Source: Pseudomonadota bacterium (GTDB taxonomy: Bacteria > Pseudomonadota > Alphaproteobacteria > Rhizobiales > Beijerinckiaceae). From it: a stretch of DNA of 64,000 nt. Shown here in pieces: positions 1 to 64,000 of this stretch (position 1 is the stretch's first letter; the number at the start of each line of letters is the position of its first letter). The translations under genes and the position numbers were made by a program. The stretch covers positions 62,001-126,000 of the forward strand of contig JAIUNR010000007.1 of the NCBI GenBank assembly GCA_020161575.1, written 5' to 3'. The notes under the pieces were generated by a model. The model saw nothing but the letters and a program-made list of their open reading frames with translations, had not been told where the DNA came from and did not search any database.

Positions 1-231
1 CTCGTCGATCTGCGCGATATCAAGGGGCAGCATCTCAAGGCCACGCTCCAGAGCGCGGGCGGCAACCGCATCGAGGCGATGGCGTTTCGCGCCGTTGGCC
101 GTCCGCTTGGCGAGGCGCTCGCTTCGCTGCGCGGACAGTTGATCCATGTTGTCGCGAATGTCGGGCGTGACATGTGGGGCGGAAAGCCCCGCGCTTCCCT
201 GCGCATTCTCGATATCGCCCGAGCGGGTTAG
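1..231 (+). CDS. recJ: RecJ single-stranded-DNA exonuclease, C-terminal fragment
   Basis: The window opens inside this gene; only the last 76 codons are present, reading in frame from base 1 to a TAG at 229-231. The visible part looks like the C-terminal OB-fold of RecJ: a stretch on substrate geometry (GGNRIEAMAFR) followed by the typical ending with GKPRASLRILDIA. RecJ degrades single-stranded DNA 5' to 3' in recombination and mismatch repair. The catalytic DHH domains lie upstream, outside the window, so intactness cannot be judged. The call rests on C-terminal similarity remembered from the family and is fairly secure. Confidence 0.75.
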   Translation, partial: LVDLRDIKGQHLKATLQSAGGNRIEAMAFRAVGRPLGEALASLRGQLIHVVANVGRDMWGGKPRASLRILDIARAG

Positions 232-264
232 AGCGGGTCTCGACCTCATTGGATCTTCCGCTCT
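230..264. repeat. Inverted repeat overlapping the recJ stop codon
   Basis: Seven-base arms (AGAGCGG at 230-236 and CCGCTCT at 258-264) form a hairpin that begins inside the recJ stop codon. It lies between the convergent recJ and EamA genes, so it may help end transcription, although no T-run follows. Confidence 0.45.
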
Positions 265-280
265 GACATCATGCTTTAAC

Positions 281-324
281 GCATTTTCTTCCGATCAACC
301 TGTCTCCACGGAAGCAGAAAATGC
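281..324. repeat. Palindromic intergenic element between convergent recJ and EamA gene
   Basis: Arms GCATTTTC plus TTCCG (281-293) pair with CGGAA (309-313) and GAAAATGC (317-324), leaving a three-base bulge and a 15-base loop. The outer arms resemble those of the element at 38160-38203 (GCGTTTTC / GAAAACGC). This suggests a dispersed palindromic family that may also act as a bidirectional terminator here. Confidence 0.5.
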
Positions 325-325
325 T

Positions 326-1261
326 CTAGCCCGTCTTCGCGGCCTTCTCTTTCAGCCGCTTCTGCTCCCGGACGAAGATGTAGATCCCGGCGCCGATGAT
401 GATCGCGGAGCCGATCAGCACATGCGGCTTCGGCCAATCGCCGAAGAACAGCCAGCCCAGCCCTACCGCCCAGACGATGAGGCTGTATTGATAGGGCACC
501 ACGATTGCAGCGGGCGCGAAACGGAGCGAACGGTTGACCCCCATATGCGCGAGATTGGCGACGATCCCGAGCAGCATCAGCGCAAGGAAATCAAGCCAGT
601 TCGTATCCACCCATCGGAAGGGTGCCACCGCGAGTCCGAACAGAGCCGCGCTGGCCACCTGCCAGGAGACGAGCGTCACCTCGTTGCTGCCGGCGAGCTT
701 GCGCGTCAGCACATTCATCAGTGCGAAGAGGAGTGTGCCGGTGATCGCGATCAGGGCCGGCCAGCCCATGCCTTCGCCGGAGGGGTTCACAGCCACGATC
801 ACGCCGGAAAAGCCGATGAGGATCGCGATCCAGCGCCGCCAGCCCACCTGTTCCCCGAGCAGGAAAACGGCAAACAACGTCACGAAGATCGGCCCCGCGA
901 GATAGAAGGCAACGGCATCCGCCAAGGGCAGGTAGATCACCGCCCAGTAGAAGAAGGCGACCTCCGCCGTCGAACAGAAGGCGCGCAGGGCGTGAAGCCA
1001 GGGGCGCTCCGGCATCACGATTGTCTTCCAGCCCACACGGTGGATGGCCGGTGCGAGCATCAGCGCCGCGGCGAAGGAGCGGATAAGCAGCAATTGCGCG
1101 ACGCCATAGGTCGCGACAAGCCACTTGCCCATCACGTCATTGAGGGAAAACGCCAGCATGGCGGCGAGCATGAGGCCGATCCCGGCCAGAACACGCTCTT
1201 CTCGGGGAAAAACAGACACTTCAGCCCTCGCGGGAAATCCAGTTGCCCATGGGGAGACCAT
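326..1261 (-). CDS. EamA-family (DMT) transporter
   Basis: A 311-residue inner-membrane protein with about ten hydrophobic segments arranged as two EamA repeats, the usual length for drug/metabolite-superfamily exporters. The first helix starts near residue 25 (LAGIGLMLAAMLAF) and the chain ends with a basic cytoplasmic tail (REQKRLKEKAAKTG). Family members export amino acids, nucleosides or other small molecules; the substrate cannot be read from sequence. The first ATG gives a 20-residue soluble leader; a start nearer the first helix is possible. It converges on recJ and lies upstream of the oppositely oriented tRNA-Glu gene. Confidence 0.85.
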   Translation of the reverse strand: MVSPWATGFPARAEVSVFPREERVLAGIGLMLAAMLAFSLNDVMGKWLVATYGVAQLLLIRSFAAALMLAPAIHRVGWKTIVMPERPWLHALRAFCSTAEVAFFYWAVIYLPLADAVAFYLAGPIFVTLFAVFLLGEQVGWRRWIAILIGFSGVIVAVNPSGEGMGWPALIAITGTLLFALMNVLTRKLAGSNEVTLVSWQVASAALFGLAVAPFRWVDTNWLDFLALMLLGIVANLAHMGVNRSLRFAPAAIVVPYQYSLIVWAVGLGWLFFGDWPKPHVLIGSAIIIGAGIYIFVREQKRLKEKAAKTG

Positions 1262-1375
1262 GTTCGCACCATGGCGGCAAGCCCCTTGATCGAGACGCTC
1301 GAAAAAACCATCGAGAATTTCATCATCGGGTGCTTGCCCCGCGCGCAGAAGCTCGCTATGAGCGTGCTTCGCGCA

Positions 1376-1450
1376 GCGCCCTTCGTCTATCGGTTAGGAC
1401 GACAGCCTTTCACGTTGTAAAGACGGGTTCGATTCCCGTAGGGCGCGCCA
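1376..1450 (+). tRNA. tRNA-Glu (anticodon TTC)
   Basis: Full cloverleaf: acceptor arms GCGCCCT and AGGGCGC, anticodon stem ACAGC/GTTGT around loop CTTTCAC (anticodon TTC), T-arm ACGGG-TTCGATT-CCCGT, discriminator G, and an encoded CCA at 1448-1450. Its 3' end faces the lower-GC operon to the right. Confidence 0.95.
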
Positions 1451-1868
1451 CCATCAATTTCACCCGGTTACTCAATATTTTGAGCTGGTGTTTTGGTGCG
1501 GCTATGAAATGTGCGCGCATAACTTCTGTGTGTCTGAGATACTCTTGCGTGGCAATGCCAGCGCTTCAGTGACATGTTTGAACCGCGCGAGATGCCGGTC
1601 TGCAAGGCTCAGCCAGCCCTTCCATTTCTAAAAGCGCGGGCAGTTGCGGCATCAATCATCGGCATGGATGCAATTTCTCCAGCCCGCGCATTGCCGCTTT
1701 CGGAGCTTCTCTCAGTTTGCGCCGCGTTGTCAGAAGGAGGGTCAATGGCTCGCCTTCCCAGCCTGACATTTTCCGACAAGGCACAGTTCGGAACCGCCTT
1801 CATGTCTGGATCGCCCTGGCGCTGATCGGGCATGAGGGCCTGATTTCCCTTTTAAATCATAGTTATCT

Positions 1869-1908
1869 AATGTTGTTTGACCTCCAACATTTATGAGCGA
1901 AATATTCG
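1869..1908. promoter_or_regulatory. Candidate operator (two inverted repeats) upstream of the glycerophosphate operon
   Basis: A seven-base inverted repeat (AATGTTG 1869-1875, CAACATT 1885-1891, nine-base spacer) is followed by CGAA-ATA-TTCG at 1898-1908. Both lie just upstream of the likely -35 box. The operon encodes its own DeoR-family regulator, so these are reasonable binding sites, but this is inference. Confidence 0.4.
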
Positions 1909-1918
1909 ACTCAAAAGA

Positions 1919-1946
1919 TTGACATCAAAAATTTTAATTCTACTCT
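1919..1946 (+). promoter_or_regulatory. Predicted sigma-70-type promoter of the HAD-glpD-ABC operon
   Basis: A perfect TTGACA (1919-1924), a 16-base AT-rich spacer and TACTCT (1941-1946) precede the HAD start by about 75 bases, implying a leader of about 70 nucleotides. No other promoter this good was seen in the gap. Confidence 0.5.
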
Positions 1947-2021
1947 TCAAAGAAACAGGGTGAGATCGTCCAGTCCAATGAGAATGATCGAGAAGCCGGG
2001 CGCCTTTTTGAGAGTGGAAAT

Positions 2022-2855
2022 ATGATTCCGATCGAGAGAGCGGGCGGCGCCTTCGCGGATGTCCGCGTTCTGATGACAGACATTGATGACACGATGACTT
2101 TGGATGGTCGGCTTCCGGGGGAGGCGTATCGTGTTCTGGAGGCGTTGGCGGATGCCGGAATTGCCGTCGTGCCGGTTACGGGGCGCCCGGCCGGTTGGTG
2201 CGACATGATTGCGAGGATGTGGCCGGTCTCGGGTGTTATTGGCGAGAATGGCGCGCTCTGGTTTTCGTACGACACATTTTCCCGCCGGATGCAGGCGATT
2301 TTTGCGCAAGAGGAAGCGGAGCGTGCGGCAAACCGGCTCCGGCTGGATCAGTTGGCGCAACGCATCCTTGCCGGTGTGCCAGGGACGGCGCTTGCCTCTG
2401 ACCAGCCGTACCGGATGTTTGATCTCGCGATCGACCACTGCGAAGATGTTGCGCCGTTGCCGCCCGCCGAGATCTCACGCATTCTTGAAATGTTCGAGGC
2501 GGTTGGAGCTACGGCGAAAGTTTCGTCTATCCACGTGAACGGATGGTTCGGCAGCCATGACAAGCTTGGGATGGCTCGTCGGGTATTGATTGATGTGTTG
2601 GGTATCGAGGCTGACCAGTTTGGAAGCCAGGTCGCGTTTATTGGCGATTCACCTAACGACGAGCCCATGTTTCACGCTTTCCCCCTCTCGGTGGGTGTTG
2701 CGAACGTCAAGCATTTCTTGGGAACGATCCAGAATCTGCCATGCTACGTGACCCAGGAGCGGGGGGGCGATGGTTTTGTTGCCTTTGCCAACATGGTGCT
2801 GGCGGCCCGCAAATCCTCTGCTGCTGCAATCGCTTCGAAGCGGGGTAGCCACTGA
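2022..2855 (+). CDS. HAD-superfamily hydrolase (IIB-like phosphatase)
   Basis: This 277-residue protein has the HAD motif I near residues 20-24 (DIDDT), a motif II threonine in VPVTGRP, and the acidic motif FIGDSPNDEPMF near the C terminus, so it is predicted to be an active Mg-dependent phosphatase. The cap between motifs II and III fits the IIB group, which includes sugar- and polyol-phosphate phosphatases. It is the first gene of the operon, and its TGA overlaps the glpD ATG by one base, implying translational coupling. A role in removing phosphate from a product of an imported glycerophospho-compound is inferred; the substrate is unknown. Confidence 0.8.
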   Translation: MIPIERAGGAFADVRVLMTDIDDTMTLDGRLPGEAYRVLEALADAGIAVVPVTGRPAGWCDMIARMWPVSGVIGENGALWFSYDTFSRRMQAIFAQEEAERAANRLRLDQLAQRILAGVPGTALASDQPYRMFDLAIDHCEDVAPLPPAEISRILEMFEAVGATAKVSSIHVNGWFGSHDKLGMARRVLIDVLGIEADQFGSQVAFIGDSPNDEPMFHAFPLSVGVANVKHFLGTIQNLPCYVTQERGGDGFVAFANMVLAARKSSAAAIASKRGSH

Positions 2856-4402
2856 TGAATGGGCAGCCGTTTGACCTGCTTGTGATCGGCGGCGGCATCA
2901 ATGGCGTCGGAATTGCCCGCGATGCTGCTGGACGCGGCCTGTCGGTGGCGCTCGTGGAGCAGGGTGACCTTGGCAGAGCGACATCTTCGGCTTCGAGCAA
3001 GCTCATCCATGGCGGGTTGCGCTATCTGGAGCAATATGAGTTCCGGCTGGTGCGCGAAGCCTTGATGGAGCGCGAGGTTCTGCTTTCTATCGCGCCCCAT
3101 ATCGTGAGGCCGATGGAGTTCATCTTGCCGCATGATGTCGGGCAGCGGTCCGCCTTGCTGATCCGTGCGGGTCTGTTTCTCTATGACCACCTTGCCCGGC
3201 GCAAGGTTCTCGCCGGCTCGCGTCGTGTCAATCTCGAGCGTGAAGAGCCGGGCGCGGCGCTGGCGCCTGATTTTCGGGTTGGGTTCAGCTATTCAGATTG
3301 TTGGGTGGACGATGCGCGGCTCGTGGTCCTCAACGCGCTCGACGCGAAAGAGCGTGGCGCGGATATCCGAACAGGCTGCCGCTTCATTTCCGCAGCGCCG
3401 CATGAAGGCGTGTGGAAGGTCGAGGTCGAGGATGATCAAGGACAGTACCCACTCCTGGCGAATGTGATTGTGAACGCCGCTGGACCTTGGGTTGAGCAAA
3501 TTCTTGCTCAGAGCGGGATCGATTCAAAGGAATCACGGATTCGGTTGATCCAAGGCAGCCATATCGTTGTTCCGCGCAATTATGCGGGAGAACATGCCTA
3601 TATTCTTCAGAATCCGGATGGTCGAATAGTCTTCATTATTCCTTATGAGCACGATTTTACGCTGATTGGGACGACCGATGTCCCCTTTCAGGACGATCCC
3701 TCGACAGTTTCGATTTCGACAGTGGAGATCAACTATCTCTGCGATGTGGCCAATCGCTATCTTCGTAAGCCGATAGGCCCCGATGACGTGCTCTGGTCCT
3801 ATTCCGGGGTGCGGCCGCTGTTCGATGACCAATCGGCCAAGGCTTCCACGGTTACGCGGGATTACGTTTTTGATCTGCGCGAAGGGGAGGCCCATCCACC
3901 GCTGCTTTCGATCTACGGAGGCAAGATCACCACCTATCGCCGTCTTGCCGAGCACGCCATGCAGCGGCTGAAGCCGCATCTTGCTCGGCATGGCGAGGCC
4001 TGGACATCGCGGGTGCCTTTGCCGGGTGGAGACCTGCCCGATGGCGATTTCCCACGTTTCCTCGCTCGTGTGCTCGAACGCTTCCCATTCCTGCCAGCAG
4101 AAGTGGCTACACGCCTTTCCCGCGCATACGGCACGCGCATTGACCGTGTCCTCGGTAACGCCCGGAGCTGGGCTGATCTTGGGGAGCATTTGGGTGGTGG
4201 ATTGACTGCTTGCGAGGTCGATTACCTTGTTCGCGAGGAGTTCGCCCGAACTGCTGACGACATCCTTTGGCGTCGCGGAAAGTTCGGGCTTCATGGCGGG
4301 AAAAAAATTGCTGAGCGGCTTGCTGCCCATCTCGCGGCACGGGCCAGCGGTAACGAGAAAGAGCGGGCCCTTTCCAAGGCTGCCGATGTAAGGGGGGCTT
4401 GA
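2855..4402 (+). CDS. glpD: FAD-dependent glycerol-3-phosphate dehydrogenase
   Basis: This enzyme oxidises sn-glycerol-3-phosphate to dihydroxyacetone phosphate at the inner membrane and passes electrons to quinone. The 515-residue protein has the N-terminal dinucleotide motif GGGINGVGIARDAAGRG, the GlpD signature SSASSKLIHGGLRYLEQYEF, the conserved stretch LIGTTDVPF and a C-terminal DAO_C-like domain, all at normal family length. It starts inside the HAD stop codon and is followed directly by the ABC ATPase gene. No glycerol kinase or facilitator lies nearby, which suggests its substrate arrives already phosphorylated through the adjacent ABC system. Confidence 0.95.
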   Translation: MNGQPFDLLVIGGGINGVGIARDAAGRGLSVALVEQGDLGRATSSASSKLIHGGLRYLEQYEFRLVREALMEREVLLSIAPHIVRPMEFILPHDVGQRSALLIRAGLFLYDHLARRKVLAGSRRVNLEREEPGAALAPDFRVGFSYSDCWVDDARLVVLNALDAKERGADIRTGCRFISAAPHEGVWKVEVEDDQGQYPLLANVIVNAAGPWVEQILAQSGIDSKESRIRLIQGSHIVVPRNYAGEHAYILQNPDGRIVFIIPYEHDFTLIGTTDVPFQDDPSTVSISTVEINYLCDVANRYLRKPIGPDDVLWSYSGVRPLFDDQSAKASTVTRDYVFDLREGEAHPPLLSIYGGKITTYRRLAEHAMQRLKPHLARHGEAWTSRVPLPGGDLPDGDFPRFLARVLERFPFLPAEVATRLSRAYGTRIDRVLGNARSWADLGEHLGGGLTACEVDYLVREEFARTADDILWRRGKFGLHGGKKIAERLAAHLAARASGNEKERALSKAADVRGA

Positions 4403-5437
4403 ATGGCCGGAATTGTACTCGATCAAGTCTCAAAGCACTGGGCGAATTTTCGCGCAGTGGATGATGTATCCTTCACTGTGGAGCCGGGGACACTCACCGC
4501 TCTGTTAGGGCCGTCAGGTTGTGGCAAATCCACCAGCCTGCGGCTCATCGCCGGACTCGATATGCCGACAGCCGGGCGGATTTTCATCGATAAGACCGAT
4601 GTGACCGAGCTCCCGCCGTCTCGGCGTGGGATCGCCATGGTTTTTCAGAATTATGCGCTTTTTCCGCACCTCACGGTCGCAGAGAATATTCTGTTCGGCC
4701 TCAAGGTACGCAAGGTTCCTCCCGCTGAATGCGAGGAGAGGCTGAAGCGCGCGGCCGATATGCTTGGCCTCGATCCGCTACTCGGACGGAAACCCTCGCA
4801 ACTCTCAGGCGGGCAACAGCAGCGCGTGGCTTTGGCGCGGGCAGTGGTGGCAGAAGCCTCGGTTTGCCTCATGGACGAACCATTATCGAACCTTGATGCG
4901 CAATTGCGCTTGGACATGCGGCGTGAAATCCGAGGTTTGCAGCAGCGCCTCGGGATGACGATGATCTATGTCACGCATGATCAAGTGGAGGCGATGACCA
5001 TGGCGGATCGCATCATTCTGATGCGAGGCGGCCGGATCGAACAGAACGGCACGCCGGATGACCTCTACGACCGCCCTGCCACGACCTTCGCGGCAAGTTT
5101 CATCGGTACGCCGCCAATGAACATCCTGCCGGGAGAAGCGCTCGCAGCGCTCTCCGGTGTAATTTTCCCCGAAGGCAGGCCGCTTGCCGCACTTTCCGCC
5201 GGTATACGCCCTGAAGACGTGACGCTTGGGGCGGAAGGTCTTGCGGCTACGGTGGTCGCTGCCGAGTATCTGGGGTCGGATACGCTTGTCGAGGCCCGGG
5301 TGCAGGCGAACCGTTTCGTGGCGCGCGTCCCGGGCAAGGCTGGCTTGCGGGAAGGCGAATCCATTTATCTCAACTGGAATCTCGGCAAGACACATTGGTT
5401 CGACGCGGAGACTGCGCGGAGGATCGACCGAACATGA
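4403..5437 (+). CDS. ABC transporter ATP-binding protein (UgpC/MalK type)
   Basis: A 344-residue ATPase of the carbohydrate-uptake CUT1 class. Walker A is GPSGCGKST, the signature is LSGGQQQRVALARA, Walker B is VCLMDEPLSNLDAQLR and the switch histidine lies in IYVTHDQVEAMT. The roughly 100 C-terminal residues form the regulatory TOBE-like domain usual in MalK/UgpC proteins. The gene follows glpD with no gap and precedes the binding protein and two permeases, so it should energise that importer. UgpC of glycerol-3-phosphate uptake is the closest functional guess given glpD next door; the family also serves sugars. Confidence 0.9.
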   Translation: MAGIVLDQVSKHWANFRAVDDVSFTVEPGTLTALLGPSGCGKSTSLRLIAGLDMPTAGRIFIDKTDVTELPPSRRGIAMVFQNYALFPHLTVAENILFGLKVRKVPPAECEERLKRAADMLGLDPLLGRKPSQLSGGQQQRVALARAVVAEASVCLMDEPLSNLDAQLRLDMRREIRGLQQRLGMTMIYVTHDQVEAMTMADRIILMRGGRIEQNGTPDDLYDRPATTFAASFIGTPPMNILPGEALAALSGVIFPEGRPLAALSAGIRPEDVTLGAEGLAATVVAAEYLGSDTLVEARVQANRFVARVPGKAGLREGESIYLNWNLGKTHWFDAETARRIDRT

Positions 5438-5536
5438 GATGACTTGGTCTCTGATGGTCTGACAATAAAGCAGAATAAGAATTGCTGATTCAAGCTAGAT
5501 ATCTTCAGCACAGAGCGAAAAAAACGGGAGGAAACG

Positions 5537-6823
5537 ATGGACAGACGCAGATTTCTTGTAGCAACGGCCGCCAGCGCGGCTTTAGTTCGACCGTCCCTTG
5601 CACAGGGCGGTCCGGTGAAGATCTCCTTCTTTTACCCGATTGCTGTCGGCGGTGCGGTGACCCGGCTTGTCGATAATCTCGCGAAGGAATTCAACCGACT
5701 AAACCCGGATGTCGAAGTGACGCCGGTCTATGCCGGGACCTACCAGGAAACCTTGGTAAAGGTTGTCACGGCGCACAAGAGCGGCACGCCTCCGGCGCTC
5801 TCCTGCCTTCTCTCCACTGACATGTTCACGATGATCGATGACGACGCGGTGATCCCGATCGACGGTTTCGTGAAAACCCCGGCTGACAAGGCATGGCTCT
5901 CGAGCTTTTTCCCGGCCTTCATGGCCAACAGCCAGACCGGCGGCAAGACCTGGGGCATACCGTTCCAGCGTTCAACCATCGTCCTCTACTGGAACAAGGA
6001 AGCTTTCCGCGAGGCTGGTCTTGATCCGGAGAAGGCGCCCGCCAACTGGGATGAGCATCTCGCATTCGCGCAAAAGCTCACCAAACGCGATGCCTCCGGG
6101 AATGTCACGCAGTGGGGCACGCAGATCCCGTCGACTGGTTTCCCCTATTGGCTGCTGCAGGCATTGGCCTTGCAGGCGGGTGATGTTCTCGCAAACAGCG
6201 CAGGTAATCGCACGACCTTCAACGCCCCCGGCGTCGCGGCGGGGCTTCAGTATTGGCTGGATCTTGGCCAGAAACACAAGGCTCACGCCCCCGGTATCGT
6301 CGAATGGGGCACAACGCCGAAGGACTTTTTCGAGCGCAAGACGGCCATGATGTGGACGACAACGGGCAACCTTTCGAACGTGCGTGCGAATGCGAAGTTC
6401 CCGTTTGGCGTTGCCATGCTTCCAGAGCAAAAGCGCAGGGGAAGTCCCACCGGCGGTGGCAACCTGATGATCTCCAAGAAGGTTTCGCCGGAACAGCAGC
6501 AAGCCGCTTTCCGCTTTGCGCGTTGGCTCACTGAGCCCGAAATCGCTGCGCAATGGAGCATTGATACGGGCTATGTCGCGGTTTCTCCCGCGGCCTACGA
6601 TACCGCTCGCATGAAGAGCTATGCGCAGGAGTTTCCGCCTGCGCTGGTTGCGCGCGATCAGCTTGAGCATGCCACCGCCGAACTTTCTACCCATGAAAAT
6701 CAGCGCGTCACGAAAGCACTGACCGATAACGTGCAAGCCGCGCTTTCGGGTTCGAAGACCGTCCAGGCTGCGCTCAACGACGCGCAGACCGAGGCCGAGC
6801 GCATTCTGCGCCCTTATCGCTGA
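5537..6823 (+). CDS. ABC transporter periplasmic substrate-binding protein (UgpB-like)
   Basis: A 428-residue extracellular solute-binding protein of the family-1 type found in CUT1 importers. The N terminus MDRRRFLVATAASAALVRPSLAQG has a twin-arginine-like RRRFL motif, a hydrophobic core and an Ala-Gln cleavage site, so export by Tat is plausible. Residues such as TYQETLVKVVTAHKSG and PFQRSTIVLYWNKEAF fit the UgpB branch. A strong ribosome site (GGGAGG) precedes the ATG. It lies after a 99-base gap from the ATPase gene and is followed by a stable hairpin that may protect its message. Binding of glycerol-3-phosphate or a glycerophosphodiester is inferred from glpD. Confidence 0.88.
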   Translation: MDRRRFLVATAASAALVRPSLAQGGPVKISFFYPIAVGGAVTRLVDNLAKEFNRLNPDVEVTPVYAGTYQETLVKVVTAHKSGTPPALSCLLSTDMFTMIDDDAVIPIDGFVKTPADKAWLSSFFPAFMANSQTGGKTWGIPFQRSTIVLYWNKEAFREAGLDPEKAPANWDEHLAFAQKLTKRDASGNVTQWGTQIPSTGFPYWLLQALALQAGDVLANSAGNRTTFNAPGVAAGLQYWLDLGQKHKAHAPGIVEWGTTPKDFFERKTAMMWTTTGNLSNVRANAKFPFGVAMLPEQKRRGSPTGGGNLMISKKVSPEQQQAAFRFARWLTEPEIAAQWSIDTGYVAVSPAAYDTARMKSYAQEFPPALVARDQLEHATAELSTHENQRVTKALTDNVQAALSGSKTVQAALNDAQTEAERILRPYR

Positions 6824-6847
6824 GGGTGGGGGCGTCAGCCCCCTCCC
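6824..6847 (+). other. Intercistronic stem-loop after the binding-protein gene
   Basis: GGGGGC (6828-6833) pairs with GCCCCC (6838-6843) around loop GTCA, extended past one mismatch by GGG/CCC. There is no long T-run. Such hairpins often raise the level of binding-protein mRNA relative to permease mRNA; partial termination is the alternative. Confidence 0.6.
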
Positions 6848-6883
6848 GACTTTTCCCTCAGAGTAGGCCGGAGTGATCATGCA

Positions 6884-7762
6884 ATGAAGAAAAGCCATTC
6901 CGACGCGCTGATTGGCTGGGGCCTAATGGCGCCAGCGATGCTGTTCCTGATTGCGTTCACCCATTGGCCGGCGATCGCGAGCATCATCGAGAGCGTTTAT
7001 TCCACACCACGTGCGCGTCGCCCCTCGAGCTTCGTGGGGCTTGATAATTATGAGCAGATTCTGGCGGATCCGGTCTTCTGGCAGTCATTCACGAACAATC
7101 TATGGTTCGCGGTTGGCACGATCCCGGCGTCAATTTTCCTCGCTATTCTCATGGCCCTATGGGTCAATGACCGCATACCGGGGCGTACCTTTGCGCGGAT
7201 GGCTTATTTTACGCCCACAGTGCTGCCGATGATCGCGGTGGCCAATATATGGCTGTTCTTTTTTACCCCTCAATATGGGCTGCTCGACCAGGTCATGGGG
7301 CTCATCGGGCGCCCCGCCACAAACTGGCTCGGCACCAAGGATACCGCCCTGTGGGCCGTTATCATGGTTGCGGTCTGGAAAGAGGCCGGGTTCTTCATGA
7401 TCTTCTACCTGGCCGCGTTGCAGGGTATTTCGCCTGTTCTGGCAGAGGCTGCGAGCCTGGAGGGGGCCTCGCGATGGACTTTCTTCCGCCGTGTGCAGTT
7501 CCCGCTTCTGATGCCCACGACGTTGTTTGTGCTGATTAATGCCGTGATCAACGCGTTTCGCATGGTTGACCACATCATCGTCATGACACGGGGAGGGCCA
7601 GATAATGCGACGTCCCTGCTGTTGTTTTACATCTATCAGGTCGGTTTCAACTTCTGGGATACGGCCTACGCCGCCGCGCTGACAGTGTTCATGCTTGTCT
7701 TGCTCGCTGGCGCTGCGGCTATCCAGTATGGCTGGCTCGAGCGGAAGGTTCATTATTCATGA
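6884..7762 (+). CDS. ABC transporter permease (UgpA/MalF-like)
   Basis: A 292-residue inner-membrane permease with six predicted helices, the first at residues 10-30. The cytoplasmic EAA loop, which docks the ATPase, is seen in EAASLEGASRWTFFRRVQFPLLMPTT. Size and layout match binding-protein-dependent sugar or glycerol-phosphate permeases of the CUT1 class. Its end overlaps the next permease start by four bases (ATGA), so the two subunits are probably made in equal amounts and form a heterodimeric channel. Confidence 0.88.
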   Translation: MKKSHSDALIGWGLMAPAMLFLIAFTHWPAIASIIESVYSTPRARRPSSFVGLDNYEQILADPVFWQSFTNNLWFAVGTIPASIFLAILMALWVNDRIPGRTFARMAYFTPTVLPMIAVANIWLFFFTPQYGLLDQVMGLIGRPATNWLGTKDTALWAVIMVAVWKEAGFFMIFYLAALQGISPVLAEAASLEGASRWTFFRRVQFPLLMPTTLFVLINAVINAFRMVDHIIVMTRGGPDNATSLLLFYIYQVGFNFWDTAYAAALTVFMLVLLAGAAAIQYGWLERKVHYS

Positions 7763-8631
7763 GTTCGCTTCACTCTCCTTCACCCTCGCTCCGGCCGGAA
7801 GAGCGGTACGATCCTTTTGCGCCGAAAGGTTTTGGCAAATTTCTCGAAAGCGCGGGCGCCATATTGCTTGGCGTGCTTTGGATTCTGCCGCTTCTGTTCG
7901 CGATTTGGGCAGCCTTCCATGCACCCGAGCACACAACACGGTTCACGTTGAACGCGCCATTGACGTTGGAGAACTTTGTTCGCGCATGGCACGCTGCGCC
8001 GTTCGGGCGCTATTTCCTGAACACCATCCTGCTCGTGACAATGATCTTTGTTTGCCAGGTCGTGCTCTGCACGCTTGCTGCCTATGCATTCGCCCGGTTC
8101 GATTTTCCGGGTCGGGGCATTGCTTTCGCGTTGGTGCTTTCGCAGCTCATGGTCATGCCGGACGTGCTGATCGTTGAGAATTATCGGACCATGTCTTCTA
8201 TCGGCTTGGTCGATACCCTACCCGGCATCGCTTTGCCTTACGTGGCGTCCGCATTCGGGATTTTCCTCCTTCGGCAGACATTTCGTACGGTGCCTCGCGA
8301 ACTGGATGAAGCCGCGCGCATTGAGGGCGCGAGCGCTCTCCAGGTGCTCTTGAAGGTTTACGTGCCGCTGGCGAAACCCATCTACGTTGCTTACGGGCTG
8401 GTCTCAGTGTCGTATCACTGGAACAATTTCCTGTGGCCGCTGATCATCACGAATTCTGTGGAAGCCCGCCCGCTGACTGTTGGCTTGCAGGTCTTTTCCG
8501 CGAGTGATCAGGGGGTGGACTGGGCGATTATTTCGGCGGCGACTTTGATGACTTCGGCGCCGCTACTGATCGGTTTTCTGCTGTTCCAGCGGCAGTTTGT
8601 GCAAAGTTTCATGCGGGCGGGAATTCGCTGA
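7759..8631 (+). CDS. ABC transporter permease (UgpE/MalG-like)
   Basis: The second permease, 290 residues, has a longer cytoplasmic N terminus (about 25 residues) before the first helix and the EAA loop EAARIEGASALQVLLKVYVPLAKPIY. It begins within the stop region of the first permease and its TGA overlaps the next ATG by one base. With its partner, the ATPase and the binding protein it completes a full importer. The position of the EAA motif and the total length are normal for the family. Confidence 0.88.
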   Translation: MSSLHSPSPSLRPEERYDPFAPKGFGKFLESAGAILLGVLWILPLLFAIWAAFHAPEHTTRFTLNAPLTLENFVRAWHAAPFGRYFLNTILLVTMIFVCQVVLCTLAAYAFARFDFPGRGIAFALVLSQLMVMPDVLIVENYRTMSSIGLVDTLPGIALPYVASAFGIFLLRQTFRTVPRELDEAARIEGASALQVLLKVYVPLAKPIYVAYGLVSVSYHWNNFLWPLIITNSVEARPLTVGLQVFSASDQGVDWAIISAATLMTSAPLLIGFLLFQRQFVQSFMRAGIR

Positions 8632-9470
8632 TGACTCGGCTTTGTCTGACAAGCTGGAACATCCAGTGGGCGCGAGGAATTGACGGCCAGGTCAATTGTG
8701 AGCGTATCGCCAGCGAAATCGCAGCGGTCGATCCCGACGTGATTTGCCTTCAGGAAGTGGCATCGGGCATGCCCGATCTTCCTGGTGCCGATGGCTCAAA
8801 CCAGTTTGATATCTTTGCCCGGCTTTTTCCGGATTACCGGCTCATTGCCGGGCCAGGGGTTGAGACTTTCGATTCGGATGGAGGAGCCCGTCTCTTTGGC
8901 AATGCGATCCTGTCCCGCCTGCCCATTATCTCGGTGCGGCGGCACGCTTTGCCCTGGATCGCGGATGGTGCCCAGACCATGCCTCGATTGTTGCTTGAAG
9001 TGATCGTCGTCACGGCCTGTGGCCCTGTGCGAATGATGACGACGCATCTTGACTATTTTTCGGCCGCGGCGCGTGCCGCCCAGCTGGAAGCTATCCGCAC
9101 GATCCTTGTCGAGACACAGGCCCGTGCTCATGCCATGCCGAAACCGGCTTCAGGCCCCTACCTAGAGGTGGGGCATCCGGTTGCGACTGTTCTGTGCGGC
9201 GATTTCAATATGCCGCCCGAAAGCGATCTCTGGCCGATACTCACCGAAGCGGGCCCAGGTTTCTCGCCGCTCGTCGATAGTTGGCGTGTGCTTCATAAAG
9301 AGGCTCATCCACCATCCTTCTGTATCACGGAGCAGGTCTATGGTCCGCCCCAGTGCACGGACTATGTGTTGACGAATGCCGATCTCGCGAAGCAGGTTAC
9401 AGGCATCCATTATGACGTTGCTACCCGTTCTTCGGACCATCAACCTGTAACAGTGGAATTTCGCATCTGA
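8631..9470 (+). CDS. Endonuclease/exonuclease/phosphatase (EEP) family hydrolase, probable phosphodiesterase
   Basis: A 279-residue protein with the EEP-fold catalytic motifs in order: Asn in LTSWNIQW (residue 10), Glu in CLQEV (residue 42), GDFNMPPESD, and the terminal SDHQPV. These residues coordinate Mg and cleave phosphodiester bonds in nucleases, inositol phosphatases and sphingomyelinases. There is no signal peptide, so it acts in the cytoplasm. Translational coupling to the permease and co-occurrence with glpD suggest it cleaves an imported glycerophosphodiester to release glycerol-3-phosphate. This role is inference; a DNA-repair role is less likely given the operon. Confidence 0.8.
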   Translation: MTRLCLTSWNIQWARGIDGQVNCERIASEIAAVDPDVICLQEVASGMPDLPGADGSNQFDIFARLFPDYRLIAGPGVETFDSDGGARLFGNAILSRLPIISVRRHALPWIADGAQTMPRLLLEVIVVTACGPVRMMTTHLDYFSAAARAAQLEAIRTILVETQARAHAMPKPASGPYLEVGHPVATVLCGDFNMPPESDLWPILTEAGPGFSPLVDSWRVLHKEAHPPSFCITEQVYGPPQCTDYVLTNADLAKQVTGIHYDVATRSSDHQPVTVEFRI

Positions 9471-9521
9471 GCGGAAAGAGGTTATCGAGAGCGTCATCGC
9501 TACATGAGGAAGTGAGCCGGA

Positions 9522-10298
9522 ATGGTTAGTGACGACGGGCTCTCCAAAAAGCAGAGGCGGCAGCGCTTAATCGTTGCCGAGATCTCGGCCAACGCAACCA
9601 TTCGAACCTCGACACTTGCGCAGCTCCTCAACGTAACGCCGGAGACGATCCGGCGTGACATCGAGGAGCTAACTCGCCAAGGAATCGTGCGGCGCACCTA
9701 TGGGGGCGCTGCCGGCGCCTTTGCGGGGTTGCAGCCGATTTTCGAAGAGCGCAGCGCCATTGATGTCGAGGAGCGGCGGAAAATCGCTGAGAATGCGGCA
9801 GCGCTTGTTGAGCCAAACTCAGTCATCATGATCGATTCAGGGTCGACCACGACGCTTTTTGCCCAAGCGCTATCAACGCAACCCAAGAAATTCACTGTGA
9901 TCAGCAATTCGCTGGGGGTTTTGGGGGCTTTGGCCGGGCATCCCGATGCACGGCTCATTCTTTGCCCGGGAGACTATTCCCGCCGCGAACGCGCTGTTTA
10001 TGGCCCAGAAACGCTTGCATTCTTGAACCGCTTTAACGTCGATGCCGCCTATATCGGTGCAAGCGGTATGATGGCCGATGGTCCTGTCGATGTTGAAACG
10101 GATGCGGTTTGGGTTAAACGGACGATGCTGTCTCGTGCGAAAACAAGTGTACTCCTTGCAAGTTCGATAAAAATAGGTCGCCCGTATCTCGCTGTAATTT
10201 GCCCGTGGCAAGACATTGATGTGTTCATTACTGATAAAGAAATAACTGGCTCTTTCCAGGATGTAATATTGAGCAGGAATATTCGAGTAATATTTTAG
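9522..10298 (+). CDS. DeoR/GlpR-family transcriptional regulator
   Basis: A 258-residue regulator with the DeoR N-terminal helix-turn-helix (LAQLLNVTPETIRRDIEELTRQGIVRRTYGG, residues about 25-60) and a C-terminal sugar-phosphate sensor domain (IMIDSGSTTTLFAQAL; VLLASSIKIGR). Members usually repress catabolic operons until a phosphorylated intermediate binds; GlpR responds to glycerol-3-phosphate. It is the last gene of the operon, so it probably controls its own transcription. In the sensor domain the usual LADSSKFGR-like stretch reads LASSIKIGR, so ligand binding may differ from typical GlpR. Its 3' end is clearly AT-richer than the flanking chromosome. Confidence 0.88.
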   Translation: MVSDDGLSKKQRRQRLIVAEISANATIRTSTLAQLLNVTPETIRRDIEELTRQGIVRRTYGGAAGAFAGLQPIFEERSAIDVEERRKIAENAAALVEPNSVIMIDSGSTTTLFAQALSTQPKKFTVISNSLGVLGALAGHPDARLILCPGDYSRRERAVYGPETLAFLNRFNVDAAYIGASGMMADGPVDVETDAVWVKRTMLSRAKTSVLLASSIKIGRPYLAVICPWQDIDVFITDKEITGSFQDVILSRNIRVIF

Positions 10299-10328
10299 AA
10301 TAAGACCCAATAAATGAAATAATTTGAT

Positions 10329-10364
10329 AAAAACAAGCCACGCAGGATTAGGCGGGCTGTTTTT
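10329..10364 (+). terminator. Rho-independent terminator of the glycerophosphate operon
   Basis: AAAAAC, AGCC and CGC (10329-10343, two single-A bulges) pair with GCG, GGCT and GTTTTT (10352-10364) around an eight-base loop. The T-run at 10360-10364 lies about 60 bases after the DeoR stop. The A-run on the other side could let it act in both directions. Confidence 0.75.
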
Positions 10365-10647
10365 GTACAATAGAGTGTTGGCGGCCGGCTGAGGCGATGG
10401 AGCATGCGGCGAGTTGGCTTAAGAAGCCGGAATCGCCTGCTGGCCGTAGTATTACGACTGCCTATGTGGGCTCATGACGCAACCAGTATGCTTTTCGCAT
10501 CGCCCATCGCTTCTGCAAGGCGCGCTTCAAGGCGAGTCAGTATTGTGCTGCGTACAATGGGGGCACGCATGAGGCGCCCTTCAGTCATCCGGGTATGTAC
10601 GTCATTCACCCGCAGGGGTGCTGAGCGCGCGTTTTGTTGGAAAGAAT
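10365..10647. other. Intergenic region, nothing recognised
   Basis: This stretch between the operon terminator and tRNA-Ala has one open frame running into the tRNA, with no domain and no ribosome site. It contains no tRNA-end duplication or mobile-element signature that I can see. Confidence 0.5.
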
Positions 10648-10723
10648 TGGTGGAGCTAAGCGGGATCGAACCGCTGACCTCCTGCATGCCATGCAGGCGC
10701 TCTCCCAGCTGAGCTATAGCCCC
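10648..10723 (-). tRNA. tRNA-Ala (anticodon GGC)
   Basis: Read on the minus strand: acceptor GGGGCTA/TAGCTCC, D-arm GCTCAGCTGGGAGAGC, anticodon stem CCTGC/GCAGG around loop ATGGCAT (anticodon GGC), T-arm with GGTTCGATCC, discriminator A and an encoded CCA (TGG at 10648-10650 on the plus strand). Its 3' end also faces the lower-GC operon. Confidence 0.95.
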
Positions 10724-10896
10724 ATCAGAACCATGCCTGGGAGCATGGCGGGCCGGCTCTTGCGAACCGGAGGCGCGTTCAATGTCACAAGACTTTGCGC
10801 ACCGCAAGAGGATATTCGATCCCGGGGCAAGGATTTTTGCCGGGGGTGTGGAAGGCGCGGATTTTCCGCGCCAACCGGCGTTAAAACGGGGAAAGC

Positions 10897-11268
10897 TCAG
10901 CTTTCCTCGTCTTCCTCGATGTCGCCATCAATGAGGTCGGAGACATTGTTGTCATCCTCGTCTTCCTCGGGTGCGAGGAAGGTATCGTCATCGTCATCGT
11001 CGAGATCGATATCCTCGTCGGGGACGGCCTTGGTGACATCCGCCTCGTCGGCATCCTCAAGCGGTACGAGTTCCGCGCCGGGGCCTTCGACCGCGACATC
11101 GTCCTCGTCGGCCTCCTCGACCTTCGCCAGTTTCGGCTGTGGGTCGAAATAGGCACGCGGATAGCCTTGCCCGGTATAGGGGGAGACGATCGGGTCCTTG
11201 CCGAGATCGTAGAATTTCTTGCCCGTCACGGGGCAGATGCGCTTGGTGCCGAGTTCAGCCTTGGGCAA
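10897..11268 (-). CDS. TIGR02300 / FYDLN-acid domain protein
   Basis: A 123-residue protein with the alphaproteobacterial signature ELGTKRICPVTGKKFYDL near its N terminus, then PIVSPYTGQGYP, followed by a very acidic tail (runs of Asp and Glu, for example DIDLDDDDDD). The conserved block contains a single Cys and no zinc-ribbon pair. I chose a TTG start at 11268 because AGGAA lies seven bases upstream and the family normally begins right before ELGTKR; an upstream ATG at 11343 would add 25 basic residues. Its function is unknown. It is divergent from aroA, a neighbourhood typical of Hyphomicrobiales. Confidence 0.85.
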   Translation of the reverse strand: MPKAELGTKRICPVTGKKFYDLGKDPIVSPYTGQGYPRAYFDPQPKLAKVEEADEDDVAVEGPGAELVPLEDADEADVTKAVPDEDIDLDDDDDDTFLAPEEDEDDNNVSDLIDGDIEEDEES

Positions 11269-11482
11269 TGTCGCGTTCCTGGTTTGACGGTTTGCTTTGT
11301 GTTGTCCGCGCCGCGCGCGGGGAATAAAAACTTCCGCTTGCAAAGTCGGGATGAAGCCCGTTAGTGGCCTCTCCCTCCGGTGTCAATGCTCGTTGCAGCG
11401 AAAGCGCTTGTGAAGCGCGAAAGCCGGGCGTGGAAATCATGGCGAAAGTCCTTTTCGCCGCGCGATCGGAGAGAGGCGCAGA

Positions 11483-12823
11483 ATGTCGCACGGTTTTGAG
11501 ATGCAGCCCATGCAGGCGCGCAAATCCGGTCCGCTCACGGGCAGGGTGCGCGTACCCGGCGACAAGTCGATTTCCCATCGCGCGATGATTCTCGGCCTGC
11601 TCACGATCGGCGAGACGCATGTCACGGGCTTGCTCGAAGGCGAGGATGTGCTGCGCAGTGCCGCCGCCGCCCGCGCGCTGGGTGCCGATATCCAGCGGGT
11701 CGGCCCCGGCGAATGGCGGGTGAACGGCATGGGGATCGGCACCTTGCTTGAACCTTCGGAGACTCTCGATTTCGGCAATGCCGGCACCGGATCGCGCCTG
11801 ATGATGGGCGTGGTCGGCGGACACCCGATCCGCGCGACCTTTGATGGCGATGCCTCTTTGCGCAAGCGCCCGATGGGCCGCATCCTCGATCCGCTCAGGA
11901 AGATGGGCGTCGAGGTGATCGAGGCGGCGGAAGGCAACCGCGTGCCGCTCACCATCCAGGGGGCGCGCGAGACGATCCCGATCACCTATGAGACGCCCGT
12001 GGCCTCCGCGCAGATCAAATCCGCGATCCTGTTCTGCGGGCTCAACGCGCCGGGCGAGACGATTGTGATCGAGGCGGAAGCCAGCCGCGACCACACGGAA
12101 AAGATGCTCGCCTATTTCGGCGCGGAGATTACCAGCACGCCTCATGGCGCGCATGGCCGGCGCATCACGCTCAAGGGGCAGCCGGAACTCGCGCCTCAGC
12201 CGATCGCCGTGCCGGCGGACCCGTCCTCCGCCGCTTTCCCGATGGTCGCGGCGCTGATCGTGCCGGGATCGGATATCGTCATCGAATCCGTGATGATGAA
12301 CCCCCTGCGCATCGGCCTCATCACTACCTTGCGTGAGATGGGCGCGCGGATCGAGGAGCTCGATCGCCGCATTGAAGGGGGTGAGGAAGTCGCGGATCTG
12401 CGTGTGCGCCATTCGCTCCTCAAGGGCGTGGATGTGCCTGCCGAGCGCGCGCCCTCGATGATCGACGAATATCCGGTTCTCGCGGTCGCCGCCGCTTTCG
12501 CCGAGGGCGAGACGCGGATGAACGGCCTTCAGGAATTGCGGGTGAAGGAGAGCGATCGCCTGCAGGCGGTGGCGGATGGCCTCAAAGCCAATGGCGTCAC
12601 GCACCGCATCGAGGGCGACGATCTCATCGTGGACGGGCTTTCGCGGAATATCCGCGGCGGTGGCAGCGTGAAAACGCATATGGACCACCGGATCGCGATG
12701 AGCTTTCTTGTCATGGGGCTGGCGGCGGATCGCGATGTCGGTGTCGATGACATGAGCTTCATCGCGACAAGCTTCCCCGATTTCATTCCCCTGATGACGC
12801 GGCTTGGCGGTCAATTCGCATGA
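11483..12823 (+). CDS. aroA: 3-phosphoshikimate 1-carboxyvinyltransferase (class II EPSP synthase)
   Basis: This enzyme joins shikimate-3-phosphate and phosphoenolpyruvate in the shikimate pathway. The 446-residue protein shows GDKSISHRA near residue 26, [12 protein letters not shown] at 98-109, [29 protein letters not shown] and ELRVKESDR, in the order seen in class II enzymes of the Agrobacterium CP4 type. Where the CP4 enzyme has Ala in GNAATG this one has Gly (residue 101). Its stop overlaps the cmk start by four bases, so the two are co-translated. Confidence 0.96.
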
Positions 12824-13443
12824 AGCCGCCGCTCGTCATCGCGGTCGATGGTCCCGCGGCGTCCGGCAAGGGGACGCTGGCGAAAAGGCTGGCGGCCCAT
12901 TACGGGCTCCCGGTCCTTGATACCGGGTTGCTCTACCGCGCGGTGGGGCAGAAAATGCGCGATGAAAACCGCGATCTTGATGATGGCGCGATGGCGGGCG
13001 ACATCGCTTCCCGTTTCGATGCCGCCTGGCTCGATGATCCGCGCCTGCGCGAGCGCAAGGCCGGAGAAGCGGCCAGCCGCGTAGCCAGCGTGCCGAGCGT
13101 GCGCCTTGCCTTGCGGCAATTCCAGCAGGATTTCGCGCGTCAACCTGGTGGCGCGGTGCTCGACGGACGCGATATCGGCACGGTGATCGCGCCTTTCGCG
13201 CCGGTGAAACTGTGGATCGACGCGGATGTCGCGGTCCGCGCGAACCGCCGGTATCGCGAGCTGGTCTCGCGCGGCGAGGATGTCACCGAGGCTGTCATTC
13301 TCGCCGATCTTGTGGCCCGTGATGCCCGCGATGCGCCGAACATGGCCATCGCGCCCGATGCGATCCGCATCGATACGAGCGCGATGGATGTCGAGGCGGT
13401 TTTCGCCTCGGCGCTCGGCGCCATCAAGGGCAGGGCGGCATGA
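12820..13443 (+). CDS. cmk: Cytidylate kinase
   Basis: A 207-residue nucleoside monophosphate kinase that phosphorylates CMP and dCMP using ATP. The P-loop is [16 protein letters not shown] (residues 10-25), followed by [11 protein letters not shown] for CMP binding, [12 protein letters not shown] and the lid region RANRRYREL. Length and motif order are normal for bacterial Cmk. It is translationally coupled to aroA upstream and to the rhomboid gene downstream through ATGA overlaps. In many alphaproteobacteria rpsA follows cmk directly; here rpsA is almost 5 kb away. Confidence 0.95.
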
Positions 13444-14066
13444 GCGCCGGAGCGCCGCGCCCGACCTCCGTGCCGCCTGCGGGGGAACGTCCTTCGGATA
13501 CCCAACCGATGCCGCCCGTGATCCTGGCGCTGCTCGTGGGGATCGGCGTCGGCTACGCGATCACCGCGGCTCTTGAGCAGGATCAGGCGATTTCCGTGCC
13601 GCTTCTGGTGAAAGCCGGGGGGCTGCTGCCGCTTGCATGGATCGATGGCGATTTCTGGCGGTTCGTGAGTTACAGTTTCCTGCATGGCAATCTCATGCAT
13701 CTGCTTGCCAACGTTACCTGCCTGCTGGCCTGGGGCATTCCGCTGGCGCGCTTTTTCGGCGGGTGGCGCTTCCTCGTGCTCTATTTCGGCGCTGTCGTGA
13801 TCGGCGGCCTGACTTCCGTGCTGACGCGCGAGGGGATTTTTGTGCTCATCGGCGCTTCGGGCGGCACTTCCGGGCTTCTGGGCGCCTTGTTCATGTTCCG
13901 CCTTCTCCGGCGGAGTGAATTGCCCGCTTCCTTTTTCGTGATCAATATCGGCCTCAATGTCGCGATCACGCTGTTTTTCCCCGAGATCGACTGGCGCTCC
14001 CATGCTGGCGGCTTCCTCGCGGGCGCGCTGATCGGGGCTGCCCTCATTCCACGAGCCGCTCGGTAA
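13440..14066 (+). CDS. Rhomboid-family intramembrane serine protease
   Basis: A 208-residue membrane protein with about six helices. The catalytic serine is in [11 protein letters not shown] (GxSG motif), the catalytic histidine in [13 protein letters not shown], and the oxyanion-side [11 protein letters not shown] motif precedes them, so all key rhomboid residues are present. It would cleave substrates within the inner membrane; the targets are unknown. The first roughly 25 residues are Pro-rich and cytoplasmic. It overlaps cmk by four bases, making it the third gene of an aroA-cmk-rhomboid operon. Confidence 0.88.
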
Positions 14067-14179
14067 CCCTGCCGGATCGGCGGGAAATGCTGCGGATTCG
14101 CACGACGGTAACACTTGCAACTTATTCTGGGTCGCCTAAACTACGTCCACCAGGCTTCACAAAAGAAGGGGAAACGCCC

Positions 14180-14869
14180 ATGGACGGAATAACAAAGGAC
14201 TTCAGGCCGGTTCCGCTGCCGGATTATGTCGAATATCCGCCGGAAGAGATGCTCGCCCGCGCACGCGGGTTCTACGAGACGATCGCCAAGCGGCATACCG
14301 TGCGCGATTTCTCCAGCCGCCCGGTGCCGCGCGAGATCATCGAGACCTGCCTTCTGGCGGCCGGAACCGCGCCGAATGGCGCCAACCACCAGCCCTGGCA
14401 TTTTGCCGTGATCGGCGATCCCGCGATCAAAGCCCGCATCCGCGTGGAAGCGGAGGAGGAAGAGAAGGCCTTCTATGCCGGCAAGGCCGGTGAGGAATGG
14501 CTCGCGGCGCTCAAGCCGCTTGGCACCGATGCGAGCAAGCCATTCCTTGAGGAAGCGCCTTGGCTCATCGCGATTTTCGGCGCCCGTCAGAGCCCGAGCG
14601 CGGATGGCGTGATGCGCAAGAACTATTACGTGCCCGAAAGCGTCTCGATCGCGACCGGGTTCCTGATTACGGCGCTGCATCAGGCAGGGCTCGCCACGCT
14701 GACGCATACGCCGAGCCCGATGGGTTTCCTCAACGGAATCTGCAAGCGCCCTTCCGCCGAGAAGCCTTACATCCTGCTCGTAACCGGCTATCCTGCGCCC
14801 AACGCGACGATTCCCCGCCATGCGACGGAGAAGAAGCCGCTTTCGCAAATCGCGAGCTTTTTTGTCTGA
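14180..14869 (+). CDS. Nitroreductase-superfamily flavoprotein, iodotyrosine-deiodinase-like
   Basis: A 229-residue FMN protein. The N-terminal [13 protein letters not shown] and [15 protein letters not shown] are FMN-binding motifs. The sequence follows the iodotyrosine deiodinase (IYD) branch closely, including [17 protein letters not shown] and KRKPL-like ending EKKPLSQI. The three IYD lid residues that bind the zwitterion of halotyrosine are conserved as Glu95, Tyr99 and Lys120 with the spacing of human Glu157, Tyr161 and Lys182. I start at the ATG at 14180, which has GAAGGGGAA upstream. Reductive dehalogenation of halotyrosines is predicted; an ordinary nitroreductase role is the alternative. 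Confidence 0.85.
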
Positions 14870-14877
14870 TCCACCAT

Positions 14878-14904
14878 CGGAAACCGGCGTTAAGCCGGTT
14901 TCCG
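14878..14904. terminator. Perfect 11-bp hairpin between the flavoprotein and M20 peptidase genes
   Basis: CGGAAACCGGC (14878-14888) pairs perfectly with GCCGGTTTCCG (14894-14904) around GTTAA. It starts nine bases after the flavoprotein stop and ends about 20 bases before the next ATG. There is no U-run, so it may be a weak terminator or an mRNA-stabilising hairpin. Confidence 0.5.
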
Positions 14905-14925
14905 TCCGTCACCGATGAGGAAACC

Positions 14926-16080
14926 ATGCCCGCCGCCAACCCCGCCCTGCTTGAATGGCTCGAAGCCCAGAAGCCAGCAATGCTTGCTTTGCTCGAGGAG
15001 GTCGTGAACATCGATTCCGGTTCCTACGACAAGGCCGGCGTTGATGAGGTGGGCAGGCGCTTCGAGCGCTTCTTCACCGAACAGGGCATTCCCACCCATT
15101 GGGTGAGAAACGATACGTTCGGCGATGCGCTGAAGGCGGAAGTTGCCGGATCAGGCGGCGGCAATCGCCCGATCGTCCTGATGGGCCACCGCGATACGGT
15201 CTTTCCGAAAGGAGAGGTGGCCCGCCGCCCCTTCAAGATCGAGGATGGCAAGGCTTACGGGCCGGGCGTGATGGATATGAAGGGCGGCCTTGTGATGAAC
15301 GCCTTCGTGCTCGCCGCCTATCACAAGTTCGGCGGCGCGCCGGGACCGCTTCTCGCGCTGATGACCTCGGATGAGGAAATCGGCTCACCCGCCTGCCGGC
15401 CGATCATTGAGGAAACGGCGCGCAATGCCCGCCTCGTCTTCAATTCCGAGCCGGGACGCATCAACGGCAATGTCGTTTCAGGGCGCAAGGGTGGCGTGTT
15501 CATGAGCTTCGCCGTGCATGGCAAGGCGGCGCATTCGGGCGCGAATTTCCAGGACGGCGTTTCGGCCATCGCGGAACTCGCGCACAAGATCATCGCGCTT
15601 CAGGCGATCACGGATCTGCCGCGCGGCATCACGCTCAATGTGGGAATCGTGAAGGGTGGGCAATCGGTGAACACGGTCGCGCCCTATGCCGAAGGCGAGA
15701 TCGACCTGCGCTACATCACGCATGACCAGCGCGGCGAGGCGCTGGCGAAAATCGAAGCGATCATGGCGCATTCGAGCGTGCCGGGCACACGCGCCGAGCT
15801 GAAGATCAAGGGCGAGTTCTATCCACTGGTTCAGGACGAGGCTTCGAAAGCGCTTTTCGAGACCTATCTCGCTTCGGCGAAGGAGATCGGCTTTTCGGTC
15901 GAGGGCGAATTCTCGGGCGGTTGCGCCGATTCCGGCTTCACCGCTTCCGTGGGGTGCCCGACCCTCTGCTCCACCGGCCCCGTTGGCGCGAAGGCGCATT
16001 CGCCCGAGGAATATCTCGTTGTCGAGAGCTTCGTGCCGCGCGCGCAGGCGCTGGCGAACGCGATCGCGAAACTGCGCTGA
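14926..16080 (+). CDS. M20-family metallopeptidase (glutamate carboxypeptidase-like)
   Basis: A 384-residue zinc peptidase with metal ligands in GHRDTVF (His88, Asp90), DMKGG (Asp117), the catalytic and metal glutamates in TSDEEIGS (about 150-151), SEPGR, and a C-terminal His in AKAHSPEEY. The order and length fit carboxypeptidase G2-type M20A enzymes, which remove C-terminal glutamate from peptides or folates. No signal peptide is seen, so it is probably cytoplasmic. The start at 14926 has GATGAGGAAACC just upstream. Confidence 0.88.
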   Translation: MPAANPALLEWLEAQKPAMLALLEEVVNIDSGSYDKAGVDEVGRRFERFFTEQGIPTHWVRNDTFGDALKAEVAGSGGGNRPIVLMGHRDTVFPKGEVARRPFKIEDGKAYGPGVMDMKGGLVMNAFVLAAYHKFGGAPGPLLALMTSDEEIGSPACRPIIEETARNARLVFNSEPGRINGNVVSGRKGGVFMSFAVHGKAAHSGANFQDGVSAIAELAHKIIALQAITDLPRGITLNVGIVKGGQSVNTVAPYAEGEIDLRYITHDQRGEALAKIEAIMAHSSVPGTRAELKIKGEFYPLVQDEASKALFETYLASAKEIGFSVEGEFSGGCADSGFTASVGCPTLCSTGPVGAKAHSPEEYLVVESFVPRAQALANAIAKLR

Positions 16081-16119
16081 GGGCGCGCCCCGAAGCACGC
16101 TTCCTCCCGCTCGTCTCGA

Positions 16120-16140
16120 TAGCGCCCTGCAAGGGCGCTA
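16120..16140. terminator. Bidirectional hairpin between M20 peptidase and XRE regulator
   Basis: A perfect nine-base stem TAGCGCCCT / AGGGCGCTA around GCA. Its right arm contains the stop codon of the minus-strand XRE gene (16138-16140). It sits between convergent genes and has no T-run. Confidence 0.55.
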
Positions 16141-16371
16141 CCCCTCCCCATCCAGTGCCGGCGCGCCTTCCGACTCATAGGCGAGAATATCGCCGGGCTG
16201 GCAATCGAGCGCCGCGCAGATCCCCGCCAGCGTCTCGAAGCGGATGCCCTTGACCTTGCCCGATTTCAGCAGCGAGAGATTGACCTCGCTGATGCCGATC
16301 TTTTCGGCCAGTTCGCGCGATTTCATCTTCCGCCGCGCGAGCATCACATCAAGCATCACATTGATCGCCAT
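16138..16371 (-). CDS. Small XRE-family (YozG-like) transcriptional regulator
   Basis: A 77-residue protein that is almost entirely a Cro/CI helix-turn-helix: LAEKIGISEVNLSLLKSGKVKGIRFETL is followed by the family hallmark ICAALDCQPGDILAY. I use the ATG at 16371, after GAGGG, because YozG-type proteins begin MAI-NVMLDVML; a GTG at 16383 overlapping the upstream stop (GTGTGA) is also possible. It is the second gene of a two-gene unit with a DUF2975 membrane protein, a pairing seen in other bacteria, and probably represses its own promoter. Confidence 0.85.
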   Translation of the reverse strand: MAINVMLDVMLARRKMKSRELAEKIGISEVNLSLLKSGKVKGIRFETLAGICAALDCQPGDILAYESEGAPALDGEG

Positions 16372-16379
16372 GGCTGCCC

Positions 16380-16976
16380 TCACACGAAACCGCGGTTTTC
16401 TTCCGCGATGCGGGCGGCCTGCTTGATGACCTGCGCGAAGGCAAGCACGAAAAGCCCGAACAGAAGCAGCATGAAGTCATTGAGCGAGATGGAAAGGACA
16501 AGGTGACGCTGGCCCGGCGGATTGTGCCAGGTGAGCGCCAGTGCCACGAGGGTCCGCGTCAGGATCGCGACTTCCGCGCTGGCGAAAAGGAACCAGCCGA
16601 CATTGCCGAGCTGGCGCGCGGTTTCACCATCGAGAATCCGGCCCTGCCCAAAGCGGTGGAAGAGGCGGAAAATGCCATGCGCAGTCAGGACGAACAGGAT
16701 CAGCGCGGGAAGCAGCGCCAGGAACAACAGGCCGCGCGCATTGCGCGGATCGCCGGGCGCGCCGGATTGCGGGGTGGAGGGCCCAAGCAGGCCTTGCGGC
16801 CCGAACAGGTGGAGAGCGGGCTCGGGATCGATGATGAAGTAGGCGATTCCCCCCAGCGCCATGATTGTCGCGAGCAATGTCGTGCCGCGGGCGATGCGGG
16901 ATATCCAGCGCAGGGAATGACGCAGATCCGCTTCGGGAAGGTCTGGATGAGGCTTGGCGGCAAGAGAAGCGGGCAC
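16380..16976 (-). CDS. DUF2975-like membrane protein
   Basis: A 198-residue protein with four likely membrane helices: TTLLATIMALGGIAYFII, LLFLALLPALILFVLTAHGIF, a segment around ASAEVAILTRTLVALALT, and FMLLLFGLFVLAFAQVI. It ends with the family-like KQAARIAEENRGF. I chose the GTG at 16976 because AAGGA lies just upstream and because the upstream ATG at 17021 lies within the predicted promoter. It is coupled to the YozG-like regulator. The protein may sense the membrane state or modulate the regulator; its function is not established. Confidence 0.75.
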   Translation of the reverse strand: MPASLAAKPHPDLPEADLRHSLRWISRIARGTTLLATIMALGGIAYFIIDPEPALHLFGPQGLLGPSTPQSGAPGDPRNARGLLFLALLPALILFVLTAHGIFRLFHRFGQGRILDGETARQLGNVGWFLFASAEVAILTRTLVALALTWHNPPGQRHLVLSISLNDFMLLLFGLFVLAFAQVIKQAARIAEENRGFV

Positions 16977-17009
16977 TGGAAATTCCTTATTGCATTTCGC
17001 TATTGAATT

Positions 17010-17038
17010 ATCGTATTGCATTAAAAAATTAATGTCAA
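17010..17038 (-). promoter_or_regulatory. Promoter of the DUF2975-XRE pair with internal palindrome
   Basis: On the minus strand TTGACA (17038-17033), a 17-base spacer and TACGAT (17015-17010) form a good sigma-70 promoter. A palindrome CATTAA-TTTT-TTAATG (17034-17019) fills the space between the two boxes, an ideal place for a repressor such as the XRE protein. Confidence 0.6.
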
Positions 17039-17048
17039 TGGAGCGGTT

Positions 17049-17645
17049 ATGGCAGGCTTTCCCGAAATGATCACCTCGCTTGCGCGTGCCGGCTTTGCCG
17101 CGATCGCGTGCATGGCACCTGCGGCGTGCAGCCATGTGCCCGTCAGCTCGATGCTGACGCTTTCGCGCCTTGATCTCGCGACCACGGATCTCTCCCGGTT
17201 CCGCGCGGCGATCCGCGTGCCGGATAGTGTTGTTGCGCGCGGCACCCGCATGGTTGTCGAGATGGTTGTCGAGGGAAGGCCGCCGGAGAAAAACGATTTT
17301 GCCCTCGAAGCGCTCTCATCGCCCGAAGAGCTGGAGAAGCTTGCGGCCCATGGCAGGGCGGGGGAGCGTATCGCCGCCTATCGGCTGCCGGCCAGCGCAG
17401 TGGCGATGTTCGAGGATATGCGTCACCGGGTCGGCGTCGCGAAGGCGGAAAAGCGCAAGGGCTCGCTTTCCATCCGGCTCGAGCCGGATTTCTGCTATCG
17501 CGACACTTTGCCGCAGGGGAAGCTTCTCTTTTCTTCCTATCTCGCTGCCGCCGAGACGAAGGGCTATGTGCCGCTGCTTGTCGATTTCGATGCGTTTTCG
17601 CAGAAGGAATATGCCGAGAAGCTCAAGCTCATGCCAAAATGCTGA
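17049..17645 (+). CDS. Putative lipoprotein of unknown function
   Basis: A 198-residue protein that I do not recognise. The N terminus has a hydrophobic stretch (ARAGFAAIACMAPAAC) ending at Cys27 followed by Ser, resembling a weak lipobox, so it may be lipid-anchored. The mature part is soluble and mixed alpha/beta in character, with RFRAAIRVPDSVV and RLEPDFCYRDTLP as notable stretches. A GGAG lies six bases before the chosen ATG. It is divergent from the DUF2975 gene and shares its 72-base promoter gap. Confidence 0.65.
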   Translation: MAGFPEMITSLARAGFAAIACMAPAACSHVPVSSMLTLSRLDLATTDLSRFRAAIRVPDSVVARGTRMVVEMVVEGRPPEKNDFALEALSSPEELEKLAAHGRAGERIAAYRLPASAVAMFEDMRHRVGVAKAEKRKGSLSIRLEPDFCYRDTLPQGKLLFSSYLAAAETKGYVPLLVDFDAFSQKEYAEKLKLMPKC

Positions 17646-17651
17646 TTTTTC

Positions 17652-17996
17652 TCAGGGAAAGGGCGGCAGTTCCGCCTGCGCCTTGCGCGTGAGCCCGGCG
17701 CGGACAAGGCGATAGGAAGCCGCGAGACGCGCCTGCAATTCCGCCTCCGGCATCGTCCAGGGAATATTGATCCAGGAGGCGTGGAAATACGGCGCCTTGA
17801 CGCCGACGCCCATCTCGATCTGCATCCGGGCCGTTTCCACACTGTCGGTTTTTACGGAGACGCCGGAGAGGATCGTGCCCATCGAGGCGAACATCTTGCC
17901 GCCGACTTTCCATACATCATGCCCGCCACCCCAGGGATCGGAAAGTTCGGCACCCGGAAAGCTCCGGCAGATGGCATTGACGAGATCACGGCTCAT
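17652..17996 (-). CDS. MmcQ/YjbR family protein
   Basis: A 114-residue protein of the YjbR fold (CyaY-like). Typical stretches are FPGAELSDPWGGGHDVWKVGGKMFA at the N terminus and APYFHASWINIPW in the middle. Some members bind DNA, but the role of the family is not known. I start at the ATG of MSRDLVNAI (17996); an ATG six codons upstream (18014) is equally free of a ribosome site. It converges on the lipoprotein gene with only six bases between stops. Confidence 0.8.
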   Translation of the reverse strand: MSRDLVNAICRSFPGAELSDPWGGGHDVWKVGGKMFASMGTILSGVSVKTDSVETARMQIEMGVGVKAPYFHASWINIPWTMPEAELQARLAASYRLVRAGLTRKAQAELPPFP

Positions 17997-18287
17997 GGCG
18001 CGAGGGTATCGCATTGCGGGTTGGGGTAAAGTGCCGAAATCGGCGTCGGCAACATGTTCTCAGTAAAAATACGGGCTTTCGCTTGCTGTTTACCGCGTTT
18101 TTTGCTACGCGCGGCGAGTCTTCCGGCTTCATGGCCGAGGCAATGTCCCGATACCGCCGGTTCATCGCGCCGGCAGCCCGTAAAGGGCAGCATTTTCCAA
18201 ACACGGAGAATGGCTGGCGGTCAGGGGCAGTCATCAACCAGATATGTCGGCGCAAAGCCCTGAAAAAAGGGCGCTTTCGGAGTTTTA

Positions 18288-19979
18288 ATGGCCTCTAACC
18301 TCAACCCCAGCCGTGAAGATTTTGCGGCTCTGCTCGAACAATCCTTCCTCTCGGCTGATACCGCCGAAGGTTCCGTGATCACCGGCACGGTGGTCGGCAT
18401 CGAGAAGGATGTCGCCGTCATCGATATCGGCCTCAAGACCGAGGGCCGCGTCGCGCTGAAGGAATTCCAGGGTCCGAACAAGGATCAGGTTCTCAAGATC
18501 GGCGATAAGGTCGAGGTTTACCTCGAGCGCGTCGAGAACGCGCTGGGCGAGGCGGTGATCAGCCGCGACAAGGCCCGCCGCGAGGAAAGCTGGGTCAAGC
18601 TGGAGAAGGCGTACGAGGCCAAGGAAAAGGTCACCGGCACCATCTTCAATCAGGTCAAGGGTGGCTATACGGTCGATCTCGACGGTGCCGTGGCGTTCCT
18701 GCCGCGCAGCCAGGTCGATATCCGCCCGATCCGCGATGTCGGCCCGCTCATGGGCGTTCCGCAGCCGTTCGAGATTCTGAAGATGGATCGCCGCCGCGGC
18801 AACATCGTCGTCTCGCGCCGTACGGTTCTCGAAGAGACCCGCGCCGGCCAGCGTCAGGAACTGGTCTCGAATCTCGAGGAAGGCCAGATCATCGACGGCG
18901 TGGTCAAGAACATCACCGATTACGGTGCGTTCGTTGATCTCGGCGGCATCGATGGCCTGCTGCACGTGACCGATATCGCCTGGCGCCGCGTCAACCACCC
19001 GACCGAGGTGCTGACGGTTGGCCAGACCGTGAAGGTCAAGATCGTCAAGATCAACCAGGACACGCATCGCATCTCGCTTGGCATGAAGCAGCTCCAGGGC
19101 AACCCCTGGGAGGGCATCGAGGCCAAGTACCCGATCGAGGGCAAGTTCACCGGCCGCGTCACCAACATCACCGATTACGGCGCCTTCGTGGAGCTGGAGC
19201 CGGGGATCGAGGGTCTCATCCACGTCTCGGAAATGTCCTGGACGAAGAAGAACGTGCATCCCGGCAAGATCCTGTCGACCAGCCAGGAAGTCGAGGTTCA
19301 GGTTCTCGAGGTGGATCCGGTCAAGCGCCGCATCTCGCTTGGCCTCAAGCAGACCCTCAACAACCCGTGGGAAAACTTCATCGCCAACCACCCTGTCGGC
19401 TCGACCGTCGAGGGCGAGGTGAAGAACAAGACCGAATTCGGTCTCTTCATCGGCCTCGAAGGCGATGTGGACGGCATGGTCCACCTCTCGGATCTCGACT
19501 GGAACCGTCCGGGCGAGCAGGTGATCGACGAGTTCAAGAAGGGCGACATGGTGAAAGCCGTGGTGCTCGACGTGGACATCGAGAAGGAGCGCATCTCGCT
19601 CGGCATCAAGCAGGTTGGCTCGGATCCGTTCGCGGAAGCCGGCGACACGATCCGCAAGGGTGGCGTCGTGACCTGCGAAGTGCTGGAAGTGAAGGATGGC
19701 GGTCTTGAAGTGAAGATCGCCGGTTCCGACCTCACCACCTTCGTCAAGCGTGCTGAACTCGCCCGCGATCGCGGCGATCAGCGCCCCGACCGTTTCGCCG
19801 CCGGCGAGAAGTTCGATGCCCGCGTGATCCTGTTCGACAAGAAGGCACGCAAGATCCAGGTCTCGATCAAGGCGCTCGAAATGGCCGAGGAAAAGGAAGC
19901 GATGGCGCAGTATGGTTCGGCCGATTCCGGCGCGACCCTCGGCGACATCCTCGGCGCGGCGCTCAAGAAGGCGAAGTAA
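18288..19979 (+). CDS. rpsA: 30S ribosomal protein S1
   Basis: A 563-residue protein built from six S1-type OB repeats, visible as recurring ITDYGAFVDLGGIDGLLHVTD, ITDYGAFVELEPGIEGLIHVS and KTEFGLFIGLEGDVDGMVHLS blocks, each followed by RISLG(L/M)KQ. S1 binds mRNA leaders on the 30S subunit and supports initiation on structured messages. GGAG sits six bases upstream of the ATG. The length matches E. coli S1 (557 residues). A strong terminator follows at 20033. Here it stands as a single-gene unit rather than directly behind cmk. Confidence 0.97.
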   Translation: MASNLNPSREDFAALLEQSFLSADTAEGSVITGTVVGIEKDVAVIDIGLKTEGRVALKEFQGPNKDQVLKIGDKVEVYLERVENALGEAVISRDKARREESWVKLEKAYEAKEKVTGTIFNQVKGGYTVDLDGAVAFLPRSQVDIRPIRDVGPLMGVPQPFEILKMDRRRGNIVVSRRTVLEETRAGQRQELVSNLEEGQIIDGVVKNITDYGAFVDLGGIDGLLHVTDIAWRRVNHPTEVLTVGQTVKVKIVKINQDTHRISLGMKQLQGNPWEGIEAKYPIEGKFTGRVTNITDYGAFVELEPGIEGLIHVSEMSWTKKNVHPGKILSTSQEVEVQVLEVDPVKRRISLGLKQTLNNPWENFIANHPVGSTVEGEVKNKTEFGLFIGLEGDVDGMVHLSDLDWNRPGEQVIDEFKKGDMVKAVVLDVDIEKERISLGIKQVGSDPFAEAGDTIRKGGVVTCEVLEVKDGGLEVKIAGSDLTTFVKRAELARDRGDQRPDRFAAGEKFDARVILFDKKARKIQVSIKALEMAEEKEAMAQYGSADSGATLGDILGAALKKAK

Positions 19980-20032
19980 GGGCGGCTTTTTAGCCTTGTG
20001 GTCGGGGAAGCTCGGCCACCCACGAATTCATG

Positions 20033-20061
20033 AAACCGGCGGATCGTTCCGCCGGTTTTTT
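20033..20061 (+). terminator. Rho-independent terminator of rpsA
   Basis: An 11-base perfect stem (AAACCGGCGGA 20033-20043 with TCCGCCGGTTT 20048-20058) around TCGT, followed by more T. It lies 54 bases after the rpsA stop. Confidence 0.9.
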
Positions 20062-20113
20062 GCTGACAGAACCTGTCAGGGGGGCTCTGCTTGGATGTAC
20101 TCTGGAGAGCAAC

Positions 20114-20569
20114 ATGGGTGAAGCAGACATCATGCCTGCGTTTCAGGACGCACGGGTTGCCGCGCTTTTCGCGGGCTATTCCCCGCTCATGCGCCGGCGG
20201 CTTGAGGATTTGCGCTGCCTGATTTTCGAAACGGCTGCTGCTGTCGAGGCGGTCGGGCCGATCGAGGAGACCCTGAAATGGGGCGATCCATCCTATCTCA
20301 CCGCGCAAACCAATGCCGGATCGATCATCCGCATCAACGCACATCGCAGGTCCGGGACGTGTTACGCGGCCTATTTCCACTGCCAGACCAATCTCGTCGA
20401 GACGTTCCGCGCCACCTTCGGCGAGGCGCTGACTTTCGAGGGCAACCGCGCAATCCTCTTCGATGTGGCCGAGGAAATTCCGAAAGACCTGCTTGCCCTG
20501 TGTTTCCGGGCCGCGCTGACCTATCGGCTGTCAAAACGCTCGATCAGCACGCGTATTCTCTGTGGCTGA
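20114..20569 (+). CDS. DUF1801 domain-containing protein
   Basis: A 151-residue soluble protein with the YdhG/YjbR-like layout of DUF1801: LRCLIFETAAAV, then EETLKWGDPSYLT, then INAHRRSGTCYAAYFHCQTNLV. The family is widespread and without a firm function. GGAGAG precedes the ATG at 20114 by five bases. It lies between the rpsA terminator and polA, 49 bases upstream of the polA start, and may be co-transcribed with polA. Confidence 0.78.
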   Translation: MGEADIMPAFQDARVAALFAGYSPLMRRRLEDLRCLIFETAAAVEAVGPIEETLKWGDPSYLTAQTNAGSIIRINAHRRSGTCYAAYFHCQTNLVETFRATFGEALTFEGNRAILFDVAEEIPKDLLALCFRAALTYRLSKRSISTRILCG

Positions 20570-20618
20570 GCGCGGTTCCGGGCTGACGGCTCGGCGCTCT
20601 CGGCCTATAAATCCTTGC

Positions 20619-23585
20619 ATGAGCACCCAATTGCCCCCGAAGAAGCCCGCCCCCGGCGATCACGTCATCCTCGTCGATGGCTCCTCCTTCGTCTTTCGCG
20701 CCTATTTCCAGTCGATCCGCCAGGATCAGCGCTACAATTACCGTTCAGACAGGCTGCCGACGGGCGCGGTGCGCATCTTCGCGACCAAGCTCCTGCAATT
20801 CATCCGCGAGGGGGCGAGGGGCAAGAAGGCGACACATCTCGCGATGATCTTCGACAAGAGTGAGGACAGTTTCCGCAAGGCGCTCTACCCGGCCTATAAG
20901 GCTAACCGCTCCGATCCACCGGACGATCTCATTCCGCAGTTTCCGCTGATGCGCGCCGTGGTGCGTGCCTTCGGTTACGAACCGGTGGAGATGACGAAAT
21001 ACGAGGCGGATGACCTCATCGCCACCTATGCACGTCAGGCTGTGGAGGCGGGCGCCGAGGTCACCATTGTCTCGGCGGACAAGGACCTGATGCAGCTCAT
21101 CGAGCCGGGCGTGGTGATGTATGACCCTGCCTCGGGCGAGCGTGAAGAGCGCCTGATCGGTGAGGCCGAGGTGCGCGATTATTTCGGCGTCGGCCCGGAA
21201 AGGGTGGTCGATGTGCAATCGCTCGCCGGGGATTCGACCGATAACGTTCCCGGTGCGCCGGGCATCGGCGTCAAGACCGCCGCACAGCTCATCGAGGAAT
21301 ACGGGGATCTTGAAACCCTGCTCGCCCGCGCGGGCGAGATCAAGCAACCGAAGCGTCGCGAGGTGCTGACCACCCTGGAGAATGTCGAGAAGATCCTGAT
21401 CTCGAAAAAACTCGTCACGCTGGTGCGCGATGTGCCGGTGGAATCGCCGCTCGAAGCGCTGGTCGCGCATTCTCCGCAGGCGGAGCGCGCCGTTGCCTTC
21501 CTCAAAGCGATGGAATTCACGACGCTCACGAAACGTGTCGCGGAGCTTTACGGCGTCGATTACGACAAGGTGTCGCCCGATCCCGCCTATGCAAAGGGCG
21601 CTTCCGGTGCGCTGATGCAGGGTGAGGGTGCTCTGAAGCAGGCTGGAGAAGGTGCGCAGGCGGAAACCGCCTCGGAACCTGCTGTCGCCGGCTCGGCTGC
21701 GCTCACCGCTGCGCGCCTCGCGGCCTTGCGCGCGCTGCCGGTGAAATTCGAGGCTTACGAAACCATCCGCACCCTGGCGGATCTCGCGCGCTGGATCGCC
21801 GATGCACGCGAAAAAGGCGTCGTCGCCTTCGATACCGAGACCAATTCGCTCGATGCCCAACAGGCGGATCTTGTCGGGCTCTCGCTTTCAACCGCGCCGG
21901 GGAATGGCTGCTATGTGCCGCTCCAGCATCGCGCGGGGGAGGGGTTGTTCGATTCCGGCCTCGTCGAGGGGCAGATCCCGCTGCGCGATGCGCTCGCGGC
22001 GATCAAGCCGCTGCTGGAGGACGATTCGGTTCTCAAGATCGGCCAGAACATCAAGTTCGACCTCAACGTGATGCGTCGGCACGGGGTCGATATCCACCCC
22101 ATCGACGATACGATGCTGATTTCCTATGTGCTCGATGCCGGCATGCATGGGCACGGCATGGATGAGCTTTCGTCGCTTCATCTCCACCACAAGCCGATTC
22201 CGTTCTCGGAAGTCGCGGGCAAGGGAAAGGCGGGCGTCACCTTCGACAAGGTGGAGATCGACAAGGCCTCGGCCTATGCCGCCGAGGATGCCGATGTCAC
22301 CTTGCGGCTCTGGCAGGCGCTGAAGCCGCGCCTTGTCGAAGAGGGCATGACGAATGTTTACGAGACACTCGAACGTGGCATGCCAGATTGCCTCGCGCGG
22401 ATGGAAGCGCGCGGCATCGCGATCGACCGGCAGATCCTCTCGCGCCTTTCTGGTGAGTTCGCGCAAGGTATGGCGCGGCTTGAGGCGGAAATCCATCAAC
22501 TCGCCGGGGAGAGTTTCAATCTCGGCTCTCCCAAGCAATTGGGTGATCTTCTGTTTGGAAAAATGGGCTTGCCCGGCGGCAAGAAGACACCAACCGGCGC
22601 CTGGGCCACCGGCGCTGATGTGCTCGAAGATCTCGCTGCGCAGGGGCACGAACTCCCCGCCCGCCTGCTCGACTGGCGGCAGATGCAGAAGCTGAAATCG
22701 ACCTACACCGACGCGCTTCCCTCCTACGTGAACCCGAAGACCGGCCGGGTGCATACCTCCTTCTCGCTGGCCTCCACGACCACCGGGCGGCTGGCCTCGA
22801 CGGAGCCGAATATCCAGAACATTCCCGTGCGCAACGAGATGGGGCGCAAGATCCGCACCGCCTTCGTCGCGGAGCCGGGGCGGCTGCTGATCTCGGCGGA
22901 TTACAGCCAGATCGAATTGCGCATTCTCGCGCATGTCGCGGAAATCCCGCAGCTTCGCAAGGCGTTCGAGGAGGGCGTGGATATCCACGCGATGACCGCG
23001 AGCGAGATGTTCAACGTGCCGCTCTCGGAGATGACCAGCGAGATCCGCCGCCGCGCCAAGGCGATCAATTTCGGCATCATCTACGGTATTTCGGCCTTCG
23101 GGCTTGCGAACCAGCTTTCCATTCCGCGTGAGGAGGCCGGCGCCTACATCAAGAAGTATTTCGAGCGCTTCCCCGGCATCAAGGATTACATGGAGGCCAT
23201 GAAGGCAAAGGTGCGCGCGGATGGCTATGTCGAGACCATTTTCGGGCGCAAATGCCATTTTCCGGGCATTCAATCGAAGAACCCTTCCGAGCGCGCCTTT
23301 GTCGAGCGCGCGGCGATCAATGCGCCCATTCAGGGCTCGGCGGCGGACATCATCCGACGCGCCATGATGCGGATGGATCACGCGCTGGCGGCGGCGAATT
23401 CACCCGCCGAGATGCTGCTTCAGGTGCATGACGAACTGGTGTTCGAAGTGCCGGAAGCGGCGGCGGAGGCAGCCATTCCGGTCATCACCAAGGTGATGGA
23501 GCACGCGCCGGCACCGCTGATGCAGCTCAGGGTGCCGCTCAAGGTCGATGCCCGCGCGGCGAGGAACTGGGACGAGGCGCATTGA
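20619..23585 (+). CDS. polA: DNA polymerase I
   Basis: A 988-residue polymerase with all three domains. The N-terminal 5'-nuclease domain has LVDGSSFVFRAYF, KYEADDLIATYA and SLAGDSTDNVPGAPGIGVKTA. The 3'-5' proofreading domain is intact with FDTETNSLD, QNIKFDLNVM and AAEDADVTLRLW. The polymerase domain has ISADYSQIELRILAH, KAINFGIIYGIS and LLQVHDELVFEVP. It fills gaps during repair and removes Okazaki primers. I start at 20619 because MSTQLPPKKP leads directly into the conserved domain. Confidence 0.96.
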   Translation: MSTQLPPKKPAPGDHVILVDGSSFVFRAYFQSIRQDQRYNYRSDRLPTGAVRIFATKLLQFIREGARGKKATHLAMIFDKSEDSFRKALYPAYKANRSDPPDDLIPQFPLMRAVVRAFGYEPVEMTKYEADDLIATYARQAVEAGAEVTIVSADKDLMQLIEPGVVMYDPASGEREERLIGEAEVRDYFGVGPERVVDVQSLAGDSTDNVPGAPGIGVKTAAQLIEEYGDLETLLARAGEIKQPKRREVLTTLENVEKILISKKLVTLVRDVPVESPLEALVAHSPQAERAVAFLKAMEFTTLTKRVAELYGVDYDKVSPDPAYAKGASGALMQGEGALKQAGEGAQAETASEPAVAGSAALTAARLAALRALPVKFEAYETIRTLADLARWIADAREKGVVAFDTETNSLDAQQADLVGLSLSTAPGNGCYVPLQHRAGEGLFDSGLVEGQIPLRDALAAIKPLLEDDSVLKIGQNIKFDLNVMRRHGVDIHPIDDTMLISYVLDAGMHGHGMDELSSLHLHHKPIPFSEVAGKGKAGVTFDKVEIDKASAYAAEDADVTLRLWQALKPRLVEEGMTNVYETLERGMPDCLARMEARGIAIDRQILSRLSGEFAQGMARLEAEIHQLAGESFNLGSPKQLGDLLFGKMGLPGGKKTPTGAWATGADVLEDLAAQGHELPARLLDWRQMQKLKSTYTDALPSYVNPKTGRVHTSFSLASTTTGRLASTEPNIQNIPVRNEMGRKIRTAFVAEPGRLLISADYSQIELRILAHVAEIPQLRKAFEEGVDIHAMTASEMFNVPLSEMTSEIRRRAKAINFGIIYGISAFGLANQLSIPREEAGAYIKKYFERFPGIKDYMEAMKAKVRADGYVETIFGRKCHFPGIQSKNPSERAFVERAAINAPIQGSAADIIRRAMMRMDHALAAANSPAEMLLQVHDELVFEVPEAAAEAAIPVITKVMEHAPAPLMQLRVPLKVDARAARNWDEAH

Positions 23586-23594
23586 GGCTCGGAG

Positions 23595-23673
23595 CGTCAT
23601 TGCGAGCGTAGCGAAGCAATCCATTCTTACTTGGATTGCCGCGTCGGTGCCAAGGCACCTCCTCGCAATGACG
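23595..23673. repeat. Palindromic intergenic repeat, copy A
   Basis: Perfect 12-base inverted ends (CGTCATTGCGAG and CTCGCAATGACG) enclose an inner inverted repeat around GCAATCCA / TGGATTGC. A related copy lies at 55031-55116. Similar CATTGCGAG elements are, from memory, common in alphaproteobacterial genomes. Confidence 0.8.
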
Positions 23674-23702
23674 GCCTTCCACGGGAGCAGGAAAGACACC
23701 AT

Positions 23703-23800
23703 CCGTCATGCCCGCCCTTGGGGCGGGTATCCATGACTTCGTGTTACGTGGCGCGGCGCTTTGAAGTCGTGGATGGCCGAGCCAAGCCCGACCATGACGG
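23703..23800. repeat. Second palindromic repeat family
   Basis: Ends CCGTCATG / CATGACGG, an inner near-perfect inverted repeat (ATCCATGACTTC against GAAGTCGTGGAT) and a local CCCGCC/GGCGGG hairpin give a nested palindrome. It lies 30 bases from repeat copy A, in the gap between polA and the amidotransferase gene. Only one copy was found in this window. Confidence 0.65.
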
Positions 23801-23825
23801 GGAGGCGTGACTTCAGTTGCAGTCC

Positions 23826-24605
23826 TCACCCACACTCGGGCCTGAAATCCACCACCTTCGGCGTCTTGCCCTTTTCCGCCACCAGCACCGAGCCTTGCGG
23901 AATGGCGTTCCAGCTCTCGCGGATTTCGTCGTAAGGCTCGGAGACGACGTGGAGGCCGTTTGAATCCTCCCGCCAGTAGAGCGTCGGCGCCTTTTCGTCG
24001 CAGGCCCAGCGGAAGGCCCACAATGTCTCGCCATTGGTGAAGGCGGCGGCGAAGCGCAAAGCCTCGGTGATGCCGGCGGTTTTCGTCATGGCCCGGATAT
24101 CGGAGAGCACGGAATGCAGTGCTTTCGCTGCATCCTCCTTTGCGCCCCGCGCCATCGCGGCGAGGAAAATCGCCTCGCTGTCGGTCGTCCCGCCGCGCGC
24201 GGCGTAGTATTCATCGGGCAACATCGCCTCGATCTGGCGGCGCACCTGCGCATATCCGCCGATTTGCCCGTTATGCATGAAAAGGCAGTTGCCCGACGTG
24301 AAAGGATGGCAATTGGCGCGGGCCGTCGCCGTGCCGGTGGAGGCGCGGACATGCGCGAAGAACAGCTTCGAGCGCACCTGCGCGCAGATCGAGAGCAGGT
24401 TCTCGTCGGACCATGCCGGGCGCAGATCGCGGTAGATGCCGGGCTCCTCCCGTTCGCCATACCAGCCGAGGCCGAATCCGTCGCCGTTGGTGACGGTTTT
24501 CGCCTCGTGCGCGTGAAGTGATTGCCGGATCAGCGAATGGCAGGGCGTGCAGACCACGTCCTCAAGCAGGACCGGATCGCCGTGATAGGCGAGGAAGCGG
24601 CACAT
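23826..24605 (-). CDS. Class II glutamine amidotransferase (YafJ-like)
   Basis: A 259-residue Ntn-type amidotransferase. Cys2 (MCRFLAYHG) is the expected nucleophile once the initiator Met is removed, and VTNGDGFGLGWYG, FFAHVRAST, NCHPFTSGNCLFMHNGQI and GTTDSEAIF match the glutaminase fold. It lacks the synthase domain of larger amidotransferases, so it may act alone or transfer ammonia to an unknown partner; EgtC-type ergothioneine enzymes are relatives. It diverges from the antiporter gene. Confidence 0.85.
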   Translation of the reverse strand: MCRFLAYHGDPVLLEDVVCTPCHSLIRQSLHAHEAKTVTNGDGFGLGWYGEREEPGIYRDLRPAWSDENLLSICAQVRSKLFFAHVRASTGTATARANCHPFTSGNCLFMHNGQIGGYAQVRRQIEAMLPDEYYAARGGTTDSEAIFLAAMARGAKEDAAKALHSVLSDIRAMTKTAGITEALRFAAAFTNGETLWAFRWACDEKAPTLYWREDSNGLHVVSEPYDEIRESWNAIPQGSVLVAEKGKTPKVVDFRPECG

Positions 24606-24790
24606 CGGATGAAATCTCCGGTTATCGTATGATAGGCAGCATGAAATTCTCTGTTTGAGACTAAATCAAGAAAATGAACCCGAGGTGAAAAGGAAAATGT
24701 CGTTTGCGCGGGCAGCGGGAGAAGCAAATTTGCCTTCCGGGAAACCGGATGGCATGCTTCCCGCGATCAAAAGACGATATTGGGGTGAAT

Positions 24791-26197
24791 ATGCGACGGC
24801 TTCTTCTTGCGACCTTGACGACATTGATGACGGTGCCGGCTTTTGCCGCCGAGGGGCTCGACGGCAAAGGGCTGTCCCCGCTTTGGGCGCTGCCCTTCGC
24901 GGGGCTTCTGCTCTGCATCGCTACAGGTCCGATCCTGTTCCATCGCACCTGGGAACATCATTACGGCAAGATCGCGGCGATGTGGGCGGCCCTGGTTATC
25001 GTCCCTCTCGTCGCAATGAAGGGTCCGGGTGTCGCCGTCGAGGCCGTGTTGCATACATTGCTGCTGGAATACATGAGCTTCATCATCCTGCTTTTCGCGC
25101 TGTTCACAGTTGCGGGCGGTATTCTGCTCATGGGCAACCTGCGCGGCACGCCGGCGGTGAATACCGGACTTCTGGCCATCGGGACGGTTCTGGCGAGCAT
25201 CGTGGGGACGACCGGCGCCTCGATGATCCTCATCCGGCCGATCATCCGCGCGAATGACGATCGCACCACGAATGTGCATGTGGTGGTCTTCTTCATTTTC
25301 CTCGTTTCGAATATCGGCGGTTCGTTGACGCCGCTCGGCGATCCGCCGCTCTTCCTCGGCTTCCTGCGCGGGGTCGATTTCTTCTGGACGACGACGCATC
25401 TTTTCCCGGAAACGCTGTTCCTGGTGTTCTCGCTCCTCGCGCTGTTCTATGTCTGGGATACGATCGTGCATAAGCGCGAGGACAGCCTGCCGCACCCGAA
25501 AGACCCGACGCCGGACCGGAATCTCAAGCTCTACGGCAAGGCCAATATTCTCCTGCTCGGCGCGATCATCGTGGCGATCCTTGTCTCGGCCTCATGGAAG
25601 CCGGGGATCACTGTCAAATTCCCCGGCGGGGAACTCGAACTCCAGAACATCCTGCGCGATGCGGTGCTGGTGATCATCGCGCTTGTCTCGCTCAAGATCA
25701 CGCCCGGCCCGGTGCGCGCCGGCAACGAGTTCAACTGGGGACCGATCCTGGAGGTCGCCAAGCTGTTCGCTGGCATCTTCCTGTGCATGATCCCGGTTCT
25801 GGCGATGCTCAAGGCCGGCAAGGACGGCCTATTCGGGCCGCTCGTCGCGCTGGTCACCAACGCGGATGGTTCGCCCAACAACGCCGCCTATTTCTGGTTG
25901 ACGGGTATCCTGTCGTCTTTCCTCGACAACGCGCCGACCTATCTCGTCTTCTTCGAGCTGGCGGGGGGCGATCCCAAGCTGCTGATGGGCAAGCTCGCCC
26001 TGACCCTGGCGGCGATTTCCGGCGGCGCGGTGTTCATGGGCGCGAACAGCTATATCGGCAACGCGCCGAATTTCATGGTCTACGCGATCGCCAAGGACAT
26101 GAAGGTGAAGATGCCGAGCTTCTTCGGCTACATGATCTGGAGCGGTGGTATTCTCCTGCCGCTTTTCGTGGTGATGACCTTTATCTTCTTCCGGTAA
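24791..26197 (+). CDS. NhaD-type sodium:proton antiporter
   Basis: A 468-residue polytopic protein of the ion-transporter (ArsB/NhaD/CitT) superfamily with about 12 hydrophobic segments and a cleavable-looking N terminus (MRRLLLATLTTLMTVPAFAAEG). Diagnostic stretches are VSNIGGSLTPLGDPPLFLGFLRGVDFFW and SSFLDNAPTYLVFFELAGGD, which carry the polar residues expected in the ion path. GGGGTG lies just before the ATG at 24791. It converges with glcF. Sodium extrusion is the likely role; the ion is inferred. Confidence 0.85.
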   Translation: MRRLLLATLTTLMTVPAFAAEGLDGKGLSPLWALPFAGLLLCIATGPILFHRTWEHHYGKIAAMWAALVIVPLVAMKGPGVAVEAVLHTLLLEYMSFIILLFALFTVAGGILLMGNLRGTPAVNTGLLAIGTVLASIVGTTGASMILIRPIIRANDDRTTNVHVVVFFIFLVSNIGGSLTPLGDPPLFLGFLRGVDFFWTTTHLFPETLFLVFSLLALFYVWDTIVHKREDSLPHPKDPTPDRNLKLYGKANILLLGAIIVAILVSASWKPGITVKFPGGELELQNILRDAVLVIIALVSLKITPGPVRAGNEFNWGPILEVAKLFAGIFLCMIPVLAMLKAGKDGLFGPLVALVTNADGSPNNAAYFWLTGILSSFLDNAPTYLVFFELAGGDPKLLMGKLALTLAAISGGAVFMGANSYIGNAPNFMVYAIAKDMKVKMPSFFGYMIWSGGILLPLFVVMTFIFFR

Positions 26198-26210
26198 GTG
26201 GTGTAGCCGG

Positions 26211-26236
26211 GCTGGGCGGGCTAGTTCCCGCCCAGC
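26211..26236. terminator. Convergent-gene hairpin containing the glcF stop codon
   Basis: A perfect ten-base stem (GCTGGGCGGG 26211-26220 with CCCGCCCAGC 26227-26236) has loop CTAGTT, and the CTA in that loop is the glcF stop codon on the minus strand. It probably ends transcripts from both the antiporter and glcF. Confidence 0.55.
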
Positions 26237-27534
26237 GCCCAATCAACCAGCTCGATCGTGTGGCGGACGGGCACCGGGGTGCCCTTCTCCTCAAGGCCGA
26301 GCGCGATCTGGGTCATGCAGCCGAGATTGCCGGTCGCGATCAGCTCCGGCTTGAGGCGCGTGATGTTCTTCGTCTTGCGCGCGCGCAGGCGGCCGGAAAT
26401 CTCGGGCTGGAGCATGTTGTAGGTTCCGGCGGAACCGCAGCAGATATGTCCTTCCGGCACGTCCTTCACGATGAAGCCGAGCTTTCTCAGGACCATTTTG
26501 GGCGCTTCGGTGATCTTCTGGCCGTGCTGCATCGAGCAGGCGGAATGATAGGCGACGACCTGGCCGGTGGGTCGTGCCGCTTCGAGCGGCTTATCCGCGA
26601 GATATTCGGTGATGTCCTTGGCCAAGGCGCTGATCCGCGCCGCCTTTTCCGCGTAAAGCGGATCGCCGCGGAACATGTGAGCATAATCCTTGATCGTGGT
26701 GCCGCAGCCCGAGGCGGTGATGATGATCGCCTCCAGCCGAGCGCCTTCCGCCTCGGCGCGCGCGATCTCGCGCGACCACACATCGATCATGTGTTTCGCC
26801 TGCGCATGGCTTTGCGCCTCGCGCCCCATATGGTGGACGAGCGCGCCGCAGCAGCCTTCGTCTTCGGGCACGACGATCTCGACGCCGAGGCGGTTGAGCA
26901 CGCGGATGGTCGCGGCGTTGATATTCGGGGCGAGCACGCTCTGCGCGCAGCCCGAGAGCAGGGCGACACGCGCCTTGCGCGCGCCGAGGGGCGAAAAGAC
27001 GCCCGGCCCCTCAAACGCCGAGCGCGCCGGCACCGTGCGCGGGGCCAGCGCCAGCATCGCCCCCATCGACTTGCCCAGGACCGGCAATCTGCCGATCAGC
27101 GCAGCGAAGGGCCGCGCCAGCATGGCCCCGAGAAGCGCGAGGCGGAAGCGGCGCGGATAGGGCAGCAGATTCGCCAGCAGGGCACGCATCGCCCGTTGAT
27201 GCCACGGGCGGCGATAGGTCGCCTCGATATGCGCGCGCGCATGATCGACGAGATGCATGTAATCCACCCCGGAAGGGCAGGTGGTCATGCATGAAAGGCA
27301 CGAGAGGCAGCGATCGATATGGGTGACGACCTCTTTCGTCGCGGCTTCGCCCTCCTCGAACATTTTCTTGATGAGGTAGATGCGCCCGCGCGGTGAATCG
27401 AGTTCATCGCCCAGTTCGAGATAGGTCGGGCAGGTGGCGGTGCAGAAACCGCAATGGACGCACGTGCGCAGGATCTTCTCGGAAGCCTGCAAGGCCGGGT
27501 CGGCAAGCGCCGCCAGGGAGAAATTCGTCTGCAT
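26221..27534 (-). CDS. glcF: Glycolate oxidase iron-sulfur subunit GlcF
   Basis: A 437-residue electron-transfer subunit with two 4Fe-4S motifs (CVHCGFCTATCP at residue 26 and CLSCLSCMTTCP) and two CCG domains (DEGCCGALVHHMG and GHICCGSAGTYN), the standard GlcF layout. It accepts electrons from the flavin subunits GlcD and GlcE and passes them to the respiratory chain. It starts three bases after glcE ends, in an operon glcD-glcE-glcF. All cluster cysteines are present. Confidence 0.95.
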   Translation of the reverse strand: MQTNFSLAALADPALQASEKILRTCVHCGFCTATCPTYLELGDELDSPRGRIYLIKKMFEEGEAATKEVVTHIDRCLSCLSCMTTCPSGVDYMHLVDHARAHIEATYRRPWHQRAMRALLANLLPYPRRFRLALLGAMLARPFAALIGRLPVLGKSMGAMLALAPRTVPARSAFEGPGVFSPLGARKARVALLSGCAQSVLAPNINAATIRVLNRLGVEIVVPEDEGCCGALVHHMGREAQSHAQAKHMIDVWSREIARAEAEGARLEAIIITASGCGTTIKDYAHMFRGDPLYAEKAARISALAKDITEYLADKPLEAARPTGQVVAYHSACSMQHGQKITEAPKMVLRKLGFIVKDVPEGHICCGSAGTYNMLQPEISGRLRARKTKNITRLKPELIATGNLGCMTQIALGLEEKGTPVPVRHTIELVDWALGGN

Positions 27535-27537
27535 CGG

Positions 27538-28716
27538 CTATGCTCCGGGATGCATGAGGCTGGGATTGAACAGCCCGGCAGGATCGATGGCCCCCTTGAT
27601 GCGCTTGCCGAGCGCCGCGAGCGGCGCCGCTTCCGGCTCGAAAACGGGGATCTGCATCCGCATTGCTTCCGGCGCCCGGGTCAGCGTCGCGTGGCCGCCG
27701 GCCGCTTTCGCCGCCCGGCGGATCGTGGCGGCGCCCGCATTTTCCGGTATCGGCGTGGCGAGCCAGACGAGGCTGCCGCCCCAATCGTAGAGAACGCGCG
27801 CGGCACGTTCCGCGCGGATGGCCTCGATCGCTTTCGCTGCCTCGGACGGTTTGAGGCTGAGGCGCCAGAGCACCTGATCGCGCGGCTCTGCCAGCGGCGC
27901 GGCATCGCGGATGCGTGGCCATAGCTTCGCGCTTTCCTGTGGGTCGATCCGGCGTAGCGCGCCGAAGGGGGCAAGGCGCTGTGCAAGCGCATCCGCGCGA
28001 TAATCGACGGAGAAGCTCAATCCTTCAATGCGCAGCCAGGTTTTACCCGCCTCGGGATCATGGGCCGCGCCGGTAATCTCGAAAGGGGAGGTCACCGCCG
28101 CGATCATCGCTTGGATCGCAGCGTGATCGTCGAGGCCTTCCAGCATCAGCGTGGCCGATGCCTCCGGCTGCGGGACCACCTTGAAAATCACTTCGCTCAG
28201 CACGCCGAGCGTGCCCCAGGCGCCGGCCTGAAGCTTCACGATATCGAGGCCCGTGACGTTCTTCATCACCCGCCCGCCACTACGGATGATCTCACCCGCG
28301 CCATTGACGAAGGTGACGCCGATCAGGCTGTCCCGCGCCGCCCCGCCCCAGAGCCGGCGCGAACCGGAGAGGTTGCCGGCGGCGACGGCGCCGATCGTGG
28401 GTTCCCCGGAACTGGCGAGAAGCATGCGCCAATCCGGCGGTTCGAAAGCCAGCATCTGGCCTTTTTCACTCAAGGCCGCCTCGATCTCGGCAATCGGCGT
28501 GCCGGCACGCGCGCCGATCACCATCTCGGCGGGTTCATAAAGCGTGATGCCCGTGAGGTTGCGGGTGGAGAGGCTCGTCGCCGCCTGAACGGGGCGACCG
28601 AATTTCATCCGCGTGCCGCCGCCGGAAATGCGAAGGGGGGCTTTGGCATGCGCAAGATCACGGATGATGCCGACGAGTTCCGCTTCGTTTGCAGGAGACA
28701 GGATAGCGCCGGTCAT
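27538..28716 (-). CDS. glcE: Glycolate oxidase FAD-binding subunit GlcE
   Basis: A 392-residue protein with the FAD-binding type-4 (PCMH) fold: PLRISGGGTRMKFG, then GASG-region equivalents TIGAVAAGNLSGSRRLWGGAARDSLIG and GRVMKNVTGLDIVKL. It is shorter than GlcD and lacks its full C-terminal cap, as usual for GlcE. The ATG at 28716 overlaps the glcD TGA by one base (TGATG). It is the second flavin subunit of glycolate oxidase. Confidence 0.93.
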   Translation of the reverse strand: MTGAILSPANEAELVGIIRDLAHAKAPLRISGGGTRMKFGRPVQAATSLSTRNLTGITLYEPAEMVIGARAGTPIAEIEAALSEKGQMLAFEPPDWRMLLASSGEPTIGAVAAGNLSGSRRLWGGAARDSLIGVTFVNGAGEIIRSGGRVMKNVTGLDIVKLQAGAWGTLGVLSEVIFKVVPQPEASATLMLEGLDDHAAIQAMIAAVTSPFEITGAAHDPEAGKTWLRIEGLSFSVDYRADALAQRLAPFGALRRIDPQESAKLWPRIRDAAPLAEPRDQVLWRLSLKPSEAAKAIEAIRAERAARVLYDWGGSLVWLATPIPENAGAATIRRAAKAAGGHATLTRAPEAMRMQIPVFEPEAAPLAALGKRIKGAIDPAGLFNPSLMHPGA

Positions 28717-30161
28717 CACGTGCGCTCCGAGGCAAGGCGTCCCTCAAGCGGAAACACCTTGGCGGGGTTCATCCGCCATGCAGGATCGAAAGCGGCGCGC
28801 ACGCGCATCTGCTGGTGCAGTTCCGTTTCGCTGAATTGGTGGCGCATGAGATCGCGTTTCTCGATTCCCACACCGTGCTCGCCCGTGAGGCATCCGCCGA
28901 CCTCGACGCAGAGCGTGAGGATGTCATTGCCGGCCTCCTCGGCTTTGCGGGCCTCGTCGGGATCGTTGACATTGTAGAGGATGAGCGGGTGGAGGTTGCC
29001 GTCGCCGGCATGGAAGACATTGGCGACCCGCAGCCCGTGCCCCTTGACGATTTCATCGATGCGCCGGAGCACGAAAGGCAGTTGCCCGGTGGGGATGGTG
29101 CCGTCCATGCAGATGTAATCCGCGATGCGCCCGGTAGCGCCGAAGGCGGATTTCCGCCCTTTCCAGATCGCGGCGGTCTCCATGGCGGATTTCGATTCGC
29201 GGATGGTCTTCACGCCGTGCCGCTTCGCGATCTCGACGATCCGCGCGAGCGTGGCATCCATCTCGGCATCGGCGCCTTCCACCTCGATGATCAGCAGCGC
29301 CTCGACATCGAGCGGATAGCCCGCCTTGGCGAAGGCCTCGCAGATCTCGATCGCGGGCTTGTCCATGAACTCCATCGCGACCGGCACGATCCCCGCCGCG
29401 ATAATCGCCGCGACCGCCTCGCCGGCTTGCTCGGACGTGTCGAAGCCGAACAGCACGGGACGCGCGCCCTCCGCCATGGGCAGGATGCGCACGATGGCCT
29501 CGGTGAGAATGCCGAGCTGCCCTTCGCCGCCGCAGAGCAGGCCGAGATAATCGTAGCCGGGCGCGTCCATGGCCTCGCCGCCGATCTCGATCACGGTGCC
29601 ATCGACGAGAACAAGCGTCGCGCCGAGGATATTGTTGGTGGTCACGCCGTATTTCAGGCAATGCGCGCCGCCGGAATTCATGGCGATATTGCCACCGATC
29701 GTGCAGGCGAGCTGGCTGGAGGGATCGGGCGCGTAGAAGAACCCGTCGGCCGAGACCGCATTGGTGATGGCGAGATTGGTGACGCCGGCCTCGACCCGCG
29801 CGAGGCGGTTCTCGTAATCGACACCGAGGATGCGGCTCATTTTCGAAAGGCCGATCACCAGGGCGTCTTCCTGCGGGATCGCGCCGCCGCACAGCGACGT
29901 ACCCGCGCCGCGCGGGACGACCGGCACGCCCTCCGCATGGCAGCAGGCGAGGATCGCGGAAACCTCCGCCGTGTTTCGCGGCAGGGCCACCGCCAGGGGC
30001 AGGCGGCGATAGGCGGTGAAGGCATCGGTCTCGTAGGCGCGGCGCTCATCCTCCGATGTGATGAGGCAATCGGGCGGCAGGATCGCGGCAAGGCGCGCGA
30101 GAATGGCGGCCCGGCGGGCAAGGATATCCGCGTCGGGGAGAGGGAAGGCGATGGCGTTCAT
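28716..30161 (-). CDS. glcD: Glycolate oxidase catalytic subunit GlcD
   Basis: A 481-residue FAD-linked oxidase that converts glycolate (or D-lactate) to the 2-oxo acid. FAD-binding motifs are PVVPRGAGTSLCGGAIP and CTIGGNIAMNSGGAHCLKYGVTTNN; the C-terminal domain ends with FHAGDGNLHPLI and GGCLTGEHGVGIEKRDLM. I use the ATG at 30161, directly preceded by GAGGAGG, instead of a TTG seven codons upstream. It heads the glcDEF operon and is divergent from a LysR-type regulator. Confidence 0.95.
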   Translation of the reverse strand: MNAIAFPLPDADILARRAAILARLAAILPPDCLITSEDERRAYETDAFTAYRRLPLAVALPRNTAEVSAILACCHAEGVPVVPRGAGTSLCGGAIPQEDALVIGLSKMSRILGVDYENRLARVEAGVTNLAITNAVSADGFFYAPDPSSQLACTIGGNIAMNSGGAHCLKYGVTTNNILGATLVLVDGTVIEIGGEAMDAPGYDYLGLLCGGEGQLGILTEAIVRILPMAEGARPVLFGFDTSEQAGEAVAAIIAAGIVPVAMEFMDKPAIEICEAFAKAGYPLDVEALLIIEVEGADAEMDATLARIVEIAKRHGVKTIRESKSAMETAAIWKGRKSAFGATGRIADYICMDGTIPTGQLPFVLRRIDEIVKGHGLRVANVFHAGDGNLHPLILYNVNDPDEARKAEEAGNDILTLCVEVGGCLTGEHGVGIEKRDLMRHQFSETELHQQMRVRAAFDPAWRMNPAKVFPLEGRLASERT

Positions 30162-30284
30162 GGGCCTCCTCGCGGCCGACAAAAAATGGACGCCGCTACT
30201 CTAGCCGAGAATTCCGTCTATGCATCCTGCCATGAAGTGTAAGTGATCCTTTCTCAAGCAGAAATAATATGCGATTTTGTTGCC

Positions 30285-31199
30285 ATGGACCGGCTGGGGG
30301 ATCTCGACATTTTCGCGCGTGTGGCTTCGACGGGGTCGATGTCGCAGGCCGCGCGTGAATTGGGCATTTCGCCCCCCGTTGTCTCGAAGCGCATCAAAAG
30401 GCTGGAGGCGCGGCTCGGTACGCGCCTTCTCGAACGCACCACGCGGCAGATCGCGCTCACCGAGGCCGGGCGCGGCTTTCACGAGCGGGTGTTGGCCATT
30501 CTCGCCTCCGTGGACGAGGCTGAGGATTGGGCCGGCCAGCGCGCGCAGGCCGCGCGCGGCCCCTTGCGCGTTTCCGCGCCGACGACGTTCGGGCGTCTTC
30601 ATGTCGCGCCGCATCTCGTGCGTTTTCTTGAGCGCTACCCGGAAATCCGGCTCGATCTTTCCCTTTCGGACAGTTTCGTCGATATCGTCGCGGAGGGGTT
30701 CGACGTGGCGATCCGTATCGCCGATCTCGCGGATACCAGCCTTGTCGCGAAAAAACTCGCGCCCAATCACCGCGTTTTATGCGCAAGCCCTGATTATCTC
30801 GCCGGGGTGGGGATGCCGGAGGCGATCGGCGATCTCGCGGCGCATCGGTTGCTGGTCCATAACGCGGATCATTGGCGGCTCGAAGGACCGGAAGGCGAGA
30901 CGATCGTGAAGGTCGAGAGCGTTATCCGCACGAATTCGAGCGAGGTCATCCGCGAGGCGGTTCTTGCGGGGCTTGGCATCGCGCTGCGTTCGACCTGGGA
31001 TGTCGGGCCGGAACTGCGCTCCGGCGCGCTTGCCATCGTGCTGCCGCGCTACCGCGCCAGCCGGCGCGTCGCCATTCACGCGGTTTTTCCCTCGCGCCGG
31101 CATATGCCGCAGCGCGTTCGGGTCTTCATTGATTTCCTGGCCGAGCTTTACGGCCCGGTGCCAAGTTGGGACCAAGGGCTCCTGCTCCCGCAAGCTTGA
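30285..31199 (+). CDS. LysR-family transcriptional regulator
   Basis: A 304-residue regulator with the N-terminal winged helix (IFARVASTGSMSQAARELGISPPVVSKRIKRLEARLGTRLLERTTR) and a C-terminal periplasmic-binding-like effector domain (PTTFGRLHVAPHLVRFLERYPEIRLDL). The subgroup resembles those annotated as DsdC- or AmpR-like generic LysR proteins. Its divergent position, 123 bases from glcD, suggests it controls the glycolate operon and itself. A GTG at 30243 could extend it by 14 residues. Confidence 0.88.
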   Translation: MDRLGDLDIFARVASTGSMSQAARELGISPPVVSKRIKRLEARLGTRLLERTTRQIALTEAGRGFHERVLAILASVDEAEDWAGQRAQAARGPLRVSAPTTFGRLHVAPHLVRFLERYPEIRLDLSLSDSFVDIVAEGFDVAIRIADLADTSLVAKKLAPNHRVLCASPDYLAGVGMPEAIGDLAAHRLLVHNADHWRLEGPEGETIVKVESVIRTNSSEVIREAVLAGLGIALRSTWDVGPELRSGALAIVLPRYRASRRVAIHAVFPSRRHMPQRVRVFIDFLAELYGPVPSWDQGLLLPQA

Positions 31200-31272
31200 G
31201 CCGAATGTTCACCTTGCGCTCACGCATTGTGTGCACTAATCACAGGACGTCATATTCACGAAAGGGAATGCA

Positions 31273-31659
31273 ATGTTTCGCCGTTCGGCTCTTGTCGCCT
31301 TCACGCTGCTCTCATTCGGCGCCGCCCATGCGCAGGATGCCGAAGCAGGCAAGACCGTCTTCAACCAGTGCCGTGCCTGCCATCAGGTCGGCGAAAGCGC
31401 GAAGAACATCGTCGGCCCGCAGCTCAATGGCCTGATCGGTCGCAAGGCTGGCGCCGTCGAGGGGTATGCCTATTCCGACGCGAACAAGAATTCCGGCAAG
31501 ACCTGGGACGAGGCGACCTTCAGCGCCTATATCAAGGACCCGAAAGCCGCGATCCCCGGAACCAAGATGGTCTATGTCGGCCTCAAGGACGACAAGAAGG
31601 TCGCCGATCTCGTCGCTTACCTCAAAACCTTCGGCGCGGATGGCAAACCGGCGAACTGA
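31273..31659 (+). CDS. Periplasmic class I cytochrome c (c2-like)
   Basis: A 128-residue protein with a Sec signal peptide (about residues 1-20, ending AHA) and one heme site CRACH (Cys33, Cys36, His37). KNSGKTWDEATF and the distal methionine in GTKMVYVGL fit cytochrome c2/c550 proteins that shuttle electrons between the bc1 complex and a terminal oxidase. GAAAGG lies near the ATG. It is followed by a strong bidirectional hairpin. Confidence 0.92.
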   Translation: MFRRSALVAFTLLSFGAAHAQDAEAGKTVFNQCRACHQVGESAKNIVGPQLNGLIGRKAGAVEGYAYSDANKNSGKTWDEATFSAYIKDPKAAIPGTKMVYVGLKDDKKVADLVAYLKTFGADGKPAN

Positions 31660-31685
31660 TCGCGTTTCCACCCGTCGCGTGCTCG

Positions 31686-31713
31686 TGAAAGGCACCCGCG
31701 CGGGTGCCTTTCA
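31686..31713. terminator. Perfect 28-base palindrome between convergent genes
   Basis: TGAAAGGCACCCGC is followed directly by its exact complement, giving a long hairpin about 27 bases after the cytochrome stop and just before the end of the minus-strand VOC gene. It most likely terminates both transcripts. Confidence 0.75.
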
Positions 31714-31719
31714 TCTGTT

Positions 31720-32121
31720 TCATGCCTCCGGCTCCGCCAGATGGCACACACAGGAGAGCTTGTTGCCGTCGAGATCGCGGATATAGGCGCCGTAGAAATC
31801 GGGATGATAATGCGGGCGAAGGCCCGGCTCGCCTTCACTGGTGCCGCCTGCCTTGAGCGCGGCGGCGTGGAATTCCCTGACCTGCGCCCGGTTCCTGGCA
31901 AGAAAACCCACATTCGTGCCGTTGCCGGGGCGTGCGGGCTGCTTGTCATAGGGGTGCATGACCCAGAATTGCGGTACGCGCGCTTCCGGCGTCGCATAGC
32001 CGAAGCCGAAATTCTCGGGATCGTCATGCTTTTCACTCCAGCCGAGCGGGACGATCACCGCATCGTAGAAGGCGCGGGCACGTTCGAGATCATTCGTGCC
32101 GATTGTCGTGTGGCTGAGCAT
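31720..32121 (-). CDS. VOC-family (glyoxalase/dioxygenase-fold) protein
   Basis: A 133-residue protein of the vicinal-oxygen-chelate fold: MLSHTTIGTNDLERARAFYDAVIVPLGW at the N terminus and FYGAYIRDLDGNKLSCVCH near the C terminus. Metal-ligand candidates are His4 and the Asp/Glu region of RDLDGNK. The family contains glyoxalases, extradiol dioxygenases and resistance proteins; the substrate is not evident. It is a single gene facing the cytochrome terminator. Confidence 0.82.
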   Translation of the reverse strand: MLSHTTIGTNDLERARAFYDAVIVPLGWSEKHDDPENFGFGYATPEARVPQFWVMHPYDKQPARPGNGTNVGFLARNRAQVREFHAAALKAGGTSEGEPGLRPHYHPDFYGAYIRDLDGNKLSCVCHLAEPEA

Positions 32122-32274
32122 GGTCCTCTCTCCTTGTGGTTCTTGCTGGCCGGTGGAGGCTGGGGTGTCATCCCGTCAAAAGCTGTCAGTATGAATGCTG
32201 ACCTCGCGCACCTTGACGATACGGGCCTGCCTGCCTTTGATGGATTGCAGACAAAACGGGGCGGGAGTGCCAGC

Positions 32275-32778
32275 ATGGATATGAGCGACAGCCAGCGGAT
32301 CGAGGCGCCGCGTGACGTGGTCTGGGCGGCGCTGAACGATATCGAGGTTCTCAAGGCCTGCATTCCGGGCTGCGAGAGCATCGAGAGGGTTGGCGAGAAC
32401 GAGCTGGAAGCCAAGGTGACGCTCAAGATCGGGCCGGTAAAGGCGTCGTTCGGCGGCAGGGTGACCTTCTCCAATATCGATCCGCCCAACGGCTACACGA
32501 TTTCCGGCGAAGGGCAGGGCGGCGTTGCCGGTCATGCGCGCGGCGGGGCCGATGTGCGCCTCGAAGCGGATGGCGAGGCGACGATCCTGCATTACGATGT
32601 CAAGGCGGAGGTCGGCGGCAAGATCGCACAGCTCGGCTCCCGCCTCATCGATTCAACCGCCAAGAAGCTCGCCGGCGAATTCTTCGAGACTTTCGCGCAG
32701 GTCGTCGCGCCGTCCGAGGCCGAGCCGGAGGATGGCGAGGCGCCCAAAGGCAAATGGTGGAAATTCGGCAGGGCCTGA
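32275..32778 (+). CDS. CoxG-like SRPBCC-family protein
   Basis: A 167-residue protein of the carbon-monoxide-dehydrogenase subunit G family: EAPRDVVWAALNDIEVLKACIPGCESIE, KVTLKIGPVKASFGGRV and YTISGEGQGG are its conserved blocks. In Oligotropha, CoxG helps recruit CO dehydrogenase to the membrane. Here no cox structural genes lie nearby, so the role is open. It ends in a Lys/Trp-rich tail (KGKWWKFGRA). The start at 32275 has GGGAG nine bases upstream. Confidence 0.82.
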   Translation: MDMSDSQRIEAPRDVVWAALNDIEVLKACIPGCESIERVGENELEAKVTLKIGPVKASFGGRVTFSNIDPPNGYTISGEGQGGVAGHARGGADVRLEADGEATILHYDVKAEVGGKIAQLGSRLIDSTAKKLAGEFFETFAQVVAPSEAEPEDGEAPKGKWWKFGRA

Positions 32779-32781
32779 CCC

Positions 32782-33345
32782 CTATTCCTCTGTGAACACG
32801 GTTTCGAGCAGGGCATCATGCGCTTCGCGCGGCACCGCGTCGATGCGCTGTAGCGCATAAGCGATGCCTACCCGGCGTGCTCCGGGATTGGCGGCGAAGG
32901 CGCGGTCGTAATAGGCCTTTCCGTAGCCGATCCGCGCGCCATTACGGTCAAAGGCGAGCATCGCCGCCAGGATGAGATCGGGTTTCGCCACGGGCCAATC
33001 GGGGTAGGGCTCGCGCGTTCCCATCTGGCCGGGCGCGAGTTCCTGCCCGATCTCGTAGGCGTGGAAGACAAGCCCCTCTTTTGTGATCCTCGGCAGCGCG
33101 AGCCGGAATCCTTCGCCCGCAAGCCGCTTCATGAGGGGCAGCGGGTTGATTTCGCTTTTTATGGGGATGAAACCGGCGATCACGCCGCCCGGCTTGGGCA
33201 GGAAGGCGCGAAAGGCCGGCAAAGCGGCCTTCATCGCCAGAGCCTCGGCAGCCGCGCGCCGTGTTTCGGGCGGAATGGCGTCGCGCAGGGCGTGCATCTT
33301 TGCACGCAGGGCGGCCTTTTCGGCAGCGATCGGGTCCATCTGCAT
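32782..33345 (-). CDS. 5-formyltetrahydrofolate cyclo-ligase
   Basis: A 187-residue enzyme that uses ATP to convert 5-formyl-THF to 5,10-methenyl-THF. Conserved features are the basic N-terminal helix (EKAALRAKMHALRDAI), IAGFIPIKSEINPLPLM, and the ATP site ARIGYGKAYYDRAF (GYGxGYYDR-like, with Lys-Ala in place of Gly-Gly). It converges on the CoxG-like gene with a three-base gap. A second in-frame ATG two codons downstream is an alternative start. Confidence 0.9.
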   Translation of the reverse strand: MQMDPIAAEKAALRAKMHALRDAIPPETRRAAAEALAMKAALPAFRAFLPKPGGVIAGFIPIKSEINPLPLMKRLAGEGFRLALPRITKEGLVFHAYEIGQELAPGQMGTREPYPDWPVAKPDLILAAMLAFDRNGARIGYGKAYYDRAFAANPGARRVGIAYALQRIDAVPREAHDALLETVFTEE

Positions 33346-33387
33346 TATCCACTCGGTGTTTTGCTCTGTGGGCGCTGCGGCAGGGGA

Positions 33388-33419
33388 CTTGTCTGCCGGC
33401 GGGGGAGATCACATATTTG
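33388..33419 (+). promoter_or_regulatory. Predicted RpoH (sigma-32) promoter of hsp20
   Basis: CTTG at 33388-33391 and CACATATTTG at 33410-33419 are separated by 18 bases, close to the alphaproteobacterial RpoH pattern CTTG-N17/18-CYTATNT. Transcription would start near 33425, giving a leader of about 50 nucleotides. Confidence 0.55.
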
Positions 33420-33420
33420 C

Positions 33421-33476
33421 GTTGTCACGCCGTTTGAGGGTGACGTCAACGAGCCGCTTCTTGGAGGGCTTCCGGC
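33421..33476 (+). promoter_or_regulatory. ROSE-like RNA thermometer in the hsp20 leader
   Basis: The last hairpin (33454-33469) reads CCGCTT-CTTG-GAGGGC: a CUUG tetraloop, a G-G pair opposite the Shine-Dalgarno, and the ribosome site GGAGG (33463-33467) locked in the stem. This is the layout of the ROSE element (UYGCU opposite the SD) found before rhizobial small heat-shock genes. An upstream hairpin pairs TCAC with GTGA (33425-33443). Heat would melt the SD stem and permit translation. Confidence 0.65.
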
Positions 33477-33905
33477 ATGTCGCGCGTACCCAGTCTCAAT
33501 TCGCCGTTCCTGCTCGGTTTCGATGATATCGAGCGTGCGCTCGACCGTGTCGCGAAAGCCGCGTCCGATGGCTATCCGCCCTACAATATCGAGCGGGTGA
33601 TGCGGGACGAAAATCTCCCGGAACGGTTGCGAATCACCCTGGCGGTCGCCGGGTTCACGCGCGAGGAGCTTGAAATCACGGTCGAGGAGAATCAACTCGT
33701 CATCCGTGGTCGCCAGCAGGACGACAAGACCCGCCACTACCTCCATCGCGGCATTGCCGCGCGGCAGTTCCAGCGCGCTTTTCTGCTCGCGGATGGAATG
33801 GAGGTCCTGGGCGCCGGTCTTGCCAACGGGCTTCTCTCCGTCGACCTCGCCCGGCCCGAGCCGGAACGGATCATCCGCAAGATCGATATCCATTCGGTGG
33901 ATTGA
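33477..33905 (+). CDS. Small heat-shock protein, Hsp20 family
   Basis: A 142-residue alpha-crystallin-type chaperone. The N terminus (MSRVPSLNSPFLLGFDDIERALDRVAKAASDGYPPYNIER) and the core (LAVAGFTREELEITVEENQLVIRGRQ, then YLHRGIAARQFQRAFLLADGMEV) match the IbpA/HspD class A proteins of rhizobia. It holds unfolded proteins during heat stress. Control is probably double: an RpoH-type promoter and a ROSE-like thermometer, both visible upstream. A DUF1150 gene follows, as in related genomes. Confidence 0.93.
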   Translation: MSRVPSLNSPFLLGFDDIERALDRVAKAASDGYPPYNIERVMRDENLPERLRITLAVAGFTREELEITVEENQLVIRGRQQDDKTRHYLHRGIAARQFQRAFLLADGMEVLGAGLANGLLSVDLARPEPERIIRKIDIHSVD

Positions 33906-34055
33906 TCGCGCATGCGGGCAGGCGATGTGCGCAGACACATCGCACAAGTCGTATACCTAAACTTAAGGTTGTATTCAAGCTTTGCGGAAGCAGGGCCGAA
34001 TGCAACGCTTCGTCAACGCTTTCGGGCGTTTCATCGTATCGTAGGAGGCTGCGTC

Positions 34056-34373
34056 ATGGCCGAGTTGAAACGGAATATGCCACTGAATTCCCCCGCAGAA
34101 GCCGGGAGCCCCGTGCTTTCCGCGCAATCCACCGCCGCCGAGCGCACGCAGGAGGCCCTGGCAGCGATGGGCGAAGGAGAGGTCGCTTACATGCGCGCTT
34201 TCCGTGCATCGGAGCTTCGCCATATCTTCCCGCAAAGCGCTGATATGCATCCTTCCGTCCAGCTTTTCGCGCTTTTCGGGGCGGATGGTACGCCGCTCAT
34301 GCTGGCGGACAGCCGCGAGGCGATCCTTGCCGGGGCATGGCAGAACGACCTCGCCATGGCCAAGGTGCATTGA
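34056..34373 (+). CDS. DUF1150 family protein
   Basis: A 105-residue protein typical of Hyphomicrobiales, with GEGEVAYMRAFRASELRHIFP in the middle and FGADGTPLMLADSREAILAGAWQNDL at the C terminus. A very strong ribosome site (TAGGAGG) lies eight bases before the ATG at 34056. It commonly follows an hsp20 gene, which suggests a link to stress, but its function is unknown. The upstream gap of 150 bases allows its own promoter. Confidence 0.85.
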   Translation: MAELKRNMPLNSPAEAGSPVLSAQSTAAERTQEALAAMGEGEVAYMRAFRASELRHIFPQSADMHPSVQLFALFGADGTPLMLADSREAILAGAWQNDLAMAKVH

Positions 34374-34379
34374 GACGTA

Positions 34380-35177
34380 TTATTCGCCTCCCGCCACCTC
34401 CCGCGCCATGCCAAGCGTGATGCGCTGGAGCACGGCGATATCCTCCTCGCGCGAGAGGCGATGATTGCCATCCGGCACGATCGTCATGCGGATATCCTCC
34501 GCCGCGCATTCCGCCACGAATGCCTGAACATGGGCGAGGGGCACATCGGGGTCCTTCGCGCCCTGCAGGATATGGATCGGAAGGCCGAAACGCGCGCCGC
34601 GCCCCATGATCAGATGCCTGCGTCCATCCTCGATCAGGGCGCGGGTGATCGGATAGGGGTCGGGCGCATATTCCGAGGGGCGATACCAGACGCCCTTCTC
34701 CATGATCTCACGGCGGATCGTCTCGGGGAATTGCGCCCACATCAGGCGTTCGGTGAAATCGACGGCGGGAGCGATCAGCACCAGGCCGCCGAGCGGCCTG
34801 CCTTCCGCCGCGAGGATTTCCGCGGCGCGTAAGGCGAGCCACCCTCCCATCGAGGAACCGACGATGACCGGGCGCTTGCGGCCGAGCGCACGAATCACCG
34901 TCAACGAATCATCGAGCCATTGCGAGAGTGTCGCGGTGGAAAAGTCGCCCTCGCTCTCGCCATGGGCAGAATAATCGAAGCGGGTATAGGCAAAGCCGGC
35001 CTCGGCGGCGCCCTTGCCGATCTCCAGGGCCTTGGTCGAGGCCATATCCGAGCGGAATCCCCCCATCCACAGGATGCCGGGATCGCGGCCCGACTGTTGG
35101 TGATAGGCGAGTTTGCGGGCGGGAAAACCGGCTCTTTCATCGGCCGGAACAGCAAGGAATTGCGCGGGGGCGTTCAT
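34380..35177 (-). CDS. Alpha/beta hydrolase
   Basis: A 265-residue serine hydrolase with nucleophile motif GSSMGG, an acid in GAKDPDVPLAH and catalytic histidine in DGNHRLSR. The HGESEG-like stretch FDYSAHGESEGDF fits the palmitoyl-protein-thioesterase-like or BAAT-related bacterial group (ABHD10-like). No signal peptide is seen, so it acts in the cytoplasm. It converges on DUF1150 with a six-base gap. The substrate is unknown; esters or thioesters are likely. Confidence 0.83.
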   Translation of the reverse strand: MNAPAQFLAVPADERAGFPARKLAYHQQSGRDPGILWMGGFRSDMASTKALEIGKGAAEAGFAYTRFDYSAHGESEGDFSTATLSQWLDDSLTVIRALGRKRPVIVGSSMGGWLALRAAEILAAEGRPLGGLVLIAPAVDFTERLMWAQFPETIRREIMEKGVWYRPSEYAPDPYPITRALIEDGRRHLIMGRGARFGLPIHILQGAKDPDVPLAHVQAFVAECAAEDIRMTIVPDGNHRLSREEDIAVLQRITLGMAREVAGGE

Positions 35178-35259
35178 GTCTCTATGTCTCCGCTATCCCC
35201 GCGCGCCGGCGGGGCCCTGTTCCTCTCATATCCGGCGGCAGGTTTGAAGCGCGAACGCG

Positions 35260-36462
35260 ATGGTCTTTGCCACTTCCCGGCCCAAACCCCTGCAAGGGCG
35301 GACGATCCTCCAGATCATTCCCGATCTCAACGCGGGTGGGGCCGAACGCACGACGATCGATATCGCGGAAGGTCTCACGCAAGCCGGCGCGCGCGCCCTC
35401 GTCGCGACCAGCGGTGGCCGGCTGGTGGGCGAATTGCAGGCAAAGGGCGGCATATGGGTGCCGTTCCCCGCTGCGACGAAGAACCCGCTTTCAATGGCGC
35501 TCAATATCGGCACGCTTGTCAGCCTCATCCGCGACGAGAAGGTCGATTTGGTCCATGCCCGCTCGCGCGCGCCGGCCTGGGTGGCGCTTGCCGCCTGCCG
35601 CATCGCCAAGCGTGGTTTCGTCACCACCTATCACGGTGCCTATAACGGCAAATCCGCGCCCAAAATCCTCTACAATTCCGTGATGGCGCGCGGCGATGTC
35701 GTGATCGCCAATTCGCTTTTTACCGCGGAGCTGATCCAGAAAACCCACCGGATCGAACCGCAGAGGCTGCGTGTCATTCCGCGTGGCACCAATTTCGAGG
35801 CTTTCTCGCGCGATCGCGTCGGACCCGACAGGGTCGAAAAGATGCGCCGTGCCTGGCTCGCTTCGCCGGACGAGCGCATCGTGCTGCTCGCGGCTCGCCT
35901 GACTCCCTGGAAAGGCCAGAAGGTGTTGATCGAGGCGGCGGCCAAGCTGCGCGGGCGCGGCTATCGCGACGTGATCTTCATCCTGGCGGGCGACCCGCAG
36001 GGCCGTGAGGCCTACACGGCGGAACTCGACCGCATGATCGAGGCGGCGGGGCTCGGCTCGATCGTGCGACGGGTCGGCCATGTGACCGACATGCCCGCCG
36101 CGCTCGCGGCTTCCTCCATCGTGACCGTTCCATCCACCGAGCCGGAAGCCTTCGGCCGTGTCGCAGTCGAGGCCCAGGCGATGGGGGTGCCCGTCATCGT
36201 CTCCAATCTCGGGGCGGTGCCGGAAACGGTGCTCGCGCCGCCGCAGGTGCGGCCCGAGGCGCGCACGGGCTGGCGCGTCGAGCCCGGCAATGCCGATGCT
36301 TTGGCGGAAGCGCTCGCCCATGCGCTCGATCTCGGTGCGAGCGCGCGTGAGTCGCTGGCCGCGCGCGCGCGCCAGCATGTTGAAACGAATTTCTCGCTCG
36401 ACAGGATGATCTCGGATACGCTTGATTGCTATATCGCGTTGCTCGAAGGGCGCATTGCGTGA
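35260..36462 (+). CDS. Glycosyltransferase family 4 protein
   Basis: A 400-residue GT-B-fold enzyme. The N-terminal acceptor domain starts ILQIIPDLNAGGAERTTIDIAEGL, typical of GT4, and the donor domain has VLLAARLTPWKGQKVLIEAAA and the nucleotide-sugar motif EPEAFGRVAVEAQAMGVPVIVS (E-x7-E). It would transfer a sugar to a lipopolysaccharide, exopolysaccharide or glycolipid acceptor at the inner face of the membrane. It stands alone between a hydrolase and infC, so no pathway is indicated. Confidence 0.88.
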   Translation: MVFATSRPKPLQGRTILQIIPDLNAGGAERTTIDIAEGLTQAGARALVATSGGRLVGELQAKGGIWVPFPAATKNPLSMALNIGTLVSLIRDEKVDLVHARSRAPAWVALAACRIAKRGFVTTYHGAYNGKSAPKILYNSVMARGDVVIANSLFTAELIQKTHRIEPQRLRVIPRGTNFEAFSRDRVGPDRVEKMRRAWLASPDERIVLLAARLTPWKGQKVLIEAAAKLRGRGYRDVIFILAGDPQGREAYTAELDRMIEAAGLGSIVRRVGHVTDMPAALAASSIVTVPSTEPEAFGRVAVEAQAMGVPVIVSNLGAVPETVLAPPQVRPEARTGWRVEPGNADALAEALAHALDLGASARESLAARARQHVETNFSLDRMISDTLDCYIALLEGRIA

Positions 36463-36584
36463 AATCCTGACGCATGGTCCGCGCGGATGATTGACTTTGC
36501 CTGCAAAAATGAAGATTTTCTGCCCGCGAAGCGGGGCGCCATGCTGGCACCGCTTTGCGTGAAACAATCCGAAGGAGAACGACC

Positions 36585-37124
36585 ATTCGCAGGCCCATGA
36601 GAACCGGCCCCCTGCCCGATAAGGGAGGCCCGCGCGTCAACCGCGATATCCGCATCCGCGAGGTGCAGGTTATCGATGCCGATGGCTCCAACAAGGGAGT
36701 CATGGCCACATTTGACGCGATCAAGCTCGCCGAGGATCAGGGGCTCGATCTGGTCGAAGTCTCGCCGAATGCTGAGCCGCCCGTCTGCAAGGTGATGGAT
36801 TTCGGCCGCTACAAGTTTCTTGAGCAGAAGAAGGCCGCCGAGGCGCGCAAGAAGCAGAAGACGATCGAGATCAAGGAGATCAAGCTCCGTCCGGCGATCG
36901 ACGATCATGATTACGGCGTCAAGATGCGGGCGATGAAAGCCTTTTTCGAGGAAGGCAACAAGGTGAAGATCACCTTGCGCTTCCGCGGTCGCGAAATGGC
37001 GCATCAGGATATCGGCATGAAGGTGCTCGAGCGCGTGAAAGCGGATACGCTCGATATCGCCAAGGTCGAGAATGAGCCGAGCTTCGAGGGCCGGCAGGTC
37101 GTGATGGTGCTCGCGCCGAAATAA
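36585..37124 (+). CDS. infC: Translation initiation factor IF-3 (AUU start)
   Basis: A 179-residue IF-3 with the N-terminal domain [23 protein letters not shown] and C-terminal domain [33 protein letters not shown]. It binds the 30S subunit and checks start-codon pairing. I place the start at the ATT at 36585: AAGGAG lies eight bases upstream and the protein then begins RRPMRTG, as in relatives. AUU starts let IF-3 repress its own translation in E. coli, so the same loop is likely here. Confidence 0.92.
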
Positions 37125-37150
37125 GCGCGAGCCGGATGCTTCGGGCCTCC

Positions 37151-37789
37151 ATGATCCGTCTCGATCATCTCTCTATCATTGCCCCGACGCTCGAAAGCGG
37201 CGTCGGGCATGTCCGGCAATGTCTGGGCGTCGACATACCCTATGGGCGGACGCACGGCTCGATGGGCACGCACAACCATCTGCTTCACCTGGGCGACGAT
37301 ATCTATCTCGAAGTGATTGCTGTTGATCCCGGCGCACCGCCGCCCGCGCATCGGCGCTGGTTCGGTCTTGATGATGCCGAGAAGGTGAAACGCGACTGGG
37401 ATGACGGTTTTCGCCTTCGTGGATGGGTTGCCCGGACATCGGCCATTGATTCGCTGATCGACGCGCACGGCGATCTTCTCGGGCGCAAAATGGCGCTTTC
37501 CGGCGGCGCGGGAGCCTTCTTCTTCGGCGTTCCGTCCGATGGCTCGCTGCCGCTGGATGGCATCGCACCTTCCGTCATCGACAGAGGTGGGCGCTTGGCC
37601 TCTCTTCCGCCGGCGGCTGAACTGGGCACGCGGTTGCACGCCTTCGTCATCGAGCATCCGGATCCCGATTACGTCTCGGCGGTTTACGACAGGCTCGGCA
37701 TCGCCAATCCGCCCAAGGTCGAGCACGGTGCACGCTTGCGCTATCGCGCTGAAATCGAAACCCCTTGGGGCATGAGGACATTGTCCTAA
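37151..37789 (+). CDS. VOC-family glyoxalase-like protein
   Basis: A 212-residue protein with a glyoxalase-like fold: MIRLDHLSIIAPTLESGVGHVRQCLGV, then GTHNHLLHLGDDIYLEVIAVDP, which resembles Glyoxalase_3-type domains. Candidate metal ligands are His6, a His in THNHLL and the Glu of YLEV. The chosen ATG is five codons inside an earlier one at 37136. It sits between infC and rpmI, which are adjacent in many genomes, so it is an insertion in that cluster. No substrate is evident. Confidence 0.8.
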   Translation: MIRLDHLSIIAPTLESGVGHVRQCLGVDIPYGRTHGSMGTHNHLLHLGDDIYLEVIAVDPGAPPPAHRRWFGLDDAEKVKRDWDDGFRLRGWVARTSAIDSLIDAHGDLLGRKMALSGGAGAFFFGVPSDGSLPLDGIAPSVIDRGGRLASLPPAAELGTRLHAFVIEHPDPDYVSAVYDRLGIANPPKVEHGARLRYRAEIETPWGMRTLS

Positions 37790-37844
37790 CCCGCCTTTCC
37801 ACTTGATCTTGGGTCGTGTTTGCCCTATTCACGCGCCTTCGTTC

Positions 37845-37880
37845 GAACCGCCCGGCTGATAAGGGCTGCCGTGGCGGTTC
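37845..37880 (+). other. Long hairpin in the rpmI-rplT leader
   Basis: GAACCGCC and CGGC (37845-37856) pair with GCCG and GGCGGTTC (37868-37880) with a single-T bulge, and are followed by TTTCG. It is about 70 bases before rpmI. It could end the VOC transcript or serve as a ribosomal-protein (L20-type) leader; the sequence alone does not decide. Confidence 0.5.
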
Positions 37881-37951
37881 TTTCGCGTCGAAGATTTCAC
37901 GATCGGATGACGCTCGCGGCCTTCGGGTCGCTTCCTTGAGTGGAGAGGCAA

Positions 37952-38152
37952 ATGCCCAAGCTGAAGACCAAATCCGGCGCCAAGAAGCGCTTCAAGATCA
38001 CGGGCACCGGCAAGGTGAAATACGCCCAGTCCGGCAAGCGCCATGGCATGATCAAGCGCACGAACAGCCAGATCCGCGATCATCGCGGCATGGCCGTGCT
38101 GTTCAAGACCGACGGCGACAACATCAAGAAGTATTTCCTCCCGAACGGCTGA
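37952..38152 (+). CDS. rpmI: 50S ribosomal protein L35
   Basis: A 66-residue, very basic protein with [25 protein letters not shown] at the N terminus and [18 protein letters not shown] in the middle, normal in length and sequence for L35. GGAGAGG lies four bases before the ATG. It forms an operon with rplT, separated by a palindromic repeat element. Confidence 0.97.
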
Positions 38153-38159
38153 CGCGGGA

Positions 38160-38203
38160 GCGTTTTCAAGCGAAGTGGGAACCGGTTCGCGTGAAGAAAA
38201 CGC
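38160..38203. repeat. Palindromic repeat inserted between rpmI and rplT
   Basis: Outer arms GCGTTTTC (38160-38167) and GAAAACGC (38196-38203) and inner arms GCGAA / TTCGC flank the core GTGGGAACCGG. I recognise this type (AAGCGAAGTGG-AACCGGTTCGCGTGAAGAAAA) from memory as a dispersed element of rhizobial genomes. It falls inside a ribosomal-protein operon. Confidence 0.7.
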
Positions 38204-38282
38204 GGACGAAGAATTGAAAACATGAGCGCGCCATCCCGCGCTCTCGCTCAAAAAGCGATCAGCAAAATCAGGAGTTTGAACA

Positions 38283-38648
38283 ATGTCTCGTGTGAAGAGG
38301 GGCGTTACGTCCCACGCCAAGCACAAGAAGGTCTACAAAGCCGCCAAAGGCTTTTACGGCCGCCGCAAGAACACCATCCGCACCGCGAAGGCCGCCGTCG
38401 ATCGCGCGATGCAATACGCGACCGAGCATCGCAGGCTCAAGAAGCGCACGTTCCGCGCGCTCTGGATCCAGCGCATCAACGCCGCTGTGCGTGAATATGG
38501 CCTGACCTATTCCCGCTTCATCGACGGTCTCGCCCGCGCGAACATCTCGATCGATCGCAAGGTACTTTCGGATCTCGCCATCCGCCAGCCGGAGGCCTTC
38601 AAGGCCATCGTCGATCAGGCGAAGGGCGCGCTGCCGGCGGCTGCCTAA
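38283..38648 (+). CDS. rplT: 50S ribosomal protein L20
   Basis: A 121-residue basic protein beginning [30 protein letters not shown], with [27 protein letters not shown] further on, the standard L20 sequence. L20 binds 23S rRNA early in 50S assembly and in several bacteria represses its own operon. A strong terminator follows 27 bases after the stop. Confidence 0.97.
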
Positions 38649-38675
38649 TACGCGGCATTCCCGGACCGGGTTTTC

Positions 38676-38704
38676 AAAGGGCGGCTCATCGAGCCGCCCT
38701 TTTT
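38676..38704 (+). terminator. Rho-independent terminator of rpmI-rplT
   Basis: A 12-base perfect stem (AAAGGGCGGCTC with GAGCCGCCCTTT) around ATC, followed by further T. It ends the ribosomal-protein operon. Confidence 0.9.
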
Positions 38705-38905
38705 GTTTGCGCGTTGCGGGAGATGGCCCGTCAGGCCAGGGCAAGATGGAGCCTTGCCGTCGATTCGCCTTTTGCTTGAACGCGTTAGGCCGCGCCCTGT
38801 TGCGCGATTGCAGCGCAATGCTAAGATGTGATTCGCACAGAAGCACGGCTCCCATCAGGCGCAGAAGCGTAGCACCCAGTGTTACACGATCTCAAAGAGG
38901 CTCCT

Positions 38906-39814
38906 ATGCTGCGCCAATTCGCTGTTGTTCTCACCGCCTTTGCTGGCACGTCCGTTTTCGCGGCCGATATCGGCATCCGAAAGCCGGGTGTACCGGCCGC
39001 TCCGCACGAAGTCTCGAGCGCATGCAAGGAAACCAAAGGGCTTCCGGCTGACGCCTTCGGCTTCGCGACAGGATCGGATGTCGCCGATCTCGGCTCCTGG
39101 GGCCTTGGGCTCGACACGACGACCGCGATCGGCCAGCGCGGCGGCTCGATGGCAGCTTTCTCGCCGACGATTCAGCTTTCCGGCTCGTTCTTTCCCTGCC
39201 TCGAGATCGGCCCGTATCTGAACGGAAGCTATACCCGCTTCCGTGCCTATGGCGGAGGAACGACGACCACGGTGAATGCCGGGGGCGGCATCGAGATGAA
39301 ATACAAACTCCTTGGCCGCGCGCCCAACGGGATCGGGCTTACTTTCGCGCTCTCGCCGGGGATTCAGGCAACCGATCCGCGCCCAGGCGCCAATGGCACG
39401 CTCTATTCGAACTCGTATCGCCTGCTGGCGGATGCCGAGATCATGCCGGGGCGGTTGTACGGCGCCATGAACATCGAGCTGATCCAGAACTGGGCGAGTA
39501 TTCCCGCTGCCTCGACCCGGGCGTCGTTCTTCAATGTTCGCGGCGCGCTGACCAGCCCGGTGCAGGAAGGGCTCTACCTTGGCGCGGAAGCCAGCTACCA
39601 GCGCGGATATAGCGGGAACTGGCTCAATCGCTACACGGGCAGCGCCGTCTATCTGGGGCCGACCTTCTTCTGGCAGATCAACGAGAAATTCTCGCTCAAC
39701 GGCACCTGGGCCTATCAGGTCGCCGGCGATGCGAAGGCCGCCCCCGGCCGGGCGCTGGGCATCGATATTTTCGCCCGCCATCAGATGCGCGCCAAGCTCG
39801 GTTACTCATTCTGA
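38906..39814 (+). CDS. Putative outer-membrane beta-barrel protein
   Basis: A 302-residue exported protein. The signal peptide is MLRQFAVVLTAFAGTSVFAA, cleaved near residue 19-20. The mature part is rich in Gly, aromatic residues and alternating patterns (IQLSGSFFPCLEIGPYLNGSYTRF; GLYLGAEASYQRGYSG) and ends in Phe (AKLGYSF), the usual terminus of outer-membrane barrels. I do not recognise a named family. The start has AAGAGG upstream. It is a single gene with its own terminator. Confidence 0.7.
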   Translation: MLRQFAVVLTAFAGTSVFAADIGIRKPGVPAAPHEVSSACKETKGLPADAFGFATGSDVADLGSWGLGLDTTTAIGQRGGSMAAFSPTIQLSGSFFPCLEIGPYLNGSYTRFRAYGGGTTTTVNAGGGIEMKYKLLGRAPNGIGLTFALSPGIQATDPRPGANGTLYSNSYRLLADAEIMPGRLYGAMNIELIQNWASIPAASTRASFFNVRGALTSPVQEGLYLGAEASYQRGYSGNWLNRYTGSAVYLGPTFFWQINEKFSLNGTWAYQVAGDAKAAPGRALGIDIFARHQMRAKLGYSF

Positions 39815-39834
39815 GCTTTCTGTATCGGAACTTG

Positions 39835-39860
39835 AAACCCGCCGGGTCGGCGGGTTTTTT
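39835..39860 (+). terminator. Rho-independent terminator after the outer-membrane protein gene
   Basis: AAACCCGCCG (39835-39844) pairs with CGGCGGGTTT (39848-39857) around a three-base loop and is followed by TTT. It lies 20 bases after the stop. Confidence 0.9.
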
Positions 39861-39959
39861 CGTTTAGGGCCTTTCATGGCTATGCTGGGCGCTTGACGCG
39901 CTTCCCAATCGCATGACAAGCCACATCAACGCAAAATGGTTCGAGCAGGCCCGATTTCC

Positions 39960-41042
39960 ATGTCCGATTTGACCTCCCTTGAAACGCAACTCCTCGGCGA
40001 GATCGCCAGTGCCGCCAACGAGGACGCGCTGGAGGCGGTGCGTGTCGCCGCCCTCGGCAAGAAGGGCTCTGTCTCCGCCCTCCTCGCCACGCTCGGGGGC
40101 ATGGCGCCCGAGGAGCGCAAGAATTTCGGTGCCGCGGTAAACGCGGTGAAAGACCGGGTGAGCGAGGCACTCGCCGCCCGCAAGGGTGTGCTGAAGGATG
40201 CCGCGCTCGATTCCCGCCTCGCCGCGGAGAGGGTGGATGTGACCCTGCCTTTGCGCGAAAGCGGTATCGAGGCCGGGCGTATCCACCCGATCAGCCAGGT
40301 GATGGACGAGCTGACCGCGATTTTCGCCGATCTCGGCTTCGCCGTCGCGGAAGGGCCGGATATCGAGAGCGACGATCTCAACTTCACCAAGCTGAACTTC
40401 CCGCCGCATCACCCGGCGCGGGAAATGCACGACACCTTCTTCTTCTCGCCGGACGAGAAGGGCGAGCGCAAGCTGCTGCGCACGCATACCTCGCCGGTGC
40501 AGGTGCGTACCATGCTCGCGCAAAAGCCGCCGATCCGGGTCATCTGCCCCGGCCGGACCTATCGTTGCGATTCAGACCAGACGCATACCCCGATGTTCCA
40601 TCAGGTAGAGGGGCTGGTGATCGACAAGAGCGCCTCGATGGGCCAGATGAAATGGGTGCTGGAGGAGTTCTGCAAGGCCTTCTTCGAGGTGCCGAGCGTG
40701 AAGATGCGTTTCCGCCCCTCCTTCTTCCCCTTCACCGAACCCTCGATGGAGGTGGATATCCAATGCTCGCGCAAGGGCGGCGAGATCCGCTTCGGGGAAG
40801 GCGAGGATTGGCTCGAAATCCTTGGTTGCGGCATGGTTCACCCCAATGTGCTGCGCAATTGCGGCCTCGATCCCGATGCCGTGCAGGGCTATGCCTGGGG
40901 CATGGGCATCGACCGCATCGCCATGCTGAAATACGGCATGCCGGATCTGCGCCCCTTCTTCGAGGCGGATATCCGCTGGCTCAAGCATTACGGCTTCCGC
41001 CCGCTCGACCTGCCGAGCCTCGCGGGGGGGCTTAGCGCGTGA
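39960..41042 (+). CDS. pheS: Phenylalanine-tRNA ligase alpha subunit
   Basis: A 360-residue class II synthetase subunit that carries the aminoacylation site. It has the N-terminal coiled coil, then [28 protein letters not shown], motif 2 (TFRCD-like [20 protein letters not shown]) and motif 3 ([17 protein letters not shown]). I chose the ATG at 39960 (MSDLTSLE) over one eight codons upstream. Its stop overlaps the GTG of the ASCH gene (GTGA), and two genes lie between it and pheT. Confidence 0.96.
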
Positions 41043-41473
41043 GCAATACACCGGTAGTCTCACCTGACGCGGTTCGTTTCGCCTTTGGCGATTCACCCGA
41101 ACTCGCCGATGAATTGCTCGCGCTGGTGATCGCCGGCCAGAAGACCGCGACTTGCAGTGCATTGCGAGAGTATCCTGAGGGACATCCCGAGCGGCCGACG
41201 GTCGGGCGGCGCGATATTGTCCTGGACGGAGCAGGCAGGCCCCGTGCCGTGGTTGAAACATTGGAGGTGACGATCCGCCGGTTCGATGAGGTCGATGCCG
41301 GACTTGCCTTTGACGAAGGCGAGGATGATCGCAGCCTGGACGCGTGGCGGCGTGCTCACGAGGCCTATTTCGCCCGCAACGGCGGCTTTTCGCCGGATAT
41401 GTTGCTGCTGTGCGAACGGTTCAAGCTGGTTGCTATCATCGAGGCGCAAGACGGAGGAGATTTCGCGCGATGA
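41039..41473 (+). CDS. ASCH-domain protein
   Basis: A 144-residue protein with the ASCH fold, a beta-barrel related to PUA domains that binds RNA or nucleosides: [27 protein letters not shown] at the N terminus, [57 protein letters not shown] in the body. The pattern is typical of the YqfB/ASCH group. It begins with GTG inside the pheS stop codon, so it is translationally coupled to a tRNA synthetase, which fits an RNA-related role. Confidence 0.83.
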
Positions 41474-41497
41474 CGTCGCCAAGTCTCCGGTGCGCAG

Positions 41498-42460
41498 GTG
41501 CCGCAGCACGCGGAGGCGCCGACATTGCCCGATGAACCGCTGACCCGCGACATCGCGATTGTCCTCTGCAGCCGTGGGCGTGAGGAATACCTCACGCGCC
41601 TGCTCGACGATCTCGATCGCGCGTTCGCGCCTGCCTTGCGGGCCGCCGGCCTCGGCGCGACGGTCTTCGTCTACGCGCAGAATTACCCACGGGCCTATAT
41701 CGATGGCCTGGCGGCGCGTTTCGCGGCCACAATCGCACGCGGCGATCTGATCATCGTCGAGCCCGCGGGCCCGCATCACCGGATTGGTCAGGTTGTCGCC
41801 TGCGCGATCGAGGCCCTCCATGCCCGCGTGACCTATCGCCTCGCCATGCTGATGGATGATGACAGCCTCTATCGCGGCGGAGCGGAAACCGATGCCAATC
41901 TCGCGCGGGCCGCGCGGGGTTTCGTCGATCGCGCGGACCGCGCCTATTCGATCAAGCTGGGGCAAGGCCGCCAGCTCGAATATTGGCCGTTCCTCAATGC
42001 CGAAGGGCCGGTCATGCCCTTCAAGGAAAAGATGCTCTGGGCGAGCCGCGCCGTTATGGATGAGGTGCTGGCCTTCGAACCCTTTTCGACTCTCGCCGTT
42101 GGCGAGGATGCCGTGATCGCGGCACTGGCCTGGCGCGGTGGGCCGGAACGTTGCTTTGGCGTGTTCGGGATCGCGACGTTCCTCCATCTTGCTTTCGAGC
42201 CGGACCAGGAGACCCCGCAAGGCGAGATCGCCGGCGGCTATGGCGCGCTGGTCGGGTATGTCGAAGGCGAGGATCGTGATCCTGAGCTGGGGAAATACGC
42301 GCCGGCTTATCGCTCGGGCGTGGTGCCGCATGACGTGCTGCCGGAGATTTTTGTCGGGCCGGATCACCCGCATTTTTACATCAACGGGGTCCGCCCCGAG
42401 GCTGTTGTGCGGTATGGTGCGGCGGATCAACCTTTCGTTCGGCTGGAGCTCACTGGTTGA
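41498..42460 (+). CDS. Glycosyltransferase-like protein between pheS and pheT
   Basis: A protein of up to 320 residues that looks like a GT-A-fold glycosyltransferase: an N-terminal strand-turn DIAIVLCSRGREEYLTRLLDDLD, then the metal-binding triplet in LAMLMDDDSLY. The rest (GQGRQLEYWPFLNAEGPV, LAVGEDAVIAALAW) I do not recognise. The start is uncertain: GTG at 41498 has no clear ribosome site, while TTG at 41525 has GGAGG eight bases upstream. It lies in the pheS-pheT cluster, 72 bases before pheT, with no link to translation that I know of. Confidence 0.65.
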   Translation: MPQHAEAPTLPDEPLTRDIAIVLCSRGREEYLTRLLDDLDRAFAPALRAAGLGATVFVYAQNYPRAYIDGLAARFAATIARGDLIIVEPAGPHHRIGQVVACAIEALHARVTYRLAMLMDDDSLYRGGAETDANLARAARGFVDRADRAYSIKLGQGRQLEYWPFLNAEGPVMPFKEKMLWASRAVMDEVLAFEPFSTLAVGEDAVIAALAWRGGPERCFGVFGIATFLHLAFEPDQETPQGEIAGGYGALVGYVEGEDRDPELGKYAPAYRSGVVPHDVLPEIFVGPDHPHFYINGVRPEAVVRYGAADQPFVRLELTG

Positions 42461-42532
42461 CAGTTGAGGCTGGCAATCGCACAGCATCGACCAACATAAA
42501 GATGCCTGTTTGAAGACGCAGAAGAACCCATC

Positions 42533-44968
42533 ATGAAATTCACCCTCTCCTGGCTCAAAGAGCATCTTGAAACCGACGCTTCGCTCGACCAGATCGTCGA
42601 GGCGCTGACCCGGATCGGCCTTGAGGTCGAAAGCGTCGACGACCCCGGCAAGAAGCTCTCTGGCTTCACCATCGCCTATGTGATCTCGGCGGAGCAGCAT
42701 CCGAATGCTGATCGCCTGCGCGTGTGCATGGTCAATACCGGCGATGGTGGTGCGCCCGTGCAGGTCGTGTGCGGCGCGCCCAATGCGCGCACCGGCATGA
42801 AGAGCGTGTTCTCGCCGCCCGGCACCTATATTCCGGGCAAGGATATCACGATCGGCAAGGGGGTGATCCGGGGTGTCGAATCCTCGGGCATGCTGTGCTC
42901 GGGGCGCGAGCTGGAAGTCTCTGAAGATCATGACGGCATTCTCGACCTGCCGGCCGATGCGCCGCTCGGGGCGAAATACGCCGATTGGGCCGGCATTTCC
43001 GATCCCGTGATCGAGATCAACCTGACGCCGAACCGCCCCGATGCCACCGGCGTTTTCGGCATCGCGCGCGATCTCGCGGCGGCGGGTTTGGGCAAGCTCA
43101 GGGATCACGGCATCATGCCGATCCGGGGCAATGGTGCCTGCCCGGTTTCCGTCACGCTCGATTTCGAGGGCGATGACCGCGCGCTCTGCCCCGCTTTCGC
43201 CCTGCGCCTCGTGCGCGGCGTGAAAAACGGCCCCAGCCCGGAATGGATGCAGAAGCGCCTGCGCGCCATCGGCTTGCGCCCGATCAACGCCCTGGTCGAC
43301 ATCACCAATTACATGACATTCGACCGCGCGCGCCCCTTGCACGTTTTCGATGCCGCCAAGGTGAAGGGCATGCTCAGCGTGCGCCGCGCGAAGGATAGCG
43401 AGAGCCTGCTCGCGCTCGACGGGCGCACCTATACCTTCGATTCCTCCGTCGTGATCATCGCGGATGAGAACGGCCCCGAATCCATCGGCGGCATCATGGG
43501 GGGAGAGCATTCCGGCTGCGACGAGAACACCACGGATGTGCTCATCGAATCGGCCCTTTGGGACCCGACCAATATCGCGCAGAGCGGCCGCAAGCTCGGG
43601 ATCAACACCGATGCGCGCTATCGTTTCGAGCGCGGGGTGGACCCCGCCTTCACCCTGCCGGGCATCGAATTGGCGACCAAGCTGGTGATGGATCTTTGCG
43701 GCGGCACGCCGAGCGAGGTCACCCTGGCCGGCTCGATCCCCGAGAAGGACAGGATCGTCGAATTCCCCATCTCCGAGGTCAAGCGCCTCACGGGGCTCGA
43801 CGTGCCTTTCGCCGAGATGAAGGCGATTCTCGGCGCGCTGGGCTTCTGGGTGTCGGGCAATCCGCCCGTGGTGAAGGTGGCGGTGCCGTCATGGCGACCG
43901 GATATCGAGGGCAAGGCCGATATCGTCGAGGAAATCGTGCGGATCGTCGGCGTGGATAATGTGCCGCTGGTTCCGATCATCCGTGTCGACGAGGTACACA
44001 AGCCCGTTCTCACCCTGCTTCAGAACCGCGTGCGCGCCGCGCGCCGGGCGCTTGCCGCGCGCGGGCTTGTCGAGGCTGTCACGTGGTCCTTCGTTACGAA
44101 GAAGGCGGCGGAATTGTTCGGCGGCGGTCAGCCCGCGCTGGCGCTCGCCAACCCGATCGCGGCGGATCTGTCGGATATGCGCCCCAGCCTCATGCCGGGG
44201 CTTGTCATGGGGTCGCAGCGCAATGCCGATCGCGGGTTCGCGGATCATGCGCTGTTCGAGGTCGGACAGGTCTTCCGCGGCGATGGCGAGAGGGACCAGC
44301 GTTTCAATGCGGCCGGCCTGCGGCGCGGGCTCGCGGCGTCGGAAGGCACGGGCCGGCATTGGTCCGGCAGCGCGGAAGCGGATCTTTATGATGTCAAAGC
44401 CGATGTGATGGCGACGCTGACCGCCCTCAACGTGCCGGTTGGCGGCTTGCAGATTGTTGCCGCCTCGGCGGTGCCGGGCGCGCCGGCTTTCCTGCATCCC
44501 GGCCGCGCGGCGATCCTGCGTTTCGGTCCCAAGGATGTCATCGGTTGGTTCGGCGAGCTGCATCCGCGCGCCATCGAGGCCTTGGGTGCGGAGGGGCGGA
44601 TCGTCGCCTTCGAGATCACGCTCGATTCCCTTCCCGCGCCGAAGAAAAAGGCGACCAAGGTCAAAGCAAGGCTTGCCCTGTCGGATCTCCAGCCGGTCAG
44701 CCGTGATTTCGCCTTTGTTGTCGATCAGAAGGTCGAGGCCGAGACGATCATCCGTCTCGCGCGCGGCATCGACAAGACATTGGTCGAGGATGTCAGCGTG
44801 TTCGATCTTTATGCCGGCAAGGGCATCGATCCGGGCAAGGTCTCCATCGGGCTGGCGGTGACGCTGCAGCCGCGCGAAAAGACCCTGACCGATCAGGAGA
44901 TCGAGGCTTTTTCGGCGAAACTCGTCGGCGAGATCACCGCAAAGACCGGGGCGGTCCTTCGCGGTTGA
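42533..44968 (+). CDS. pheT: Phenylalanine-tRNA ligase beta subunit
   Basis: An 811-residue subunit that binds tRNA-Phe and edits mischarged tyrosine. In order it has the EMAP-like tRNA-binding domain ([16 protein letters not shown] and [12 protein letters not shown]), B3/B4 editing domains, B5 ([28 protein letters not shown]), the class II core-like domain and the C-terminal ferredoxin-fold anticodon-binding domain ([14 protein letters not shown]). The length is normal. It should assemble with PheS as an alpha2-beta2 complex. Confidence 0.96.
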
Positions 44969-44993
44969 TCGCCGGCTGGCAGCAGGGGTGACG

Positions 44994-45341
44994 ATGCGCA
45001 AATGGCTTGTGGTGCTGGCTTTCGCCAGCTTCGGAATCCTCGCTCAGCCGAACCCCGTGCTGGCCAGCGGCTGTGAGGGGATATCGAACCCATTCGCCTA
45101 TAACGAATGCCTCGCCAGGCAATCGCCCCAGCGCGGGGCGAGGCGTGCCCGTGCCGCGAGGGCCGGGGATCCCGAAGCCAGCGTTCGCGTCAGGCGCGGG
45201 CGTTATGCGCCTGCGGGTGGGGATCACGGTTCCGGCGTCATTATTTCGCGCGGGCAGGGGCGCACCAGCGCCGAAATTGATCCCTGGGCGGCGATCAAGC
45301 GCTCCTTCACGCCGACACCGAGCCGCAAGCGCCGACGGTAG
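44994..45341 (+). CDS. Small exported protein of unknown function
   Basis: A 115-residue protein with a Sec signal peptide (MRKWLVVLAFASFGILAQPNPVLAS, cleavage near residue 25) followed by two Cys residues (SGCEGISNPFAYNECLARQ), which could form a disulfide. The C terminus is very basic (SRKRRR). The middle is Arg/Ala/Gly-rich and low in complexity. It follows pheT by 25 bases on the same strand. I recognise no family. Confidence 0.6.
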   Translation: MRKWLVVLAFASFGILAQPNPVLASGCEGISNPFAYNECLARQSPQRGARRARAARAGDPEASVRVRRGRYAPAGGDHGSGVIISRGQGRTSAEIDPWAAIKRSFTPTPSRKRRR

Positions 45342-45380
45342 GGCATTTCCCGATCTGGTTCGGCCAGATTGATATCCGCT

Positions 45381-46130
45381 CTAATCTCCCCGCATGTAGC
45401 CGATGGTCTCGAAGCGCATGTCCAGTGCGTCGATCATCAACAACCGGCCGACGAGGGGGGTTCCGAAAGGGGTGATCTGGCGTATGACCTCGATCGCCTG
45501 CAACGACCCCACCAGCCCGACCAGGGCGCCGAGCACGCCCGCTTCCGAGCAGGTGGGAATTGCGCCCGGCGGCGGTTTTTCGGGGTAGAGATCCGTGTAG
45601 CGCGGGTTGAGTCCCTCCGGTCCGGTCTCGTAGGGCTTGAGCACCGTCACGGCGCCATGCATCTCGTTCACGGCGGCGTGGACGAGCGGCTTGCACGCCT
45701 TCTCGCAAGTTTCCGCCAGCAGATAGCGGGTGTCGAAATTGTCCGAACCATCGGCAATGATGTCGTAGCCGGCGATCAAAGCCGCGGCGTTTTCCGCGTC
45801 AAGCCGCATCGCGTGGGCCTCGACCCTGATCGCCGGATCGAGGCGGTGGATCGCTTCCGCCGCACTCTCGACCTTCGGTCGGCCGATATCGGCCACGCCG
45901 TGGATCACCTGCCGCTGGAGATTGGAGAGCGCGACCACATCGTCATCGACGATGCCGAGCGTGCCCACGCCCGCCGCCGCGAGATAGAGCAGGAGCGGCG
46001 TGCCGAGCCCGCCGGCACCCACCACCAGCACTTTCGCCGCGCGCAGCCGCTGCTGGCCGGGACCGCCGATGTGACGCAGCACGATGTGCCGCGCGAAGCG
46101 GGAGAGTTCATCGGGGGAGAGCACGGCCAT
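45381..46130 (-). CDS. moeB: MoeB/ThiF-family adenylyltransferase lacking the zinc cysteines
   Basis: A 249-residue E1-like enzyme. The ATP site is KVLVVGAGGLGTPLLLYLAAAGVG, then VDDDVVALSNLQRQ and ADGSDNFDTRYLL; the catalytic-type Cys is in IPTCSEAGVLGA. MoeB adenylates the C terminus of MoaD for molybdopterin synthesis. Both CxxC pairs that bind zinc in typical MoeB are missing: the first region reads NPRYTDLYPEKPPPG and the chain ends at YMRGD without the last pair. I start at 46130 (MAVLSPDEL); an upstream ATG at 46172 adds 14 residues. Confidence 0.85.
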   Translation of the reverse strand: MAVLSPDELSRFARHIVLRHIGGPGQQRLRAAKVLVVGAGGLGTPLLLYLAAAGVGTLGIVDDDVVALSNLQRQVIHGVADIGRPKVESAAEAIHRLDPAIRVEAHAMRLDAENAAALIAGYDIIADGSDNFDTRYLLAETCEKACKPLVHAAVNEMHGAVTVLKPYETGPEGLNPRYTDLYPEKPPPGAIPTCSEAGVLGALVGLVGSLQAIEVIRQITPFGTPLVGRLLMIDALDMRFETIGYMRGD

Positions 46131-46249
46131 GGGTTTCGGGGCTTGATCCTTCGCAAGGTGCGGGTTGCACAACTTGCATCTGACTTGCTTCAGCTTATAG
46201 AACGGCTCGAACCCACGGCATAGCGGCCTTCAACACATCCGGACCAGAC

Positions 46250-47479
46250 ATGGCAAGAAACGATATCAAGAAAGTGGTGCTCGCCTATTCGGGCGGTCTC
46301 GATACTTCGGTCATCCTGAAATGGCTCCAGACCACCTATAATTGCGAGGTGGTGACCTTCACCGCCGATCTCGGCCAGGGCGAGGAGCTGGAACCGGCGC
46401 GCAAGAAGGCCGAGATGCTCGGCATCAAGCCGCAGAATATCTTCATGGATGACCTGCGCGAGGAATTCACCCGCGACTACGTCTTCCCGATGTTCCGCAT
46501 GAACGCGCTCTATGAAGGGCAGTATCTGCTCGGCACCTCGATCGCGCGGCCGCTGATCGCCAAGCGCCAGATCGAGATCGCGCGCGAGGTCGGGGGAGAT
46601 GCCGTCTCCCATGGCGCGACCGGCAAGGGCAACGATCAGGTCCGCTTCGAGCTCACCTATTACGCGCTCGAACCCAACATCAAGATCATCGCGCCCTGGC
46701 GCGAATGGGATCTTTCCTCGCGCACCAAGCTGATCGCCTTCGCCGAAGCGCACCAGATCCCGATCGCCAAGGACAAATACGGCGAGGCGCCCTTCTCGGT
46801 GGACGCGAACCTCCTGCACTCCTCCTCGGAGGGGAAGGTGCTGGAAGACCCGGCCGTCGAGGCGCCGGAGATGGTCTATATGCGCACCATCTCGCCCGAA
46901 TCCGCGCCCGACAAGGCAACCGTGATCACGATCGATTTCGTCAAGGGCGATCCTGTGGCGATCGACGGCGTGAAGATGTCGCCCGCGACGCTGCTGACCA
47001 AGCTCAACGAACTGGGCAAGGCGAACGGTATCGGCCGGCTCGATCTGGTCGAGAACCGCTTCGTCGGCATGAAGTCGCGCGGGGTCTACGAGACGCCCGG
47101 CGGCACGATCCTGCATCAGGCGCATCGTGGCATCGAGAGCATCACGCTTGATCGCGAGGCGATGCATCTGAAGGAATCGCTGATGCCGCGTTATGCCGAA
47201 CTCGTCTATTACGGGTTCTGGTTCACGCCGGAGCGCGAGATGATCCAGGCTTTGTGCGATCGTTCCCAGGAAATGGTCACCGGTCGCGTCACCGTGAAGC
47301 TCTACAAGGGCAATGTAACCGTGATCGGACGCGAGAGCCCGTTCTCGCTCTACGATCAGGAACTCGTGACCTTCGAGGAGGGCGCGGTTGCCTATGATCA
47401 TCGCGATGCGCAGGGCTTCATCAAGCTCAATGCGCTGCGCCTGCGCACGCTGGCAATGCGCAAGGCCCGCGGGGGCTGA
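46250..47479 (+). CDS. argG: Argininosuccinate synthase
   Basis: A 409-residue enzyme that joins citrulline and aspartate using ATP in arginine synthesis. The N-terminal P-loop is [16 protein letters not shown], followed by [32 protein letters not shown] and [22 protein letters not shown]. All match the type I ArgG of bacteria, and the length is normal. It is transcribed alone, divergent from the MoeB-like gene with a roughly 120-base gap that should hold both promoters. Confidence 0.96.
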
Positions 47480-47535
47480 TCTCAAAGCTGCCGCAATCTC
47501 GCGTTCAAACCTATCCGGGGCGAAAGGCAGGGGAT

Positions 47536-48834
47536 ATGCGGCAGCGGCTTCTCTATATCGCGGCGGCGTTGGTTGCCGTCGCGCTTGTAACCTTCGCGAG
47601 TTATTTTCTCGGTCAGCCGAGAACCTTGCGGATCGCAGTTGGACCCTCGGCATCGCAGGATCACCGCGTTGCCGTCGCCTTCATGCAGGCGTTGCAGCGC
47701 GACAGTGCGTCGATCCGCCTCAAGATCGTAACGACGGATGGTCCGATCTCCGCCGCGAGAGCGCTTGAGAGCGGCAAGGCCGATCTGGCGGTCATCCGGT
47801 CTGATCTCAACATGCCGACCAACGCCGCGACTTTGGCGATCATGCGGAAGGTCGCAATTCATCTCATCGCCAATCCGGCCAGCGGCATCGGGCGGATCCG
47901 CGATCTCAAGGGCAAGAAGGTGGGTGTGGTCTCCTCGCGGCCGATTCCGGGGGGTGTTCTGACACGGGTGCTCGGAAATTACGGCCTGACATTATCCGAT
48001 GTCGAGATCGTGCGCGGGACCTTGCAGGAGGTTGGGCAGGCGGTTTCCGAAGGCAAGGTCGATGCAAGCCTGCTCATTGCCCCGCTCAATGACCGCAACA
48101 CGCGACTCGCGCTTCAGGCCTTTCCATCCAACACGGAAGGCGGCGCCACGCTGATGCCGATTCCGGATGCAGAGGCACTCGCGCGGGAATGGGCGGAATT
48201 CGATACGATCGAGGTTCCTCGCGCGGCGTTCAATGCCGAACCCGCCCAGCCGGATGCGCCTTATACCACGCTTGCGGTCACCTATCGGCTTGTGGCGCCG
48301 CGCGCGCTTGATGATGGCGTGGTGAGTGAAGTCACCCAATTGCTGTTCTCGCTGCGTCCTGCCATGGTTGCCGAAGCGCCGCATGCCAACCAGATCGAGC
48401 TGCCGGACACCGAGGATCGCGGTGCACGCCTTCCAACTCATGCTGGCACGATCGCCTATGTCGAGGGCGAGACGAAAACCTTCTTCGAACGCTATGGAGA
48501 CTGGATCTATCTCGGCATCATGGGGTTCTCGCTGGTCGGTTCGGTGCTGGCCGCAGCCTATTCTCGCGTGAGTTCCGGCCGTACGCCCGCCGATATCGAC
48601 AAGGATCTTGAGGAAATCGGTCGCCTCATCGCCGGTGTCCAGCAGGCCGAGACGATCGAGTCCCTGAGCGGGATCGCCGATGCCGCGGACAGGGCGCGCG
48701 CCGATCTGGTCCAGTTGGTAATCGCCACCGGCCCGGATTCGGACAAGATCGCCGCGATCGAGTTCCTTCTGCGCGAATTGAAGGAGCGACTCGATTCCAG
48801 GCGGGCCACGCTCGCCAGCGATCACAATATCTGA
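47536..48834 (+). CDS. TAXI-family TRAP solute-binding-like protein, membrane-anchored
   Basis: A 432-residue protein. Residues 5-25 form a signal anchor, followed by a TAXI-type binding domain (LRIAVGPSASQDHRVAVAFMQAL; ALESGKADLAVIRSDLN; LKGKKVGVVSSRPIPGGVLTRVLGNYGL). Unlike simple TAXI proteins it then has a membrane helix near residue 325-345 (DWIYLGIMGFSLVGSVLAAAY) and a charged helical tail likely to form a coiled coil. No TRAP permease lies nearby. It may sense rather than transport a ligand. It starts 56 bases after argG. Confidence 0.78.
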   Translation: MRQRLLYIAAALVAVALVTFASYFLGQPRTLRIAVGPSASQDHRVAVAFMQALQRDSASIRLKIVTTDGPISAARALESGKADLAVIRSDLNMPTNAATLAIMRKVAIHLIANPASGIGRIRDLKGKKVGVVSSRPIPGGVLTRVLGNYGLTLSDVEIVRGTLQEVGQAVSEGKVDASLLIAPLNDRNTRLALQAFPSNTEGGATLMPIPDAEALAREWAEFDTIEVPRAAFNAEPAQPDAPYTTLAVTYRLVAPRALDDGVVSEVTQLLFSLRPAMVAEAPHANQIELPDTEDRGARLPTHAGTIAYVEGETKTFFERYGDWIYLGIMGFSLVGSVLAAAYSRVSSGRTPADIDKDLEEIGRLIAGVQQAETIESLSGIADAADRARADLVQLVIATGPDSDKIAAIEFLLRELKERLDSRRATLASDHNI

Positions 48835-48961
48835 GCGCGCGGGTTTTCGCGGAAGCATGGCTGCTCAATGGTGGAAAGCGCCGGTTTAAGACGAATTTTC
48901 TGCTATTAAAAATTTTTTAGCACGACAGAATACCGCCCGAACCTATTTCGGGAGGAAGAAA

Positions 48962-50155
48962 ATGGGCAATGGAAACGGTGGCGGATGGCGCCATCCCGTG
49001 GCGCGGATCGGGGCCGACGAGCGCAAGGCACGACTTGAAATCCTGCGCTCCGCCATGCTTCGCGAGGGGATCGACGCGGTTCTGCTCGGCTCCACCAACA
49101 GCTTGCGCTATTTCACCGGGCTCATCTGGGGGCAGAGCGAACGCCTGCTCGGCGCGCTCGTCACCGCCAAGGGGCTGACCTATATCGTGCCCGCCTTCGA
49201 GCGTTCGAAAGTGGAGACCCTGCCGATCCTCCCCGGCGACATCGCGACTTGGGAAGAGCATGAGAGCCCCTCCGCGCTTGTCGCGAAGCTGCTCGGGCAG
49301 GCCGGCAAGCTGGCACTCGATCCGCAATTGCCGCTCTTCATGATGCACCCGATCGCCGGGATCCTCGGCCATGATCGCCTCGCCGATGCCAGCGCATTGA
49401 TCGGGCCGATCCGCGCGCGGAAATCGCCGGCGGAAATCGCGCTGATCCGCCATGCCATGGCGATCACGCTCGATGTTCACCGCAAGGCGCATCAGCTCGT
49501 CCGCCCGGGCGTGCGCGCTTCCGAGGTTGCGCGCTTCATCGACGAGGAGCATCGCCGCATGGGGGCGGATGGCGGCGCGACCTTCGTGATCGTGTCCTTC
49601 GGCGAGGCAACGTCGCTGCCGCATGGCGCGGAGGGCGATCAGGTCTTTGCGCCCGGCGCTCTCGTGCTGGTTGATACCGGATGCCGGCTTGACGGCTATC
49701 ACGCCGATCTCACGCGCACCTATATGATGGATGAGCCCGGAAAAACCGGAACATCCGCCGAGATTGCACGCATCTTCGCCATCGAGAAGGAAGCGCAGGC
49801 CGCAGCCTTTGCTGCCGCCAGGCCCGGTGCGCTTTGCGAGACGGTGGATGCGGCGGCGCGCAAGGTGATCGAGGCGCATGGGCTGGGCCCGGATTACACG
49901 CTTCCCGGCCTGCCGCATCGCTGCGGGCACGGGATCGGCCTTGAAATTCACGAGGCGCCCAACCTCGTGCGTGGCGACAAGACCGCGCTCGCGACAGGCA
50001 TGTGCTTTTCCAACGAACCGATGATCGTGGTGCCGGGCAAGTTCGGCATCCGGCTGGAGGATCATTTCCATATGAGCGATGCCGGACCAGTCTGGTTCAC
50101 CGAGCCACAGCCGAGCCTTACCGACCCTTTCAGGGGCCTCGCGCCGCTGGCGTGA
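48962..50155 (+). CDS. M24-family (Xaa-Pro) metallopeptidase
   Basis: A 397-residue two-domain peptidase: a creatinase-like N-terminal domain (GIDAVLLGSTNSLRYFTGLIWGQSERLLGALV) and a pita-bread catalytic domain. Metal ligands are Asp residues in VLVDTGCRLDGYHADLTRTY, His in HRCGHGIGLEIHE, and Glu in SNEPMIV and IRLEDHF, all present. It removes the N-terminal residue before proline or acts on related substrates. GGGAGG lies ahead of the ATG, and an AT-rich upstream gap probably holds its promoter. Confidence 0.9.
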   Translation: MGNGNGGGWRHPVARIGADERKARLEILRSAMLREGIDAVLLGSTNSLRYFTGLIWGQSERLLGALVTAKGLTYIVPAFERSKVETLPILPGDIATWEEHESPSALVAKLLGQAGKLALDPQLPLFMMHPIAGILGHDRLADASALIGPIRARKSPAEIALIRHAMAITLDVHRKAHQLVRPGVRASEVARFIDEEHRRMGADGGATFVIVSFGEATSLPHGAEGDQVFAPGALVLVDTGCRLDGYHADLTRTYMMDEPGKTGTSAEIARIFAIEKEAQAAAFAAARPGALCETVDAAARKVIEAHGLGPDYTLPGLPHRCGHGIGLEIHEAPNLVRGDKTALATGMCFSNEPMIVVPGKFGIRLEDHFHMSDAGPVWFTEPQPSLTDPFRGLAPLA

Positions 50156-50358
50156 AACGCCTGCGCACCGCGTGCCTGTCAACCATGCGGTGCGAAGTTC
50201 GATGAAAACGCGTTGAAAGCGGGCGGCGTGGTTGCCCGCGCCCCTCTCCTTGTGCTATTGCCGCACCGCAATAGGATGGACGGCCAAAATCGACCATGAG
50301 ATGGGGCGTTTGCGCGCCGCGGTTTTCGGACCTCCTTCATCCTCCGTCCGTTTTCTCG

Positions 50359-50385
50359 CAGGCCGGGCCCGATGGTGCCGGCCTG
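50359..50385 (+). other. Stem-loop in the typA leader
   Basis: CAGGCCGG (50359-50366) pairs with CCGGCCTG (50378-50385) around an 11-base loop and is followed by TTGGTTTT. It lies 38 bases before typA and looks like an attenuator or a weak terminator. Confidence 0.4.
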
Positions 50386-50422
50386 TTGGTTTTACAGCAA
50401 AGGCCGGGATACCGGGAGAGCC

Positions 50423-52249
50423 ATGCAGATCCGCAATATCGCGATTATCGCCCACGTCGACCACGGCAAGACGACGCTCGTGGACAAGCTCCTCGCCCAA
50501 TCGGGCACGTTCCGCGAGAATCAGCGCGTCGCCGAGCGCGTGATGGATTCGAACGATCTCGAAAAGGAGCGTGGCATCACCATTCTGGCTAAGTGCACCT
50601 CGGTCGTCTGGAAGGATACGCGCATCAACATCGTCGATACGCCGGGCCACGCCGATTTCGGCGGCGAGGTCGAGCGCATCCTCTCGATGGTCGATGGCGC
50701 GATCGTGCTGGTGGATGCCGCCGAAGGGCCGATGCCGCAGACCAAGTTCGTCGTCTCGAAGGCTCTGGCGCTCGGGCTGAAGCCGATCGTGGCGGTCAAC
50801 AAGGTCGATCGCCCGGATGCGCGTTCGCAGGAAGTCATCAACGAGGTGTTCGACCTCTTCGCGGCGCTGGACGCCAATGACGAACAGCTCGATTTCCCGA
50901 TCCTCTACGGTTCCGGTCGCGATGGCTGGATGGCCAAGAGCCCGGAAGGCCCGCAGGATCAGGGCCTCGGCCCGCTTTTCGATCTCGTGCTTGAACATGT
51001 GCCCGAGGCGAAGGTGGAGGAGGGTGCGTTCCGCATGCTCGGCACGCTGCTTGAGGCGAACCCGTTCCTTGGCCGCATCATCACCGGCCGCATCGCCGCC
51101 GGCACGGTGAAGCCCAACCAGACGATCAAGGTGCTCGACCGTCAGGGCAACACGGTGGAAACCGGCCGCGTCTCCAAGATCCTCGCCTTCCGCGGCATCG
51201 AGCGTCAGCCGATCGAGGAAGGCGTGGCGGGCGATATCGTCTCGATCGCCGGGCTCGTGAAGGGCACGGTGGCGGATACGTTCTGCGATCCTTCCGTGAG
51301 CATTCCGATCCAGGCGCAGCCGATCGATCCGCCCACCGTGACGATGAGCTTCATCGTCAATGATTCGCCGCTCGCCGGCACCGAAGGCGACAAGGTCACC
51401 TCGCGCATGATCCGCGACCGTCTCTTCAAGGAGGCGGAAGGCAATGTGACGCTCAATATCGAGGAATCGGGCGACAAGGATTCGTTCTTCGTCTCCGGGC
51501 GTGGCGAACTCCAGCTCGCGATCCTGATCGAGACCATGCGCCGCGAAGGTTTCGAGATCGCCGTCTCGCGCCCGCGCGTCGTGTTCCAGAAGGGTGAGGA
51601 TGGCAGCACGCTCGAACCGATCGAGGAAGTGCTGATCGACGTGGACGAGGAATATTCCGGCACGGTCGTTCAGAAGATGAGCGAGCGCAAGGCCGAGATG
51701 ATCGAGATGAAGCCCTCGGGTGGTAATCGCCTGCGTCTCGTCTTCCACGCCCCGACGCGCGGCCTGATCGGCTATCAGTCCGAACTGCTCACCGATACGC
51801 GCGGCACCGCGATCATGAACCGCCTGTTCAAGGCCTATGAGCCCTTCAAGGGCGAGATCGCCGGGCGTAACAACGGCGTGCTCATCGCCAACGAGGCGGG
51901 CGAGGCCGTGGCCTATGCGCTCTGGAACCTCGAGGATCGCGGCCCGATGATCATCGAGCCGGGCTGGAAGGTCTATCAGGGCATGCTGATCGGCATCCAT
52001 ACCCGTGACAACGACCTTGAAGTGAACGTCCTCAAGGGCAAGAAGCTCACCAACGTGCGCACCACCTCGAAGGATGAGGCCGTGCGCCTCACGCCGCCGA
52101 TCCGCATGACTCTGGAGCGCGCCCTGGCCTGGATCCAGGACGACGAGCTGGTGGAAGTCACGCCGAAATCGATTCGTCTGCGCAAGAAGCTGCTCGATCC
52201 GAACGATCGCAAGCGCGCCGAGAAGCAGAAAGAAGCACTGGCGGGCTGA
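50423..52249 (+). CDS. typA: Ribosome-associated GTPase TypA/BipA
   Basis: A 608-residue translational GTPase with G1 [11 protein letters not shown]2/G3 [13 protein letters not shown] and [17 protein letters not shown]4 [12 protein letters not shown]-like domains III and V, and the TypA-specific C-terminal domain ([26 protein letters not shown]). It aids 50S assembly and growth at low temperature in other bacteria. The start at 50423 has GGGAGAG four bases upstream. Confidence 0.96.
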
Positions 52250-52257
52250 TGCCCGCC
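52240..52257. terminator. Short hairpin with the typA stop codon in its loop
   Basis: GGCGGGC (52240-52246) pairs with GCCCGCC (52251-52257); the loop TGAT contains the typA stop codon. It lies between convergent typA and the ArsR gene and may end both messages. Confidence 0.4.
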
Positions 52258-52261
52258 GGCC

Positions 52262-52606
52262 TTACGTGGTCTCCACAAATGCCTTGAGGCGCGAAAGGCG
52301 TGCGTCCCATTGGCGTGAGACCTCTTCGAGGTAGGTTTTCGCGAGATCAAGCTGCGCCCTTTCGAGGGCGTAGCGGCTTTCCCGGCCCACTTTCTCACAT
52401 GAGACAATCCCTGCGCGCTCCAGCACGCCGAGATGCTTGCTCACGGCTTGCCGGGTCATTTCCGCATTTGCGAGAAGCCGGCTGAGGGGCTGAGGTGAAA
52501 CCTCCGACAGGCGACCAACCAGTGCGAGGCGCGTCGGGTCGCCCAGGGCGGCGAAAAGCATCGCGGCCTCCGAGGGAGGCAGAGATATTGGTTCAACCCT
52601 CGGCAT
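52262..52606 (-). CDS. ArsR-family transcriptional regulator
   Basis: A 114-residue winged-helix repressor: LFAALGDPTRLALVGRLSEVSPQPLSRLLANAEMTRQAVSKHLGVLERAGIVSCEKVGRESRYALE. There is no metal-binding cysteine pair, as in the ArsR subgroup paired with SRPBCC proteins. Its ATG at 52606 overlaps the end of the SRPBCC gene by 14 bases, so the two are co-translated. It probably represses the pair through the GGTTGC sites upstream. Confidence 0.87.
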   Translation of the reverse strand: MPRVEPISLPPSEAAMLFAALGDPTRLALVGRLSEVSPQPLSRLLANAEMTRQAVSKHLGVLERAGIVSCEKVGRESRYALERAQLDLAKTYLEEVSRQWDARLSRLKAFVETT

Positions 52607-53039
52607 AGCGGGCGATATTTCCAAGCTGGTGCTCCCATCCGTGCGTGTTGGCGCGCAGGGCCTCCGCCTTGCGATGCGCTGGGATGGCGTTGAAGCCCGA
52701 TTCCCGCACCCTAAGCCGGGTTCCCTGTCCTTCGGTCGAAAGTTCGAGAGCCACCGTCGTCGGTGTTTCTCTGGAATAGTCAATATCGGGATCCACGGCA
52801 TAGGGGTGCCAGCGATAGACGAAGCGCGTTTCCGGCGTCATTTCCACAATGCTCGCATCGAATTTTACATGCTCGAAGCCGCATATGGTGATCTGCCCGC
52901 GGATCACACCGCCGGCGCGGAAAGGCTCGTCCAGTCGGGCGCCGAACCATTCTCCGAACTGGTGATGGTCCGTCAGGGCGCGCCATACCCGCGATTGCGG
53001 AGCGTTGATGAAAACATCCTTCTCGATCGTATCGCTCAT
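52593..53039 (-). CDS. SRPBCC (AHSA1-like) protein
   Basis: A 148-residue START-like protein: EKDVFINAPQSRVWRALTDHHQFGEWFGARLDEPFRAGG at the N terminus and GTRLRVRESGFNAIP, AEALRANTHGWEHQLGNIARY at the C terminus. This fold binds a hydrophobic ligand in a deep cavity. Pairing with ArsR suggests the ligand or stress is sensed by the pair. I use the ATG at 53039 with AGGA nine bases upstream, rather than 53057. Confidence 0.85.
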   Translation of the reverse strand: MSDTIEKDVFINAPQSRVWRALTDHHQFGEWFGARLDEPFRAGGVIRGQITICGFEHVKFDASIVEMTPETRFVYRWHPYAVDPDIDYSRETPTTVALELSTEGQGTRLRVRESGFNAIPAHRKAEALRANTHGWEHQLGNIARYAEG

Positions 53040-53085
53040 CGTCGGTTTCCTCGTCATCTCGATTGGGGAGCCCTTGCAGGCGCCG

Positions 53086-53143
53086 GGTTGCCAAAATTAG
53101 CAACCATAAGGTTGCGTACAGCGCTTCGATGATAAAGGCAACC
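53086..53143. promoter_or_regulatory. Operator region: four GGTTGC/GCAACC half-sites
   Basis: Half-sites lie at 53086-53091 (GGTTGC), 53100-53105 (GCAACC), 53110-53115 (GGTTGC) and 53138-53143 (GCAACC). The middle two form the 16-base palindrome GCAACC-ATAA-GGTTGC. It lies 47-104 bases upstream of the SRPBCC-ArsR pair and is the likely ArsR binding site. Confidence 0.7.
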
Positions 53144-53201
53144 AAAAAGGTACATTTGTGTTTTCCGTGCTCACAGAGCAGAATCGAGGCATAAGGACTT
53201 C

Positions 53202-55007
53202 ATGTCCATCCGCCGCCTCGACCCCATTCTCATTGATCAGATCGCCGCCGGCGAGGTTATCGAGCGCCCCGCTGCCGCCGTAAAAGAACTGGTCGAGAAC
53301 GCCATTGATGCCGGCGCAAGGCGGATTGCCGTGCGCATCGAACAGGGGGGACGACGGCTCATCCGCGTGAGCGATGACGGCTTCGGCATGGGGCCAGAGG
53401 ATCTCGCGCTTGCTATCGAGCGCCATGCGACCTCGAAAATTCCCGATGGCAGCCTCGAACGTATTTCGACGCTCGGCTTTCGTGGCGAGGCGCTGCCCTC
53501 CATCGGCGCGGTGGCCCGGCTCACCATCACGTCACGGCCTCGCCTCACGGGTCAAAACAGCCAGCAGGCGCATCGTATCCGTGTCGATGCCGGGCGGGTG
53601 GAAGCGCCGCGTCCTGCTGCGCTGGATCAAGGCACCCGGATCGAGGTCGAGGACCTTTTCCACGCAACGCCCGCGCGGCTGAAATTCCTCAAGGGGGATC
53701 GCGCCGAGGCTCAGGCCGCGGCTCTGGTGATCCGTCGGCTGGCGATGGCGCATCCCGAAATCGCGTTCCAGCTGGAGGGTGACCACCTTTCCGGTCTCGA
53801 TTTGCCGGTGGAATCTGGTGAAAACGGCGCAAGGCGGCGCATCAGCCGCATTCTCGGCGCCGATTTCGGGGAAAACGCCGTCGAGGTCGCCAGCCAGCGT
53901 GGCGCGATGCGCGTCAGCGGGCTTGTTTCCCTGCCCACGCATCACCGTGCCAGCGCGCTCGATCAATATCTGTTCGTCAATGGCCGTCCGGTGCGTGACA
54001 AACTGTTGATCGGCGCGCTCAAGGCCGCCTATGCCGATACGATCGTCGCGGGGCGGCACCCGGTGGTCGCGCTGTTTCTCGAAACCGATCCGGCGAGCGT
54101 CGATGTCAATGTCCACCCCGCCAAGCTGGAGGTGCGCTTTCGCGAGAGCGAGGCTGTGCGCTCTCTGCTGATCGGCGCGATCCGCGACGCCCTGGCTTCA
54201 GCTGGGCATCAGGCATCGAACCGAGGCGGGGTCGCGATGCTGGCGCGGCTTCAGGCGCAGGGTATCACGCATCTTGCGCCGCGTCCGCCCGAGCGCCCGC
54301 TCTCCTTCGTGTTTCCTGAGGGGCCACCCAGGCATGCCACGGCCATGCCCGCGCCCGCACGCTATCAGGCCGGCTTTGCCGAAACGATGCCCGCCGAAGC
54401 GTCGCCCGCTGACACGGATGCGCCGATGCCGCCACTCGGCTATGCCCGCGCGCAGTTTCACGAGACCTACATCCTCGCGCAGAACGGGGATGGCGTGGTG
54501 ATCGTCGATCAACACGCGGCGCATGAAAGGCTGGTCTATGAGCGCCTGAAGAAGGCGCGGCTGAACGGTCCTGTGCCGACACAGCCGCTCTTGATCCCGG
54601 TGATCGTCGATCTGCCGGAAGCTATCCGCGCGGCTCTGCTTGATCTTGCCGAAGAGCTGGCTTCCGACGGGTTGGTGATCGACCCCTTTGGACCCGGCGC
54701 TATCGCCGTGCAGGAAGTACCGGCTGCGCTTGCCGGAGCGGATATCGTCACGATGGTGCGCGACCTTGCCGATCGCGTGGGCGAGTTCGGCGGCGCCGAG
54801 AGTCTCGCGGCACGGCGCGATCACGTCTTGAAGACCATGGCCTGCCATCACTCGATCCGCGCCGGGCGCCGGATGAAGCTCGAGGAGATGGATGCGCTTT
54901 TGCGCGAGATGGAAGCGACACCGGGTTCAGGCCAATGCAACCATGGCCGCCCGACCTATATCTCCCTCGGTCTCAAGGATCTCGAACGGCTGTTCGGCCG
55001 GAGCTAG
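53202..55007 (+). CDS. mutL: DNA mismatch repair protein MutL
   Basis: A 601-residue protein with the GHKL ATPase motifs ELVENAIDAGA, SDDGFGM, RHATSKI and GFRGEALPSI, then a flexible linker and the C-terminal dimerisation domain. The endonuclease motif DQHAAHERLVYE (DQHA-x2-E-x4-E) is conserved, along with ACHHSIRAGRRM and GQCNHGRPT, so it is predicted to nick DNA, as in most bacteria without MutH. The length is normal for alphaproteobacteria. Confidence 0.95.
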   Translation: MSIRRLDPILIDQIAAGEVIERPAAAVKELVENAIDAGARRIAVRIEQGGRRLIRVSDDGFGMGPEDLALAIERHATSKIPDGSLERISTLGFRGEALPSIGAVARLTITSRPRLTGQNSQQAHRIRVDAGRVEAPRPAALDQGTRIEVEDLFHATPARLKFLKGDRAEAQAAALVIRRLAMAHPEIAFQLEGDHLSGLDLPVESGENGARRRISRILGADFGENAVEVASQRGAMRVSGLVSLPTHHRASALDQYLFVNGRPVRDKLLIGALKAAYADTIVAGRHPVVALFLETDPASVDVNVHPAKLEVRFRESEAVRSLLIGAIRDALASAGHQASNRGGVAMLARLQAQGITHLAPRPPERPLSFVFPEGPPRHATAMPAPARYQAGFAETMPAEASPADTDAPMPPLGYARAQFHETYILAQNGDGVVIVDQHAAHERLVYERLKKARLNGPVPTQPLLIPVIVDLPEAIRAALLDLAEELASDGLVIDPFGPGAIAVQEVPAALAGADIVTMVRDLADRVGEFGGAESLAARRDHVLKTMACHHSIRAGRRMKLEEMDALLREMEATPGSGQCNHGRPTYISLGLKDLERLFGRS

Positions 55008-55030
55008 GACATCCGCCGATCATGCTGGAT

Positions 55031-55116
55031 CGTCATTGCGAGGAGGCTTTGCGGGAAGCCGACGCGGCAATCCATTTTTCTGGATCGCCGCGTCGCTGGC
55101 GCTCCTCGCGATGACG
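55031..55116. repeat. Palindromic intergenic repeat, copy B
   Basis: Ends CGTCATTGCGAG and CTCGCGATGACG form an inverted repeat with one mismatch, and the core GGCAATCCA / TGGATCGCC is shared with copy A at 23595-23673. It sits between convergent mutL and rsmD. Confidence 0.8.
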
Positions 55117-55148
55117 GGACGACCGGTTCACTTAGATCGGAAAATGCC

Positions 55149-55706
55149 CTAATCGGGCATTCTGGCGAAAACCAGCTGTGTCTCGCCAGCCTTGCGGCGG
55201 TCGATCTCGATGAGCGGCGCGGGCAGCGCGATTTCGGCGCTCGCGCGCTCCTCCAGCATGATCAGCGCGCCGGGCGCGAGCCAACCGCCGCGGATCGCGG
55301 AGGCGAGCGCGGCCTCTCCGAGCCCTTTGCCATAGGGCGGATCGCAAAAAACGAGGGTGAACGGGGTGAAGGGCGAAACCTCGCCCAGCTTGGTCGCATC
55401 GCGCCTGAGGATGCGCGTCACGCCGCCAAGGCCCAAAGACTCGACATTCTCGCGCTGGAGACCCCGCGCTTCGGCGCCGATATCGACCATCACCGCGAAA
55501 GAGGCACCGCGTGATATCGCCTCGATGGCGTTGGCGCCCGTGCCTGCGAAGAGGTCGAGCACGCGCGCGCCATCGAGCGCAATATCCAGTCCATGCGCGA
55601 GGATGTTGAACAGGCTCTCGCGCATCCGGTCCGTGGTTGGCCGGATGGAATCGGAATGCGGGCCTTTCAGCACCCGCCCGCCAAGGCGACCGCCGACAAC
55701 CCGCAT
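55149..55706 (-). CDS. rsmD: 16S rRNA (guanine-966-N2)-methyltransferase RsmD
   Basis: A 185-residue SAM-dependent methyltransferase. It begins MRVVGGRLGGRVLKGP and has PTTDRMRESLFNIL, the SAM-binding VLDLFAGTGANAIEAISRGA and the catalytic FCDPPYGKGLG (DPPY motif). It modifies G966 of 16S rRNA. It ends three bases before the pseudouridine synthase begins its stop, so the two probably form an rRNA-modification operon. Confidence 0.94.
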   Translation of the reverse strand: MRVVGGRLGGRVLKGPHSDSIRPTTDRMRESLFNILAHGLDIALDGARVLDLFAGTGANAIEAISRGASFAVMVDIGAEARGLQRENVESLGLGGVTRILRRDATKLGEVSPFTPFTLVFCDPPYGKGLGEAALASAIRGGWLAPGALIMLEERASAEIALPAPLIEIDRRKAGETQLVFARMPD

Positions 55707-55709
55707 CGA

Positions 55710-58157
55710 TCAGCCCCGGTCGCGCGGGGGGCGCTTGCCACCCGGTTTACCGCCGAAGGGTTTGCCGCCGGAAGGTCTCCCGCCGGGTTTGCCTGTGAAG
55801 GGACGTTCGCCGCGCGGCTTGCGGAAGCCCCCTTCAGCGCCATCCTCGCGCGGGGGCCTCGCCTTGAAGGGCCGGTCTCCCCGTGCTTCATCACGCGGCG
55901 CGCGTGCCTTGTACGGACGATCCCCGCCGGCCTCGTCGCGCGGGGGACGCGGACGGAAGGGGCGATCGCCATCCGGGCGCTGCGGGCGGTCGCCATCGAA
56001 ACGCGGCTTGCGCGGGCGAGCATCCCCTTCATCGCGGTTGAAGCGCGGTTTGCGGAATTCGCCTTGGGCGCGATCCTCGCGCGGCGCGCGCGCCTTGTAC
56101 GGGCGATCTCCGCCGGCCTCGTCGCGCGGGGGACGCGGACGGAAGGGGCGATCGCCATCCGGGCGCTGCGGACGGTCGCCGTCGAAACGCGGCTTGCGGG
56201 GACGGGTGTCCCCTTCCTCGCGGTCAAAGCGCGGTTTGCGCGGACGAAAATCCCGTTCGCCACCCTCGTCGCGATCGAAACGGGGCTTGAAATCCCGTCC
56301 TCCGTCACGGCGCGGACGGCGTTCTTCACGAAAATCGCCATCTTCCCGCACGCGGCGCGGCGGCTCTTCCGGCGGAAGCTCCACCTTCACCACGCGCTCC
56401 ACCTTGACCACGCGGCCCTTGCGATCCGAGACCTTCTCGCGGGTGAGCTTCAGATCCTTCGCTTCGCCGGAAAGGGCGAGTTCGCGCTTTTCGCCGGGCT
56501 TGCGGCGATCGAAGCGCTTGCGAACGGGTTCTTCCTGCGTGAGCGCGGCGCGATCGGCGGCGCTTTCGCGGCGGGGGCCGTCGAAATAGGCGCCAGCCTC
56601 CTCGGCCAGCCTTGGACCGAGCTGGTCCTTGAGCGTGCGCGTGCGCACTTCCTCAAGCGCGCCTTCACCCAGATCCTCAAGCTGGAACGGGCCGAAGGAG
56701 ACACGGATCAGCCGCGTGACATGCAGGCTGAAATATTCCAGCACGCGCTTGATCTCGCGGTTCTTGCCTTCGCGAAGATCCATCACGAGCCAGGCATTGT
56801 CGCCGATCTCGCGTTCGAGCGTGGCGACGATCGGGCCGTATTCGATTCCCTCGATGGTGATGCCTTCGCGCAGGGTGTCGAGCATCGCCTGATCGACATC
56901 GCCATGCACGCGCACGCGGTAGCGGCGCAACCAGCCGGTTTCGGGCAAGGCGAGAACACGCGCGAGCCCGCCATCATTGGTGAGCAGCATCAGCCCTTCG
57001 GTATTGATATCGAGCCGCCCCACGGAGACGACCCGCGGCATATCCGCGGGAAGATGATCAAAAACAGTCGGGCGGCCTTCGGGGTCCGAGGCGGTTGTCA
57101 CCAACCCGCGCGGCTTGTGATAGAGCCAGAGGCGGGTACGTTCGCGTTCCGGCAGGGGCTGGCCATCGACGAGGATGCGGTCTCGCGCCGTGACATCGAG
57201 CGCTGGGCTCTCGATGACGGTGCCGTTGACCGAGACCCGCCCGGCCACCACCCAATCCTCTGCCTCACGGCGCGAGCACAGGCCGGCGCGAGCCATGACA
57301 CGGGCGATCCGCTCGCCTTCGAGCGCGAAACCCGCTTCATCCTGCCGGGGGGCTTCCCGGCCACGACGCTGCCGCTCTTCGTCCCGGCGAGGTGGCGGGG
57401 CGCCATCCTGACCAAAGCGTGGCTTGAAGGGGCGGTCGCGGTCCTCACCCGGTCGGCGCGACCGGAACGGACGGTCGCCCTCGGCGCGGGGCGGACGGTC
57501 GCCATCGCGGTTGAAGCGTGGCTTGAACGGCCTTTCGCCACCGGCATCGTCGCGCGGGGGGCGCGGCCGGAACGGACGGTCACCCTCGGCGCGGGGCGGG
57601 CGGTCGCCATCGCGGTTGAAACGCGGCTTGAACGGCCTTTCGCCGCCTGCATCATCGCGCGGGGGGCGCGGCCGGAAGGGGCGATCACCCTCGGCGCGGG
57701 GCGGGCGGTCGCCGTCGCGGTTGAAGCGCGGCTTGAACGGCCTTTCGCCACCGGCATCGTCGCGCGGGGGGCGCGGCCGGAACGGACGGTCACCCTCGGC
57801 GCGGGGCGGGCGATCACCGTCACGGTTGAAACGCGGCTTGAACGGCCTTTCGCCACCGGCATCGTCGCGCGGGGGGCGCGGCCGGAACGGACGGTCACCC
57901 TCGGCGCGGGGCGGGCGGTCGCCATCGCGGTTGAAGCGTGGCTTGAACGGCCGCTCGTCCCCGCGAGCCTCGTCCATACGCGGCTTGAAGCCCCTTTTGG
58001 GCCTGGAATCGGCAGAAGGCGCGTCTTCGCGGCTGCGGAACGGGCGCTTTTCGCGCGGGGATTGGTCACGCGCGGAATCGGAGCGCGGCGCGCTCGCACG
58101 GGGGCGGGAATCGCGGGGCTTGCCACCGCGACGATTGTCGTTATCGCTATCGGTCAT
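55710..58157 (-). CDS. rRNA pseudouridine synthase (RsuA/RluB family) with long repeat tails
   Basis: An 815-residue protein in which only about residues 280-520 are the enzyme: an S4 RNA-binding domain ([23 protein letters not shown]), the catalytic motif [13 protein letters not shown] (Asp383) and [13 protein letters not shown]. The first 275 residues include four complete and one partial 35-residue repeats rich in Arg, Pro and Asp; the C-terminal 280 residues carry related [12 protein letters not shown] and FRKPRF units. Both tails should be disordered and RNA-binding. Typical family members have 240-320 residues. It is followed by rsmD. Confidence 0.9.
57465..57956 (-). repeat. Tandem 105-base repeat inside the pseudouridine synthase gene
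   Basis: Four full copies and one partial copy, each encoding 35 residues (unit starts [16 protein letters not shown]), span protein residues 68-231. Copies differ by only a few bases, suggesting recent expansion or gene conversion. The number of copies is likely to vary between strains. Confidence 0.9.
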
Positions 58158-58229
58158 CGTGCGCTTCTATCAGGAAGGTCCGGGGGTTGCGAGAGGCCGC
58201 AGGAGTTTATTTCATCAAGGATAACAGGC

Positions 58230-58700
58230 ATGCGGGGTGATCATGCCCGGCTGGAGGCGCGCGAATCCGGCTTCGATCTCGCCTTTGCGGAGGCAGAAGC
58301 GGCGCGTGCGCGGGGCGAGGTGCCGATCGGCGCCGCCATCCTGCTCGACGGCGTGCCCATCGCGAGGGCCGGCAACCGGACGCGCGAGCTCAACGATCCG
58401 ACCGCGCATGCTGAAATTCTTGCGATCCGCATGGCCTGCGCGGCGATAGGCTCCGAACGCATCGGCGGCGCGGATCTCTACGTGACGCTCGAACCCTGCC
58501 CGATGTGCGCGGGCGCCATTTCCTTCGCGCGGATCCGTCGGCTTTATTATTCAGCTTCCGACCCCAAGGGCGGGGGTGTGGAGCACGGAGCGCGCGTCTT
58601 CTCGCATCCGACCTGCCACCACGCGCCGGAAATCTATTCCGGCATCAGGGAGGGAGAGTCGGCGGCGATGCTGCGCGATTTCTTCCGGGAAATGCGCTGA
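58230..58700 (+). CDS. tadA: tRNA adenosine(34) deaminase TadA
   Basis: A 156-residue zinc deaminase with the HAE motif (His60, Glu62) and PCPMC (Cys90, Cys93), followed by the family stretch RLYYSASDPKGGGVEHGARVF. It converts A34 of tRNA-Arg(ACG) to inosine. The N terminus is usual in length from the ATG at 58230. It is divergent from the pseudouridine synthase with a 72-base gap. Confidence 0.94.
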   Translation: MRGDHARLEARESGFDLAFAEAEAARARGEVPIGAAILLDGVPIARAGNRTRELNDPTAHAEILAIRMACAAIGSERIGGADLYVTLEPCPMCAGAISFARIRRLYYSASDPKGGGVEHGARVFSHPTCHHAPEIYSGIREGESAAMLRDFFREMR

Positions 58701-58711
58701 GGCTATGCAGA

Positions 58712-59554
58712 TCAGTCCCCGCTTCGGAAGGGCTGGGAGAGGATCGATTCCACGGCGCCGGCTAAGCCTTCGGATGCGGCGAGGATTTTCCTGGCGGCGA
58801 AGAAATCAAGTGCGTTGAAGCCTTCCACGGGCGCTTTCAGGCGGCGTACCGGGCGGATTTCCGCCAGGGCCTGGGCATCCGCCAAAGCGGCCTGCATGAG
58901 ATCATAGACGCGAAATCCCGTCTCCACCGCGCCGGGGATGATCGCGCTTTCCTCGCGTGCGGCGGCGCGCGAGACATCGATGGCGAGGATCACATCCACC
59001 TGTCTGGTGATCGCGCGGATCGGCAGGGGATCGACCGTTCCGCCATCGACCAGCACGCGGTTTTCGAAGACGACGGGTTTGACGAGACCGGGGATCGCCA
59101 TCGAGGCGGCAATGGCGGGCGCGAGCGGACCTTCGGAAAAGGCGATGCGCTCGAGACGGTGGAAATCCGCTGCGACGACACAAAGAGGGATATCAAGATC
59201 CTCGAAACGCGGCGGGATCAGATCGGGCAGGAAGCGGGCCAGAACATCCGCCGCATCCACGAGCATCGGATTGGCGAGGCCACCCTTCCACAGATCCGCG
59301 AAACGCCCCACGCGCGCGCGAAAGAGCTTGGTCATCACCTCGGTGCGGTTGCGGAAATCGCGCAAGGCGAGCTGGCGCAGATCCGCGCCGCGCGCGCCGC
59401 CGGCATAGGCCGCGCCAAGAATGGCGCCGATGGAGGTTCCCGCGATCTCGACCGGGCGGATGCCCAGCCGGTCCAGCGTTTCGAGTACGACGATATGGGC
59501 GAGGCCGCGTGCGCCGCCGGAACCGAGGACGAGACCGACACGTGGCTTCGTCAT
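58712..59554 (-). CDS. Patatin-like phospholipase family protein
   Basis: A 280-residue serine lipase-like protein with the oxyanion motif GSGGARGLAH, nucleophile motif GTSIG and the catalytic Asp in DGGTVDPLP, all present. It resembles RssA/YchK-type cytoplasmic patatin proteins. There is no signal peptide. Its ATG overlaps the stop of the upstream dehalogenase-like gene by four bases (ATGA), so the two are co-translated. The lipid substrate is unknown. Confidence 0.9.
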   Translation of the reverse strand: MTKPRVGLVLGSGGARGLAHIVVLETLDRLGIRPVEIAGTSIGAILGAAYAGGARGADLRQLALRDFRNRTEVMTKLFRARVGRFADLWKGGLANPMLVDAADVLARFLPDLIPPRFEDLDIPLCVVAADFHRLERIAFSEGPLAPAIAASMAIPGLVKPVVFENRVLVDGGTVDPLPIRAITRQVDVILAIDVSRAAAREESAIIPGAVETGFRVYDLMQAALADAQALAEIRPVRRLKAPVEGFNALDFFAARKILAASEGLAGAVESILSQPFRSGD

Positions 59555-60450
59555 GCGAGGAACCGCCTCAGCGCGGCCAGCGTGGCTTGCGGATTTTCCT
59601 CGGCGAGGAAATGGCCGCTCGCGATGGCTTCGCCCTGTGCCTCCGGCGCGAAATCCCGCCAGACATCGAGCGGGGAGGCGCCTGCCGCCGGAATTCCCGC
59701 CTCGCCCCAGAGGATAAGCGTCGGACAGGAAATGACGCGGCCCGCCGCGCGATCCGCCGCATCCGCCTCGCTGTCGAGCGTGGCGCCGGCACGATAATCC
59801 TCGCAGGTCGCGTGAATACGTGAAGGTTCGTTGAAGAAGGCGCGATAATGGCGCAAGGCGCGCTTGTCGAAGGCGGTGAGATCCTTCGTCGCCGTCCAGC
59901 TCGCGAGCGTGTGCTCGAGCCATTCCACCGGCGCCTGCCCGATCAGCCTTTCCGGCATCGGCGCGGCCTGCGCGAGAAAACTCCAGTGATAGACCTGCAT
60001 GGCGCGCTTGGCGTCCATGCGCTCCCACATCGCAAGCGTGGGGATAATATCGAGAATGGCGAGCCGTTCGATGCGGCCGGGATGGTCGAGCGCGAGGCGG
60101 TAGCCCACCCGCGCGCCGCGGTCATGCCCGACCATGGCGGCCCGCGTGAAGCCGAGTTCATCGATCACGCGCAGCACGTCGCGGCCCATGGCGCGCTTCG
60201 AATAGGTCTCGTGATCGGGGCTTCCTGCCGGCGCGCTCGACCAGCCATAACCGCGCAGATCCATCGCGATCACGGTGTGATCTTCGGCAAGGGCGGGCGC
60301 GATGCGGTGCCACATCACATGCGTCTGGGGAAAGCCATGCAGCAGAACCAGCGGCTTGCCACTGCCGCCGATGCGGCAGAAGACGTTGCCTTCCTCGGTT
60401 GCGATCGTGCGGCTTTCAAAGCCGGGGAAGAGATCGGCCAGATCGGCCAT
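59551..60450 (-). CDS. Alpha/beta hydrolase, fluoroacetate-dehalogenase type
   Basis: A 299-residue haloacid dehalogenase of the alpha/beta-hydrolase fold. The nucleophile is Asp110 in GHDRG, the acid is Asp134, and the base is His280 (SGHF). Arg111 and Arg114 (carboxylate binding) and His155, Trp156, Tyr219 (halide pocket) are all present, with the same numbering as I recall for the characterised fluoroacetate dehalogenase RPA1163 of Rhodopseudomonas palustris. It hydrolyses fluoroacetate or chloroacetate to glycolate in that family. Its product would feed the glcDEF pathway elsewhere in this window. Confidence 0.88.
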   Translation of the reverse strand: MADLADLFPGFESRTIATEEGNVFCRIGGSGKPLVLLHGFPQTHVMWHRIAPALAEDHTVIAMDLRGYGWSSAPAGSPDHETYSKRAMGRDVLRVIDELGFTRAAMVGHDRGARVGYRLALDHPGRIERLAILDIIPTLAMWERMDAKRAMQVYHWSFLAQAAPMPERLIGQAPVEWLEHTLASWTATKDLTAFDKRALRHYRAFFNEPSRIHATCEDYRAGATLDSEADAADRAAGRVISCPTLILWGEAGIPAAGASPLDVWRDFAPEAQGEAIASGHFLAEENPQATLAALRRFLA

Positions 60451-60509
60451 GGCTTGATCCTCTCATCAGGCAGGAGCACCCGGATCGCGCGTATTCTCGA
60501 CAGGTTCGG

Positions 60510-61781
60510 TCAGGATTTTCCCAGCCGTGCGAGGCCCTTCGCCCCGATATCCGAGCGGCAGAACCCTTCCGGCCAATCGATTTTCGCAACGGCATCATAG
60601 GCCCGCCGGCGCGCCTGCGGAAGATCGTCGCCGGTCGCGCAGATCGTGAGCACCCGCCCGCCATTGGCGGTGACCCGGCCATCCCGCGCGCTCGTGCCGG
60701 CATGAAAGACGATCGCGCCCGGCATGGCGCCGGCGGCTTCGAGCCCGCCGATCACGCTGCCCTTGGGATAATCGCCGGGATAGCCCTTCGCCGCCATCAC
60801 CACGCCAACGGCGCAAAGCAGCTTGAGGCGCACGTCGATCTCGCGCAGCCGCCCCTTGGCCGTGGCTTCGAGGATATCCAGCAGGTCCGTTTCGAGCCGG
60901 AGCATCAGCACCTGGCATTCGGGGTCACCGAAACGGCAATTATATTCGATGAGCTTTGGCCCTTCCGGCCCGATCATCAGCCCCGCGAAGAGAATGCCGC
61001 GAAACGGCATCCCGCGCCGGACCATCTCGCGCATGGTCGGCGCGACGATGGCCTCGATCGCTGTTTTCTCGACCGTTTCGCTCACAACGGGTGCGGGTGA
61101 ATAGGCGCCCATGCCGCCGGTATTGGGGCCTTCATCGCCGTCGAAGACGCGCTTGTGATCCTGTGCCGAACCCAGCGGAACGATCGTCTCGCCATCGACG
61201 AAGCAGAAGAAGCTCGCTTCCTCGCCCACCAGCATTTCCTCGAGAACCACCTTCGCGCCGGCCTCATTGGCATAGAGCGCGCGGATCGCCGTCTCGGCCT
61301 CGGCTTGTGTCGCGGCGACGGTGACGCCCTTGCCGGCCATCAGCCCGTCATATTTCACGACGATGGGCGCGCCCTTCTCGCTCAGATGGGCGAGGGCGGC
61401 GGCTTGATCGGTGAAGGTCGCGTAATGCGCGGTCGGTGCCTTGGCGGCGGCGCAGATCTGCTTGGTGAAATCCTTCGAGCCTTCAAGCTGTGCAGCCGCC
61501 TTGGAGGGGCCGAAGACCGGAAATCCGGCGCCCTGGAGATCATCGGCCAGGCCGGCGACCAGCGGTGCCTCCGGCCCGACGACGACGAGATCGATCGCCT
61601 CCTTGCGGCACAGGGCGATGATAGCGGCATGGTTCGCCACATCCACGGCCACGTTCGTTCCAAGCATTGCCGTGCCGGGATTGCCGGGGGCCACGAAGAG
61701 GCGGGCGAGGCGCGGGCTTTTCGCGATCGCCCAGGCCAGCGCATGTTCGCGTCCGCCGCCGCCGATGAGAAGAACGTTCAT
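60510..61781 (-). CDS. purD: Phosphoribosylamine-glycine ligase
   Basis: A 423-residue ATP-grasp enzyme of purine synthesis. It begins MNVLLIGGGGREHALAWAI, with GPEAPLVAGLADDL, the ATP-grasp stretches GAPIVVKYDGLMAGKGVTVA and VLEEMLVGEEASFFCFVDGETIVPLGSAQDHKR, and NTGGMGAYSPAP. Length and order are standard. It is divergent from xseA with an 84-base gap. Confidence 0.96.
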   Translation of the reverse strand: MNVLLIGGGGREHALAWAIAKSPRLARLFVAPGNPGTAMLGTNVAVDVANHAAIIALCRKEAIDLVVVGPEAPLVAGLADDLQGAGFPVFGPSKAAAQLEGSKDFTKQICAAAKAPTAHYATFTDQAAALAHLSEKGAPIVVKYDGLMAGKGVTVAATQAEAETAIRALYANEAGAKVVLEEMLVGEEASFFCFVDGETIVPLGSAQDHKRVFDGDEGPNTGGMGAYSPAPVVSETVEKTAIEAIVAPTMREMVRRGMPFRGILFAGLMIGPEGPKLIEYNCRFGDPECQVLMLRLETDLLDILEATAKGRLREIDVRLKLLCAVGVVMAAKGYPGDYPKGSVIGGLEAAGAMPGAIVFHAGTSARDGRVTANGGRVLTICATGDDLPQARRRAYDAVAKIDWPEGFCRSDIGAKGLARLGKS

Positions 61782-61865
61782 GAATGCCCCGTCTGAAACG
61801 AAAATGCGTGGGTACGTTTCCTGCGCTGTAGCATCCCGGCGCGCGCATCTCTACACTTGCGCGCG

Positions 61866-63449
61866 ATGAACGACGCCGTTTCCAACACGCCCGAGCTTTC
61901 CGTCTCCGACCTCGCTGGCGCGCTCAAGCGCACGATCGAGGATGCTTTCGGCCAGGTGCGCCTCCGGGGCGAGATTTCCGGCTATCGCGGGCCGCATTCC
62001 TCGGGGCATGTCTATTTCTCGCTCAAGGACCAGAACGCCAAGATCGACGCCGTGATCTGGAAGGGCGTGTTCTCGCGCATCAAATTCCGCCCGGAGGACG
62101 GGCTTGAAGTGATCGCCACCGGGCGGATCACCACCTTCCCCGGCAAATCGAGCTACCAGATCATCGTCGAACAGATGGAGCCCGCCGGTGCGGGCGCGCT
62201 GATGGCGCTGCTGGAGGAGCGCCGCCGCAAGCTTCAGGCCGAGGGGCTCTTCGACTCCGACCGCAAGCGCAAGCTGCCCTTCCTGCCGCGCGTCATCGGC
62301 ATCGTCACATCGCCGACAGGCGCGGTGATTCGCGACATGATCCATCGCCTCTCGGATCGTTTCCCGCGCGAGGTTCTCGTCTGGCCGGTGCGGGTGCAGG
62401 GCGAGGGAAGCGCGGCGGAAGTCGCCGCCGCCATCCGCGGGTTCGACGCGATCGGCGAGGAGGATGATCTTCCCCGCCCCGATGTGCTGGTCGTCGCGCG
62501 CGGGGGGGGCTCACTCGAGGATCTGTGGAGTTTCAACGAGGAGATCGTCATCCGCGCCGCGGCGGAATGCTCGATCCCGCTTGTCTCGGCCATCGGGCAC
62601 GAGACGGATTGGACCCTTCTCGATCTCGTCGCGGATATCCGGGCGCCGACCCCCACCGCCGCCGCCGAGATGATCGTGCCCGTGCGGGCGGAATTGCTGG
62701 CCAACACCCGCGCGGGTGGCGCAAGGCTCGCCGGCGCCATGGCGCGGCTGCAAGAGAGACGGCGGCGCGAACTGCTCCATCTCGCCCGCGCCCTGCCGGC
62801 ACCGGAACGCGCGCTTGAAGGGCCGCGCCAGCGGCTCGACAGGGCGTCGCTCAAAGGCGAAGCCGCGTTGCGCGCGGCGCTGGACCGGCGCAAGCTGGCC
62901 CTGGCCACGCTCACGCGGCGGCTCGGGGTGCGCCGGCCCGAGGCGCAGCTCGCGCGCATTCGCGAGAGAATGGAAGGGCTTGGCGCGCGCCTGCCCGCGC
63001 TGGCGAAGCGTCGGCATGAACAGGCCCGGCGCGATTTCAGCGAGATGGAGAAGCGCCTTGTCCGCGCTTTCGCGGCGCGGCTCCAGCTCGCAAAACGCGA
63101 TCATGCGCGTCAGGGCGGCGATTATTCCGCGCTGTCCAGGCGCCTCATCCCCGCTTTCCACGCGGCTCTGGAGCGGCGCAAACGCGCGCTCGGCGCGCAG
63201 GGGCAGTTGCTCGCCTCTCTCTCTTATCGCAGCGTTCTCGCGCGCGGCTATGCGCTGGTGCGCGACGGCGAGGGCAAGGTGGTCCGTCAGGCGCGTGATG
63301 TCGGCGCCGGCATGGCGCTATCGATCCGCTTTTCGGATGGCGAGATCGCCGCGGAGGCGCGCGATGGCGCCGCGTCGCCCGCCCGGCCCGCCAGCGCGAA
63401 GCCCTCACGCCCCCGCGATGGCGGCGGCAACCAAGGCTCGCTTTTCTAG
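61866..63449 (+). CDS. xseA: Exodeoxyribonuclease VII large subunit
   Basis: A 527-residue nuclease subunit with the N-terminal OB domain (VRLRGEISGYRGPHSSGHVYFSLKDQNAKIDAVIWKG), the catalytic region PDVLVVARGGGSLEDLWSFNEE and SAIGHETDWTLLDLVAD, a long coiled coil and a C-terminal SxxxxLxRGYALVRD motif. It degrades single-stranded DNA from both ends with XseB. The start at 61866 gives MNDAVSNTPELS; the ATG three codons upstream is an alternative. Confidence 0.95.
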   Translation: MNDAVSNTPELSVSDLAGALKRTIEDAFGQVRLRGEISGYRGPHSSGHVYFSLKDQNAKIDAVIWKGVFSRIKFRPEDGLEVIATGRITTFPGKSSYQIIVEQMEPAGAGALMALLEERRRKLQAEGLFDSDRKRKLPFLPRVIGIVTSPTGAVIRDMIHRLSDRFPREVLVWPVRVQGEGSAAEVAAAIRGFDAIGEEDDLPRPDVLVVARGGGSLEDLWSFNEEIVIRAAAECSIPLVSAIGHETDWTLLDLVADIRAPTPTAAAEMIVPVRAELLANTRAGGARLAGAMARLQERRRRELLHLARALPAPERALEGPRQRLDRASLKGEAALRAALDRRKLALATLTRRLGVRRPEAQLARIRERMEGLGARLPALAKRRHEQARRDFSEMEKRLVRAFAARLQLAKRDHARQGGDYSALSRRLIPAFHAALERRKRALGAQGQLLASLSYRSVLARGYALVRDGEGKVVRQARDVGAGMALSIRFSDGEIAAEARDGAASPARPASAKPSRPRDGGGNQGSLF

Positions 63450-63537
63450 GCCTGCCCCTGTTTGCGAGAAAACCGCTTTCTTCTTTTCGTTGGCTTGCAT
63501 TATGGGTGAGAGACGAACGACGCGAGGAGGCGTGTCC

Positions 63538-63768
63538 ATGCGACGCCAGACCGGTAATCCGCTCCCCAATCTCGGCACCGAGGCTGTGCTGAGCTATACG
63601 GACAGCGATTATCATATCGTCCGGCACGGCACCTTCGTGCGCTGCGCCGCGACCGGGCAGGCCATTCCCCTGCAGGAGCTGCTCTACTGGAGCGCGGAGC
63701 GGCAGGAAGCCTATGCGGGACCGGAAGCCGTACTCATGCGGCTTCGCACCGAGAGCAAGGCGCGGTAG
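63538..63768 (+). CDS. DUF2093 domain-containing protein
   Basis: A 76-residue protein specific to Hyphomicrobiales, with EAVLSYTDSDYHIVRHGTFVRCAATGQAIPLQELLYWSAERQEAY as its conserved block. A strong GAGGAGG lies eight bases before the ATG. The single Cys-x-x-Thr-Gly motif is reminiscent of a small zinc or RNA-binding patch, but the function is unknown. Its last 58 bases overlap the 3' end of lpxK on the other strand. Confidence 0.88.
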   Translation: MRRQTGNPLPNLGTEAVLSYTDSDYHIVRHGTFVRCAATGQAIPLQELLYWSAERQEAYAGPEAVLMRLRTESKAR

Positions 63769-64000
63769 ATCTCGCCCGCCAGCGCCTCTGCGCCCACAAG
63801 CCGCACCGGCAGGATCGTTGACGCTGCCGCCAGCTCCTCAAGCGCCGGATCGCCGGCAAGACGCACGAAATCCTTGCCTGTCGTGACGAGCGTGGCCTGA
63901 TGCGTATGCGCGAGCGCGAGAAGCGCCTGCGCGTCGCGCGCGCCGAAGACGTGATGATCACCAAAGCGCCGGCTTGCGACGATTTCAGCACCGATCTGGG
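63711..64000 (-). CDS. lpxK: Tetraacyldisaccharide 4'-kinase LpxK, C-terminal fragment
   Basis: Only the last 95 or so codons are in the window; the start lies beyond base 64000. The frame reads GAEIVASRRFGDHHVFGARDAQALLALA, then ATLVTTGKDFVRLAG, which is the LpxK C-terminal signature (F-x-DHH, then TTEKD-like). LpxK phosphorylates the lipid A precursor at the inner membrane. The stop TAG is at 63711-63713, and the tail overlaps DUF2093. Confidence 0.88.
   Translation of the reverse strand, partial: QIGAEIVASRRFGDHHVFGARDAQALLALAHTHQATLVTTGKDFVRLAGDPALEELAAASTILPVRLVGAEALAGEIYRALLSVRSRMSTASGPA

What the first reader, a model, noticed from the sequence alone, without database searches (positions are those of the whole stretch)
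1919..10364. Self-contained glycerol-3-phosphate / glycerophosphodiester module with HAD and EEP enzymes
Eight tightly coupled genes encode a HAD phosphatase, GlpD, a full ABC importer, an EEP phosphodiesterase and a DeoR regulator, between one promoter and one terminator. GlpD is normally paired with GlpK and GlpF; here there is neither, so the substrate seems to enter already phosphorylated. The EEP protein has no signal peptide, so a whole phosphodiester may be imported and cut inside, with the HAD enzyme handling the other half. The layout recalls opine-phosphodiester catabolism (for example agrocinopine) but with different enzyme families. The combined pathway is inference.
Basis: partly seen in the sequence, partly recalled or inferred. 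Interest (0 to 1): 0.7.

Follow-up and report, generated by a model that had tools for sequence, protein, structure and literature searches.

The report
Second Ugp-type phosphodiester uptake operon
An eight-gene bacterial operon seems to import a glycerol-phosphate compound whole, cut it inside the cell with an unusual type of phosphodiesterase, and burn the glycerol part; it is a new variation on a known nutrient-uptake system.

Summary
The eight genes are real and read as one operon (HAD-IIB, GlpD, UgpC-B-A-E-like importer, EEP hydrolase, DeoR) ending in a strong hairpin.

(1) The importer belongs to an uncharacterised UgpB sister group: phosphate-binding positions are kept, the glycerol end of the pocket is changed. 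The genome has a canonical UgpB elsewhere, so this is a second, different importer.

(2) EEP lies behind this importer in 20 of 42 EEP loci examined, but only 15 of 72 genomes with a close UgpB have EEP: it is accessory.

(3) Two relatives carry canonical UgpB-A-E-C, then a GDPD (UgpQ type), DeoR and a HAD of the same family: the window's set of roles with GDPD in EEP's place.

(4) The HAD is probably not EEP's partner: in 20 of 43 loci it sits by GlpD, a glycerol-1-phosphate dehydrogenase relative or the G1P/G3P importer GpxB.

Best reading: a glycerophosphodiester is imported, EEP cuts it, GlpD oxidises the G3P, and the HAD acts on a glycerol phosphate. Substrates are inferred. Against: 18 of 42 EEPs have no such importer, and some importer loci lie by nucleotide-type phosphoesterases.

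The parts
2022..2855 (+). HAD-IIB family hydrolase, 277 aa (motif I DIDDT, motif IV GDSPND); stop overlaps the GlpD start by one base
   Evidence: best curated model is phosphoglycolate phosphatase PRK01158 at 52 bits, far below its cut-off of 198; HAD-IIB subfamily cut-off just reached (43.1 of 41.8)
2855..4402 (+). GlpD, aerobic glycerol-3-phosphate dehydrogenase, 515 aa
   Evidence: 739 bits, cut-off 360; 52% identical to a second GlpD in the genome
4403..5437 (+). UgpC-like ABC ATPase
   Evidence: 400 bits to the UgpC subfamily model (cut-off 432)
5537..6823 (+). UgpB-like substrate-binding protein, Tat-like signal; uncharacterised sister group of UgpB
   Evidence: best solved structure by sequence 4aq4, E. 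coli UgpB
6884..7762 (+). UgpA-like permease
7759..8631 (+). UgpE-like permease
8631..9470 (+). EEP-superfamily hydrolase, no signal peptide, catalytic-type residues N10 E42 H139 D191 N193 D244 D269 H270 intact (roles recalled)
9522..10298 (+). DeoR/GlpR-type regulator
10324..10370 (+). Terminator-like hairpin with A tract, GC stem and T tract
   Evidence: -18.4 kcal/mol, z -5.0
1870..1892 (.). Possible operator: AATGTTG-N9-CAACATT inverted repeat upstream of the operon; could be chance
1376..1450 (+). tRNA-Glu (ttc), left neighbour of the module
10648..10723 (-). tRNA-Ala (ggc), right neighbour; synteny with sibling genomes starts here

Best explanation
The operon is a second, specialised Ugp-type system for glycerophosphodiesters. 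The binding protein and ABC importer bring an intact phosphodiester into the cytoplasm. The EEP enzyme hydrolyses it there, doing the job that the unrelated GDPD enzyme UgpQ does in E. coli. The sn-glycerol-3-phosphate released is oxidised by the operon's own GlpD to dihydroxyacetone phosphate, and the DeoR/GlpR-type protein senses a glycerol phosphate. The HAD-IIB enzyme is most likely a glycerol-phosphate phosphatase (draining excess, or removing the enantiomer that GlpD cannot use) rather than an enzyme for the other half of the diester. Shown here: gene content, recurring gene order, intact catalytic residues, kept phosphate-binding positions, and the linkage of the HAD with GlpD, GpxB, G1PDH relatives and a UgpB-A-E-C-GDPD set. 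Inferred: every substrate and reaction except the GlpD assignment.
For: Direct parallel: in G202 and G281 a UgpB with the canonical pocket, then UgpA, E, C, a GDPD (150 and 168 bits, PF03009), DeoR and a HAD 42% and 39% identical to the window's lie in one run on one strand; EEP replaces GDPD in the window. EEP lies behind UgpE of the importer subfamily in 15 of 24 relatives from the order sample, 1 of 9 new ones from the phylum sample, 1 of 2 Variovorax loci and 2 of 6 plasmid regions opened out of 17 hits (in Comamonas a VOC gene lies between). With the window: 20 of 42. EEP and UgpB trees share their main groups, though not the finer order. Eight catalytic-type residues are invariant in 23 of 23 aligned EEPs. 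UgpB phosphate ligands Tyr64/Ser143/Ser266/Tyr342 (PMC12718374) map to Y69/S146/T275/Y346; three are identical in 16 of 16 rows and the third is Ser or Thr. Glu88, Trp191 and, in the window, Arg393 are replaced, while the genome's other UgpB (C4:125210-126487) keeps them. Importer, EEP, HAD and GlpD also occur together in G011 and, with GlpD divergent, in G350, where a GpxB relative (337 bits to 9lf9) follows the HAD. Roseomonas marmotae has DeoR-HAD-GpxB importer-GlpD. Genomes with EEP have the HAD more often than expected: 9 of 25 against 3.5 (relatedness ignored). One EEP-less importer locus has a GDPD beside it (L186). Na/Pi cotransporter genes lie in 2 of 18 EEP-importer loci and 0 of 20 EEP-less ones.
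Against: No substrate was measured. 18 of 42 EEP loci have no Ugp/CUT1-type importer recognised in the stretch held; some lie by ndk and rlmN, which looks like a core position, so EEP may have a general function. Only 15 of 72 genomes with a close UgpB have EEP, and 20 of 20 EEP-less importer loci opened have no GlpD, HAD, G1PDH or GpxB beside them, so the importer does not need this set. Four of those 20 lie by 5'-nucleotidase-type (L183, L187) or other metallophosphoesterase genes (L189, L190), which fits nucleotides at least as well. Only 3 of 20 EEP-importer loci carry GlpD; leaving out the window, 2 of 18 has p about 0.011 under a rough assumed background of 0.009 per locus. The best fold matches of the EEP model are 4ruw (function not given), then TDP2, nocturnin and exonuclease III. 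The changed glycerol end could mean a ligand without glycerol.
Confidence: 0.5

Rival explanations
1. The operon is a plain G3P (and G1P) uptake and oxidation operon, and EEP is an accessory or passenger enzyme of a broadly distributed family, not a step of the pathway.
For: The importer is common without EEP (72 of 397 genomes have a close UgpB, 15 of those 72 have EEP). 18 of 42 EEP loci have no such importer. Canonical UgpB binds G3P and G1P (PMC12718374).
Against: The genome already has a canonical UgpB with the full G3P pocket. The window's pocket has lost Glu88, Trp191 and Arg393 at the aligned positions. EEP stays with the importer in 20 loci whose trees share their main groups. In two relatives the same slot holds a GDPD.
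Confidence: 0.2
2. The importer takes up a different phosphoester, such as a nucleotide or short nucleic-acid fragment, and EEP is a nuclease-like phosphodiesterase for it.
For: PMC12718374 places a Thermus dinucleotide-binding protein on UgpB's branch; the chains 7c16 and kin match the profile at 136 bits (that they are this protein is recalled, not checked). EEP folds next to nucleases. EEP-less importer loci L183 and L187 have 5'-nucleotidase/metallophosphoesterase genes and L189 and L190 metallophosphoesterases nearby. A Nitratireductor EEP-importer run has a relative of the cyclic-nucleotide phosphodiesterase SpdA, 219 bits, below that model's cut-off of 400.
Against: GlpD, HAD, GpxB and GlpR-type regulators accompany some of these clusters; E. 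coli UgpB is closer (200 against 136 bits); a GDPD lies beside one EEP-less importer.
Confidence: 0.17
3. One reading: the diester is cut to G3P plus a phosphorylated partner (or glycerol plus a sugar phosphate), and the HAD dephosphorylates that partner, as in agrocinopine catabolism.
For: HAD and EEP genes recur together with two HAD families: HAD-IIB here and in G011 and G350, HAD-IA in Phyllobacterium. HAD-IIB models include sugar phosphatases. The HAD also follows the UgpB-A-E-C-GDPD set in G202 and G281, as a partner enzyme might.
Against: 17 of 20 EEP-importer loci lack the HAD in the stretch held. HAD relatives lie by GlpD, a G1PDH relative or GpxB in 20 of 43 loci and by EEP in 2. The three HADs found with EEP lie on different branches.
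Confidence: 0.12

Closest known systems
E. coli UgpBAEC with UgpQ
   Same: UgpB-family binding protein, UgpA/E/C importer, cytoplasmic phosphodiesterase (UgpQ's role recalled)
   Different: EEP fold in place of the GDPD fold; binding-protein pocket changed at the glycerol end; GlpD, HAD and DeoR in the operon
GpxBCD(E) G1P/G3P transporter of marine bacteria (PMC12718374) with the HAD/GlpD neighbours found here
   Same: HAD-IIB, GlpD and DeoR beside an importer for glycerol phosphates (Roseomonas marmotae plasmid)
   Different: PhnD-type importer instead of a Ugp type; no EEP
Agrocinopine (acc) catabolism, Agrobacterium
   Same: Import of an intact phosphodiester, then AccF phosphodiesterase and AccG putative phosphatase (PMC4526662, passages)
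   Different: Ligands are sugar phosphodiesters; homology of the acc proteins to these was not tested here
M. tuberculosis UgpB (glycerophosphocholine binder)
   Same: CUT1/UgpB branch, phosphate ligands kept
   Different: According to PMC12718374 it keeps the glycerol-contacting Asp and Arg; the window's protein has Ser and Thr at the positions aligned to Glu88 and Arg393 of Phaeobacter UgpB

Membership tests
UgpBAEC (sn-glycerol-3-phosphate ABC importer) | Curated equivalog/subfamily cut-offs for UgpB, A, E, C | tested here: not met
   UgpB 180 of 411, UgpA 131 of 335, UgpE 137 of 297, UgpC 400 of 432 bits; relatives, below cut-off
UgpBAEC (sn-glycerol-3-phosphate ABC importer) | Phosphate ligands Tyr64, Ser143, Ser266, Tyr342 | tested here: met
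   Y69, S146, T275 (Ser to Thr), Y346; by sequence alignment, not structure
UgpBAEC (sn-glycerol-3-phosphate ABC importer) | Glycerol end: Glu88, Gly303, Arg393, Trp188/Trp191 | tested here: not met
   Gly303 and Trp188 kept; Glu88 to S93, Trp191 to Q196, Arg393 to T392
UgpQ / GDPD glycerophosphodiesterase | GDPD fold (PF03009) | tested here: not met
   EEP is PF03372; GDPD matches lie elsewhere in the genome
EEP superfamily | PF03372 match and N, E, D-N, D, D-H residues | tested here: met
GlpD | Curated equivalog cut-off | tested here: met
   739 of 360 bits
GlpR / DeoR regulator | DeoR HTH and DeoRC sensor domains | tested here: met
   GlpR equivalog cut-offs not reached
HAD-IIB glycerol-phosphate phosphatase (proposed) | Activity on G1P or G3P | not testable with these tools
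   only genomic association
Agrocinopine acc system | AccA-type importer and AccF/AccG homologues | not tested
   Ti plasmid not fetched; comparison rests on passages of PMC4526662

The most novel reading that the evidence does not exclude
The HAD-IIB enzyme is the missing enzyme that lets bacteria use sn-glycerol-1-phosphate, the archaeal lipid backbone. It dephosphorylates G1P that GlpD cannot oxidise, which would explain why it sits with the G1P/G3P importers GpxB and UgpB, with G1P dehydrogenase relatives and with GlpD. The window operon extends this to whole glycerophosphodiesters of either handedness through a Ugp-type importer and an EEP enzyme acting as a new class of glycerophosphodiesterase.
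Probability: 0.15. Interest if true: 0.75.

Novelty: new variant of a known kind. Interest (0 to 1): 0.45.

Why it matters
If true, the EEP superfamily gains a nutrient-scavenging role: a cytoplasmic glycerophosphodiesterase coupled to an importer, a non-homologous substitute for UgpQ. It also gives two concrete targets. One is a UgpB sister group with a changed pocket, close relatives of which occur in 72 of 397 genomes sampled. The other is a HAD family linked to GlpD, G1P dehydrogenase relatives, GpxB and Ugp-GDPD sets. The second bears on how G1P is used after uptake; 'phosphatase' and 'glpD' do not occur in the held main text of the paper that described GpxB.

Tried and rejected
Clean insertion at a tRNA: not shown. 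No direct or inverted repeat of 16 bp or more was found in 1300-10800. In three sibling genomes the tRNA-Ala/aroA block and the EamA/tRNA-Glu block lie about 500 kb apart (G082) or on different contigs (G287, G354), so the module sits at a junction of two blocks, not in a simple gap.

Pho-box regulation: in the window the best match is no better than shuffles (5 mismatches, shuffle median 5). L048 has 2 mismatches, below the lowest of 100 shuffles (3); L049 and L065 have 3. Not pursued.

GpxB near L041 and L044: counted and in a Fisher test inside (5 of 19), then dropped. The hits are only 32-33% identical and an iron alcohol dehydrogenase lies next to the one in L041, so this is probably another phosphonate-type importer. 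Corrected count: GlpD in 3 of 20 EEP-importer loci.

'No enzyme replaces EEP in EEP-less importer loci': my first view, from ORF starts alone, was wrong. A family scan of the nearest likely ORF on each side of the 20 loci (40 ORFs, plus two further ORFs in L183 and L188) found a GDPD in L186, 5'-nucleotidase/metallophosphoesterase genes in L183 and L187, and metallophosphoesterases in L189 and L190; the other 15 loci showed none. Genes further out were not scanned. In the same check the GDPD of L138 and L139 was found, which raised the best reading from 0.45 to 0.5 and the nucleotide rival from 0.12 to 0.17.

Literature: no paper on an EEP-type glycerophosphodiesterase appeared in the searches; 'endonuclease exonuclease phosphatase' had 0 occurrences in the papers listed there (20 of 27 and 15 of 357). 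Searches gave background. PMC12718374: outline, sections 4 (part 1) and 9, and passages. PMC4526662: passages only. Others: listings only.

Rows left out: 13 of 56 non-self HAD matches were not examined (43 were). In one search a GlpD end piece at a contig edge in L128 fell under the score limit and is not counted. The UgpB alignment A1 leaves out L044 (stop inside), L068 (reading frame broken), L046 (contig end) and the later L228. 11 of 17 plasmid EEP hits, 120 of 126 plasmid HAD hits and 54 of 56 plasmid GpxB hits were not opened as such (Nitratireductor NZ_CP139722 and Roseomonas NZ_CP061092 hold both HAD and GpxB and were opened through the HAD). 37 of 57 EEP-less genomes with a close UgpB were not opened. 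The second structure job was not used.
Full report
What is there. The window holds eight + strand genes from 2022 to 10298: HAD-IIB, GlpD, UgpC, UgpB, UgpA, UgpE, EEP and DeoR. Gaps are -1, 0, 99, 60, -4, -1 and 51 nt, so an operon is likely. A terminator-like hairpin follows (z -5.0), though the simple scan did not list it; no promoter stands out from shuffles. GC in 1-kb steps is about 55-60% over the module and 52-53% at its right end, against about 62-63% on the left and mostly 62-67% on the right. GC3 of the eight genes is 0.57-0.72; six of seven flank ORFs measured are higher. The module lies between tRNA-Glu and tRNA-Ala.

Genome context. The window's genome is an unnamed 3.19 Mb assembly. 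Three other members of the genus were in the sample; none has an EEP or HAD match or a close UgpB match. In these three the tRNA-Ala/aroA side is syntenic, while EamA with tRNA-Glu sits elsewhere. The module was therefore gained, or kept only here, at a junction of two blocks. The same genome has GlpK, a second GlpD 52% identical, two GDPD matches, an MIP/aquaporin-family channel and a canonical UgpB. That substrate must enter phosphorylated because GlpK and GlpF are absent holds for the cluster, not for the cell.

The importer. The binding protein's best solved relative by sequence is E. coli UgpB (4aq4, 148 bits alone, 200 with the 16-row profile). Using contacts published for Phaeobacter UgpB (PMC12718374), the phosphate-coordinating positions are kept in 16 of 16 rows: Tyr64 as Y69, Ser143 as S146, Ser266 as T275 (9 Thr, 7 Ser), Tyr342 as Y346. 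Gly303 is G307 in 16 of 16; Trp188 is W193 in 15 of 16. The other end differs: Glu88 is S93 (15 Ser, 1 Ala), Trp191 is Gln, Met or Glu, and Arg393 is Thr (6), Arg (7) or Tyr (3), Thr in the window. The 20 EEP-less relatives look the same at most of these positions. Invariant D95 and R390 lie two residues away and may substitute; that is open. The genome's other UgpB-like protein keeps the canonical residues. The window's importer is therefore a second, differently tuned system. Close UgpB relatives (E at most 1e-90) occur in 72 of 397 genomes of the order sample, own included; 15 of the 72 also have EEP.

The EEP enzyme. It has the EEP fold (model pLDDT 72, pTM 0.79, three-row alignment; best match 4ruw, then TDP2, nocturnin, exonuclease III). 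The catalytic-type residues are invariant in 23 of 23 aligned rows (roles recalled). In the order sample 25 of 397 genomes, own included, match at E at most 1e-20. Of the 24 relatives, 15 have EEP immediately after a close UgpE, 2 lie by a more distant CUT1-like importer and 7 by neither. In the phylum sample 11 of 398 match at E at most 1e-30; of 9 new loci one has the importer. Of two Variovorax loci one has it. Of six plasmid regions opened out of 17 hits, two have the Ugp type (Comamonas with a VOC gene between, Bradyrhizobium), two a different CUT1-like importer (Phyllobacterium, Nitratireductor) and two neither, though Paraburkholderia has another sugar ABC system about 1 kb away on the other strand. 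In all, with the window: 20 of 42 Ugp type, 4 other CUT1-like, 18 neither. On the EEP tree the 20 are not one clade (AU test) but fall mostly in two groups; main groups match those of UgpB, the finer order does not always. Lone EEPs in L226 and L229 lie beside ndk (and rlmN in L226, by family scan), apparently a core position. EEP is thus an accessory enzyme kept with this importer in two lineages, not a marker of one fixed pathway.

EEP-less importers. Of 57 genomes with a close UgpB and no EEP, 20 loci were opened. They carry UgpC-B-A-E, 10 of 20 with a DeoR match beside it, and none has HAD, GlpD, G1PDH or GpxB. Nearest likely ORFs on each side were scanned: L186 has a GDPD (149 bits), convergent, about 0.75 kb from UgpE; L183 and L187 have 5'-nucleotidase/metallophosphoesterase genes; L189 and L190 have metallophosphoesterases, that of L189 33% identical to the SpdA-like enzyme of L070. 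The other 15 show no phosphoesterase. So 5 of 20 have a phosphoesterase close by: one favours glycerophosphodiesters; the others favour phosphoesters in general and nucleotides at least as much.

The HAD enzyme. 56 of 397 genomes, own included, have a relative. I examined 43 of 56 non-self matches. Within 600 bp, 10 have GlpD, 10 have a G1P dehydrogenase relative (PF13685 in the three scanned with Pfam; PRK00843 at 144 bits, cut-off 413, in the one scanned with NCBIfam) and 5 have GpxB; 20 of 43 have at least one; 2 have EEP; 5 others have a ThiO-like FAD oxidase; 18 have none of these, four of them with DeoR or an FGGY kinase close by. Against 0 of 20 EEP-less importer loci, Fisher p is 9e-5 (a control of another locus type, relatedness ignored). 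GpxB was recognised by 337 and 309 bits to 9lf9, the GpxB-G1P structure. In G202 and G281 the HAD (42% and 39%) ends a run UgpB-A-E-C-GDPD-DeoR-HAD in which UgpB has the canonical pocket: the same roles as in the window, with GDPD in EEP's slot and without GlpD. Named examples: Roseomonas marmotae DeoR-HAD-PhnD/C/E/E(GpxB type)-GlpD; Nitratireductor rhodophyticola HAD-DeoR divergent from the Gpx-type genes with a Na/Pi cotransporter beyond; Rhizobium leguminosarum and Shinella G1PDH-HAD-GlpD; S. meliloti G1PDH-HAD. Against: two Rhodobacterales GpxB loci opened have no HAD beside them, and a 41% relative in Citrobacter lies among unrelated genes. On a quick HAD tree the three that occur with EEP (window, L042, L045) fall on different branches. 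The HAD is best read as a general glycerol-phosphate enzyme; its presence supports a glycerol-phosphate theme rather than a special partner for EEP. Genomes with EEP have the HAD in 9 of 25 cases against 3.5 expected.

Regulator. DeoR matches (21-33% identity) lie by 11 of the 15 order-sample EEP-importer loci. Upstream of UgpC in L050 and L068 lies TATGTTC-ATAT-GAACATA, resembling the recalled E. coli GlpR operator; the window has AATGTTG-N9-CAACATT, which could be chance.

Mechanism and status. The most likely working is import of an intact glycerophosphodiester, intracellular hydrolysis by EEP and oxidation of G3P by GlpD, with the HAD acting on a glycerol phosphate. It works like UgpBAEC-UgpQ but misses the UgpB equivalog cut-off and the glycerol-end residues, and its hydrolase is not a GDPD, so it is filed as a variant, not a member. 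It resembles agrocinopine uptake in logic only. No activity was measured. The late finding of the Ugp-GDPD-DeoR-HAD sets raised the main reading from 0.45 to 0.5, and the nucleotidase neighbours raised the nucleotide rival from 0.12 to 0.17.

Noticed in passing
window 1376-1450 and 10648-10723: The module lies between tRNA-Glu and tRNA-Ala; in three sibling genomes the two flanking blocks are about 500 kb apart or on different contigs, so the region is a rearrangement junction.
   Followed up: partly
L206 5623-9339, L207 5655-10903, L210 4457-14655: Rhizobium, Shinella and Sinorhizobium plasmids carry G1P dehydrogenase-HAD(-GlpD) with FGGY kinases and sugar-type ABC importers; I did not establish the substrate.
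   Followed up: partly
L209 5039-11729: Roseomonas marmotae plasmid operon DeoR-HAD-PhnD/C/E/E-GlpD, a parallel of the window operon with a GpxB-type importer.
   Followed up: yes
   Followed up: yes
L226 5354-10445 and L229 6518-10532: EEP relatives without importer a few kb from ndk, apparently a core-genome position in another proteobacterial group.
   Followed up: partly
L069 4626-10586 and L052 8892-10520: A more distant EEP lies with a different CUT1-like importer; in L069 a HAD-IA hydrolase follows, and L052 has a HAD-like ORF (read by eye).
   Followed up: no
L070 3614-9858, L189 3763-4653, L053 about 14.6-15.4 kb: SpdA-like metallophosphoesterases lie near Ugp/CUT1-type importers with and without EEP.
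   Followed up: partly
L183 3673-5673 and L187 3428-5020: 5'-nucleotidase/metallophosphoesterase genes beside EEP-less importers of the window's subfamily.
   Followed up: partly
   Followed up: no
L042 15585-17237, L048 2764-4422, L208 1-1352, L138 13489-13992: Na/Pi cotransporter-family genes lie beside glycerol-phosphate loci, possibly to export surplus phosphate.
   Followed up: partly
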